A stretch of DNA of 44,522 nt from Lachnospiraceae bacterium (GTDB lineage Bacteria > Bacillota > Clostridia > Lachnospirales > Lachnospiraceae): contig JAGAOO010000073.1 of NCBI GenBank assembly GCA_017623675.1, positions 1 to 44,522 of the forward strand. Reading direction: 5' to 3'. Each line of letters begins with the position of its first letter. The stretch's first letter is position 1. The notes under the pieces were generated by a model. The model ran no database searches. It was not told where the DNA came from and saw only the letters and a program-made list of their open reading frames with translations. Both the position numbers and the translations under genes were made by a program. Below, piece by piece: positions 1-44,522 of the stretch.

Positions 1-120
1 TGATAGATAGTTGCAAGCAGACCTTAAAAGCACGTTGGTGCTTAGGTGCGGTATTGTCGCACCTTATGCACCATTACGTGCTGACCGGAGCGCAAGCGTG
101 TCTGCGGTAACTATTTATCA
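1..120. repeat. Long bulged palindrome (structured intergenic repeat)
   Basis: The two ends of this 120-base stretch are near-complementary: the left arm 1-22 (TGATAGATAGTT...GCAGAC) pairs with 100-120 (GTCTGC...AACTATTTATCA). Nested inside are AGCACGT/ACGTGCT (29-35 with 76-82), GGTGC/GCACC (37-41 with 68-72) and AGGTGCG/CGCACCT (44-50 with 58-64), plus a small CGC-AA-GCG hairpin at 91-98. Successive helices stack into one rod. I see no coding potential. It could be a REP/MITE-like element, a non-coding RNA or a 3' end structure. It touches the window edge, so it may be incomplete. Confidence 0.7.
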
Positions 121-180
121 CCAGAAACCGATAAGGCGACTAAACCAACAAACCATAATTTAAACATTTATTCCTATTTG

Positions 181-393
181 TTACCATTCTTTCGAAATAT
201 CTTCTGCCTGAACCCCATACATTCGCATAAATTCTTTCATATCCTTCTCGTTAGAAATCAACATAATATCTTCAAATTTTCCGGTTTCTAAATCCTTAAA
301 GCCAGCAACCTGCTCCCCGGTGCAGATACTCGCTCGTATCACTGGTCTTTTCCTCGTTTTATCGTATTCCAACTGTCTTTTCTTTCCAAACAT
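181..393 (-). CDS. Small conserved-type hypothetical protein (70 aa)
   Basis: This small basic-to-acidic protein begins MFGKKRQLEYD and contains SICTGEQVAGF and a C-terminal acidic half. From memory, proteins with this pattern recur in Lachnospiraceae and are sometimes mislabelled 'aspartate dehydrogenase'; no enzyme domain could fit in 70 residues. I chose the second ATG (393) because the ribosome site GAAGGAAG (403-410) is 9 bases from it but only 0-2 bases from the ATG at 402. It lies just downstream of another small gene in the same direction (18-base gap), so the two are probably cotranscribed. Function unknown. Confidence 0.7.
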   Translation of the reverse strand: MFGKKRQLEYDKTRKRPVIRASICTGEQVAGFKDLETGKFEDIMLISNEKDMKEFMRMYGVQAEDISKEW

Positions 394-411
394 TGAATTC
401 ATCTTCCTTCG

Positions 412-612
412 CTAATTGTAAAACTGATCCCGATGCACACGCACTTGGTTAAAATGTTCGACCAGATATGCCACATCTTCCTCTCTGGTGCTGATATTGG
501 GAATGGACAATAATTCCTCTCCTTTTTCATTCATCGCCCGAAGTCCATAACTGGTTAATTCCTGTTCCTCATCTCTCGTACTGTTCGAAACGGTCATGGC
601 ATAACGAATCAT
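412..612 (-). CDS. Small hypothetical protein, DUF6514-like (66 aa)
   Basis: The protein starts MIRYAMTVSNS, has the central pattern LTSYGLRAMNEKGEE and ends with VRVHRDQFYN. The layout (a beta-rich 'YGL...' half, then a helix ending near a His/Asp-containing tail) resembles the short clostridial DUF6514 family, but that is recognition from memory only. The start at 612 is chosen because AAGGAG (622-627) is about 9 bases upstream; an earlier ATG at 669 lacks such a site. It is the upstream partner of the 70-aa gene. No known function. Confidence 0.65.
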   Translation of the reverse strand: MIRYAMTVSNSTRDEEQELTSYGLRAMNEKGEELLSIPNISTREEDVAYLVEHFNQVRVHRDQFYN

Positions 613-741
613 TGTTTTCAGCTCCTTCACTCTTGTGTTCTGTACTATTATTGTACCTTGAAAGAGCATCGAATCCCATCGTTAGTCTTCGTATTTTTTC
701 GACTTGAATAGTTTTTAAATTATGGTTCGATAAATTGGGGC

Positions 742-1290
742 TTATGAATTAGTAATTATATCGCAAAATGTCTTTATCTCATCAATCCTTTCAGCAACAT
801 TCTCTTTGTATTCAACAGAACATAAGCCCAGATGACCACTCGCTTTTATTTCTAAATGTCCATAAAAGTGTTCTATGCTACCAATTATCTTCTCACACTC
901 TGGCATACTTGGACCCGTTCTCAATGCAATCGTATATCCTTTTTTACCATTTGGTATAGTTGCGTGAGGCTCGTGTGTATTACACCACGGAGTACATCTA
1001 TCTATAAAGACTTTAAATTGTCCAGGAATATCAGCCCAATACGACGGAGAAACGGAAACTATTTTATCTGCCCATTCATATTGCTCTATAATTTTATTTA
1101 CATCATCTTCTTGGAAGCACTTTGCTGTCTCATGGCATTTTCTACATCCCTTACAAAACTTGACATCATAATCATCTATGCAAATAGTTCTGACTTCATT
1201 TCCATCATTTACATATTGACCTACTAATTTTACAATTTCAGCGGTTGCACCATTTTTAACCGGACTACAATTTATAACTAAAATATTCAT
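742..1290 (-). CDS. NAD(P)H-dependent FMN reductase family flavoprotein
   Basis: A 182-residue flavodoxin-fold protein. It begins MNILVINCSPVKNGATAEIV, the strand-loop-helix that binds FMN phosphate, followed by a CKGCRKC cysteine cluster and SPSYWADIPGQFKVFIDR, typical of multimeric flavodoxin WrbA/iron-sulfur flavoprotein relatives. Such proteins reduce quinones, nitro compounds or other electrophiles with NAD(P)H in the cytoplasm. The start at 1290 has a strong GGAGGTGCAT site; an upstream in-frame extension to 1410 has no flavodoxin sequence. It is the third gene after tetR and another flavoprotein, 55 bases downstream of the latter, suggesting repressor-controlled detoxification of an aromatic or electrophilic compound. 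Confidence 0.85.
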   Translation of the reverse strand: MNILVINCSPVKNGATAEIVKLVGQYVNDGNEVRTICIDDYDVKFCKGCRKCHETAKCFQEDDVNKIIEQYEWADKIVSVSPSYWADIPGQFKVFIDRCTPWCNTHEPHATIPNGKKGYTIALRTGPSMPECEKIIGSIEHFYGHLEIKASGHLGLCSVEYKENVAERIDEIKTFCDIITNS

Positions 1291-1345
1291 ATGCACCTCC
1301 ACAGATTTAAATTCATCACTCAGTATTACTGAATGTTTTGCGTGA

Positions 1346-2041
1346 TTACTTCCAGGGTCTTTCCTTACCCATCCAACCGTTTTGCTCCCAATACTCTTTC
1401 TCTGCTTCACCTGAACCCCAGCCCTTTTTCTGCATCATTCGCATCATCATAAATATAGATTTTGTTTTAATACCGGTTTTCACACGCTTTGTCTTCAATA
1501 CTTTATTAGCAATCTTCGTGGTATCTTTTTCGATTTTTTGCTTTTTCTTATCTGCGACTCCATTCCAATTCATTGCCTGAACACTAATGCCATAAGTCAT
1601 TACAGACGGAACTCCCCAATAGAGCAATGTATTTGTTATATCCTTGATAGCTGTTTTAGTACCATTTCCTGCTGCCGTCGATACCACAATAGCCTGCTTA
1701 CTAAACATACATTTTCTCGGTCTATGTACCATCCAATAATCAAATGTCAAATCAATAAAACTCTTCATCGGCGCAGATGCTCTCATGCAATATGTAGGTG
1801 TAGTAAATACTAATACATCCGCAGATTCTACCGCAGTCATAATTTTATTTTTTTCTTCATAAAACGGACATTTTGCATCATCTTCTATACATTCATAACA
1901 TCCTAGGCAAAAATGATTCAAATCTCTAGGAAGAAAAAATTCCACAATATCTTCTTCACCACTAATTTTATTTGCTATCATCCTACCAATATTATAAGAA
2001 CTACCTTTATGGTTTTGTCCATGTATCATTACAAGTTTCAT
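1346..2041 (-). CDS. NAD(P)H-dependent flavoprotein oxidoreductase with long C-terminal tail
   Basis: A 231-residue flavodoxin-fold protein. MKLVMIHGQNHKGSSYNIGR carries the FMN phosphate loop, then CLGCYECIEDDAKCPF (a four-cysteine pattern seen in iron-sulfur-flavoprotein relatives) and FTTPTYCMRASAPMKSFID, the usual quinone/FMN loop. The last 55 residues are basic and methionine-rich (FMMMRMMQKKGWG) and are not part of the core fold. The ATG follows GGAGTGAGAAAAAG that lies within the end of tetR, with 7 bases between genes, so it is translated in the same operon. Substrate unknown; regulation by the TetR protein is inferred from the promoter palindromes. Confidence 0.85.
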   Translation of the reverse strand: MKLVMIHGQNHKGSSYNIGRMIANKISGEEDIVEFFLPRDLNHFCLGCYECIEDDAKCPFYEEKNKIMTAVESADVLVFTTPTYCMRASAPMKSFIDLTFDYWMVHRPRKCMFSKQAIVVSTAAGNGTKTAIKDITNTLLYWGVPSVMTYGISVQAMNWNGVADKKKQKIEKDTTKIANKVLKTKRVKTGIKTKSIFMMMRMMQKKGWGSGEAEKEYWEQNGWMGKERPWK

Positions 2042-2048
2042 CTTTTTC

Positions 2049-2660
2049 TCACTCCTTGTACATTCTGCTGAATTGTCTGATATGCTTTTCTAACAAACGC
2101 AGTGCCTCTTCCTCTCTTTGTGGCTCTCTATCGCATAATGTTAGCAATAAATATATAGGGGCATAAAACTGCAATGCCATCATATCTGCATTTTCATTCT
2201 TCATCTGTCCTTGTAATATTATCCTTTGAAATAATCCGGTCTGATATTTTAGCGGTTCATTGATATATTGATTTGAGAACAATTCTGCAAGCTCTTTATT
2301 AGAAAATTGCTCTATTGTAAGCATCTTTCTGAATTTACATTCATATTCATCATGCAAAAAGAAATGAAAAAGACCAATTCCCATTTTTACCAATTCATCT
2401 TCTGAAATCTTTGCAAAAATGTTAGCATCCAATTCAGAATCACTTCCGGTTATACTCAAATAAGATACTTCTTTATCATACCGATTACTCATCTCTTTGA
2501 GGATTGCCTCAAATATATCCAGTTTACTTTTGTAATGTTTATATAGCGAAGGTGCTTTGATACCCACACCTTCTGCTATATGTCCAACATGAACATTTCC
2601 ATATCCTTTTTCTGAAAACAATGTTAATGCAACATCTAATATCTTTTTCTTTGTATCCAT
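2049..2660 (-). CDS. TetR/AcrR family transcriptional repressor
   Basis: A 203-residue TetR-type regulator. The N-terminal three-helix DNA-binding domain runs to about residue 48, with the helix-turn-helix at roughly 24-44 (VHVGHIAEGVGIKAPSLYKH), followed by the usual FEAILKE helix. The remainder is an all-helical ligand/dimer domain without recognisable ligand specificity. An AGGAG site sits 7 bases upstream of the ATG. It leads an operon with two flavoproteins, and its own promoter contains two dyads, so it very likely represses itself and them until an inducer binds. Confidence 0.92.
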   Translation of the reverse strand: MDTKKKILDVALTLFSEKGYGNVHVGHIAEGVGIKAPSLYKHYKSKLDIFEAILKEMSNRYDKEVSYLSITGSDSELDANIFAKISEDELVKMGIGLFHFFLHDEYECKFRKMLTIEQFSNKELAELFSNQYINEPLKYQTGLFQRIILQGQMKNENADMMALQFYAPIYLLLTLCDREPQREEEALRLLEKHIRQFSRMYKE

Positions 2661-2670
2661 AGCTTCTCCT

Positions 2671-2720
2671 AGGCTAATTTTAATTAGCCTTATTATAAGC
2701 TAATCATAATTAGCTGTCAA
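2671..2720 (-). promoter_or_regulatory. tetR promoter with two embedded palindromic operators
   Basis: On the minus strand the -35 is TTGACA (2715-2720) and the -10 is TATAAT (2692-2697) with exactly 17 bases between. The spacer is essentially the dyad AGCTAAT-N4-ATTAGCT (2698-2715). A second dyad, AGGCTAATT-N2-AATTAGCCT (2671-2690), covers the transcription start region. Both share the half-site GCTAAT and their centres are 26 bp apart. A repressor on either would block polymerase; this is a textbook autoregulated TetR layout. Confidence 0.85.
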
Positions 2721-2723
2721 GAT

Positions 2724-2752
2724 AAAAAAAGAACCACAATTACTGTGGTTCT
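2724..2752 (-). terminator. Rho-independent terminator of the pheS-pheT-queA operon
   Basis: AGAACCACA (2730-2738) pairs with TGTGGTTCT (2744-2752) around a 5-base loop, followed on the minus strand by seven T (2724-2730). The stem begins inside the queA stop codon (2751-2753), and the tetR -35 box starts four bases after the T run. Confidence 0.9.
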
Positions 2753-3776
2753 AAATTATAAACATCGCATCTCCAAAGCTAAAGAACCGATATTTCTCCT
2801 GAACTGCTGTCTCATAGGCATGAAGAATGGTTTCCCTATCTGCCAATGCAGATACCAGCATAATCAATGTAGATTCCGGCAGATGAAAATTGGTAATCAG
2901 GCAGTCAACGGCTTTGAATTGATACCCCGGATAAATGAAAATATCGGTCCATCCGCTTTTTACCGGGACATGCCCGTCGGGTTCTGCTACGGATTCCAAG
3001 GTTCGGGTACTGGTGGTTCCAACGGATATCACCCGTCCACCTGCCGCCTTGGTTTCATTAATAATACGCGCAGCTTCTTCGTCCACCATATAGAATTCCG
3101 AATGCATGTGGTGGTCTAAGACATTTTCTTCTTTTACCGGTCGAAAGGTTCCCAAGCCCACATGCAAGGTAACCTTTGCTATCCGAATTCCCTTTTCCTC
3201 AATTTTCTGCAATAATTCCTCTGTAAAATGAAGACCTGCTGTAGGTGCCGCTGCCGAACCGTCATACTTTGCATAGACCGTCTGATAACGATTTTTGTCC
3301 TGTAATTGGTGGGTGATGTATGGTGGCAATGGCATCTGTCCCAGTTGATCTAAGATTTCTTCGAAGATTCCGTCATATTCAAACCGAATCAAACGATTAC
3401 CTTCCTCCACCACATCAATGACTTCGCCGACTAACAAGCCGCCTCCAAAGCTGATTCTGGCTCCGACTCTGGCTTTTTTTCCCGGTTTCACTAAGGTCTC
3501 CCATACTTTCTCTTCTTTGCGTTTCAGCAAAAGCACCTCTATGGATGCTCCGGTTTCTTCCTTAACACCCATTAAACGCGCCGGAATGACCTTGGTGTTA
3601 TTTACCACCAGACAATCCCCGGGATTCAGATAATCAATAATATCATAAAAATGCTTATGCTCGATTTCCCCGGTTGTCCTGTGAAGCACCATCAATCTGG
3701 AGTTATCCCGTTTTTCCAGAGGATCCTGAGCAATCAGTTCCCCTGGAAGTTCATAATTAAAATCACTTAGTTTCAT
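2751..3776 (-). CDS. queA: S-adenosylmethionine:tRNA ribosyltransferase-isomerase
   Basis: QueA transfers and isomerises the ribosyl group of S-adenosylmethionine onto preQ1 at tRNA position 34, giving epoxyqueuosine. The 341-residue length is normal. Diagnostic stretches are [20 protein letters not shown] at the N-terminus, [37 protein letters not shown] and [16 protein letters not shown]. It begins 2 bases after the pheT stop, so it is the last gene of a T-box-controlled phe operon. The other queuosine precursor genes are at 21656-24094, under separate control. Confidence 0.97.
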
Positions 3777-3778
3777 AT

Positions 3779-6208
3779 TTAGCCTCTCAGTTCCACACCA
3801 AGCTTCTTCAAGGCTTCCACAATCTTGTCTGTAATAGCATTTACCTCATTTGCTTCCAGGTTACGGTCCTTGGCGCGGAACGTCATGCTATAAGCAACCG
3901 ATTTCTTTCCTGCACCGACCTGCTCTCCTTCATATACATCAAAGAGGTTATAACTCTCTAACAGCTTACCGCCATGCTTCTTAATAATTGCTTCAATCTG
4001 TCCTACGAAAATGCTCTTATCCATAACCATACTCAAATCCCGGGTGCTGGCTGGGAACTTTGCAATTCCTTCGTATTTCCGGTCAAAACTTGCCATAGAT
4101 GCAAGCATTGGTAAATCGATAACAGCTATATACGCTTCACCCTTCATGTCATAATTTTCCACTACCTCAGGATGTAACTGTCCAATATAACCAATCACTT
4201 TGCCATCCTTTTCAATCGCCGCCTGACGACCCGGATGCAAGAATGGATATCCACCCTTCGGATTGTAAGTAAATGCCTGATATAAACCTAACTTCTGGAA
4301 CAGCTCCTCTACTACACCCTTCATAGTAAAGAAATCTCCCTCTCCGTACATACCAAGGGTTAACATCTTCCGTTCCTCCGGCAGTTCCGTCAACGGAAGT
4401 GCCTTTGGCAGATAAATGTTACCAATCTCGTATAAACGAGCATCCTTATTTCTACGGTTATAGTTGGTTGCTAAAGAAGTAATCATACCATTTAAGGAAA
4501 TGGTTCTCATAATTGAAAAATCTTCTCCCAATGGATTCGCAATTACAATTGCCTTTCTCAGTTCGGAATCTTCCGGAATCAATAACTTATCATATACCTT
4601 CGGACTTTCAAAGGAATAGGTCATGCCACCGGAAAAACCATTGTTCTCGCATACATCCCGTACAATATCCTCTACCAGCATTTCAAAGGATTTCTTACCA
4701 ACCGTTGCTTCTCCGCATGGAAGAGTGGAAGGTAACTTGTCATAGCCATAGAGACGTGCCACTTCCTCTGCCAGGTCAGCCATGCAATGCAAATCCTGAC
4801 GGTAGGTTGGAATGGTTAACTGATTGCTTTCTTTCTCATAGGTTAAGCCTAAACGGCTAAAATATTCTAACATCAAGTCTTCCGGTACATTCATACCTAA
4901 CAGACGGTTCATTTTCTCCGGTTCAAATGGAAGCTGCCATGGTTCTACCGGATTTGGATAAATGTCAATCACACCTTCCACTACTTCACCACAGCCTAAT
5001 TCTTCTACCAACTGGCAGGCACGATTAATTGCTTCTAATGCCAGATTCGGGTCTAACCCTTTTTCAAACTTAGAGGAGGCATCGGTACGAAGTCCGATTC
5101 TCTTAGAAGCCAGACGGATATTGGTTCCATCAAAGCAGGCAGCCTCGAATAACAAGGTAGAAATGCTATCCGTTACCATGGAATTTTCACCACCCATGAT
5201 GCCTGCAATACCGATTTCCTTCTCGCCATCGCAAATCATCAGCACACCGGAATCCAAAGTACGTTCCTGACCGTCTAAGGTAACGAATTTGTCACCATCT
5301 TTTGCCCGCTTTACAACAATCTTATGTCCGGCAACTGTGTCCAAATCAAAGGCATGCATTGGCTGGCCATATTCTTCCATAACATAGTTGGTGATATCCA
5401 CCAGATTGTTAATGGAACGAATTCCCTGTGCTGCCAGACGCTCCCGCATCCACTTTGGAGAAGGTCCTATCTTTAAGTTCTTAACTACTCTTGCACAGTA
5501 TCTTGGGCAAAGGTCGGTTGCTTCTACTTCTACCGATGCATAATTCAATACATCACCGCCTTTGACTGTATCCGGTACAACCGGCGGATGAAATGGAAGT
5601 CCATAGGTTGCTGCAGCTTCTCTTGCCATACCAATCATACTGAAACAGTCCACACGATTGGAGGTGATTTCATATTCTACCACTGCATCATGTAAACCTA
5701 AGGCTTCAATGGCATCATCCCCCGGCTTAACACCGGAATCAGCAGGGAATACATACACACCATCTTCCGGTGCTTCCGGATATAAGTCCCGACTGGAGCC
5801 CAATTCCTCAATGGCACACATCATACCAAAAGATTCTACTCCCCGTAATTTACCCTTTTTAATCTTAATTCCATTTTCCGGTAACGGGCCGCCATCATGT
5901 CCACCGGCAACCTTACCACCGTCTAATACCGTTGGTACCAAATCTCCTTCTTTTACATTTGGTGCGCCTGTTACAATCTGAATTGGTGCCTCTTCACCAA
6001 TATTTACCTGACACACAATTAACTTATCTGCATCCGGGTGACGCTCAATTTTCTCAATCTTACCAACAACTATCTTCTCTAAATTCTTATCCTTCTTCTC
6101 GTAACTCTCTACATGGGAGCCGGATAATGTTATATCATCTACAAATTGTTCCACCGGTACATTTAAGTCCGGCACATATGCTTTTAACCATGAAATTGGT
6201 GTATTCAT
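3779..6208 (-). CDS. pheT: Phenylalanine-tRNA ligase beta subunit
   Basis: The beta subunit of the alpha2-beta2 enzyme that charges tRNA-Phe. At 809 residues it is full length: an N-terminal tRNA-binding OB domain ([18 protein letters not shown] near 50), the B3/B4 editing region in the middle ([17 protein letters not shown]), the B5 and catalytic-like core, and the C-terminal anticodon-binding FDX-ACB domain ([12 protein letters not shown]...). Two ATGs are possible; the one at 6208 lies 9 bases after AGGAGG, while the one at 6214 is only 3 bases away, so I prefer 6208. It follows pheS closely and shares its T-box leader. Confidence 0.97.
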
Positions 6209-6226
6209 TTTCATTTACCTCCTAAT

Positions 6227-7246
6227 TTAGAACTGCTTTAAGAACCGCATGTCATTCTCATACAGTAAACGCATATCATCGATCTCGTACTTTAACAATG
6301 CAACACGCTCTAAGCCAATACCAAATGCGAATCCGGAATACTCCTCCGGGTCAATTCCACAATCCTTCAACACCTTTGGATGAACCATACCACAGCCTAA
6401 GATTTCAATCCAGCCACTTCCCTTACACATACGACAGCCCTTGCCACCACATTTGAAACAGCTTACATCTACCTCTGCACTTGGCTCTGTAAATGGGAAA
6501 TGATGCGGACGCAGCTTAATCTTCGTTTCCGGTCCGAAGAACTCGTGAGCAAACTGCTCTAAGGTTCCCTTTAAATCAGCAAATGTTATATTCTTGTCCA
6601 CAACCAAGCCTTCCACCTGATGGAACGAAGGAGAATGGGTGGCATCTACTTCGTCAGAACGGAACACACGTCCGGGTGCCAGAATACGAATCGGCATTCT
6701 ACCCGTTTCCATCACACGTGCCTGAACCGGTGAAGTCTGGGTACGAAGAAGAATATCCTTGGTAATATAGAAGGTATCCTGCTCATCCTTTGCCGGATGA
6801 TTCGCCGGAATATTCAATAATTCAAAGTTATAGTGGTCATATTCTACTTCCGGTCCTTCTACGATTTCATATCCCATACCAATGAATACACGTTCCAGTT
6901 CTTCCAATGCAATCTGGTTCGGATGACGATGCCCCTTCATATGCATGGTTCCCGGAAGTGTAACATCAATTACTTCTTTCTTCATCTTCTCTTCCCGAAG
7001 CTTCTTGGCAATATCCTTCTTCACTGCTTCTAATTTCTCTTCAATTGCGAAACGGGTATCATTCACCATTTGACCAACCTTCGGACGATCTTCCGGTGCA
7101 ACATCCTTCATTCCCTTTAATACCTGTGTTAATTCACCTTTTTTTCCTAACATATTGACCTTGATTTCATTTAACGCATCCAGGTCCTTTGCTGCTTCAA
7201 TTTTGGCAATAGCTTCTTCTTTGATTGCCTGCAGTTTTTCTTTCAT
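6227..7246 (-). CDS. pheS: Phenylalanine-tRNA ligase alpha subunit
   Basis: The catalytic class II subunit of phenylalanyl-tRNA synthetase, 339 residues. An N-terminal coiled coil (residues 1-90, LNEIKVNMLGKKGELTQVLK) for tRNA binding is followed by motif 2-like FRSDEVDATHSPSFHQVEG and motif 3-like GFAFGIGLERVALL. A CFKCGGKGCRMCKGSG insert contains four cysteines, as in many bacterial PheS proteins. The ATG is 9 bases after AGGAGG. It is the first gene of pheS-pheT-queA, and the T-box upstream makes its expression respond to uncharged tRNA-Phe. Confidence 0.97.
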   Translation of the reverse strand: MKEKLQAIKEEAIAKIEAAKDLDALNEIKVNMLGKKGELTQVLKGMKDVAPEDRPKVGQMVNDTRFAIEEKLEAVKKDIAKKLREEKMKKEVIDVTLPGTMHMKGHRHPNQIALEELERVFIGMGYEIVEGPEVEYDHYNFELLNIPANHPAKDEQDTFYITKDILLRTQTSPVQARVMETGRMPIRILAPGRVFRSDEVDATHSPSFHQVEGLVVDKNITFADLKGTLEQFAHEFFGPETKIKLRPHHFPFTEPSAEVDVSCFKCGGKGCRMCKGSGWIEILGCGMVHPKVLKDCGIDPEEYSGFAFGIGLERVALLKYEIDDMRLLYENDMRFLKQF

Positions 7247-7261
7247 TCTTTCATTCCTCCT

Positions 7262-7532
7262 AAAATACTAAAGGCCCGTCCCAAAAGGGACGAGCCTAAA
7301 TGTTCGTGGTACCACCCTAATTCCTGTCAAAGACAGGCACTTAAGTAATGTGTAACGCCATCACACGTTCTGTTCTACTGCTGTTTCAAACAGAAAGCTC
7401 CGGTGTGAAACTAAGAACTTGCTCCTTCTTAAGAGGATTCCAGCCGATGACCTCTTTTCTCTGGCAGGGAAACAGATTCCTTCTTGCACCTTCCACGCTG
7501 ATTCATATGCTTTTAAGTTTTGCACTGTTCTT
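7262..7532 (-). promoter_or_regulatory. Phe T-box leader (tRNA-Phe sensing attenuator)
   Basis: The 330-base gap before pheS is a T-box leader. The conserved antiterminator sequence AGGGTGGTACCACGAA is at 7303-7318 on the minus strand, followed by the terminator stem GGCTCGTCCC/GGGACGGGCC (7273-7296) and a T-rich tail. The upstream part can form a long Stem I. I infer a TTC specifier codon at 7407-7409, in AGTTTCACACC, consistent with Phe. Uncharged tRNA-Phe would stabilise the antiterminator and allow pheS-pheT-queA transcription. The T-box core is certain; Stem I pairing and the specifier are inferred. Confidence 0.93.
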
Positions 7533-7561
7533 ATAATAGCCTTGAAAAATGGAACTGTCAA
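7533..7561 (-). promoter_or_regulatory. Promoter of the pheS T-box transcript
   Basis: On the minus strand TTGACA (7556-7561) and TATTAT (7533-7538) are 17 bases apart, placed just upstream of the T-box leader and a few bases after the clpX stop codon. Confidence 0.8.
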
Positions 7562-7578
7562 GGGTTCTTTTGCATCCA

Positions 7579-8961
7579 TTACTCCTCTAATGCCAATACC
7601 CCTCGCATATCAATTAATGGTGCTCCGGTTCCCCGAATGTAATCACCGGTAATCGTGACCCGTCCGATACTGTCATCTCTTGGAATCTGATACATAATAT
7701 CTAACATGAATTCCTCAATAATTGCCCGCAACGCTCTGGCACCGGTCTTTTTCTCCATGGCTTTTTCTGCAATGGCTTCATAAGCCGAATCATCAAACCG
7801 CAGGTCAACCTCATCCAGACTCAACAGCTTCTGATACTGCTTTAGAATTGCATTTTTTGGCTCCTTCAATATCTGCACCATCTTATCTTTATCCAGTGCA
7901 TCTAAGGTATAAATAACCGGCAGACGACCCAAGAATTCCGGAATCATACCGAATTCCCGTAAATCTTCAATGGTCACCTGCTTTAACAGATTCTCGTCTT
8001 TATCATATTTATCCTTCAAGTCTGCTTTGAATCCGATGGATGCCTGTTTATTCAAGCGTGCTTTAATGATATCTTCAATATCCGGAAAAGCTCCGCCACA
8101 GATAAAGAGGATATTCTTGGTATTAATAGTGGTTAGCGGAACCATGGCATTCTTGCTTCCGGCTCCTACCGGCACCTCTACCTCAGAACCCTCTAGTATT
8201 TTTAACAAGCCCTGTTGTACGGATTCACCGCTTACATCCCGGCTATTGGTATTCCGCTTTTTCGCAATTTTATCAATTTCATCAATGAATACAATACCCC
8301 GTTCTGCCTTTTCCACATCATTATCTGCAGCAGCCAGCAACTTTGACAACACACTTTCCACATCATCGCCTATGTAACCAGCCTCTGTTAATGTGGTGGC
8401 ATCGGTAATTGCAAGAGGTACATTCAACAATCGTGCGATAGTCTTAACCAAATAGGTTTTTCCGCTTCCTGTCGGTCCAATCATCAGCATATTGGATTTT
8501 TCAATTTCAATATCATCCATAGTATTGGTTAATACCCGCTTGTAATGGTTATATACTGCAACGGAAATCACCTTTTTTGCATAATCCTGCCCAATCACAT
8601 ATTCGTCTAATTGTGCTTTCATAATATGCGGTGCAGGAATGGTCTTTAAATCCAGTTCCGGTTCCTGTTTCTTTTCTTCCTTCTTCTTTTTCTTCACCTT
8701 CTGGGACTTCGGTATATCCTGTGCTCCCTTTAAGTTGAACTGAGACATATCGAATCCGCTTAAATCCATAAACTGCATATTACTGCTGTTACTAAACGTA
8801 TCGAAGGTATTCTGCATACAATCCGGGCAAATATAAATATCATTTGGCAGATGAATCAGCTTGCCAACCATGCTTTCCGGTCTGCGGCACAAATAACAAT
8901 ATTTTTCATATTCATTTTCATCTTCTGTCGTTTCATTGGTTTCAATTATATCCTTTGACAT
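7579..8961 (-). CDS. clpX: Divergent ClpX-type unfoldase (accessory ClpX)
   Basis: An AAA+ unfoldase of 460 residues. It has a zinc-binding domain (Cys 22, 25, 45, 48), a Lys/Glu-rich linker, Walker A GPTGSGKT (162-169), pore loop GYIG (195-198), Walker B with FIDEID (about 225-230), and a ClpP-docking IGF tripeptide (309-311). The pore loop that is RKH in canonical ClpX is replaced: the stretch at 264-278 reads PVGAGSKNAMVPLTT, so SKN stands where RKH should. It should still dock ClpP but may choose different substrates. The start at 8961 follows GGAGGATAAG; an ATG at 8997 has weaker support. No clpP is adjacent. Confidence 0.9.
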   Translation of the reverse strand: MSKDIIETNETTEDENEYEKYCYLCRRPESMVGKLIHLPNDIYICPDCMQNTFDTFSNSSNMQFMDLSGFDMSQFNLKGAQDIPKSQKVKKKKKEEKKQEPELDLKTIPAPHIMKAQLDEYVIGQDYAKKVISVAVYNHYKRVLTNTMDDIEIEKSNMLMIGPTGSGKTYLVKTIARLLNVPLAITDATTLTEAGYIGDDVESVLSKLLAAADNDVEKAERGIVFIDEIDKIAKKRNTNSRDVSGESVQQGLLKILEGSEVEVPVGAGSKNAMVPLTTINTKNILFICGGAFPDIEDIIKARLNKQASIGFKADLKDKYDKDENLLKQVTIEDLREFGMIPEFLGRLPVIYTLDALDKDKMVQILKEPKNAILKQYQKLLSLDEVDLRFDDSAYEAIAEKAMEKKTGARALRAIIEEFMLDIMYQIPRDDSIGRVTITGDYIRGTGAPLIDMRGVLALEE

Positions 8962-9032
8962 CTTATCCTCCATTAGTGGTTCTGTCCACATCTTCACATT
9001 TCAATCAATACTACTGCTACTATACTAGAGGC

Positions 9033-9041
9033 ATTATAGCA
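9033..9041 (-). promoter_or_regulatory. Extended -10 promoter of clpX
   Basis: On the minus strand TGCTATAAT (9033-9041) is an extended -10 element; no good -35 is present 17 bases upstream. It lies about 70 bases before the clpX start. Confidence 0.6.
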
Positions 9042-9100
9042 AAAAATGAAGTATAATTCTATCTATATTTACAGGAATATCATGAAATTAATGTAAATTT

Positions 9101-9137
9101 AAAAAATAAGCCATGGACCACACACAAATCCACAGCT
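9101..9137 (-). terminator. Terminator of the pst-phoU-alarmone synthetase operon
   Basis: On the minus strand AGCTGTGGA (9129-9137) pairs with TCCATGGCT (9109-9117), nine pairs including two G-U, followed by TATTTTTT (9101-9108). It stands 14 bases after the alarmone synthetase stop. Confidence 0.75.
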
Positions 9138-9150
9138 CAACAAATGGATG

Positions 9151-9798
9151 CTACATCGTCTCAATTTCTTTCCGAATCCGCATCATGTTCTTATCTATTT
9201 TTGCAATTTCATCCGCATAATGATGAAGTTCTTTTTGAATATCTTCTCCCTGTTCTCCACTCATTTCCCGTTTATAGCACAGTTGATAGTCTAACTGTGC
9301 CCAAAAATCCATAGCAACCGTTCGAAATTGAATTTCCACACGTTTTTGTTCACAGCCGGAATCACTATACACCGGAACTTCAACAATCAGATGAAAGCTA
9401 TGATAACCGTTGCTTTTGGGCTTTTTGATATAATCCTTTTCTTTTATGACCGTTACGTCCTTATGAGTTGAGAGGCGTTTTACAATTTCATAAATATCAT
9501 CTTCGAAAAAACAAGTGGCACGCACACCAATCATGTCATTTAGTTTTTCCTTTGCTGTCTCGAAATCTACATCATAACCCTTCTTTAACAGCTTGCGACG
9601 AATACTTTCTGCACTTTTAATACGACTGCAGATATGACTTATCATTTTTCGCCCGGTCTCTTCTGCCAGCTCCTCCTGTATCATTTGCAGTTTTAATTCT
9701 ACCATACTAATGGCACACTGACATTTGACACGGTACTTTATATCTGTAACGGCGGATTCGATATCCGTCGTTACAGCTTTCCCTTTCTTTCTTCTCAT
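9151..9798 (-). CDS. Small alarmone (p)ppGpp synthetase (RelP/RelQ type)
   Basis: A 215-residue single-domain RelA/SpoT synthetase, without the hydrolase, TGS or ACT domains of long Rel. Visible motifs: CSRIKSAESIRRKLLKKG (the ATP/G-loop region, about 57-74), DMIGVRATCFF (88-98), KPKSNGYHSFHLIVEVP (126-142) and VEIQFRTVAMDFWAQLDY (154-171), whose Glu and Gln are catalytic in the family. The usual LEH is LDY here. It would make (p)ppGpp from ATP and GDP/GTP. Its ATG overlaps the phoU stop (TAATG), with GGAG 10 bases before, so the two are translationally coupled. Confidence 0.9.
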   Translation of the reverse strand: MRRKKGKAVTTDIESAVTDIKYRVKCQCAISMVELKLQMIQEELAEETGRKMISHICSRIKSAESIRRKLLKKGYDVDFETAKEKLNDMIGVRATCFFEDDIYEIVKRLSTHKDVTVIKEKDYIKKPKSNGYHSFHLIVEVPVYSDSGCEQKRVEIQFRTVAMDFWAQLDYQLCYKREMSGEQGEDIQKELHHYADEIAKIDKNMMRIRKEIETM

Positions 9799-10454
9799 TA
9801 ATTCGTTTCTCCATGCGTACCGGTAATTGAGAAGGTTACCCATTGGGCTATATTTACTGCATGATCTCCAATTCTTTCAAAATATTTGCCAATCATCAGA
9901 AGATCCGTTGACTGCTCTCCATTATCCGGATTTTCATTGATCAGATAAATCAATTCCTGCTTAATCTTAATAAATAAATCATCTACCACATCATCCTGTT
10001 CAATGACTTCCTGTGCCAAGGTCAAATCCTTGTTAACAAAGGCTTCAATACTCTTTACCACCATCAAAATGGTTTCCTTTGCCATTTTCTGAATATGTTC
10101 CAGTTTCTTAATATATGGTGCATCTGCCATACGAATGGTCAGTTCTGAGATTTCCGCCGACTGTACCGCTATCCGTTCCATATCCGTAATCATCTTTAAG
10201 GCTGATGATATCATCCGCAAATCACTTGCTACCGGCTGTTGGCAAAGCAATAATTTCATACACATACTTTCTATCTGTCGTTCCTGATTGCTTACATCTG
10301 CCGCATACTCAATCACCTGTTCCGCCTTTTCCACATCCTGCTTCACTAATGCAGAAACTGCCATTTCAATGGACTGTTCTACCATACTTCCCATTTGAAC
10401 CATCTGTTCATTCAGGTTGCTCAACTGCTTTTCAAAACGATTTTGTTTCACCAT
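9798..10454 (-). CDS. phoU: Phosphate transport/signalling regulator PhoU
   Basis: PhoU is a cytoplasmic protein of two three-helix bundles that links the Pst transporter to the PhoR kinase. At 218 residues it has normal size, and both repeats show the metal-binding pattern: SALKMITDMERIAVQSAEI near 84-102 and LLMIGKYFERIGDHAVNIA near 185-203. AGGAGG lies 8 bases upstream of the ATG. It follows pstB by 23 bases and its stop codon shares a base with the alarmone synthetase start. Confidence 0.97.
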   Translation of the reverse strand: MVKQNRFEKQLSNLNEQMVQMGSMVEQSIEMAVSALVKQDVEKAEQVIEYAADVSNQERQIESMCMKLLLCQQPVASDLRMISSALKMITDMERIAVQSAEISELTIRMADAPYIKKLEHIQKMAKETILMVVKSIEAFVNKDLTLAQEVIEQDDVVDDLFIKIKQELIYLINENPDNGEQSTDLLMIGKYFERIGDHAVNIAQWVTFSITGTHGETN

Positions 10455-10477
10455 GTTCTCATCCTCCTATAATAAAA

Positions 10478-11227
10478 TCAACCAAACCGACCTGTAATAT
10501 AATTCTCTGTCCGTTTGTCCTTTGGCATAGAGAACAACTGCTCTGTATCTCCGAACTCTACCACTTCACCCAACAGGAAAAATGCCGTCTTATCAGAAAT
10601 ACGTGTTGCCTGCTGCATGTTATGAGTAACAATGATAATGGTATATTTATCTTTTAATTCCCCGGCAAGTTCCTCAATCTTTGAGGTTGAAATCGGGTCT
10701 AACGCAGAGGTTGGTTCATCCATCAGAATAACCTCCGGTTCTACTGCCAATGCCCTTGCAATACACAGACGCTGTTGCTGTCCACCGGATAATCCTAATG
10801 CACTCTTTTTTAACCGGTCTTTTACCTCATCCCAGATAGCCGCCTGGCGCAATGAACGTTCAACAATTTCATCCAGCTTTGATGAACTATGAATTCCATG
10901 GGTTCTAGGTCCATATGCGATATTATCATATACACTCATAGGAAATGGATTCGGTTTCTGGAATACCATACCTACTTTTTTTCGAAGCAGATTTACATCC
11001 ATATCTCCATAGATATCCACTCCATCCAAGGTAACTTTGCCTGTAATTTTACAACCCTCTACCAAATCATTCATACGGTTTAAGGATTTTAAGAGAGTGG
11101 ATTTTCCGCAGCCGGAAGGTCCAATAAAGGCACTAATCTGCTTCTCCGGCAGTTCCAGGTTAATATTCTTTAATGCCTTGAAATCACCATAGTATAAATC
11201 AAGGTTTTTTATTTCAAATTTTCCCAT
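10478..11227 (-). CDS. pstB: Phosphate ABC transporter ATP-binding protein
   Basis: The ATPase of the high-affinity phosphate importer, 249 residues. Walker A is GPSGCGKST (36-44), the Q-loop region is [20 protein letters not shown], the signature is [17 protein letters not shown], and Walker B is [16 protein letters not shown]. These exact forms are PstB-specific. It ends with ENYITGRFG, the usual PstB C-terminus. It sits 18 bases after pstA in the operon and acts at the cytoplasmic face of PstCA. Confidence 0.98.
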
Positions 11228-11245
11228 TCTTCAAATTTCCTTTCC

Positions 11246-12190
11246 TTATTTATCTGCTTTGCTGAATTTCTTGGCAATTGCAGTCGAACATAGATTCATA
11301 CAAAGAACTACCAGTAATAATATGACTGCTGTTGCATACGCCGGTTCCATATAGAGTCCCTCCGATGAAAGTACATACATATGTACGGCTAAAGTTCGTC
11401 CGGAGGACAATAATCCCTGCTTAATATTCGGAATGGAAGCAACCGTACCGGCAGTATACATCAATGCTGCAGTCTCACCTACAATACGTCCGATAGCAAG
11501 GATAACACCGGATAAGATTCCCGGCATTGCGGAAGGAAGAATGATTTTAAATACGGTACGAAACTTACCGGCACCTAAGCCAAAGCTTCCTTCTCTGTAC
11601 GAATCCGGTACAGCCATTAATGCCTCTTCCGTTGTACGCATAATAACCGGAAGCACCATGATTGCAAGTGTAAAAGCACCTGCCAGAATCGATAAACGCC
11701 ATTTTAATGCTGTTACAAAGAACAACATACCAAACAAACCATATACAATGGATGGAATTCCGGTTAAGGTTTCTGCTGTAATTCGTACTATATTTACTAT
11801 CTTATTTCCCCGTTTTGCATATTCCACTAGATAAACTGCTGCTCCAATACCAAAAGGAACTGAAATCACTAATGAAAGGGCTGTCATAATCAATGTATTA
11901 ATAATTGCCGGCATCATGGAAGAGTTCTCACTGTTATAAGTCCATTCAAACAGAGACCATGACAGATTCGGAACACCTTTTACCAAAATGTATACAATTA
12001 TGAACAGTAATGCCAATAATGTTATGATTGCTGCTCCTACCAGTAAAATTAACAAAATGAATGAGGAGGGTTTTCTAAGATACTGCTTTAACCATTGTTT
12101 TGGGGTCTGCTGATTAATTCCCACAATATGTTCTGCTGAAGTTTCCTCCGCATTTGCTGTTTCAAATTCAAGGCTTGTTGTATCTGCCAT
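11246..12190 (-). CDS. pstA: Phosphate ABC transporter permease
   Basis: A membrane subunit of the phosphate importer with about six transmembrane helices, 314 residues. After a 40-residue cytoplasmic N-terminus, FILLILLVGAAIITLLALL is the first helix. The permease coupling motif is visible as EEALMAVPDSYREGSFGLGAGKFRTVFKI (about 191-219), the PstA form of the EAA loop. The ATG directly abuts the pstC stop, with GGAGGGAG upstream, so translation is coupled. Confidence 0.96.
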   Translation of the reverse strand: MADTTSLEFETANAEETSAEHIVGINQQTPKQWLKQYLRKPSSFILLILLVGAAIITLLALLFIIVYILVKGVPNLSWSLFEWTYNSENSSMMPAIINTLIMTALSLVISVPFGIGAAVYLVEYAKRGNKIVNIVRITAETLTGIPSIVYGLFGMLFFVTALKWRLSILAGAFTLAIMVLPVIMRTTEEALMAVPDSYREGSFGLGAGKFRTVFKIILPSAMPGILSGVILAIGRIVGETAALMYTAGTVASIPNIKQGLLSSGRTLAVHMYVLSSEGLYMEPAYATAVILLLVVLCMNLCSTAIAKKFSKADK

Positions 12191-13081
12191 CTATTTCTCC
12201 CTCCGTTTCAAAACTGAGAAGCACAGATTGATGATAAGAATAAATACAAACAATACTACACCGGTTGCAATTAATGCTTCTCGATGTAAATCCTGTGCAT
12301 ACCCCATTTCAATAACAATGTTTGCTGTCAGTGTTCGCACACCCTGTAGAATTCCCTGTGGCATACTCGGACTATTACCTGCCACCATGATAACTGCCAT
12401 GGTTTCACCAATTGCACGACCGACACCCAGAATAATAGCTGCCAAAATACCGGATTTAGCTGCCGGTAACACTGCCTTGAATACACTTCTTACCGGATCT
12501 GCGCCCAGTCCGATAGAGCCCTCATAATAGCTTTCCGGAACCGCACGAATGGCAGATTCTGATACATTGATAATCGTAGGAAGTATCATGATTCCTAATA
12601 AAATAGAAGCAGTCAACAGACTGACTCCATTTCCCCGAATCTCTCTCGCACTAATGGAATCAAGAAAATAAGTAAAAGAACGAATAATGGGAACAATAAC
12701 CACCATTCCAAAGAATCCATATACAACGGAAGGGATTCCAGCCAGTAAGTCAACTGCCGGCTTTAATATCTTATAAAGCGTTTTCGGACAGAATCTTGCC
12801 ATAAAGATAGCTGTTAATAAACCAATAGGAACACCGATGACCAAGGAAAGTCCTGTTACATAAATAGAACCTAAGATCATCGGCAATATTCCATAAATAT
12901 CATTTCCCGGTTTCCATTCCTGTCCACCGAGGAATTTGAATACGCCGATTTCCGCCATACCCGGAATTCCTCTGGTGAATAGGAAGAAACAAATTAACGC
13001 TACTGCAAGAATTGACATACAGGCACAGAGTAAAAAGATGACTTCCATTATTTTCTCAAAGACTTGTTTTTTATTCTTCAT
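12191..13081 (-). CDS. pstC: Phosphate ABC transporter permease
   Basis: The partner permease of PstA, 296 residues with about six transmembrane helices. The N-terminal helix IMEVIFLLCACMSILAVALI is followed by VYGFFGMVVIVPIIRSF and the EAA-like coupling loop SAIRAVPESYYEGSIGLGADPVRSVFKAVLP. It lies 40 bases after pstS. With PstA it forms the phosphate channel that PstB energises. Confidence 0.96.
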   Translation of the reverse strand: MKNKKQVFEKIMEVIFLLCACMSILAVALICFFLFTRGIPGMAEIGVFKFLGGQEWKPGNDIYGILPMILGSIYVTGLSLVIGVPIGLLTAIFMARFCPKTLYKILKPAVDLLAGIPSVVYGFFGMVVIVPIIRSFTYFLDSISAREIRGNGVSLLTASILLGIMILPTIINVSESAIRAVPESYYEGSIGLGADPVRSVFKAVLPAAKSGILAAIILGVGRAIGETMAVIMVAGNSPSMPQGILQGVRTLTANIVIEMGYAQDLHREALIATGVVLFVFILIINLCFSVLKRREK

Positions 13082-13121
13082 CTAATTCACCATACCTTAC
13101 TTGTCATAATAATCCTGTCTT

Positions 13122-14072
13122 TTACTGAATCTCATCCCACTTTGTAGTTTCACCTACATAGATAGATTTAATCTGTTCAGTTGTAATGTCTGTCAAAGGA
13201 TTATCATTGTTTACAATAACTGCAATACCATCCATTGCAATGGCTGTAGCTTCTACGCCCTGCTCTGTTTCAGAGTCCTTCAAGTCACGAGATGCCATAC
13301 CGATATCGCAGATACCGCTGATGGTAGACTCCACACCTGTGGTAGAATCAGAAGTCTGAATTTCGATAGTTGCATTTGGGTTTACTTCTGCATAAGCTTC
13401 CTTTAATTTTTCCATTACCGGTGATACAGAAGAAGAACCAGCAACTACGATGGTACCGGATGGCTGAGTGGATTCATAAGAACCGCTTGCTACATCAACA
13501 TAGCCATTATCAACGACAACAGCCTGACCGTCATCACTCATAATATAGTTAATGAAATCCTGTGCAACTTCACTAACTTCACCATTTGTTACAATGTTAA
13601 ATGGTCTTGAAAGTGCATAATCACCACTCTTTACATTTTCAGCAGTTGCTTCTACACCATCTACATTTAATGCCTTTACTTCACTACCTAAAGAACCTAA
13701 TGAAATGTAACCAATTGCGTATGTATCACCTGCAACGGTACTAATCATGACAGAAGTATTATTCGTAATAGAAGCTGTAGATACTGTGTTATCTACCTTC
13801 TCACCGTCTGCATTCTTCTCTTCCACACCAGTTAATTCAACGAAAGCACCTCTGGTACCGGAACCATCTTCTCTGGATACTACGCTGATGTACTTTGTGT
13901 TATCAAAGTCTGCAGCATTGTTTTCTTCTGAAGCCACACTACTTTCTTCAGATGATGGAGCTGAGGAATCATTACCTGCAGTTGTTGTTCCACCATTTCC
14001 ATTGCCACATCCTGCAAGACAACCTGCTATCATTGCTGTTGCTACTACTAAACCTAAAATTTTCTTTCTCAT
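13122..14072 (-). CDS. pstS: Phosphate-binding lipoprotein PstS, circularly permuted
   Basis: The extracellular phosphate-binding lipoprotein of the Pst system. The 316-residue product starts MRKKILGLVV, with a hydrophobic signal and lipobox LAGC (Cys22), then an acidic Ser-rich linker. The order of the binding domains is inverted. The half that is normally C-terminal (SREDGSGTRGAF at 66-77, YISLGSLGS, NYIMSDDGQ) comes first. The half that is normally N-terminal (AGSSSVSPVMEKL at 211-223, SDSTTGV, GMASRDLK at 258-265) comes last and the protein ends at GETTKWDEIQ, where a normal PstS would continue into the other half. The start has an AGAAGGGAG site 8 bases upstream. It leads the operon under the Pho-box-like repeat. 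Confidence 0.93.
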   Translation of the reverse strand: MRKKILGLVVATAMIAGCLAGCGNGNGGTTTAGNDSSAPSSEESSVASEENNAADFDNTKYISVVSREDGSGTRGAFVELTGVEEKNADGEKVDNTVSTASITNNTSVMISTVAGDTYAIGYISLGSLGSEVKALNVDGVEATAENVKSGDYALSRPFNIVTNGEVSEVAQDFINYIMSDDGQAVVVDNGYVDVASGSYESTQPSGTIVVAGSSSVSPVMEKLKEAYAEVNPNATIEIQTSDSTTGVESTISGICDIGMASRDLKDSETEQGVEATAIAMDGIAVIVNNDNPLTDITTEQIKSIYVGETTKWDEIQ

Positions 14073-14178
14073 TTCGAGTTCTCCCTTCTGAGTACCCACG
14101 TACTCAACAAATCATTTTCTCAAGTTTTCCTTGACGAAAGAAGAATACCGAATCCTTGTAAAATCCATTATCATGGCT

Positions 14179-14206
14179 ATGTAAAATGTATGTAATTCTT
14201 ATGTAA
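14179..14206 (-). promoter_or_regulatory. Pho-box-like array upstream of pstS
   Basis: Three perfect TTACAT hexamers lie on the minus strand at 14201-14206, 14190-14195 and 14179-14184, exactly 11 bases apart, i.e. on one face of the helix. This matches the TT(A/T/C)ACA direct repeats with short gaps known for PhoP of Bacillus. A GATAAT -10-like hexamer follows at 14169-14174. PhoP-dependent induction of the pst operon under phosphate starvation is inferred; no phoP/phoR is in the window. Confidence 0.75.
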
Positions 14207-14210
14207 CGAA

Positions 14211-14247
14211 CACAATGTCGCTTGTCGGGCTTTTGCCACAAAAAAAA
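14211..14247. repeat. Post-terminator element, copy A
   Basis: CACAATGTCGC-TTG-TCGGGCTTTTGCCACAAAAAAA runs directly out of the T tract of the glycan operon terminator. A nearly identical sequence occurs at 40135-40168 next to the glyA terminator, differing in about four positions. Outside this element the two regions do not match. Confidence 0.65.
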
Positions 14248-14300
14248 CAGGTTGCATCATGATAACATAGGAACACGCTCATATTATCAGACACAACCTG
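14240..14300 (-). terminator. Terminator of the glmM-glycan operon
   Basis: On the minus strand CAGGTTG (14294-14300) pairs with CAACCTG (14248-14254), with an inner GATAA/TTATC pair (14284-14288 with 14261-14265), followed by eight T (14240-14247). It lies 12 bases after the glycosyltransferase stop. Confidence 0.85.
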
Positions 14301-14312
14301 ATTCTCTTTCTG

Positions 14313-15344
14313 TTATTTATTTGTTTTTTGGAAAGAACAAAGTCCTATTAAAGTGCCTATACCATAGGATATGTGCAGGAGAAAGAATAAAATCGGAAGC
14401 AGCAAATCACTTATATGGATTTTTTTCTGCCCTATGATTCCCAAAACTGTCATAGCTATCGCCAACAGCCAATAGAGTCCCCACATGGCTATTGCCAACC
14501 AAGGAAAATGAAACAGGCAAAGGATTGTAGTAAGCAGGATTCCACAGATAAACGCAAATGGAACAAAATGATAGAGCGATAAACAGCCCGGACATACCTT
14601 TACGGTTCTTCCAATCCAATATCCATTTCCATATTTTTGCTTTATCATACCGGAGAAAGAATTCCGAATATGCTGATATGAAATAATATTGGAATCATAA
14701 CAAAACTGATATCCCGCTTTTCTCATTCGATAATGCAATTCATTGTCTTCCGTCCGCCCTAAGTTCTCATTAAATCCTCCAACCTCATCGAAAATACTCC
14801 TTCGATAGGCAGCATGAAACATGGAATTCACGTACTTTCTTTCACTTTCCCTTCGATAAGGAGCTATACTGCTGCCAAACATAGAGCTTTCTGCCAGCAA
14901 TAAGGTTTCCTTCCAAGACGTTGGGTCATCTATGATATTCGGTCTTGGACCACCGGTAATCATTTCTCCTTCCATCTGTAATTCCACATTCTTACGGACA
15001 AAGTCCTTTGGTATGGAAGCATGGGCGTCAATCCGAATCAAAATATCTTCCTTTGCTTCTCCGATTACCACATTCCAACCGGATGCTTGCTTTCGTTTCG
15101 GATTGTCCAGTACCAGAATCCGTCGGAATCCATATTCCTGATTCCGTTCTGCAAACTCCTCCATCTTACTGCGGGTATCATCCTCAGATGCACTGTCCAC
15201 TAACAGGAGCTCCATTCGTTCATGGGGATAATCCTGTGTGGCTATATCCTGAAGAATTGCTTGTATAACAGAGGCTTCATTGTATGCCACAACCCCCAGG
15301 GAAACGGTCATTTCATTTTCAATTTTTCCTGTATTGTTTTTCAT
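14313..15344 (-). CDS. Family 2 glycosyltransferase, ExoA-like, membrane-anchored
   Basis: A GT-A glycosyltransferase of 343 residues. VSLGVVAYNEASVIQAIL starts the nucleotide-binding fold, LLVDSASEDDTR and ILIRIDAHASIP (DxD-like DAH) follow, and GGFNENLGRTEDNELHYRMR is the acceptor/catalytic ED region. This pattern, including DNPKRKQASGWN, is that of succinoglycan ExoA-type enzymes. Three or four hydrophobic segments at the C-terminus (from about residue 255) anchor it in the membrane. The start at 15344 comes 7 bases after the upstream stop, with a weak site; a longer start inside the previous gene is unlikely. It probably adds a sugar to the lipid-linked glycan begun by the PglC-type enzyme. 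Confidence 0.88.
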   Translation of the reverse strand: MKNNTGKIENEMTVSLGVVAYNEASVIQAILQDIATQDYPHERMELLLVDSASEDDTRSKMEEFAERNQEYGFRRILVLDNPKRKQASGWNVVIGEAKEDILIRIDAHASIPKDFVRKNVELQMEGEMITGGPRPNIIDDPTSWKETLLLAESSMFGSSIAPYRRESERKYVNSMFHAAYRRSIFDEVGGFNENLGRTEDNELHYRMRKAGYQFCYDSNIISYQHIRNSFSGMIKQKYGNGYWIGRTVKVCPGCLSLYHFVPFAFICGILLTTILCLFHFPWLAIAMWGLYWLLAIAMTVLGIIGQKKIHISDLLLPILFFLLHISYGIGTLIGLCSFQKTNK

Positions 15345-15351
15345 TCTTTTT

Positions 15352-16566
15352 CTATTTCTGTTCCTCACACAGTTCCTGATAGCAGGAATGGAACTTCTCA
15401 ATTACATAGTCTATCTGTTCGTCTGTCAGGCAGGTATGCAGTGGCAATGATATCTCATTGGCGAACTGCCGGTAGGCGTTGGGATAATCTTCGATTCGAA
15501 AGCCCAGCTTCTTATATGCTGTATGCATTGGCAATGGTTTATAGTGTACATTACTGCTGACTCCTTCTTCTGCCAGTCTTGTAATCAGCCGGTTTCGGAA
15601 TTCCATATTCTTTCCATCTAACCAAATCAAGCACAAATGTCCACTGGAACAATAATTCTCTCCTTCATGGTGCAAGCCATGTACCGGCAAATCCGATAAT
15701 CCCTTCTCATACTTTTTAAGAATTTCATGTCGGCGATTCAGCATGGCTTCATATCTCTTCATCTGAACCAGACCGATAGCCGCATGAACATCTGTCATAT
15801 TACATTTGTAATACGTATCCACAATATCATATTCCCAAGCCCCCAGCTTTGTCTTCTCCAAAGCATCCTTGGACTGTCCATGTAAAGATAACAGCATCAA
15901 CTGCCGGTAAATCCCCTCTGAATCCATACCCGGAACCGCTTTCCAAACCAGACCGCCGCCCTCTGCGGTTGTCAGATTCTTTACTGCATGGAAGGAAAAA
16001 GAAGAGAAATCAGCAATGCCTCCACTGGTTTTTCCATCTCTTACTGCACCAAAGGAGTGAGATGCATCTGCCAGAATAATTATTCTGCCATATAATTCCT
16101 GCAATTCATTATTCGCCTGAAATAATGCTTTCTTTCGTTCTACAATCTCATAAATTCTATCATAATCACAGATGATACCAGCCAAATCCACCGGGATAAT
16201 CACCTTGGTTTTTTCAGTAATTGCCTGTTCCAGCTTATCATAATCCATCTCCAGGGAATGTTCCTGTGTATCAACCAGCTTCACGGTAGCTCCCACATGA
16301 CAAATAACACTTGCAGAAGCCGTATAGGTATAAGCACTGGTAATTACCTCGTCTCCGGGACCAACACCCAATAATCGTAAGGTCATCTCCATACAGGCAG
16401 TAGAGGAATTCAGGCAGACTGCCCGTTCCGTTCCACAATACTCTGCTATCTGTCGTTCCAATTCTTTTGTTCTGGGACCGGTAGTAATCCAGCCGGACCG
16501 TAATGTATCTGCTACTTCAGCAATTTCTTCTTCCGTTATATCCGGTGGTGAAAATGGTATCTTCAT
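15352..16566 (-). CDS. DegT/DnrJ/EryC1/StrS sugar aminotransferase (PglE-type)
   Basis: A PLP-dependent aminotransferase of nucleotide-sugar biosynthesis, 404 residues. Family marks are PFSPPDITEEEIAEV, SGWITTGPRTKELE, the Asp in ILADASHSFGA that holds the PLP ring nitrogen, and the PLP lysine in SFHAVKNLTTAEGG. In the Pgl pathway this enzyme aminates the UDP-4-keto-6-deoxy sugar made by the PglF-type dehydratase encoded two genes upstream. AAGGAG is 9 bases from the ATG. Specificity is inferred from context; a different amino-sugar is possible. Confidence 0.9.
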   Translation of the reverse strand: MKIPFSPPDITEEEIAEVADTLRSGWITTGPRTKELERQIAEYCGTERAVCLNSSTACMEMTLRLLGVGPGDEVITSAYTYTASASVICHVGATVKLVDTQEHSLEMDYDKLEQAITEKTKVIIPVDLAGIICDYDRIYEIVERKKALFQANNELQELYGRIIILADASHSFGAVRDGKTSGGIADFSSFSFHAVKNLTTAEGGGLVWKAVPGMDSEGIYRQLMLLSLHGQSKDALEKTKLGAWEYDIVDTYYKCNMTDVHAAIGLVQMKRYEAMLNRRHEILKKYEKGLSDLPVHGLHHEGENYCSSGHLCLIWLDGKNMEFRNRLITRLAEEGVSSNVHYKPLPMHTAYKKLGFRIEDYPNAYRQFANEISLPLHTCLTDEQIDYVIEKFHSCYQELCEEQK

Positions 16567-16604
16567 AACTTAACACTCCTTCCAACTATCATTTGTATTA
16601 TCCG

Positions 16605-17288
16605 TTACCGTAAAACAGCAAAAACTGTCTGAATCATAATTCGGATATCACCCAAAAAATGAAATTTCCGAATATAATCCAGATTATATTTCATTTTGCC
16701 CGGCAATACCTGTTCTACATACACCTGATCTACATCTTCTGCTGCTTCCAGTAATTTATCTTCATCTTTATATTTGATACTGGCTTCGGACGTAATTCCT
16801 GCAGGCAATAATAAGGTTGCCCACATTTCCGGTGTATACTTCTCTACATACCTGGGTACTTCCGGACGGGTACCTACAAAGCTCATATCCCCTGCCAGTA
16901 CATTCAACAACTGGGGAAGCTCATCCAATCGGAATTTCCGAAGAAAGTGCCCGGAACGTGTAATTCTAGGATCTTTTCCTACCGTCACCTGAGTTCCCAG
17001 TTTTTCTGCATCCGTAACCATGGTACGGAATTTAAAAATCCGAAACTCTTTTCCGGCTGTGGTAACTCTGGTCTGACGAAACATAACCGGTCCTTTCGAA
17101 TCACTTTTTATCCAAATGCTGATAATCAGCATGACAGGAGACAACAAAACAAGTAATATCAACGACACAAGAATATCAAACAGCCGCTTGCAAAATAGTC
17201 CAAGCGGCTTATGCTGCAGTATTTCATAATATTGTGCTACCTCCGGTGTACGCATGGTATCCGGTAAGATTTCCCATTTTTTCAGCAT
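16605..17288 (-). CDS. Polyprenyl-phosphate phosphosugar transferase (PglC/bacterial sugar transferase)
   Basis: A monotopic phosphoglycosyl transferase that moves a sugar-1-phosphate from UDP-sugar to undecaprenyl phosphate and so starts glycan assembly. The 227-residue protein has one re-entrant membrane helix (CKRLFDILVSLILLVLLSPV, about 33-52), then GPVMFRQTRVTTAGKEF, IFKFRTMVTDAE (the catalytic region in this family holds an adjacent acidic pair; here D-A-E) and LDELPQLLNVLAGDMSFVGTRPE. The size fits the small PglC class rather than the long WbaP class. It lies between the dehydratase and the aminotransferase. Confidence 0.92.
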   Translation of the reverse strand: MLKKWEILPDTMRTPEVAQYYEILQHKPLGLFCKRLFDILVSLILLVLLSPVMLIISIWIKSDSKGPVMFRQTRVTTAGKEFRIFKFRTMVTDAEKLGTQVTVGKDPRITRSGHFLRKFRLDELPQLLNVLAGDMSFVGTRPEVPRYVEKYTPEMWATLLLPAGITSEASIKYKDEDKLLEAAEDVDQVYVEQVLPGKMKYNLDYIRKFHFLGDIRIMIQTVFAVLR

Positions 17289-17311
17289 ACAATTGCGTAC
17301 CTTTCTGTGTT

Positions 17312-19198
17312 TTATTCCTGTTCCTGCGGATTATAAGTCGGAACGATTTCCTTTATAATCTTACGAATATTCTCCGGTTCCTGCTCCGTTACTTTCTTTA
17401 AGGAATCCAATTGCTGAATGAACTTGTCCTCATCAATCTCAATTGGCTTGCCAATATGAATCATTTTGTTATCCGTATCCTTCAAGCCTTCTTCATCCAT
17501 CAGTAATTCTTCATACAGCTTCTCCCCCGGACGAAGCCCGGTAAATTCAATTTGAATATCCTCATATGGAGTATAACCGGATAATCGAATTAGATTCTCT
17601 GCTAAATCTAATATTTTTACCGGTTCTCCCATGTCCAGCACAAAAATTTCTCCACCCTTTGCATACAATCCCGCTTCAATTACCAATGAAACTGCTTCCG
17701 GAATTGTCATGAAGTAACGAATAATATCCGGGTGTGTGACTGTGACCGGACCACCTCTGGCAATCTGACTTTTAAACAATGGAATCACGCTTCCATTACT
17801 GCCCAGCACATTACCGAACCGTACTGCCACAAATTCTGTCTTGGAACGATTGTTATACATCTGTACAATCATTTCACACATACGCTTGGAAGCACCCATA
17901 ATATTCGTTGGATTAACCGCCTTGTCCGTTGATATCAGTACAAATCGCTGGGTTCCATACCGGTCTGCTGCCTGTACCGTCTTCAACGTACCAAACACAT
18001 TATTCTTAATTGCTTCATTCGGACTATCCTCCATCAATGGCACATGCTTATGAGCCGCCGCATGATAGACGATATCCGGACGATATTTATCAAAAATATA
18101 ATTGACCCGGCTGGTATTTCGAACGGAACCGATTAATACCTCCAGATTCAGTCTCGGGTACTTTCGTTCCAGCTCCTGCTTAATATCATAGGCATTATTT
18201 TCATAGATATCTAAAATAATTAACTGCTTCGGGATATGTCTGGCAATCTGTCGACATAATTCACTTCCGATAGAACCACCGCCACCGGTAACCAAAACTA
18301 CTTTGCCACGTACATATTCAGCAATCGAATCAATATTCACACTGATTGGTTCTCTTCCCAGTAAATCTTCTACTTCAACCTTTCTCAGATTACTAATACC
18401 AACCTCACCATTTACCAGCTGATACATGCCTGGAAGAATTTTCAGTTCACAATCTGATTCCTTACAGATATTGGTGATTTCCTTTATATTCTTTTTGGAT
18501 GCTGATGGCAGGGCAATAATAATTTCATCAATCTCATATTTTCTTGCATTATGAAGAATGGTATCCCGATTACCAACAACCCGGATTCCCTGTACATATT
18601 TCCCGATTTTAGCCGGATCATCATCAATCAGACACTTTACCTGTCCGTTAATATAACTACTGTTGGTAATCTCCTTTACCAGCATATTGCAGGATTCTCC
18701 TGCTCCAATAATCATGATTCGACTGGCATTCTTATTCCGAATCCTCTTATTCTTCAGCATTCGTAAAAAACGATAGGCAAATCGGGATGCCAATATCAGA
18801 AGCATAAACACACCCACATAGATGACATAATAGCTTCGAAACATGTTCATACCTAAGATATGGTATCCGATAAACTGTACCACAACCGACAAACCACTTG
18901 CCATCACCACATTACCTGCCTCTATCGGTCCTGCATACTGCCAGATACTGCTATACAAACGAAGAATTACAAATATAATCAATGTACAGATGATATTAAT
19001 AGGCAGATATTTCCACATCATTTGAATATACTGCAATTCTACTGCTGCCCAATTCAAATTAAATCGCAATAAAATAGTCAGTCCACTTGCAACCATGATT
19101 GCAAAAATATCATACACAACCAATAAAAACCGACGGACAATTAATTGCCGGTCAAGCGGTTCCTGCTTTTTTCTTTGAATGTAACTCTTCAGACTCAT
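17312..19198 (-). CDS. Membrane UDP-GlcNAc 4,6-dehydratase (PglF/CapD-type)
   Basis: A 628-residue nucleotide-sugar dehydratase. Four transmembrane helices fill residues 20-145; a first Rossmann-like module starts at IMIIGAGES (161-169); the catalytic SDR domain has TGGGGSIGSE at 304-313. The active site is STDKAVNPTNIMGASKR (423-439): Met434-x3-Lys438 stands where ordinary SDRs have Tyr-x3-Lys, as in PglF/FlaA1. Product would be UDP-2-acetamido-2,6-dideoxy-4-keto-hexose. Its ATG overlaps the glmM stop (TAATG) with GGAG 7 bases before, so UDP-GlcNAc supply and use are coupled. Confidence 0.93.
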   Translation of the reverse strand: MSLKSYIQRKKQEPLDRQLIVRRFLLVVYDIFAIMVASGLTILLRFNLNWAAVELQYIQMMWKYLPINIICTLIIFVILRLYSSIWQYAGPIEAGNVVMASGLSVVVQFIGYHILGMNMFRSYYVIYVGVFMLLILASRFAYRFLRMLKNKRIRNKNASRIMIIGAGESCNMLVKEITNSSYINGQVKCLIDDDPAKIGKYVQGIRVVGNRDTILHNARKYEIDEIIIALPSASKKNIKEITNICKESDCELKILPGMYQLVNGEVGISNLRKVEVEDLLGREPISVNIDSIAEYVRGKVVLVTGGGGSIGSELCRQIARHIPKQLIILDIYENNAYDIKQELERKYPRLNLEVLIGSVRNTSRVNYIFDKYRPDIVYHAAAHKHVPLMEDSPNEAIKNNVFGTLKTVQAADRYGTQRFVLISTDKAVNPTNIMGASKRMCEMIVQMYNNRSKTEFVAVRFGNVLGSNGSVIPLFKSQIARGGPVTVTHPDIIRYFMTIPEAVSLVIEAGLYAKGGEIFVLDMGEPVKILDLAENLIRLSGYTPYEDIQIEFTGLRPGEKLYEELLMDEEGLKDTDNKMIHIGKPIEIDEDKFIQQLDSLKKVTEQEPENIRKIIKEIVPTYNPQEQE

Positions 19199-20559
19199 TA
19201 CTTATCTCCAATACTGTGTCCCTTTGCTTTTAATAAATCAACCACTTGATAAACGTACTGATTGCAAAGTTCATCTGTCTTCGCTTCTACCATAACACGA
19301 ATCACCGGTTCTGTTCCACTTTCCCGAATCAGAATTCGTCCTTCCGTACCAAGCTCTTTTTCGATATTTGCAACTAATCTACATACATCCTCATCTGCTC
19401 TTGCTTCCGGCTTGCTCTTTACCTTCACATTTACCAATAACTGTGGATAAATCGTCAAGTCATGGAATAAATCAGAGGCTTTCTGCTTACTCTCTAAAAT
19501 TACTTCCATTATTTTTAAGGAGGTTAACACTCCATCTCCGGTAGTTGCAAATTTACTGAATATGATATGTCCGGACTGTTCTCCACCTAAGGAATGTCCA
19601 TTCTCCATCATATTCTCATATACATATTTATCACCAACTGCGGTTTTTTCATACTTAATTCCACAACGGTCAAAGGCTTTATAAAGACCCAGATTAGACA
19701 TAACCGTAGTTACTACAGTATCATTTGCCAATTCTCCCTTTTCCTTCAGATACTTACCACACATATAAAGAATCTTGTCACCATCGATAATTTCACCCTT
19801 ATCGTCTACTGCCAGACAGCGGTCAGCATCTCCATCATAAGCAAAGCCAATGTCCAAGCCCTTCTCTTTTACAAACTTCTGCAATACTTCAATGTGAGTA
19901 GAGCCACAATGGTCATTAATATTCACCCCATCCGGTTCTGCATTGATAACATAGATTTTTGCTCCTAACGCCTCAAAGACACACTTTGCTACTGTGGAAG
20001 ACGCTCCATTGGCACAATCCAAACCAACCCGCATATTCTTAAAAGACCGGGTAGCCAAGGTCATCAAATATCCGATGTATCGGTTTCTACCACTGGAATA
20101 ATCGGTCGTCCGTCCGATATGCTCTCTGGTTGCAAGGGGAATTTCATCAATCAGTCCATCAATATAGGCTTCAATCTGATTCTCTACAGACGCATCCATC
20201 TTAGAGCCGTTTCCGTTAATTATCTTGATACCATTATCATAATATGGATTATGACTGGCAGAAATCATAATACCACAATCGAATTCATCCACTCTGACGA
20301 TATAGGATACACTTGGTGTCGGGGTTACATGCATCAGGCACACATCTGCACCACTGGCAGTCAAACCGGAAACTAATGCATATTCAAACATATAACTGGA
20401 ACGTCTGGTATCTTTACCAATAACTACTCTCGCCCTTCCATCTGCTTTTTGTTTACCGAAATAGTAGCCTAAAAACCGTCCTACTTTATATGCATGCTCT
20501 ACTGTTAAATCTATATTTGCCTCTCCACGGAAGCCATCTGTTCCAAAATATTTTCCCAT
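19198..20559 (-). CDS. glmM: Phosphoglucosamine mutase
   Basis: GlmM converts glucosamine-6-phosphate to glucosamine-1-phosphate, the step before UDP-GlcNAc, needed for peptidoglycan and for the glycan made by the following genes. Residues: MGKYFGTDGFRGEAN at the start, the phosphoserine loop ISASHNP (Ser102), metal loop DGDADRC, and the phosphate-binding RESGTEPVIRVM at the C-terminus. The 453-residue length is normal. I chose 20559, since GlmM proteins begin M-G-K-Y-F-G-T-D and AAGGA is about 10 bases upstream; two earlier ATGs give non-homologous extensions. Confidence 0.96.
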   Translation of the reverse strand: MGKYFGTDGFRGEANIDLTVEHAYKVGRFLGYYFGKQKADGRARVVIGKDTRRSSYMFEYALVSGLTASGADVCLMHVTPTPSVSYIVRVDEFDCGIMISASHNPYYDNGIKIINGNGSKMDASVENQIEAYIDGLIDEIPLATREHIGRTTDYSSGRNRYIGYLMTLATRSFKNMRVGLDCANGASSTVAKCVFEALGAKIYVINAEPDGVNINDHCGSTHIEVLQKFVKEKGLDIGFAYDGDADRCLAVDDKGEIIDGDKILYMCGKYLKEKGELANDTVVTTVMSNLGLYKAFDRCGIKYEKTAVGDKYVYENMMENGHSLGGEQSGHIIFSKFATTGDGVLTSLKIMEVILESKQKASDLFHDLTIYPQLLVNVKVKSKPEARADEDVCRLVANIEKELGTEGRILIRESGTEPVIRVMVEAKTDELCNQYVYQVVDLLKAKGHSIGDK

Positions 20560-20597
20560 TGTCATAAATTCCTTTCTATGTAATGACACATTATCTT

Positions 20598-20626
20598 ATT
20601 ATAGGATATTTTATCCAAGATGGCAA
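20598..20626 (-). promoter_or_regulatory. Promoter of the glmM-glycan operon
   Basis: On the minus strand TTGCCA (20621-20626) and TATAAT (20598-20603) with a 17-base spacer, about 40 bases before glmM. Confidence 0.8.
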
Positions 20627-20669
20627 GGTGTGTTCACAAATGCTTAATATTTCTTTTATACAATCTATA

Positions 20670-20698
20670 TTGTTAATTATTTTCGGATATACTATACT
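20670..20698 (+). promoter_or_regulatory. Promoter of the lipid kinase gene
   Basis: TTGTTA (20670-20675) and TATACT (20693-20698) with a 17-base spacer on the plus strand, divergent from the glmM promoter. Confidence 0.7.
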
Positions 20699-20749
20699 AA
20701 AGCTGTTGTAAATATTTTAATGAAAGCAGATTATTGGGAGGATTCCTGT

Positions 20750-21640
20750 ATGAAAAAAGACTTGTTATTTATACTCAATCCAACTGCCGGTAAAACGCAC
20801 ATTAAGGACCGGTTATTTGATGTAATAAATGCATTTTCGGAGGCAGGTTATCGGGTAACAGTATACCCAACCAGGCAACCAATGGACGGAAGAAAAATCG
20901 TCATTTCCGAAGGTGCTGATTATGATTTAATCGTATGTGCCGGTGGTGACGGAACCCTGGATGATGTGGTTACCGGCTATATGCTTGCAAAATCTTCCCT
21001 GCCACTTGGATATATCCCTGCCGGCTCAACGAACGATTTTGCAAGAAGCCTTGGGATTCCATTAGAACCTATGGCTGCTGTTACCAACATTACCAGCGGG
21101 CATCCCTTTGCCATTGATGTAGGTTCCTTTAATACGAATGACTATTTTGTATATATTGCTGCCTTTGGTGCCTTTACGGAAATTTCCTATTCCACGAATC
21201 AGAAATTCAAAAATATGTTTGGTCATGCTGCCTATATCATGAATAGTATCCGAAGTCTGAACAGCGTTACCACCTATCAGGCAACCATACGATATGATGA
21301 CCGGGAAATCACTGACAACTTTATTTATGCCATGATTACCAATTCTCTTTCCGTTGGCGGTATGCAAAATGTGGTTCTGGCGGACGATATAAAATTTGAC
21401 GATGGTATTTTTGAATGTCTGTTAATTAAAACCCCAACCAATCCATTGGAATTACAGGCAATCATGAATTCTTTGCTCATTAGTGAAGTAAACGAAAAAT
21501 ATATGTACTGTTTTAAAGCAAAAAAAGTTGAGATTTCTTCCGAAGAAGAAATCCCATGGGTACGTGATGGTGAATTCGGCGGCAACCACAAGCAGGTTAT
21601 CATTGAAAATCACCAGAAAGCACTACAAATCATCCGTTAA
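20750..21640 (+). CDS. Diacylglycerol kinase-type lipid kinase (YegS/DagK)
   Basis: A 296-residue cytoplasmic lipid kinase of the DAGK catalytic family. LLFILNPTAGK opens the fold; the nucleotide-binding GGDGTLDDVVTG (about 75-86) and PAGSTNDFARSLGIP are diagnostic; the C-terminal half is the beta-sandwich with VRDGEF near the end. It likely returns diacylglycerol to phosphatidate; exact lipid unknown. The start at 20750 has GGGAGG 8 bases upstream. It is transcribed alone, away from glmM, and meets queC tail to tail. Confidence 0.92.
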   Translation: MKKDLLFILNPTAGKTHIKDRLFDVINAFSEAGYRVTVYPTRQPMDGRKIVISEGADYDLIVCAGGDGTLDDVVTGYMLAKSSLPLGYIPAGSTNDFARSLGIPLEPMAAVTNITSGHPFAIDVGSFNTNDYFVYIAAFGAFTEISYSTNQKFKNMFGHAAYIMNSIRSLNSVTTYQATIRYDDREITDNFIYAMITNSLSVGGMQNVVLADDIKFDDGIFECLLIKTPTNPLELQAIMNSLLISEVNEKYMYCFKAKKVEISSEEEIPWVRDGEFGGNHKQVIIENHQKALQIIR

Positions 21641-21655
21641 CACTTAAATGCAATG

Positions 21656-22321
21656 CTATTTTTTATTTCGATGGCTCATATAGCGGTCGTAGCCCTTTTT
21701 GCGTAGCTTGCAGGAAGGGCAGTTGCCGCAGCCATCTCCAACAATACCGTTATAACAGGTCAATGTCTTATCATGTATAACATCTAACACACCCAGCTCG
21801 TCTGCCAATGCCCAGGTTTCCTCTTTATCAATCCACATTAATGGCGTATGAATATCAAATTCATAATCCATTGCCAGATTCAGTGTTGCATTCAAAGATT
21901 TAATAAATACATCTCTACAATCCGGATATCCACTAAAATCACTTTGAGATACTCCGGTTACCAAGTCTGTAATGCCTCGCTGTTTAGCAAAAATAGCAGC
22001 ATAGGTTAAGAATACCATATTTCTTCCGTCTACAAAACTGTTTGGTGTACCGGTTTCCGGTGCATCATGATCCACTTCAATATCACTTCTGGTTAATGAG
22101 TTGGGTGCCAGTTCATTTAATAAACTCAAATCAAATATATGATGTTCTACTCCATATTCTTCCGCTATTGCCTTGGCACATTCCAATTCCTTTTTATGAC
22201 GTTGTCCATAGTCAAAAGAAATAGCAATCACTTCTTCATATCTTGCTTTTGCCCAGAACAAACAGGTGGTACTATCCTGTCCACCACTAAAAATAACAAC
22301 TGCCTGCTTTTTATTCTTCAT
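21656..22321 (-). CDS. queC: 7-cyano-7-deazaguanine (preQ0) synthase
   Basis: QueC makes preQ0 from 7-carboxy-7-deazaguanine, ammonia and ATP. The 221-residue protein has the PP-loop [10 protein letters not shown] (11-20) and a C-terminal zinc site [16 protein letters not shown] (about 192-207). GGAGGAAAG precedes the ATG. It is the last gene of the queD-queE-folE-queC operon, 52 bases after folE. With queA in the phe operon, it shows the cell makes queuosine precursors de novo. Confidence 0.97.
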
Positions 22322-22373
22322 TTTCTTTCCTCCGTTTCTGCGTTTCTCATTTCTATGCTATGCATTTTATTTC

Positions 22374-22952
22374 TTATTCCTGTAACATGACAAAGAATCG
22401 ATTCTGCAGGATACTATCCGTTTCAAATCTTCCCCGGAATGTAGTTGTAACCGTCTTAGCAGAAGGCTTTTTAATTCCTCTGGCAGTCATACAGCTATGA
22501 TTTGCCTTTATCAAAACTGCCACATCCTGAGAATCGGTTGCCATCTGAATAATCTCTGCTATATCCGAACCGATTCTTTCTTGTAACTGTAACCGTTTTG
22601 CAGCCATATCTGCAATACGGGCGATTTTGCTAAGTCCTAATACCCTGTCTTTGGGCAGATATGCTACACTGACTGTCATATCATACATCAATGCCATATG
22701 ATGCTCACAATAACTGAACACTTCTATATCCTTTACCAGCACCATGTCCTCATGCTTCGTAGGTACTTCAAAGGTTTTACCATATAACCCGGCAATTTCC
22801 TGATTGGTATAATTCATTCCTTCAAACACTTCTTCATACATGCGTGCCACCCGCTCCGGTGTTTCCCGCAGTCCTTCCCGATTGGGATCATCGCCCAATG
22901 CTATTAAAATTCCTTTTATATGTTCTTCAATTGCTTTCGTATCAATTGCCAT
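22374..22952 (-). CDS. folE: GTP cyclohydrolase I
   Basis: FolE opens GTP to 7,8-dihydroneopterin triphosphate, the first step of both folate and queuosine synthesis. The 192-residue form contains [17 protein letters not shown], the zinc residues in FSYCEHHMA and the later Cys of [11 protein letters not shown], and ends FFVMLQE. The start at 22952 lies 7 bases after AGGAGG; a longer reading overlapping queE has no FolE homology. Its place between queE and queC suggests dedicated supply for preQ0. Confidence 0.96.
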
Positions 22953-22993
22953 AACCATTCCTCCTATCATATCAATATCGCCCTTCGCTTCCA

Positions 22994-23659
22994 CTAAACG
23001 CCACGTTGGTCCGGTGCCCAGATGAATTTGTGAAGTTGTAGCTGTACATGTACCTGATTCAACCGATGCTCTATCATATATTCTACAATTTCTGCCGGTT
23101 CTATCCGTCCGAATACCGGACTTAGATAGATGCCACACTTCCCCTGTAATTGATATGTTTCTATAATCGTTTTTGCCCTTTCCAAATCCTCCCGATTGGA
23201 TACCACGAATTTGACTGTATCCTTCTCGGTCAGATAGGCATAATTCTCCACCTTCATATTGGCTTCCATACCACTCCCGGGCAACTTATAATCCAAGGTA
23301 AATGCAGGACGCTGTTCCATGTTGGCATATGATGCAATTATGACACTTCCATTGGTTTCCACCTCTACCTGAACCTTAGGCAGACCTCCCAGATAGTCTA
23401 ACAATTCCCGGATTCCCGGTTGTATCAAAGGCTCTCCTCCGGTAACCGTTACATGATGAACCCCTGTGTGTTCAACATAGTCTCCTATCATTTCTTTCGT
23501 CATTCTCTGATAAGAAACTGTCTCTTTATTTGCCCATGTCGTATCACAATAATTACAATTCAGATTACAACCCGCCAGCCGGATAAAGACTGCCAGTTCC
23601 CCGGCCCATTGCCCTTCTCCATTGATACTGACAAAGGTTTCAACGACTCTATATTCCAT
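22994..23659 (-). CDS. queE: 7-carboxy-7-deazaguanine synthase (radical SAM)
   Basis: QueE rearranges 6-carboxytetrahydropterin to 7-carboxy-7-deazaguanine. The 221-residue protein has the radical-SAM cluster motif CNLNCNYCD (Cys31, 35, 38), the SAM-binding [13 protein letters not shown], and [19 protein letters not shown] at its start. AGGAGATAGCA precedes the ATG and the gap to queD is 9 bases. Confidence 0.96.
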
Positions 23660-23668
23660 TGCTATCTC

Positions 23669-24094
23669 CTATTCCACGCTGTAGGCAGCACAATTATTAG
23701 GGGTTTCATAGACAATTACCGACTGTAAGGAAAATCCTTGTTTTGTAAGCTCGTCATAAAACCATTTTGCCAGATTCTCTGCCGTTGGACGAAATGCCAC
23801 TTCAACCAGCCGGAATCCATCTCGTTTCAGACATTGCAGAGTATCCTCGGTCATAGTACCCTTTTCAATAATAAATACATGGTCTAACGCATCCCCCATG
23901 GTTCGTAATGCTTCCTTTAGCTGTGAGAAATCCATTAGCATTCCTCTGGTCTGTGATGTTTCCTGCTCTAAGGTTTCCCCTTTTGCAATCACTTTTACTG
24001 TCCAGCGGTGTCCGTGTATATTTCCACATTTTCCCTGATATCCAGCCAGAAAATGAGCGCTGTCAAAGCTTGTTTGTGTTTCAATCGTATACAT
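23669..24094 (-). CDS. queD: 6-carboxytetrahydropterin synthase
   Basis: QueD converts dihydroneopterin triphosphate to 6-carboxy-tetrahydropterin. The 141-residue protein has zinc histidines in SFDSAHFL and NIHGHRW, the catalytic Cys in GYQGKCGNIHGH, and the C-terminal VVYETPNNCAAY-like pattern (here VIVYETPNNCAAY). AGGAGTTATT precedes the ATG. It is the first gene of the queuosine operon, 50 bases after a strong hairpin terminator. Confidence 0.96.
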   Translation of the reverse strand: MYTIETQTSFDSAHFLAGYQGKCGNIHGHRWTVKVIAKGETLEQETSQTRGMLMDFSQLKEALRTMGDALDHVFIIEKGTMTEDTLQCLKRDGFRLVEVAFRPTAENLAKWFYDELTKQGFSLQSVIVYETPNNCAAYSVE

Positions 24095-24143
24095 AATAAC
24101 TCCTATTTCTACTCTTATGAAAATTACCTGTGTTCAACAATAT

Positions 24144-24173
24144 CAAAAAGCACATGGCAGAACCATGTGCTTT
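24144..24173 (-). terminator. Hairpin terminator between thrC and queD
   Basis: On the minus strand AAAGCACATGG (24163-24173) pairs perfectly with CCATGTGCTTT (24147-24157) around TTCTG, followed by TTTTTGA. It most simply ends the long thrC transcript, about 105 bases past its stop. An attenuator for queD is possible, because I see no good promoter between the hairpin and queD. Confidence 0.85.
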
Positions 24174-24246
24174 GCAAATCAAAGTATGTGGTCCCGGTTT
24201 TATTTAAAGACAGGAAGGTACGAATGAACTGTCTGTACTAAGTTAA

Positions 24247-24285
24247 GTTTCTAAATATAGTTTCTAATATAGTTTCGAATCTATA
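24247..24285. repeat. Three short direct repeats over the thrC stop codon
   Basis: The plus strand shows GTTTCTAAATATA, GTTTCTAATATA and GTTTCGAATCTATA in direct succession (24247-24259, 24260-24271, 24272-24285). The last covers the stop codon of the thrC fusion. Likely local slippage. Confidence 0.5.
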
Positions 24286-26458
24286 ATTTCAAAATACTCT
24301 TTACGGTTGCTTCCATCTCGCTCTTATCACACACAGTATCGTGAAGCACCGGTGCAGAACGGATATCTTCAATCGCCTGTGGGATTGCAACACCGGAAAT
24401 CTTGTTCAACTCATCAATCAACTCAAAATCCGTCTTGCTGTCATAGGTATGATCAATGGCATTCATCACGCTTCTTGTAAACTTATATGGACTTGCAGTA
24501 GAAGCAATGACAGTTGGTGTTGTATCCCCGGTTTCAGCAACATACTTATCATAAACCGTTGCCGCAACTGCTGTATGAGTATCCATAATATACTTATCTT
24601 CTTCATAAACCTTCTTAATGGTTTCTGCAGTTTCCTCTTCACTTGCATATCCACCGAAGAATTCTGATAATTTCTCCTTCATTTCAGGAGTAATTACATA
24701 CTTGCCTTCCGTATTCAATGCCTTCATTAATTCTGCATTCTTCTCAGCATTATTTCCTGCAATCTTATAGATTAAACGCTCTAAATTGCTGGAAATCAAA
24801 ATATCCATAGATGGTGAGCTTGTTAAGATAAATTCCCGATTCTTATCATATTCACCGGTCCGGAAGAAATCATACAATACCTTGTTTTCATTGGAAGCAC
24901 AGATGAACTTGGCAATTGGCAAGCCCATTTCCTTTGCATAGTAAGCTGCCAGAATATTACCAAAATTACCGGTTGGAACAACAACATTTATCTTATCTCC
25001 AGCCTTGATTGTACCATCCGCTATCAGTCTGCTGTATGCATATACATAGTAAACCATCTGTGGAACCAGACGTCCAATGTTAATTGAGTTGGCAGAGGAG
25101 AACTGCATATTGGCAGCGTCCATTTCTTTTGCTAATTCCTTATCATTGAACATATTTTTTACACCGGTCTGTGCATCATCGAAGTTTCCAATAATACCAA
25201 CCACAGAAGTATTGGCTCCCCTCTGGGTTACCATCTGCTTTTCCTGAATTGGGCTGACACCATGCTTTGGATAGAATACGATAATCTTAGTCCCCGGTAC
25301 ATCTGCAAAACCAGCTAAAGCTGCCTTACCGGTATCCCCGGAAGTTGCAGTCAGAATTACAATATCATTCTTTACCTGATTCTTCTTTGCTGAGGTTGTT
25401 AATAAATATGGCAGAATCGATAATGCCATATCTTTAAATGCTATGGTAGAACCATGGAATAACTCTAAGTAATTGGCACCATGGGCTTTCTTCAATGGTG
25501 CGATTTCCGGCGTATCGAATTTGGAATCATATGCACTGTTAATACAATACTTTAATTCTTCTTCTGTAAAATCCGTAAACATACGACACATTACTTCATA
25601 TGCCACTTCCTGATAGGACATGTTCGCCAAAGTCTCCAGTGAAATATCCAATGCCGGAATGGTATTCGGAACGAATAATCCACCATTTTCTGCTAATCCT
25701 TTCAAAATTGCCTGTGATGCTGTAGCTGTTTCTGCAGCATTTCTGGTACTTGAGTATATTACTTCCATTTTTTCACCATTTCCTTTCGTTTTTTCCAATG
25801 CCTTATTATACTTGTTCTCCTTTGCGGTTGCAACTTCTTTTTTTACTTCAATTGCCGTTTCCACAACCTCATCCTTCAGATTTACAACTGCCGCTTTTAC
25901 ATCTTCTGTCACGGCTTTGGCACCATGCATCCGTACTGCCTGCCATATTGCAGTAATAACATCAATGCCACCGCTTAGCAAAAGAGAGGCTCCAATCACC
26001 CGAAGCATATTCGTTGTTTTTTCAAACGGATAAAATAAAATCACAAATCCCAGTGCCAGACTTCCCAATGCCACCAGAAATACCGGAGCCCAGAAAACCT
26101 GCTTCATCCGTCGCATATCCAGCGCATTCTGAAATGTTATCAAACCACTGATTAGAACCATAAAGCCCATAACTGCCGGAAGCCACGGATATAATACCTT
26201 CGCATTAATCATCAGATAAATACCTGCTGTTGCAGCAACAACACCGGCTACCAAATCATAGCTTTCATTCTCAGCCGTAACATCCCTGCCAATATAATAC
26301 ATGATTAAAACTACACCTGTGACGATTAACAGCACGGAAAAAATATAGCTGATTGCCAATAACGGTGCATCTGACACTACCAAAAGAATCAGACCAATCA
26401 ATACATATATAATTGAAAAAACCAATATACTTCCCCGCATTCCGCGAAATAGTTTCAT
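24281..26458 (-). CDS. thrC: DUF308/HdeD-type membrane domain joined in frame to threonine synthase
   Basis: One uninterrupted 725-residue frame. Residues 1 to about 180 hold six or so hydrophobic helices (SILVFSIIYVLIGLILLVV, LLAISYIFSVLLIVTGVVLI, ...) like HdeD/DUF308 proteins. A charged amphipathic linker follows (DVKAAVVNLKDEVVETAIEV...). From MEVIYSSTRNAAETATASQA onward (ATG at 25768) is a complete 495-residue threonine synthase with the PLP lysine in HGSTIAFKDMALS and the loop ATSGDTGKAA. It converts O-phosphohomoserine to threonine. The upstream start (26458) has GAGAGGAG 7 bases before; the internal thrC ATG has a weaker AAAGGA about 12 bases before. Either a real membrane-tethered fusion or two products from one frame. 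It follows map by 16 bases. Confidence 0.88.
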   Translation of the reverse strand: MKLFRGMRGSILVFSIIYVLIGLILLVVSDAPLLAISYIFSVLLIVTGVVLIMYYIGRDVTAENESYDLVAGVVAATAGIYLMINAKVLYPWLPAVMGFMVLISGLITFQNALDMRRMKQVFWAPVFLVALGSLALGFVILFYPFEKTTNMLRVIGASLLLSGGIDVITAIWQAVRMHGAKAVTEDVKAAVVNLKDEVVETAIEVKKEVATAKENKYNKALEKTKGNGEKMEVIYSSTRNAAETATASQAILKGLAENGGLFVPNTIPALDISLETLANMSYQEVAYEVMCRMFTDFTEEELKYCINSAYDSKFDTPEIAPLKKAHGANYLELFHGSTIAFKDMALSILPYLLTTSAKKNQVKNDIVILTATSGDTGKAALAGFADVPGTKIIVFYPKHGVSPIQEKQMVTQRGANTSVVGIIGNFDDAQTGVKNMFNDKELAKEMDAANMQFSSANSINIGRLVPQMVYYVYAYSRLIADGTIKAGDKINVVVPTGNFGNILAAYYAKEMGLPIAKFICASNENKVLYDFFRTGEYDKNREFILTSSPSMDILISSNLERLIYKIAGNNAEKNAELMKALNTEGKYVITPEMKEKLSEFFGGYASEEETAETIKKVYEEDKYIMDTHTAVAATVYDKYVAETGDTTPTVIASTASPYKFTRSVMNAIDHTYDSKTDFELIDELNKISGVAIPQAIEDIRSAPVLHDTVCDKSEMEATVKSILKL

Positions 26459-26474
26459 CTTCTGTCTCCTCTCG

Positions 26475-27353
26475 TTATCTTGATAAGATTTCAGCACCGG
26501 TCTGAGTAATCAGAATTGTATATTCCCATTGTGCCGATGGCATTCCATCTTCTGTTCGAACTGTCCAGCCATCGTCTTCATCCTGCCACACATCTGCTTT
26601 ACCCATATTCACCATTGGCTCAATGGTAAATGTCATTCCCGGTACTAAAAGATAATCACCACCCGGTATTCCAATATGACTGACCCAAGGGTCTTCATGG
26701 AATTCAACTCCGACTCCATGTCCGCCAATTTCCCGTACTACACTATAACCATTCTCTTTTGCATGCCGGTTAATTGCTACTCCTACATCCCCTAAAAATG
26801 TCCATGGTTTTGCAATATTGTAACCAATGTCCAGACATTCTTTTGCAACCTCAACCAACTTCTGCTTTTCAGGGCTAACCTCCCCAATGCAGTACATTCT
26901 GGATGCATCCCCATAATATCCGTTGTATATGGTAGTACAATCCACATTAATTATATCACCGGATTTTAGTATTCGGTTGTCATCCGGAATTCCATGACAT
27001 ACAACTTCATCAATGGAAGTACATACACTTTTCGGATATCCTTTATAATTCAAGCAAGCCGGAATACCACCAAGTTTTAAAGTATATTCGTGTATCAGCC
27101 GGTCTAATTCTCCGGTGGAAATACCTTCTTTTACATATGGTTCAATATAATCCAAAACCATTGTATTTACCTCGCCGGCTTTCCGAATTCCATCAATCTG
27201 TTCCGGTGTCTTAATCATAGAATGTGTCGGTACCTTTGCACCCTTCAACTGAAATGCATTGATTTTTTCATCCATCTGCATATGGCAAGCCTTATACTTT
27301 CTTCCACTTCCACACCAGCATGGATCATTTCTGCCCATTTTCATTTCTGTCAC
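26475..27353 (-). CDS. map: Type I methionine aminopeptidase with SEC-C zinc motif
   Basis: Removes the initiator methionine from nascent proteins. The N-terminal SEC-C zinc motif is complete (GRNDPCWCGSGRKYKACH, Cys12, Cys14, Cys23, His24), as in many clostridial Map proteins. The peptidase domain follows with metal ligands in INVDCTTIYNGYYGDASRM, the HGVG histidine in GGHGVGVEFHE and the C-terminal TIEPMVNMG and QWEYTILIT. 292 residues if GTG at 27353 is used; AAGGA is 5 bases before it, while the ATG at 27344 is too far from any site. It lies between a zinc-ribbon protein and the thrC fusion. Confidence 0.94.
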   Translation of the reverse strand: MTEMKMGRNDPCWCGSGRKYKACHMQMDEKINAFQLKGAKVPTHSMIKTPEQIDGIRKAGEVNTMVLDYIEPYVKEGISTGELDRLIHEYTLKLGGIPACLNYKGYPKSVCTSIDEVVCHGIPDDNRILKSGDIINVDCTTIYNGYYGDASRMYCIGEVSPEKQKLVEVAKECLDIGYNIAKPWTFLGDVGVAINRHAKENGYSVVREIGGHGVGVEFHEDPWVSHIGIPGGDYLLVPGMTFTIEPMVNMGKADVWQDEDDGWTVRTEDGMPSAQWEYTILITQTGAEILSR

Positions 27354-27384
27354 TTCTTTCCTTACTTCGTTCTACATTGCTGTA

Positions 27385-27933
27385 TTATTTATTTTCTTCT
27401 TTATTTCCATTCTTTGCCTGACGGATTGCCTGCATTCGGAGAGACGCTCCACGAAGTTTTACTCCCTCAGAAGTATATTCTTCATTGGAACTGTCCTTGA
27501 TTTTAAAACCTCCAAAGCTTCCGGAACCAGTCTTTGATTTTTGTGGTGACGGTTCAAACATGGAGCTCCCCTTTGACTCAAAATTCTCAGAAGAACTTCC
27601 AGAAAAAGAAAATCCATGGGAAGAGCCTCCCCCAGCAGAGAATGGACTTCTGTTATTTTGTTGTTTCTGCTTCCGTTCTTCCCTTGCTTTTTCCTTTGCC
27701 ACAATCTTCTTTGCATTTTCTGCCTGCTCTCTGAGAATCTGTGCCACCAGGTCATCTTCACCTGCCGCCTCAGAAACTGCATCATCTAATGCAGCTTCCA
27801 TTGGATCAATTGAGAGAATTTCATCATCCTGATCCACGTCAGCTAACAGTGCACAATGACAGTTCTTACACTCCTGTGCTTCATATTGATTTAACGTACC
27901 ACATGCCAGGCATTTTTTAATGATTTTTCCCAT
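27385..27933 (-). CDS. Zinc-ribbon protein with charged helix and Ser/Gly-rich tail
   Basis: An unrecognised 182-residue protein in three parts. Residues 1-30 form a four-cysteine zinc ribbon (CLACGT ... CKNCHC). A long acidic-then-basic helix follows (ILREQAENAKKIVAKEKARE), likely a coiled coil. The last half is Ser/Gly/Phe-rich and probably disordered (FSFSGSSSENF), ending in a short basic segment with SLRMQAIRQAKNG. No signal peptide or membrane helix. It sits between an MBL hydrolase gene and map in one operon. An RNA- or ribosome-associated role would fit the ribbon and basic end, but is only a guess. Confidence 0.8.
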   Translation of the reverse strand: MGKIIKKCLACGTLNQYEAQECKNCHCALLADVDQDDEILSIDPMEAALDDAVSEAAGEDDLVAQILREQAENAKKIVAKEKAREERKQKQQNNRSPFSAGGGSSHGFSFSGSSSENFESKGSSMFEPSPQKSKTGSGSFGGFKIKDSSNEEYTSEGVKLRGASLRMQAIRQAKNGNKEENK

Positions 27934-27981
27934 AAACGACCTCTCCTTTTATCCCATTCTATTTTCCCATTCCTATCAAAA

Positions 27982-28809
27982 TCACCCGGGAAACTTCAAA
28001 CTTCTTTTGATTTCAAAAACCTCCATATCATCCGGAACATACAGATTCCCGGAATAATATTGTTTTCCTTCCTCGGTGTACAGTGCTTTACGCTCTTCCA
28101 AATGAGTTTCTTCCGTATGATATAAAATCAAATTTGCTACACCTAAGCGACTTGCTGTTTCACATGCTTCTTTCACAGTGCTGTGATGCTTTTCATATGG
28201 TTTGAACCGGTCAGCCTCTTTGTATAGACAAAACGCTTCATGCATCAGCCAGTCACTATTCCGTACAAACTCCTCATTATCTTCATTGTACGGCTCATCT
28301 CCTAAACAAGTCAGCTTAATTCCGTCTTTGGTTATCATTGTAAAACCATATTGTTTTGCTTTTGTTGAACCAATATCAAAAAACGTGATGTCACTGTCTA
28401 ATATCTTCATCTGTTCTCCTGTTTCAATGGCAACAAATAAGATATCTTTTCCAATATGCCTACACACTTTCTGTTGTATAGTCATTTCTGCCATGGCACA
28501 GATTTTTTCAATCAATTCGCTATGGCAATAGATACTAAGTGTTCCTTCATAGGTACCCTGATTCATTTTTGTACCAATCATCCGAATCAGCCACAAAATA
28601 CCTAATAAATGATCCAGATGCTCATGAGTAATAAAAATATCATGGATTCCCTCTAAAGAAACATCACAATCTTTCAGTACCTTTAATATTCGATTTCCTC
28701 CGCCGGTATCTACCAAAAAATGCATATTCTCTTCATCAGACAGGAGAAAACAGGTATTAAAACACTCTGTTACGGTGGCATTACCGGTTCCCAACATGGT
28801 CAGTTTCAT
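27982..28809 (-). CDS. MBL-fold metallohydrolase (RNase Z-like)
   Basis: A 275-residue metallo-beta-lactamase-fold hydrolase. Metal site: THEHLDH near 61-67 (HxHxDH), Asp in LTCLGDEP, and histidines in MHEAF, KHHSTV and LYHTEE. This order resembles the ElaC/RNase Z branch rather than lactamases, but the flexible tRNA arm is not obvious, so I do not call it RNase Z. Cytoplasmic. It begins 3 bases after the SseB-like gene and is part of the operon led by the BMP-domain protein. Confidence 0.85.
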   Translation of the reverse strand: MKLTMLGTGNATVTECFNTCFLLSDEENMHFLVDTGGGNRILKVLKDCDVSLEGIHDIFITHEHLDHLLGILWLIRMIGTKMNQGTYEGTLSIYCHSELIEKICAMAEMTIQQKVCRHIGKDILFVAIETGEQMKILDSDITFFDIGSTKAKQYGFTMITKDGIKLTCLGDEPYNEDNEEFVRNSDWLMHEAFCLYKEADRFKPYEKHHSTVKEACETASRLGVANLILYHTEETHLEERKALYTEEGKQYYSGNLYVPDDMEVFEIKRSLKFPG

Positions 28810-28812
28810 AGA

Positions 28813-29343
28813 TTATGCATCTCCTTTTTTGCTGTTGGATTCCGTCTCTGCCAAAGCAGCTCCCTGCTCTGATTTCGCCTTATTCTTTTCTTGCTCCATT
28901 GCTTTATTCCGGCTTATCATAATGTTTTCAATAATATTTTTTCGGAATGTAACATTCGTGGTGGCCGGATTCAGAACAAACCCTGCCGTTTTGTCCTTTG
29001 CCCGTTGAACCAGTCCTGCAACCTCATCGAAGGACATAATCATTACATTCTGCTTGTCGTTATCCTTCCACTTCTTCAATTCACCCATATCTGTGAATGC
29101 TATAAAATATATTTCATCATTTGTGGTCTTTACCAAATTGAATGCCATATTCGTATTAGAAGAATTACGCACCTTTTCTGTTTCCGTACCCTCTTTGAAC
29201 TGCATATCAAACGGCACCAGAAACCTGGCCTTTAATGCCTCACCTATCATTTTGTTCTGGGTAATAAGATTGTTATTTTCTTTCATCCGGCTAATTGCCA
29301 ACATCAATGCAGGATTAATGATTTCATCATCTACTTTTTCCAT
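28813..29343 (-). CDS. SseB-like protein
   Basis: A 176-residue soluble protein. Residues 10-130 resemble the SseB N-terminal domain (ARFLVPFDMQF, FNLVKTTNDEIYFIAFTDMGEL, FVLNPATTNVTF). The tail is a Lys/Glu/Ala-rich helix (MEQEKNKAKSEQGAALAETE). SseB was named for serine sensitivity in E. coli, and the domain is widespread in Firmicutes without a settled function. It is cotranscribed with a metallophosphoesterase (18-base gap) and the MBL hydrolase. Confidence 0.8.
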   Translation of the reverse strand: MEKVDDEIINPALMLAISRMKENNNLITQNKMIGEALKARFLVPFDMQFKEGTETEKVRNSSNTNMAFNLVKTTNDEIYFIAFTDMGELKKWKDNDKQNVMIMSFDEVAGLVQRAKDKTAGFVLNPATTNVTFRKNIIENIMISRNKAMEQEKNKAKSEQGAALAETESNSKKGDA

Positions 29344-29361
29344 TTTAGTCTCCTTTATAGA

Positions 29362-29952
29362 TTAATAATCAAATATATATTTTTCATATCCGTTAATGAC
29401 CCTTGTCTCATTATAAAGGCTCTCTCTCTTATGAGAACGGGAATAGGTCAAATGCACATGCCCATGTATAAAACACTTTGGCTTATATGTATCTAAAAGT
29501 TCAACAAATGCTTCAAAGCCTTCATGCGGACCATCTTCACCATCATTCACATGATATGCCGGTGCATGCGTCAGTAAAATATCAAAGCCCTTGTTGCACT
29601 TCAATTTCCACCACAGTTTTCGAACTCTGCCTTTCATTTCTGACTGCGTGTACTGGTTTTTTCCCTGCTTATATCGAATGGAACCACCCAGTCCCAGAAT
29701 CCGAACTCCTTGATATGTATAAATAGAGTCCTCTATGCAGATACAACCTTCCGGCGGTTTCGTTTCATAGATATCATCATGATTTCCACGTACATATAAA
29801 ATTGGAACCTTCGAAAAGGTGGCAAGAAACGACAAATACTCCGGTTTCAAATCTCCACAGGACAGGATTAAATCAATCCCGTCCAGTTTACTCATTTCAA
29901 AATAATCCCAATAGTATTTGGATTCTTCATCTGATAGTACTAAAATACGCAT
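29362..29952 (-). CDS. Calcineurin-like metallophosphoesterase
   Basis: A 196-residue phosphoesterase. ILVLSDEES starts the fold (the usual D-x-H has Asp but Glu-Glu instead of His, as in some subfamilies); the metal and catalytic motifs are SCGDL, VRGNHDD, LLTHAP and FIHGHVHL. Target (phosphoprotein, nucleotide or nucleic acid) cannot be told. It starts 8 bases after the BMP-domain gene. The missing first metal histidine may alter metal use. Confidence 0.87.
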   Translation of the reverse strand: MRILVLSDEESKYYWDYFEMSKLDGIDLILSCGDLKPEYLSFLATFSKVPILYVRGNHDDIYETKPPEGCICIEDSIYTYQGVRILGLGGSIRYKQGKNQYTQSEMKGRVRKLWWKLKCNKGFDILLTHAPAYHVNDGEDGPHEGFEAFVELLDTYKPKCFIHGHVHLTYSRSHKRESLYNETRVINGYEKYIFDY

Positions 29953-29960
29953 TTCAAACC

Positions 29961-31883
29961 CTATTCTTCCTTTTTATTCTTTGCTACACCCTGCATCAAT
30001 ACCACCGGCTGCGCCTGTTCAATCAACTGCTCTGCTGTCGGTATGAATCCGATTACATTATCCACCAGCCAGTCCATCTTAACAATTTCCTCCGGTTGCA
30101 TCCGCTCACCTGCTTTACTCTTAACACTTCCATCCTGTGCGATGATTTCACCGTCAAAAGGATCCAGTTCACCGGAGCAAATTAACTGCTTTAACAAATC
30201 CACCAACTGTCTGGTTGATGACGGAAGAACTTGAGAGCAGATAATATCAATTACACCTGCAGACATTCCCCACCAGTAATTCAGTGCCTTTGTTCCCTCT
30301 GTATCATCTTCTTTTTTCCAAGAACCACTCATGATACTTTGCAGCAGTTTTTCATAAAAAACACCCCAGTTCCAAACCGGCATAACCAAATTTGTAATTT
30401 CATCATTATTGATGTTATACAGTCCAAACTGTCTGGATGCGTTTTGTGGTGTAATCATATCCTGATTGGAAACATAAGAAATCTGTTGTTCCCAGAAGGT
30501 CTTATACACATCATGATCCTTTAGGGTTGACCATTCCAAATATACCTTTGCTCTTGGATTCACGAACTTTGCTCCCAGTGCAAATGCATTAATATTAGCC
30601 GTAATTCCATAAATCGGATAATCTGCCACATATCCAATTCGGTTATTCTCTGTTAATGAACCGGCAATCACACCTGTCAGGAATTTACCTTCATACATTC
30701 GGGCGTAATACGTACGAATATATTGGTGTGTGGTATTCAATGAACAGTTCAATATCTTTACCTCCGGGTGTTCTACTGCTGCCTTCAGGCTTGGTTGTAT
30801 TAATTGGGAGGAGGTTGTAAAAATAATATCACTGCCGTAATCAATTAAATCTTCTAAAACTGTTGCTGCATTTTCATCCAAAGCCACATTTTCAACAGCC
30901 TCAGTTTCAATCTGGTTAGAGAATCGTTCCTCAATATACTTTCTGCCCAGTTCATGTCCGTAATTCCAGTCTGAAGTACTCGGTGATTTATCATATACAA
31001 AGGATACTTTTAGCTTCTTAGCATTATTTGGTAACAAATAGCTTAATACGTTTTTCTTGCTGACATCCATTGGGTCCATGCGTAATTCAACTACTTCATC
31101 ATTACTTAGTACCCTGAATTCTTTCCATATCTTTTCAATATTATCTGCCATTTCCATAGCAGTCATTTCCTTTGATTCTTCATAACCATATATCGTCAAA
31201 AAAGCAAGATAAGCATCACCTGTAGTAATCGGAAGCTTTTTACCGCCCTTTTGTCCATATGCTTTTGAAAATGCCAGATAAGAAGATGCAAAATCCATGC
31301 GTTCATCTTCTGTCCACTCATGCTCTGCATCATATCCCAGTACTTCTATCAGTTTTGGAAAATTGCCTTCCTTGGAAAACCAGATATTATTAATCCCGGA
31401 TACCTTATTAAAATCCATAAATTCATAATAAATCTTATTTTCCAGTTCATCCGTCCGCTTCGGCACCTTTCTGGTTACCACTGCCGGAATTGTAACAGCA
31501 TCAAAATATTTCAGAACACTGACCCGTTTGTTTCCTTCCACAACATAATAACGGTTCATATACTCATATGCCTTAATTGGTTCCCGAATACCTTCTTCCA
31601 TCTGACTATCACACAATGACGCCCATTTTGCACTAAATTCTGAGCCCCACTCTAAAATAGGCATAAAATTCCCGGCAAACGCATTGGTTCTGGCCCGGGT
31701 ACTGGTTCCGATTACTAATTTTAATGGTACCTGTACCAAACCCATATTAACTTCTTTTTCTATTTCTACATGGGATAAAATTTCATCCAATACCGGAAGA
31801 TACGGGTACTGTCCCCGATTAATACGGTTTCGGTACTCTTTTCGTCCCATTTTCATTGCTTCCAAATAATCTTGTACAGCCAT
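29961..31883 (-). CDS. Cytosolic ParB/Srx-like plus BMP-type binding-domain protein
   Basis: A 640-residue protein with no signal peptide, lipobox or membrane helix. Residues about 50-145 hold a ParB/sulfiredoxin-like segment (YYVVEGNKRVSVLKYFDAVT at 112-131, like the GxxR/K loop). A helical middle part follows to about 290. Residues 291-600 match BMP/PnrA-type substrate-binding proteins (LKVSFVYDKSPSTSDWNYGH, IIFTTSSQLIQPSL, NRIGYVADYPIYGITANINA). Such domains normally bind purine nucleosides outside the cell; here it must act inside. Similar long proteins occur in Lachnospiraceae as I recall. A ligand sensor controlling the operon or the divergent GGDEF gene is speculation. GGAGG precedes the ATG by 6 bases. 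Confidence 0.82.
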   Translation of the reverse strand: MAVQDYLEAMKMGRKEYRNRINRGQYPYLPVLDEILSHVEIEKEVNMGLVQVPLKLVIGTSTRARTNAFAGNFMPILEWGSEFSAKWASLCDSQMEEGIREPIKAYEYMNRYYVVEGNKRVSVLKYFDAVTIPAVVTRKVPKRTDELENKIYYEFMDFNKVSGINNIWFSKEGNFPKLIEVLGYDAEHEWTEDERMDFASSYLAFSKAYGQKGGKKLPITTGDAYLAFLTIYGYEESKEMTAMEMADNIEKIWKEFRVLSNDEVVELRMDPMDVSKKNVLSYLLPNNAKKLKVSFVYDKSPSTSDWNYGHELGRKYIEERFSNQIETEAVENVALDENAATVLEDLIDYGSDIIFTTSSQLIQPSLKAAVEHPEVKILNCSLNTTHQYIRTYYARMYEGKFLTGVIAGSLTENNRIGYVADYPIYGITANINAFALGAKFVNPRAKVYLEWSTLKDHDVYKTFWEQQISYVSNQDMITPQNASRQFGLYNINNDEITNLVMPVWNWGVFYEKLLQSIMSGSWKKEDDTEGTKALNYWWGMSAGVIDIICSQVLPSSTRQLVDLLKQLICSGELDPFDGEIIAQDGSVKSKAGERMQPEEIVKMDWLVDNVIGFIPTAEQLIEQAQPVVLMQGVAKNKKEE

Positions 31884-31941
31884 TTTCAGCCTCCATTTTC
31901 TCTCCGTCTACTATGTACATAATTTTTCGCATATTTAGTTT

Positions 31942-31970
31942 ATTGTATACTATAAAGTAAGGATTTGCAA
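31942..31970 (-). promoter_or_regulatory. Promoter of the BMP-protein operon
   Basis: On the minus strand TTGCAA (31965-31970) and TACAAT (31942-31947), spacer 17. Its -35 is only 12 bases from the -35 of the divergent GGDEF promoter, so a regulator could act on both. Confidence 0.75.
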
Positions 31971-31982
31971 GCATTGAAGAAA

Positions 31983-32011
31983 TTGACAATCCTCTTATAA
32001 TCCCTTAAAAT
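31983..32011 (+). promoter_or_regulatory. Promoter of the GGDEF gene
   Basis: TTGACA (31983-31988) and TAAAAT (32006-32011) with a 17-base spacer on the plus strand, back to back with the BMP operon promoter. Confidence 0.78.
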
Positions 32012-32043
32012 GATAATATCGAATGGGGAAAAGGATTATACGT

Positions 32044-33810
32044 ATGAAAAAACAAAAAAACAAAAATTATAGCAAATGTTACAATCTACTATATCTTATT
32101 CTTTTGGCTGTCATAATCAGTGCAATTGTCTATATGGCTGTTCAATATAAAGGCCCGACACCTGCACAGGATTTTTTCTCTGAGTCCGTTGCCTTTGAAG
32201 ACGGATGGACTACCAGTGATGGTTCTCCTGTCATTTTAAATAAACTGAATGACTTGGATATTGCTGAACCCTATCATCCGTTCAGTATTTATAATAAACT
32301 ACCTGACACATTAGACAAAGGAACTGCCTTCTGCTTTCGAAGCAAGAATGTTTTTTATCAGGTCTTTATTGATGGGGTTCTGGTTTATGAACCATATGTG
32401 CCGGAAAATATTTTTTACAATGATACGATAGGAACCCGTTGGAATTATATTCCACTTTCACCGGAGGATGCCGGAAAAACTGTGGAGCTTCGTATTACCA
32501 CTGTTTACGACAGTTCCAGAACCGGTTTTAGTTCCTCGTGCATAGGCGCCCCCGGGCGAATCATTTTGGAAACAATGCAGCAAAAAATGGTTTCCTTTAT
32601 TACCTGTGTCCTAATTTTATTTGTAGGTCTTCTTCTGATAATTTTGGATTTTCCAATCAATTTTCAAACCAGACGTAACCATGAATTATTGTATCTGGGA
32701 TTATTCTCTGTCAGCATCTCTATCTGGTGCTTAACGGAAACGAATTTCCTTCAATTCTTTATCGGAGATACCAGCATGCTGTCTGTATTATCCTGCTGTT
32801 CTTTAATGCTGATTTCTATTCCATTGGTTTTGTATTTGGATTCTGCCTTTGGCTTTCAGAAACGGTTTGTTGTACCTGCCATTGTATTCCTGTCTTTTGC
32901 AGGCTTCGCTGTCTGTCTGACCCTCCATTTACTGGGCATTGCGGACTTTCGTTCCACCTTACGTATCACCCACATAGTGTTGGCGATTTCAGCAGGATTG
33001 CTTCTATATACAATCATGAGACATGCCCTGTTTCGAAGCAAAAATCAGCCTCAAAACATTTACCGTGTCTTACGTGGAATCGGATTATGTTCTCTTTCTG
33101 TAGCAACTGCAATTGATTTGTTCCGTTTTTATTCAGGAAATGGTGGAGATGCAGCGATGTTTGTTCGAATTGGATTATTGATTTTCATTGTCTGTTATGG
33201 AACTGCAAGCTTAGAAAGAACCATCAATGCCGTCAAATTAGGTATCCAAACTGAATTTGTCAGCCAGTTAGCGTATCGTGATGGTTTGACCGGCATTGGC
33301 AACCGAACAGCATTCCAAGAACATCTGGTTAGTTTAGAGTCTCGAAAAGCCGAATTTCCAGGTATTGGCATTGTAGTATTTGATGTAAATGATTTAAAAT
33401 TTGTCAATGATTATTTTGGACACCCTACCGGAGATGCCATGCTGGTTCAAAGTGCAAAAATCATTCAGGAGGCCTTTCAATCTGTCAGAGGAGACTGCTA
33501 CCGCATTGGTGGCGATGAATTCTCTGTCATTTTAAGTGGTGAATCTGTAAAAGAACGATGTGAACAAGCCTTAGCACAATTCCAGACTTTGACTGATACC
33601 TTTAATAAACAGCCTGATAAACCGTTTCGGGTACGGATTGCACAAGGCTATGCTGTTTATGACAGGCAGGCATCTGATCAGATGCTCATGGATATATACA
33701 GGCAGGCAGATTCCAACATGTATATGAATAAAAAATGGATGAAACAGAATTTAATTAGTATTGAATCTCTGTATGGCGGAACCACAACAAAACTGTCTAA
33801 CGCAACGTAA
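32044..33810 (+). CDS. Membrane diguanylate cyclase with extracytoplasmic sensor domain
   Basis: Makes cyclic di-GMP. From 32044 (588 residues): one N-terminal helix, an outside domain of about 150 residues with a beta-rich pattern like 7TMR-DISM sensors (FCFRSKNVFYQVFIDGVLVY, GKTVELRITTVYD), seven or so membrane helices, then a GGDEF domain starting DGLTGIGNRTAF. The catalytic motif is intact (YRIGGDEFS); I see no RxxD inhibitory site directly before it. AAAAGGA is 8 bases before the chosen ATG; the ATG at 32023 lacks a site. Followed by the phospholipase C-like gene after 42 bases. Confidence 0.92.
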   Translation: MKKQKNKNYSKCYNLLYLILLAVIISAIVYMAVQYKGPTPAQDFFSESVAFEDGWTTSDGSPVILNKLNDLDIAEPYHPFSIYNKLPDTLDKGTAFCFRSKNVFYQVFIDGVLVYEPYVPENIFYNDTIGTRWNYIPLSPEDAGKTVELRITTVYDSSRTGFSSSCIGAPGRIILETMQQKMVSFITCVLILFVGLLLIILDFPINFQTRRNHELLYLGLFSVSISIWCLTETNFLQFFIGDTSMLSVLSCCSLMLISIPLVLYLDSAFGFQKRFVVPAIVFLSFAGFAVCLTLHLLGIADFRSTLRITHIVLAISAGLLLYTIMRHALFRSKNQPQNIYRVLRGIGLCSLSVATAIDLFRFYSGNGGDAAMFVRIGLLIFIVCYGTASLERTINAVKLGIQTEFVSQLAYRDGLTGIGNRTAFQEHLVSLESRKAEFPGIGIVVFDVNDLKFVNDYFGHPTGDAMLVQSAKIIQEAFQSVRGDCYRIGGDEFSVILSGESVKERCEQALAQFQTLTDTFNKQPDKPFRVRIAQGYAVYDRQASDQMLMDIYRQADSNMYMNKKWMKQNLISIESLYGGTTTKLSNAT

Positions 33811-33852
33811 AAACAAAGAAACAATCATATGTGAATCAGAAAGGAAATTAGT

Positions 33853-34644
33853 ATGCCATCAATATATGCACATTACCGATTTGGCCAGGAAATTTTTGAA
33901 TTACTCCCAGAAGAGTTAAAAACCATTACTGCAAAATACCGGGACTTATTTAACATTGGTTTACAAGGCCCCGATTTATTATTCTTTTATCATCCGGTCT
34001 TTCACAACTATGTAAACCGTCTCGGTTACCAGATTCATGACTGGAAAGGACGAAAGTTTTTCCAGCCGGCGGCACGTATTATTCGAAACAGTTCCAAACC
34101 GGAGAGACTACTTGCGTATATCTGTGGTGTGGTATGTCATTATGCATTAGATGTTACCTGTCATCCTTATGTTGACTCCTTAGTTTCCGGTAAACACCTA
34201 AACCACTGTGCCATTGAAGGTTCCTTTGAACGAACCCTGATTGTAGAGGATCATTTGCCACTCAATGCTTTAGTTACCGGTTTTTTGATTCCTACGAAAC
34301 AAAATGCCAGCATTATAGCACAATTCTATGGTCATACTACCGCAAAACAGATTCTAAGTGCCATCCGATGTATGAAATGGCTGAATGACGGGCTTCGTAT
34401 GAAAGATAATCTATTGAAAAAGGGAATATTTGTTTTTCTTCGGCTAATTGGAAAATACGACAATATATCCGGCATGGTTATAACGCCAAAACCTTTGCCG
34501 GAATTTGCAGAAAGTGATAAAGAGCTTCGCAAACTATATGAAATAGCAAAACCAAAAGCGATTGTAATGATGAAGGAGCTTTTGACCAGTATTGAGTCCG
34601 GTCAAAAACTCAATTCCATGTTTTATCCAACCTTTTCCGGCTAA
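33853..34644 (+). CDS. Zinc-dependent phospholipase C-like protein
   Basis: A 263-residue protein of the Zn_dep_PLPC family. Candidate zinc ligands: His6 (MPSIYAHYRFG), Asp in LQGPDLLFFYHP, His in YQIHDW and the HxxxDxxxH pattern CHYALDVTCHPYVDSL. There is no signal peptide, unlike secreted alpha-toxin enzymes, so it is probably cytoplasmic and its substrate is unknown. AAAGGA is 7 bases upstream. It appears cotranscribed with the GGDEF gene and converges with the NSS transporter gene. Confidence 0.85.
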   Translation: MPSIYAHYRFGQEIFELLPEELKTITAKYRDLFNIGLQGPDLLFFYHPVFHNYVNRLGYQIHDWKGRKFFQPAARIIRNSSKPERLLAYICGVVCHYALDVTCHPYVDSLVSGKHLNHCAIEGSFERTLIVEDHLPLNALVTGFLIPTKQNASIIAQFYGHTTAKQILSAIRCMKWLNDGLRMKDNLLKKGIFVFLRLIGKYDNISGMVITPKPLPEFAESDKELRKLYEIAKPKAIVMMKELLTSIESGQKLNSMFYPTFSG

Positions 34645-34685
34645 ATTCAGAAAGAGAACCTTGTGCCAAAAAAGGTACACTACTC

Positions 34686-36173
34686 CTAAGCCTGAGAACT
34701 TTTCTTGTTTTTAGGCTTTCCTGTTATCATCCATACAAGCAGTGCCAAAAGCAATACTGCAACCACTATCCATGAAAGCAAATATTTAATGCCCTGTTCC
34801 GCGAATTTATCATAATATCCCTTTAAGTAAATGATAACAATGATAAATGGCAGTATATATGTCATATAGACTCTTAATTTCTCTGGAAATCCCCATCCGT
34901 TTCCTGTATTGGCTTCTTGAATAAATGCATTCCATCCCCAACCATTCTTCTTTGTACAAAATGTCAGATAGATAATCGAACCCAATGGAAGAAGATTATT
35001 CGATACCAGAAAATCCTCCATATCCATAATATTTGAATCGGCTCCTAATGGTTGAATACCGGATAAACGGTTAAATCCCAGCACACACGGCATTGATAAT
35101 AGGATAACTGCTACAATATTTACCAGTACTGCTTTCTTTCTCTCCCATCCCCATAAATCAATTGCAAATGAAATGATATTCTCAAATACAGCAATCACCG
35201 TTGACAAAGAAGCAAAGGATAGGAATAAAAAGAACAAGGTACCCCAGATTCTTCCTCCTGTCATCTGATTAAACACATTTGGCAATGTAATAAATATCAA
35301 AGACGGACCAGAATCAGGCTCTATACCAAAAGCAAAACATGCAGGGATAATAATTAAGCCTGCCATCAGTGCAACAAATGTATCCAAAATGGTAATACTG
35401 AAAGTCTCTCCTGTTAAGGAGCGTTCTTTCCCTAAATAACTGCCGAATATTGCCATAGAACCAATTCCAATACTTAAGGTAAAAAAGGCCTGAGACATGG
35501 CTGCAAAAATCACATTTCCAATTCCTTTTTCTTTTATGACATCAAAATTAGGAATGAGATAGAATTCAATTCCTTCTTTCGCTCCGGGAAGCAAAACGGA
35601 ATTCACTGCTAAGGCAAGAATCAGAACCAGCAGACATACCATCATTACTTTTGTGATTTTTTCTACCCCTTTTTGCATACCCAGAGAACAGATTGCAAAA
35701 GACACCAAAACTGCTAATATCATCCAGAATGATAAAAGTATGGGATTGTCCTGCATTGCCTGAAACTTTTCCTTCACCTCTACTGTTGTCAACGCAGCAT
35801 TGGTAAATTCACCGGCCAGACACCGATAACAATAATAAAGCATCCAACCTGCAACTGTGGTATAAAACATCATCAACAAATAATTTCCTGCCATTCCTAC
35901 ATATCCATAGTAGTGCCATCTGGTTCCTTTGGGCTCCAGTTCTAAAAAAGACGTGGCAACCGACTTCTGGCTGCCACGTCCTACTGAAAATTCACAAACC
36001 ATAATTGGGAATCCCAGAATTGCAAGAAAAACCAGATAAATCACTATAAATGCTGCACCACCGTACTGTCCACACATATAAGGAAACTTCCATACATTTC
36101 CCAGTCCGACTGCACAGCCGGCAGAAACCAGAATGAATCCCAACCGTGATCCAAATTTTTCTCTTGCTTGCAT
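34686..36173 (-). CDS. Sodium-dependent transporter, NSS (neurotransmitter:sodium symporter) family
   Basis: A 495-residue membrane transporter with 11-12 helices, like LeuT/MhsT. The sodium/substrate site of helix 1 is clear: LVSAGCAVGLGNVWKFPYM (about 15-33). FFTLSIGIGSMAIFGSYL is the helix 6 region. It probably imports an amino acid (hydrophobic or aromatic) with Na+. AAGGAG lies 10 bases before the ATG and only 14 bases separate it from the flavodiiron gene upstream, so it is the third gene of the oxygen-defence operon; why is not evident. Confidence 0.93.
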   Translation of the reverse strand: MQAREKFGSRLGFILVSAGCAVGLGNVWKFPYMCGQYGGAAFIVIYLVFLAILGFPIMVCEFSVGRGSQKSVATSFLELEPKGTRWHYYGYVGMAGNYLLMMFYTTVAGWMLYYCYRCLAGEFTNAALTTVEVKEKFQAMQDNPILLSFWMILAVLVSFAICSLGMQKGVEKITKVMMVCLLVLILALAVNSVLLPGAKEGIEFYLIPNFDVIKEKGIGNVIFAAMSQAFFTLSIGIGSMAIFGSYLGKERSLTGETFSITILDTFVALMAGLIIIPACFAFGIEPDSGPSLIFITLPNVFNQMTGGRIWGTLFFLFLSFASLSTVIAVFENIISFAIDLWGWERKKAVLVNIVAVILLSMPCVLGFNRLSGIQPLGADSNIMDMEDFLVSNNLLPLGSIIYLTFCTKKNGWGWNAFIQEANTGNGWGFPEKLRVYMTYILPFIIVIIYLKGYYDKFAEQGIKYLLSWIVVAVLLLALLVWMITGKPKNKKSSQA

Positions 36174-36187
36174 AAATTATAAACTCC

Positions 36188-37351
36188 TTATTGTAAAATA
36201 GCCTCTGCCAGTGCTTCCAGCTTTGGCATATCCACCTCTTTCATGGTAGACTGGATTGTTACTACAGGCTCAACTATGGTGATATTCTTCATGCCTTCCA
36301 ACGCAGTCTTCATTACTCTGCCTGCAGATGGTGCCCATGAACCATTCTCCAGAATACCCACCTTACGGTTTTGGTATGCTTTGGATTTCAAATGATTCAA
36401 AAAGCTTTCCATACAAGGGAATACGCCTCCGTCATAGCTGGCTGCTGCCAGAATCATAGTATTATATCGGAATGCATCTTCAATTACTTCTGCCATATCT
36501 TCTCTTGCCAGGTCACTGACCACTACCTTTGCAGCTCCCTTTTCCGTTAGAATCTCGGCCAACTTCCTGGCTGCCTGTTCCGTATTACCATGAATACTGG
36601 CATAAGCAATTAATACTCCCTGGTCTTCCGGCTCATAACTACTCCATACCTGATATTTATCCATGTAGTAACTTAGATTTTCCTTCAGAATAGGTCCATG
36701 CAGTGGACAAATGGTCTGAATATCCAGATTGGCAGCCTTTTTCAATAGTGCACTAACCGGTGCGCCATATTTCCCAACAATATTAAAATAATACCGTCTG
36801 GCTTCACATGCCCAATCCTCATCTGCATCTAATGCACCAAATTTGCCAAATGCATCGGCGGAAAATAAAACTTTTTCTGTCTGCTCATATTCCAACATAA
36901 CCTCTGGCCAATGAACCATTGGAGCCATGATGAATTGAAGCACATGGCTGCCAAGAGACAAAGTTTCTCCCTCTTTCACAATTATTTCCCGATTTTTCAC
37001 ATCTAAGTCAATAAATTGCGGAAGCATGGAAAATGTCTTTGCATTTCCTACTATTTTCATATTCGGATACTTTTCCGCTACCGCTTTCATGCTGCCTGAA
37101 TGATCCGGCTCCATGTGTGAAACCACCAAATAGTCCGGCTTTTTTCCCTGTAACACCTGCTCTATATTATCCAGCCATTCATCTGTTTTTCTTACATCCA
37201 CGGTATCCATTAATGCAATCTGTTCATCCATTATAAGATAGGAATTATAAGAAACGCCATTTGGTATCACATACTGACTTTCAAACAAATCCAGATCTTT
37301 ATCATCCACGCCAACATAGAATATTTGTTCTGAAATATTGTTCTTGTTCAT
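36188..37351 (-). CDS. Flavodiiron protein (FprA-type oxygen reductase)
   Basis: A 387-residue flavodiiron protein that reduces O2 (or NO) to water with electrons from rubredoxin. The N-terminal MBL-fold di-iron domain has HMEPDHSG (His79, Glu81, Asp83, His84), MVHWPEVML and ICPLHGPIL; the C-terminal flavodoxin domain starts GVLIAYASIHGNTEQAA (FMN loop). It is encoded just after the flavin reductase-rubredoxin-rubrerythrin fusion, whose N-terminal part is the known electron donor type (Hrb) for FprA in acetogens. AAAGGATACAAA precedes the ATG. Confidence 0.95.
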   Translation of the reverse strand: MNKNNISEQIFYVGVDDKDLDLFESQYVIPNGVSYNSYLIMDEQIALMDTVDVRKTDEWLDNIEQVLQGKKPDYLVVSHMEPDHSGSMKAVAEKYPNMKIVGNAKTFSMLPQFIDLDVKNREIIVKEGETLSLGSHVLQFIMAPMVHWPEVMLEYEQTEKVLFSADAFGKFGALDADEDWACEARRYYFNIVGKYGAPVSALLKKAANLDIQTICPLHGPILKENLSYYMDKYQVWSSYEPEDQGVLIAYASIHGNTEQAARKLAEILTEKGAAKVVVSDLAREDMAEVIEDAFRYNTMILAAASYDGGVFPCMESFLNHLKSKAYQNRKVGILENGSWAPSAGRVMKTALEGMKNITIVEPVVTIQSTMKEVDMPKLEALAEAILQ

Positions 37352-37393
37352 TTTGTATCCTTTCGCACGAAGTACATCCTTTTATCTTTCTGA

Positions 37394-38569
37394 TTAGTAG
37401 TTCTCTTTGCGAACCTCAAAGAAGCTCTGTGGGTGTGCACATACCGGGCATACATCCGGTGCTTTTTTACCCATTACCAGATGTCCACAGTTACGGCATT
37501 CCCAGATAGTCTCTTCGCTCTTCTCAAATACTGCCTGCATTTCAACGTTATTTAACAATGCACGATAACGCTCTTCGTGTGCTTTCTCAATCTGTCCTAC
37601 CAGACGGAATTTCTCTGCCAGTTCTGTAAATCCTTCTTCCTCTGCTTCTTTTGCAAAGGTTTCATACATATCTGTCCACTCATAATTCTCACCATCAGCT
37701 GCTGCTTCCAGGTTTGCAGCAGTATTACCAATACCACTTAATGCCTTAAACCACATCTTTGCATGCTCTTTTTCATTATCTGCAGTTTGCTGGAAAATAG
37801 CTGCAATCTGCTCATAACCTTCCTTCTTTGCAACACTTGCAAAGTATGTATACTTGTTTCTTGCCTGAGACTCTCCGGCAAATGCTGCTAATAAATTGGC
37901 TTCTGTTTTTGTTCCTTTTAATTCTGACATGTTCGTTTCTCCTTTTCCTTCGTTTTCATTTTTAATTGGTTCGAATACTTCTGCCCCATGCTTGCAGATT
38001 GGGCAAACATAATCTGCCGGAAGTTCATCCCCTTCATAAATGTAACCACATATTGTACAACGATATCCTGTTACCACCTTTTCCTCTTTCTTTGGACGTG
38101 GTTTAATATTCTTTTGATAATAATCGTATGTAACGGAGGTTTCCTGACTCAGCACCTCACAGTCAGTTACATCTGCAATAAACATTGTATGACTTCCTAA
38201 ATCCATTTGATTGATTACTTTACCGGATATAAATGCATTGGTACTTTCTGTACAATACAGCACACCATTCTCTGCTCGTTTCACTGCTGTGTATCCATCG
38301 AATTTGTCACAATCTCTTCCACTTTGGAAACCAAACCGTTGGAAAATCGAAAAATCTGCCGAGGTTGTCAATATTGAAACATTGAACACACCTGTTTGGG
38401 CAATTATATCGTGAGTATAATTGCCTTTGTTAACCGTAATAGAAATTCTGTTTGGATTGCTGGTAACCTGCGCAACCGTGTTCACAATACATCCATTATC
38501 CTTTTCATTCACTCTGGCGGTTAATACATAAAGTCCATAACCAATTTTAAACATTGCTTTTGTATCCAT
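37394..38569 (-). CDS. Flavin reductase-rubredoxin-rubrerythrin fusion (Hrb::Rbr)
   Basis: A 391-residue three-part redox protein. Residues 1-155 are an FMN-binding flavin reductase domain; 168-203 a rubredoxin ([24 protein letters not shown]). Together they match high-molecular-weight rubredoxin (Hrb). Residues 214-391 are a full rubrerythrin starting [20 protein letters not shown], with di-iron Glu/His ([17 protein letters not shown]) and its own C-terminal rubredoxin (WECRNCG ... CPVC). Hrb feeds the flavodiiron protein; rubrerythrin reduces peroxide. The junction codes [11 protein letters not shown]; its DNA contains AAGGAG 8 bases before the rubrerythrin ATG (37930), so free rubrerythrin may also be made. 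Confidence 0.92.
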
Positions 38570-38587
38570 TTTGTACCTCCATCTTTC

Positions 38588-38616
38588 ATATTATTGTCTT
38601 AGTTTTTATAAAACAA
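38588..38616 (-). promoter_or_regulatory. Promoter of the oxygen-defence operon
   Basis: On the minus strand TTGTTT (38611-38616) and TAATAT (38588-38593), spacer 17, about 20 bases before the Hrb::Rbr start. No clear PerR box is seen. Confidence 0.55.
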
Positions 38617-38646
38617 TTACAGTAAGTATACACCGTTTTCATTGTC

Positions 38647-40050
38647 TTAAGCAAGTGTTTCCTTACAAATGAGGTTCAATTTTCCCTCTACTTTTCTCTT
38701 ACAGTAAAAGAATGCCGGAATCAAAAACAAATCCGCTGCAATCCATGCCAGTCCATTTGCCACACAGACACTCATAAAGCCCAAATGAGCCGGCAGCAAC
38801 CAGGCAGCAAAGCATCTTGCAAGCATTTCCAACACACCGGCAGTCATGGCAAAGGCAGAAAAACCCATGCCCTGAATTGTAAAACGTACCGTTAACACAA
38901 AGGTTAACAGTGGGAATCCTATGGTTGATGCCAAAATATACTGAAATGCATACTCTAATGCTTCTATCTCATCTGCATTAATAAATAACATTGATAATTC
39001 ATTCCCAAACATTAATATCAAGCCCAAAATAAACACAGACAAAATAATACAGGCAAGAGTTGACTGATATAATCCTTTTCGTATCCGATCTATCTTTCCT
39101 GCCCCCATGTTCTGTCCGGCATAGGTTGCCATGGTATTTCCCATTGCTTCCAGTGGACAGGAAATCAAACAATATACCTTACTTGCGGCTGCTACGCCGG
39201 CAACAGCAATCTCTCCAAAAGAATTCACTGCTGTCTGTAATACAATGGAGCCAATGGCTGTAATTGAATACTGTAATCCCATCGGCAGGCCAACCACAGT
39301 CAAAGTCTTCAAGTATCTCATATCCGGCTTCCAGTCTCCCTTTTGTGTCTTCAAAATATCGAACTTCTTAATTAAATAAATCAAGCTGACAACTCCAGAT
39401 ACTCCCTGTGCGATAATTGTAGCCAGTGCAGCACCTTCCACATCCATTCCAAGAACCGGAATAAACAACAAGTCAAGAATGACATTCAATACCGAAGAAA
39501 TAATCAAAAATACAACCGGTGACTTACTGTCTCCCAAGGAACGGAACACCCCTGAAACCATGTTATAGAGAACCGTAAAAGGAATTCCTGCAAATATAAC
39601 AATGATATAATTGTATGCATATCGGAACGCTTTCTCCGGTGTATTCATCCATACCAACATCTGATGGCATAAGAGAACCGTTACTACCGTCAACACTACG
39701 GATATTGCTGCACAATACCAGACACTATTGGTCACATACCGCCGAAGTGATGTTTCGTCCTTTGCACCAAATGCCTGTGCTACCGGTATTGCAAATCCAC
39801 TACAAATACCAACACAAAAGCCAATTACCAGAAAGGACAGGGAACCGGTTACGCCTACCCCTGCCAATTGATTTAAGCCTAAATACTTCCCTACAATCAT
39901 GGTATCCACCATGTTATAAAATTGCTGGAATAACGTTCCAAGAAAAACCGGAAGCCAGAATCCTATAATACAACGAAACGGACTTCCAACTGTTAAGTCT
40001 TTCATACCGGTCTTTCCTTTTAAGTGTTTTGTTTCCTGTGCAAATGCCAT
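38647..40050 (-). CDS. MATE family multidrug/cation antiporter
   Basis: A 467-residue membrane protein with 12 predicted helices. MATE marks are FWLPVFLGTLFQQFYNMVDT in helix 1, VGVTGSLSFLVIGFCVGI, AFGAKDETSLRRYV after helix 2, and QNMGAGKIDRIRKGL after helix 7. It would expel organic cations or drugs using Na+ or H+. The start at 40050 has AGGAGG 8 bases before. A longer in-frame reading to 40185 starts inside the glyA terminator and is rejected. A perfect palindrome lies 40 bases upstream. Confidence 0.93.
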   Translation of the reverse strand: MAFAQETKHLKGKTGMKDLTVGSPFRCIIGFWLPVFLGTLFQQFYNMVDTMIVGKYLGLNQLAGVGVTGSLSFLVIGFCVGICSGFAIPVAQAFGAKDETSLRRYVTNSVWYCAAISVVLTVVTVLLCHQMLVWMNTPEKAFRYAYNYIIVIFAGIPFTVLYNMVSGVFRSLGDSKSPVVFLIISSVLNVILDLLFIPVLGMDVEGAALATIIAQGVSGVVSLIYLIKKFDILKTQKGDWKPDMRYLKTLTVVGLPMGLQYSITAIGSIVLQTAVNSFGEIAVAGVAAASKVYCLISCPLEAMGNTMATYAGQNMGAGKIDRIRKGLYQSTLACIILSVFILGLILMFGNELSMLFINADEIEALEYAFQYILASTIGFPLLTFVLTVRFTIQGMGFSAFAMTAGVLEMLARCFAAWLLPAHLGFMSVCVANGLAWIAADLFLIPAFFYCKRKVEGKLNLICKETLA

Positions 40051-40089
40051 AGTTCTTACCTCCTGTTTTCCTGATTCTTTATTTCTACG

Positions 40090-40106
40090 CCATACAGTCT
40101 GTATGG
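40090..40106. promoter_or_regulatory. Palindrome upstream of the MATE gene, possible operator
   Basis: CCATACAG-T-CTGTATGG is a perfect dyad with 8-base arms. It sits 40-56 bases before the MATE start, after weak promoter-like sequence (TTGTGC / TGTAAA). A repressor site for the transporter is possible; no regulator is adjacent. Confidence 0.5.
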
Positions 40107-40134
40107 AATATTTACAAATGACATCCTGCGTCAG

Positions 40135-40168
40135 CACAATGTCGCAGTCGGGCTTATGCAACAAAAAA
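40135..40168. repeat. Post-terminator element, copy B
   Basis: CACAATGTCGC-AG-TCGGGCTTATGCAACAAAAAAA adjoins the T tract of the glyA terminator; it is the partner of 14211-14247. In both places it lies immediately after the terminator of a minus-strand operon. Confidence 0.65.
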
Positions 40169-40213
40169 ATCATTTCTGCTTTCATCGTGATGATTATAGC
40201 AGAAATGATTTTT
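40165..40213 (-). terminator. glyA terminator
   Basis: ATCATTTCTGCT (40169-40180) pairs with AGCAGAAATGAT (40198-40209), extended by A/T pairs on both sides, loop of 17 bases, T run on the minus strand at 40162-40168. Located about 45 bases after the glyA stop. Confidence 0.85.
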
Positions 40214-40259
40214 CATCAATAGGTAATACTATGACATTATAATAGGTCAATTTTGACTT

Positions 40260-41492
40260 TTAGTACAATGGATAACGATCTGTAATATCTTTTACCAACG
40301 CTTTTGCCTTTTCATTATCCTTATCAATTACAGCCGCCTTAATTGCATCTGCAATAATAATCATATCTGACTCCACAACGCCTCTGGAGGTAATTGCCGG
40401 AGTTCCAAGACGGATACCGGAGGTTACAAATGGAGACTTCGGATCATTTGGCACTGTATTCTTATTACAGGTAATATTGACGGTATCCAATAATTTCTCT
40501 ACTTCCTTACCAGTCAGTCCAAGATTCTGTAAATCAACCAGCATCAAGTGATTATCTGTACCATCGGAAACAATTTTGAATCCTCTTTCCTGTAATGCCT
40601 TGCAAAGAGTTGCAGCATTCTTAACAATCTGTGCCTGATATGCCTTATATTCATCCGTCAGACATTCCTTAAAGCAAACTGCCTTTGCAGCAATCACATG
40701 CATTAACGGTCCACCCTGAATTCCCGGGAATACAGCCTTGTTAAAATTCAACTTCTCATTTACTTCATTGCTGGATAAAATCATACCGCCACGTGGTCCA
40801 CGTAAGGTCTTGTGGGTAGTAGTAGTGGTTACATGTGCGTATGGAATTGGACTCATATGAAGTCCGGCAGCAACCAAACCTGCAATATGTGCCATATCCA
40901 CCATCAGATATGCTCCTACTTCATCTGCAATTTCCCGGAACTTCTTAAAATCAATCGCTCTGGCATATGCACTGGCACCGGCAACAATTAATTTCGGCTT
41001 ACATTCCTTTGCAATTCTTAAAACCTCATCATAATCAATAAATCCCTCATCATTTACACCATAAGGAACTACGTTAAAATACTTACCGGATAAATTCACC
41101 GGACTTCCATGGGTCAAATGTCCACCATGTGCCAGGTTCATCCCCATAAAGGTATCTCCCGGATTCATAATTGCAAAGAACGCTGCCATATTCGCCTGTG
41201 CACCGGAGTGTGGCTGTACATTTACATATTCACAACCAAAAATCTGCTTTGCACGCTCAATTGCAAGATTTTCAACCACATCCACATATTCACAGCCACC
41301 ATAATAACGCTTTGCCGGATACCCTTCCGCATATTTATTGGTCAGTGGACTTCCCATTGCAGCCATAACTGCTTTGCTTACAAAATTCTCAGAAGCAATC
41401 AATTCTATATGACTATTCTGTCTTCCTACCTCATCCTGAATGGCTGCTGCGATTTCCGGATCCACTTTTGAAATCTCATCAAAACTATACAT
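40260..41492 (-). CDS. glyA: Serine hydroxymethyltransferase
   Basis: GlyA converts serine and tetrahydrofolate to glycine and methylene-tetrahydrofolate. At 410 residues it is full length: [35 protein letters not shown], the PLP lysine in [16 protein letters not shown], and [13 protein letters not shown] near the end. The start at 41492 follows AGGAGGAACGAAGGAA; the ATG at 41543 gives a non-homologous extension. It is monocistronic, between its own promoter and terminator. No riboswitch is visible in the short leader. Confidence 0.97.
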
Positions 41493-41551
41493 TTCCTTCG
41501 TTCCTCCTGTTCTTATTCTGCGTTTATGATTCATAAACATCACATAGACTA

Positions 41552-41580
41552 ATCATACCCTGTTTTTGTCAGATACGCAA
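41552..41580 (-). promoter_or_regulatory. glyA promoter
   Basis: On the minus strand TTGCGT (41575-41580) and TATGAT (41552-41557), spacer 17, right after the terminator of the upstream gene. Confidence 0.7.
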
Positions 41581-41581
41581 G

Positions 41582-41617
41582 AAAAATCAGTTGGCTGGGA
41601 ATTTATCCAACCAACTG
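41582..41617 (-). terminator. Terminator of the DUF308 gene
   Basis: On the minus strand CAGTTGGTTGG (41607-41617) pairs with CCAGCCAACTG (41588-41598), with one G-U pair, followed by ATTTTTC. Confidence 0.85.
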
Positions 41618-41655
41618 ATTCTATTCTTTTTATTCTGCTCAATTTTTATCCTGTT

Positions 41656-42270
41656 TTATTCTTCTTTATTCTTTTCTATATCCTTTTCATCCAGTAAACC
41701 GAATCGGTCTTCCAATTTCTTTTTCTTAGCCCTGACTCGAACCGTATAAGCTGTAATCCAGATATTAACTAATCCATCTACCATAAAGGAGATAGCCAAA
41801 AAAACAAACTGGGATAATGGCTCTGCATATTGTGACACCAATGCCATAATGCCAACTCCTGCCAGTGCAATTGCTGTCGCCAATACTATCATCCACTTGC
41901 GAATCCCGAATTTCTTCGCATCAAAGGCAGTCTGCATCTTTAATAATCCATCAAAGATAACATAGATTCCAAATAATTTTGATATTGCCTGAGGATCCTT
42001 CCAACCAATGCACCAAAAAAGTATTCCAACAAAAATCAGATACAACCCGGACGCAAAATCAAATTGAAATGCTAATCGGTACAAATCATTGGAAAAGTAG
42101 CCTAAAATCTTCGCTCCTCCCACTAAAATACATAATACACTAATCAAAATTACCTCTTGGGTAGTGGTTAATCCGGTAAACAATAGCAGGAACAAACCTA
42201 CAGCAACCATTAATGAATGAATTATTATATTGATAATTTTTGCCTGTTTTACAATATCGACTTTTTTCAT
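41656..42270 (-). CDS. DUF308/HdeD-family membrane protein
   Basis: A 204-residue protein with six hydrophobic helices, for example IINIIIHSLMVAVGLFLLLF and LYLIFVGILFWCIGW, and a charged C-terminal tail (KKKKLEDRFGLLDEKDIEKN). It resembles the HdeD family, implicated in acid stress in E. coli but of unknown role in Clostridia. AAGGGA is 8 bases before the ATG. A related domain is fused to threonine synthase at 24281-26458, so the genome has at least two paralogs. Confidence 0.82.
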   Translation of the reverse strand: MKKVDIVKQAKIINIIIHSLMVAVGLFLLLFTGLTTTQEVILISVLCILVGGAKILGYFSNDLYRLAFQFDFASGLYLIFVGILFWCIGWKDPQAISKLFGIYVIFDGLLKMQTAFDAKKFGIRKWMIVLATAIALAGVGIMALVSQYAEPLSQFVFLAISFMVDGLVNIWITAYTVRVRAKKKKLEDRFGLLDEKDIEKNKEE

Positions 42271-42312
42271 CTTTTCATTCCCTTAAATACACATCATTTT
42301 TCTATACTTACT

Positions 42313-42396
42313 ATTCCAAAACTCACATTCCAAAACTCACATTTCAATACTCACATTTCAATACTCACAATTCCAATACTCACAATCCCAATACTC
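42313..42396. repeat. Tandem repeat, about six copies of a 14-15 bp unit
   Basis: Units of the type ATTCCAAAACTCAC or ATTTCAATACTCAC begin at 42313, 42327, 42341, 42355, 42369 and 42384; the first four are exactly 14 bp and later ones 15 or partial. They fill the gap between two minus-strand genes and end at the flavoprotein stop codon. Not a CRISPR: no spacers. Confidence 0.9.
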
Positions 42397-43101
42397 TTAC
42401 ATTCGTTCACTCCAGTAACGCTTAATTAATACTTCGAAGGTCTGCGGTGATACCATTTGCTTTTTCAATATCCGGTCTTGTTCTTCCGATATAGCACCTG
42501 TTTCGTAGAATTCCTGTCCGGCCTTTTTAACCTCTTCCAGATAATGAATCACCTGTCGTGTCCGGCTACCCGCTTGTAGCAGCTCTCCTTGTGAACATAG
42601 AATACTGGTATAATTTCCTTCACCACAAATCAAATCATATTCCTTCAGCAGGCCTTCAAACATCGTGTCCATGGATACGTAGCCACAAGAAGAAATCACA
42701 ACTAATTTCTTATCCTTTAAGCTATGCTCCTCCATTTCCAGTATAGAATGAAAGGTATCTTCCGGACTGCCCTCATAACGTTTAGTAAACAACAGACACC
42801 GTTCTGTCATCATTCGCATACGGGAAGGCATTCCTGCAAAATACAGAGGCAAGCTTTCTATGATAATATCCGCTTCCAGAATATCCTGATAAATCTCCTG
42901 CATATCATCCTTGACGGCACACTGCCCCGGTGTTTTTGTCCAACAGGAAAAGCACCCCATACATGGATGGATATCTTTATCCCGAAGGGTAATTGTTTTC
43001 ACCTTTGCATCTTCCGAAAAACCACTGACGAATGCATTGGTCAGCCACATGGTATTGCTACGCTCACCCTTGGGACTTCCATTAATAATCAACACGTTCA
43101 T
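42397..43101 (-). CDS. NAD(P)H-dependent FMN reductase family flavoprotein
   Basis: A 234-residue flavodoxin-fold protein: MNVLIINGSPKGERSNTMWL binds FMN phosphate, then CMGCFSCWTKTPGQC (cysteine-rich loop as in iron-sulfur flavoprotein relatives) and ESLPLYFAGMPSRMRMMTER. The C-terminal 60 residues are an extra helical region. The start at 43101 is 10 bases beyond the dehydratase stop; the longer frame lacks homology. Third gene after fabG and the dehydratase, so it may reduce an enoyl or keto intermediate there, but no evidence shows that. Confidence 0.85.
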   Translation of the reverse strand: MNVLIINGSPKGERSNTMWLTNAFVSGFSEDAKVKTITLRDKDIHPCMGCFSCWTKTPGQCAVKDDMQEIYQDILEADIIIESLPLYFAGMPSRMRMMTERCLLFTKRYEGSPEDTFHSILEMEEHSLKDKKLVVISSCGYVSMDTMFEGLLKEYDLICGEGNYTSILCSQGELLQAGSRTRQVIHYLEEVKKAGQEFYETGAISEEQDRILKKQMVSPQTFEVLIKRYWSERM

Positions 43102-43111
43102 GTGATTCACC

Positions 43112-43561
43112 TCATGCTTCTTCGCTATAAATGCTTTCCTTATCGACTGCAGTAAATAACATATCTCCTTTTGCACGTAACTTTCCTTCACAGAAAATCT
43201 GTGCAGAAAATTCATATAAACCGGTGCCGCCACGCAAACATTCTACCTTAATTTCCAAACGGTCTCCCGGAATTACTGCTTTTACGAATTTGAAATCTTT
43301 TACCTTCAACAGCACATAAATCTTACTATCATCTACCCCCTCCTGTTCAATAACAAGAGAGCATAATTGTGCCGCTGTTTCTATTAACAATACTCCCGGC
43401 ATAATCGGATATCCCGGCATATGTCCCTCAAAATACGGCTCGTTTACGGATACACACTTGATTCCGGTTGCTGATTTTCCAGGCTCTAATTCTGTTACCC
43501 GTTCAATCATCTGAAAAGGCGGACGTTGCCGCATACGTTCATTTATCTCTAAGAGATTCAT
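43112..43561 (-). CDS. fabZ: FabZ-type 3-hydroxyacyl-ACP dehydratase
   Basis: A 149-residue hot-dog-fold dehydratase that turns 3-hydroxyacyl-ACP into trans-2-enoyl-ACP. The catalytic His and Glu are both present in EGHMPGYPIMPGVLLIETAA (FabZ usually has GHFP, here GHMP). RPPFQMIERVTELEPGKSA is the family's opening. It overlaps the fabG stop by four bases (ATGA). Outside a complete fatty-acid cluster, so it could be a paralog serving a special acyl product. Confidence 0.85.
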   Translation of the reverse strand: MNLLEINERMRQRPPFQMIERVTELEPGKSATGIKCVSVNEPYFEGHMPGYPIMPGVLLIETAAQLCSLVIEQEGVDDSKIYVLLKVKDFKFVKAVIPGDRLEIKVECLRGGTGLYEFSAQIFCEGKLRAKGDMLFTAVDKESIYSEEA

Positions 43562-44289
43562 AGACTCAATCCTCCATCCATAATAATGGTCTGTCCGGTT
43601 ACATATGCCATATCATCCGAACACAATGCACATACCAGCTTACCAACCTCTTCTGCCTCTCCAAACCGTCCAAGTGGTACTGCATTCAAATGCTCTGCCT
43701 TTTGGTCTTCCGGTATCTGATCAATCATATCTGTAGCAATAAAACCAGGTGCAACTGCATTTACACGAATTCCATATTGTGCCAGTTCCTTTGCCAAAGT
43801 TGCAGTCATTGCATTTACGGCTCCCTTAGTTGCACTGTAAACACTTTGTCCCGGAATTGCTACTACTGAGCTGACAGATGATACATTTACAATACATCCT
43901 TTTTTCTTTCGCATCATCTTTAATGCTGCATTCTGGGCACAATGAAAATAACCCTTTATATTAATATTTAAACTGCGTTCCAAGGAATCTTCCGGGAGCA
44001 TTAACAAATACTTATCATCAACTACTCCGGCATTGTTTACCAATACATCAATACTGTCGAATTCTTTGCCTGCTGTACGGAACATTGCCTGTACTGCCTT
44101 TAAATCCGAAGTATCTGCCTGAATGGCAAGAGCCTTCCGCCCTAAGCCTTCAATTTCTTTTACAACTTCCTGTGCTGCTGCTTCGTTGGATACATAATTG
44201 ACCACAACATCATAGCCTGCCTTGGCAAGCTCAATGGCACAGGCTTTCCCGATTCCTCTGGAAGCTCCAGTTACAATTGCTGTACTCAT
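43558..44289 (-). CDS. fabG: FabG-type 3-oxoacyl-ACP reductase (SDR)
   Basis: A 243-residue short-chain dehydrogenase that reduces 3-oxoacyl-ACP with NADPH. TGASRGIG (7-14) binds the cofactor, NNAG is the structural motif, and Ser-Tyr-Lys of the active site lie in VSSVSSVVAIPGQSVYSATK. It ends YVTGQTIIMDGGLSL, as FabG does. The start at 44289 follows GGAAAGGAAAAGAAA; the longer frame to 44490 is translated intergenic repeat. First gene of a three-gene operon with fabZ and a flavoprotein. Confidence 0.92.
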   Translation of the reverse strand: MSTAIVTGASRGIGKACAIELAKAGYDVVVNYVSNEAAAQEVVKEIEGLGRKALAIQADTSDLKAVQAMFRTAGKEFDSIDVLVNNAGVVDDKYLLMLPEDSLERSLNINIKGYFHCAQNAALKMMRKKKGCIVNVSSVSSVVAIPGQSVYSATKGAVNAMTATLAKELAQYGIRVNAVAPGFIATDMIDQIPEDQKAEHLNAVPLGRFGEAEEVGKLVCALCSDDMAYVTGQTIIMDGGLSL

Positions 44290-44318
44290 TTTCTTTTCCT
44301 TTCCATATCTATTTAAGT

Positions 44319-44346
44319 AAATTAAGGTTTGATAAATTAAGGTTTG
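44319..44346. repeat. Two 13-bp direct repeats before fabG
   Basis: AAATTAAGGTTTG occurs at 44319-44331 and 44334-44346, 15 bases apart, 30-57 bases upstream of the fabG start. Could be an operator pair or a duplication at the edge of the adjacent structured repeat. Confidence 0.55.
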
Positions 44347-44355
44347 CACGTAAGC

Positions 44356-44491
44356 TTTGAGCCATGCGAAAGCAGGCTGAACATGCTCGTTGGGTGCTTG
44401 CACACATAAGAGTATGTTCCAGCTTGCTTTCATAGGGCGAATGCCCGTGACCGAGCCGAAACGTAGTGAAGGCGAGGTAGCATGGCTCAAA
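44356..44491. repeat. Structured intergenic repeat with three helices
   Basis: TTTGAGCCATG (44356-44366) pairs perfectly with CATGGCTCAAA (44481-44491). Inside, the segment 44368-44388 (GAAAGCAGGCTGAACATGCT...) pairs with 44410-44431 over about 21 positions with one bulge and two G-U-compatible changes, and GGGC/GCCC (44435-44438, 44443-44446) closes a GAAT loop. Together they give a junction-type fold. I do not recognise the family; it may be a non-coding RNA, mobile palindrome or 5' leader of fabG. Confidence 0.7.
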
Positions 44492-44522
44492 ACTACGATT
44501 TTAAGTGATTTATACGGATAAA

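Follow-up and report, generated by a model that had tools for sequence, protein, structure and literature searches.

A DUF308 membrane domain fused in frame to threonine synthase, with a conserved promoter-like element inside the linker

The window analysed here, 44,522 nt of contig JAGAOO010000073.1 (assembly GCA_017623675.1, a Lachnospiraceae bacterium), carries on its reverse strand a single reading frame in which a DUF308 membrane domain and a charged linker precede a complete threonine synthase (ThrC; Table 1). The frame runs open from ATG to TAG over 725 codons, bearing out the in-frame order given in the initial annotation, and recurs in most genomes of the genus. Behind thrC lie genes of the queD-queE-folE-queC type (21656-24094, reverse strand; named from sequence appearance); a queD-like gene belongs to the thrC locus in 8/8 genomes of the genus, and the order thrC-queD-queE is also present in genomes G194 and G166. 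Elsewhere in the window, a T-box leader (7283-7504, reverse strand; Rfam RF00230, 108.1 bits) precedes two ORFs (339 and 811 aa) that, judged by size, may be pheS-pheT.

Table 1 Features of the fused locus and related elements (coordinates in the window)
Feature	Position	Strand	Remarks
Fused ORF, DUF308-linker-threonine synthase	24281..26458	-	725 aa plus TAG stop, uninterrupted from ATG
DUF308 membrane domain, aa 1-178, six helices (predicted)	25925..26458	-	Pfam PF03729; AlphaFold2 model; pN/pS 0.19
Charged linker, aa 179-230, mostly helical by prediction	25769..25924	-	Free of stops and indels in six species
Complete threonine synthase, aa 231-725 (495 aa)	24281..25768	-	Own ATG at 25768; TIGR00260; pN/pS 0.08
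Shine-Dalgarno-type site of upstream (fusion) start	26466..26472	-	Duplex energy -9.1 kcal/mol
Internal ribosome-binding site AAAGGA	25781..25786	-	12 nt before ATG 25768
Putative -35 box TTGCAA of internal thrC promoter	25828..25833	-	Within 17-nt run invariant in six species
Putative -10 box TATAAT	25805..25810	-	17 nt past -35 box; in the ORF's longest invariant run (23 nt); kept in G004
map-like gene (methionine aminopeptidase; named from sequence alone)	26475..27353	-	Ends 16 nt before fusion start
Terminator-like hairpin after thrC	24147..24173	-	12 pairs
Stand-alone DUF308 paralogue	41656..42270	-	42.1 bits; 24% identical to fused domain

The fused protein scores 52.2 bits for DUF308 (PF03729, gathering cut-off 25) in three stretches, the best spanning residues 15-83, and residues 1-230 alone reach 58.9 bits against the same cut-off. 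These are followed by Thr_synth_N (235-310), PALP (332-641) and THR4_C (629-689), and the thrC model TIGR00260 gives 240.7 bits (curated cut-off 167.1), bearing out the complete threonine synthase first annotated here. The solved structure nearest by sequence is the threonine synthase 8g1y, which matches residues 230-723; a profile of residues 1-230 found no match among solved chains. Within HGSTIAFKDMA, residues F341, K342 and D343 are invariant across 23 aligned sequences, and K342 is presumably the catalytic lysine. The fused gene is the sole thrC-like match in its genome (G000, 93.8% complete), where a homoserine dehydrogenase lies beside a proposed homoserine kinase on another contig (G000:C19:80008-82058; TIGR02535, 493.9 bits, above cut-off), and a classical thrB is represented by only a sub-threshold match located elsewhere.

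DUF308 domains are expected to form six membrane helices. For residues 1-230, AlphaFold2 (alignment of 39 sequences; mean pLDDT 80.6, pTM 0.62) predicts six membrane-type helices at 4-27, 33-57, 68-84, 86-117, 123-142 and 148-178, not all of which are resolved by a plain hydropathy plot, where some are merged or missed. The earlier description as a six-helix HdeD-like domain is therefore upheld for the DUF308 family and the predicted helix number but not for HdeD proper, as the HdeD equivalog model NF007577 yields 15.8 bits against a cut-off of 189. The linker, described as long and charged, is modelled as a single 47-residue helix (180-226), and 39% of residues 177-230 are charged. With helix bounds set by hand, Lys plus Arg counts are 3, 1, 3 and 4 in loops 0, 2, 4 and 6, and 0, 0 and 1 in loops 1, 3 and 5. 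This bias fits a topology with both ends inside, and ThrC would therefore face the cytosol.

The initial annotation had also pointed to a stand-alone DUF308 protein in the window, which Pfam supports (Table 1). At 24% identity, it is ruled out as the direct donor of the fused domain. The DUF308/HdeD-like proteins (PF03729) share the same Pfam domain, and the fused copy is 17-32% identical to stand-alone members. Inspected by eye, 36 stand-alone ORFs end in short, unlike charged tails, whereas the fused domain has no stop of its own; nothing in these tails resembles the linker, so that a DUF308 tail was rejected as its source. The alignment of stand-alone relatives used 33 of the 36 ORFs, and one mixing DUF308 and ThrC relatives was discarded since its short rows looked misplaced.

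We found the same domain order, for which a database search had been proposed, in 6/8 genomes of the genus, the window's own included, and in no genome outside the genus among those searched. The six proteins are 724-725 aa long and 82-100% identical, with 230 residues ahead of the internal Met in every case, and each of the eight genomes holds exactly one thrC-like match. The carriers are few, all of them uncultured bacteria, and several come from animal guts. It could be argued that a missing stop codon or an indel, arising in assembly or sequencing, has merely joined two separate genes, all genomes of the genus being in many contigs and five of them metagenome assemblies. However, the same frame of near-constant length is shared by six genomes at the identities given above, from five differently named sources, and none of the six has a stop or an indel in the linker. 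We reject an artefact as extremely improbable and conclude that the fusion of DUF308 domain, linker and threonine synthase is real.

When 299 genomes of the family were searched (290 with a match), only two of the matches listed, both from the genus, started at residue 1. With residues 1-230 as query, 99/299 family genomes matched at E <= 1e-8; in the 97 of these outside the genus, the DUF308 matches show 20-32% identity and occupy frames of 166-428 aa, which are too short to include ThrC. Across 391 class genomes, the window's own was the only one to match at a strict E <= 1e-26. Fusions whose membrane part has diverged very far may exist elsewhere. Long frames near thrC in G020, G148, G166, G296 and G065 contain no DUF308 fusion according to their ORF listing; in G065, thrC is slightly extended at the N-terminus (556-aa ORF). 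In G166, another kind of membrane-protein-like ORF, whose tail is rich in lysine and glutamate (L025 2995-4431, reverse strand), lies 21 nt upstream of thrC, from which stop codons separate it. This arrangement possibly pictures the state before fusion in another genus.

The two members of the genus without the full fusion differ from each other. G007 has a plain thrC directly after map. G004 has no membrane domain, yet a 548-aa ORF (L009 1498-3144, reverse strand) starts inside the linker behind GGAGGA, a strong ribosome site, and runs in frame into ThrC, giving an extension of ~53 residues; the linker-ThrC frame stays open across a 27-nt length difference near its end. ThrC trees were built from 15 (protein) and 12 (DNA) of 36 loci, with L026 left out for want of a matching start motif. 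In the protein tree, the six fused species group with G007 (bootstrap 94, SH-aLRT 90), which lies inside this group (89/88); in the DNA tree, G007 joins G006, G003 and G002 (80/94). As G007 branches among the fused species in both trees, it has probably lost the fusion, most likely by loss of membrane part and linker together. In the protein tree, G004 branches outside all other members of the genus (99/95), and in the DNA tree it groups with G194 and G009, which belong to other genera (76/74); its membrane part may have been lost or may never have been present.

Two translation starts are discernible at the locus. The end of map is followed by the fusion start in each of the six fused species and by thrC in G004 and G007, and the duplex of the upstream ribosome site with the 16S tail ranges from -9.1 to -11.6 kcal/mol in the fused species. 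With no stop between the parts, a ribosome that starts there and finishes makes the tethered enzyme. The retained thrC start that the initial annotation had noted, with a ribosome site about 12 bases before it, is present as AAAGGA and the ATG at 25768, and AAAGGA precedes the ThrC ATG in 8/8 genomes of the genus, at 12 nt in the six fused genomes and G004 and at 10 nt in G007. A same-frame internal start with a conserved ribosome site, as expected of a nested gene, is thus found in the six fused genomes, and the ATG with AAAGGA also in G004 and G007. Internal duplex energies lie between -5.9 and -10.4 kcal/mol: AAAGGA alone gives -5.9, and pairing beyond it lowers the value to -10.4 in G000, G005 and G006. 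In G000 and G005, the internal site (-10.4) compares with -9.1 and -10.2 upstream, respectively, so that the upstream site does not rank first.

Both halves of the frame are under constraint. Across the six species, pN/pS is 0.19 in the membrane part, 0.35 in the first half of the linker and 0.08 in ThrC, with a median dS of 1.4-1.7 in all three, that is, near saturation. Low pN/pS at nearly saturated synonymous sites makes both halves look like working proteins, and purifying selection is acting on each of them. The last 26 codons of the linker (205-230) have a median dS of 0.24. Among amino-acid-invariant degenerate codons, 17/19 are identical in the six species there, against 126/513 over the ORF, a level reached in 0/5000 permutations. 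Third positions are invariant at 19/26 of these codons, compared with 31/178 in the membrane part, 1/26 in the first half of the linker and 112/494 in ThrC. All of these counts rest on six species, a small number.

The conserved stretch contains a promoter-like element that was absent from the initial annotation and is new here. The whole ORF has just two invariant DNA runs of at least 15 nt (17 and 23 nt), and these hold TTGCAA and TATAAT, respectively. The 17-nt spacer separating the hexamers has 9 invariant and 8 variable bases. A further AAAGGA inside the spacer is not the one taken as ribosome site. TTGCAA-N17-TATAAT has 10/12 consensus matches (4/6 in the -35 box) and is among the three best sites of a 7-kb scan, but this region holds 25 promoter-like sites against 20.8 +/- 4.7 (s.d.) in shuffled sequence, a total so near the shuffled mean that the promoter match by itself is weak. 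In a test of 34/36 loci (all but L026 and L027, where the start motif was not matched) with 200 mononucleotide shuffles each, the sigma-70-like site had a shuffle fraction of 0.00-0.01 in the six fused species and 0.04 in G004, which keeps TTGCAG-N17-TATAAT together with AAAGGA-12-ATG. Among 26 loci of other genera, 12 have such a site within 120 nt before thrC at a fraction <= 0.05; no significant site was found in the other 14 or in G007 (0.46). RNA structure as the cause of the conservation was not supported (z -0.23), and no known RNA family matched there in Rfam.

One might suppose that only the tethered form is made, and that the linker DNA is frozen by some other DNA signal, for instance a regulator site, or by a constraint on the protein. 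The end of the linker is indeed well conserved as protein too, the upstream ribosome site is strong, and conservation reaches beyond the -10 box, where 17/19 of the following bases are invariant; this exceeds the need of a plain promoter, and another overlapping signal is possible. Against this supposition, which we regard as improbable, the freezing sits at synonymous positions and hence concerns the nucleic acid (DNA or RNA), two conserved blocks around a less constrained 17-nt spacer match the layout of a sigma-70 promoter, and the internal ATG with AAAGGA is kept in both species that have no membrane part. The simplest reading of these patterns is that thrC retained its own promoter when the upstream region turned coding. 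The possibility of dual products, raised initially, is well supported by comparison. The second product would probably depend on a promoter of its own within the linker and not merely on a weak internal ribosome site.

It may equally be asked whether the tethered product has any role, that is, whether only soluble ThrC matters and the run-on frame is accidental, the fused product being cut in the linker or degraded while DUF308 and ThrC act separately. The strongly kept internal promoter-like element and ribosome site, the plain thrC of G007 and the length and charge of the linker would all suit this account. We nevertheless consider it unlikely, because six diverged lineages have acquired neither stop nor frameshift. 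In neutral simulations (4-fold-site tree of total length 3.37, 2000 runs each, indels ignored), linker codons 179-204 stayed free of stops in all six with a chance of 0.002-0.0025; for the entire linker, its invariant end being kept constant, the chance was 0.0005-0.002. By itself, the simulation does not tell whether selection favoured the fusion or a longer DUF308 tail, and conservation in the linker's first half may merely be that of such a tail. G004 points to selection for the fusion, as it keeps the linker-ThrC frame open, through an in-frame length difference and behind a strong ribosome site, without DUF308.

We thus favour, as probable on present genomic evidence, an arrangement in which thrC kept its promoter within the fused frame, so that the map transcript would yield tethered ThrC and the internal promoter free ThrC. 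In this scheme, a DUF308 membrane-protein gene and thrC became one reading frame in the genus. An upstream, map-linked transcript with a strong ribosome site would give the 725-aa protein, with six membrane helices, both ends in the cytosol and a helical linker carrying a threonine synthase that faces the cytosol. Independently, the old thrC promoter and ribosome site within the linker codons would yield the ordinary 495-aa soluble enzyme. One locus could in this way supply the same enzyme in two places, at a ratio set by two promoters. Tethering might place the enzyme near a transporter, might allow regulation through DUF308, or might be a merely tolerated attachment. HdeD has been linked to acid resistance, and we know of no established biochemistry for DUF308. 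More speculatively, and with considerable doubt, promoter choice could switch the enzyme between membrane-bound and free forms, with DUF308 sensing or responding to a membrane or acid signal and controlling threonine synthesis or placing it at the membrane. If true, such a switch would provide the first biochemical handle on the role of DUF308.

Threonine synthase is regarded as a soluble enzyme with a housekeeping role. A sole detected copy that is fused to a polytopic domain and keeps its old start and a promoter-like element would exemplify how an enzyme gains a location by fusion while its original product is retained. The fusion also ties an unexplained domain to a measurable enzyme, and an annotation that lists the 725-aa protein alone would miss the second product. 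In one open-access library we found no literature joining 'threonine synthase' and 'DUF308', and no title among the matches listed concerned a membrane threonine synthase; PMC4431682 proved a false hit, the part available concerning DUF3089.

Compared with the threonine synthases of TIGR00260 and the structures 8g1y and 1kl7, the fused protein likewise holds the entire enzyme, from Thr_synth_N through PALP to the C-terminal domain, but has 230 extra N-terminal residues comprising six predicted helices and the linker. A parallel in organization is offered by in-frame nested genes and N-terminal proteoform pairs: the available part of a Salmonella survey (PMC11005335) describes seven candidate genes with two in-frame starts whose products are possibly differently located. 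As far as that part goes, these pairs share with our locus one stop, two starts and differing predicted locations; SpaO and the two-polypeptide endolysins appear to be further pairs of this kind. In contrast to these, the long form here came about when an entire polytopic membrane protein was fused on, and a promoter within the fused coding sequence seems to belong to the short form.
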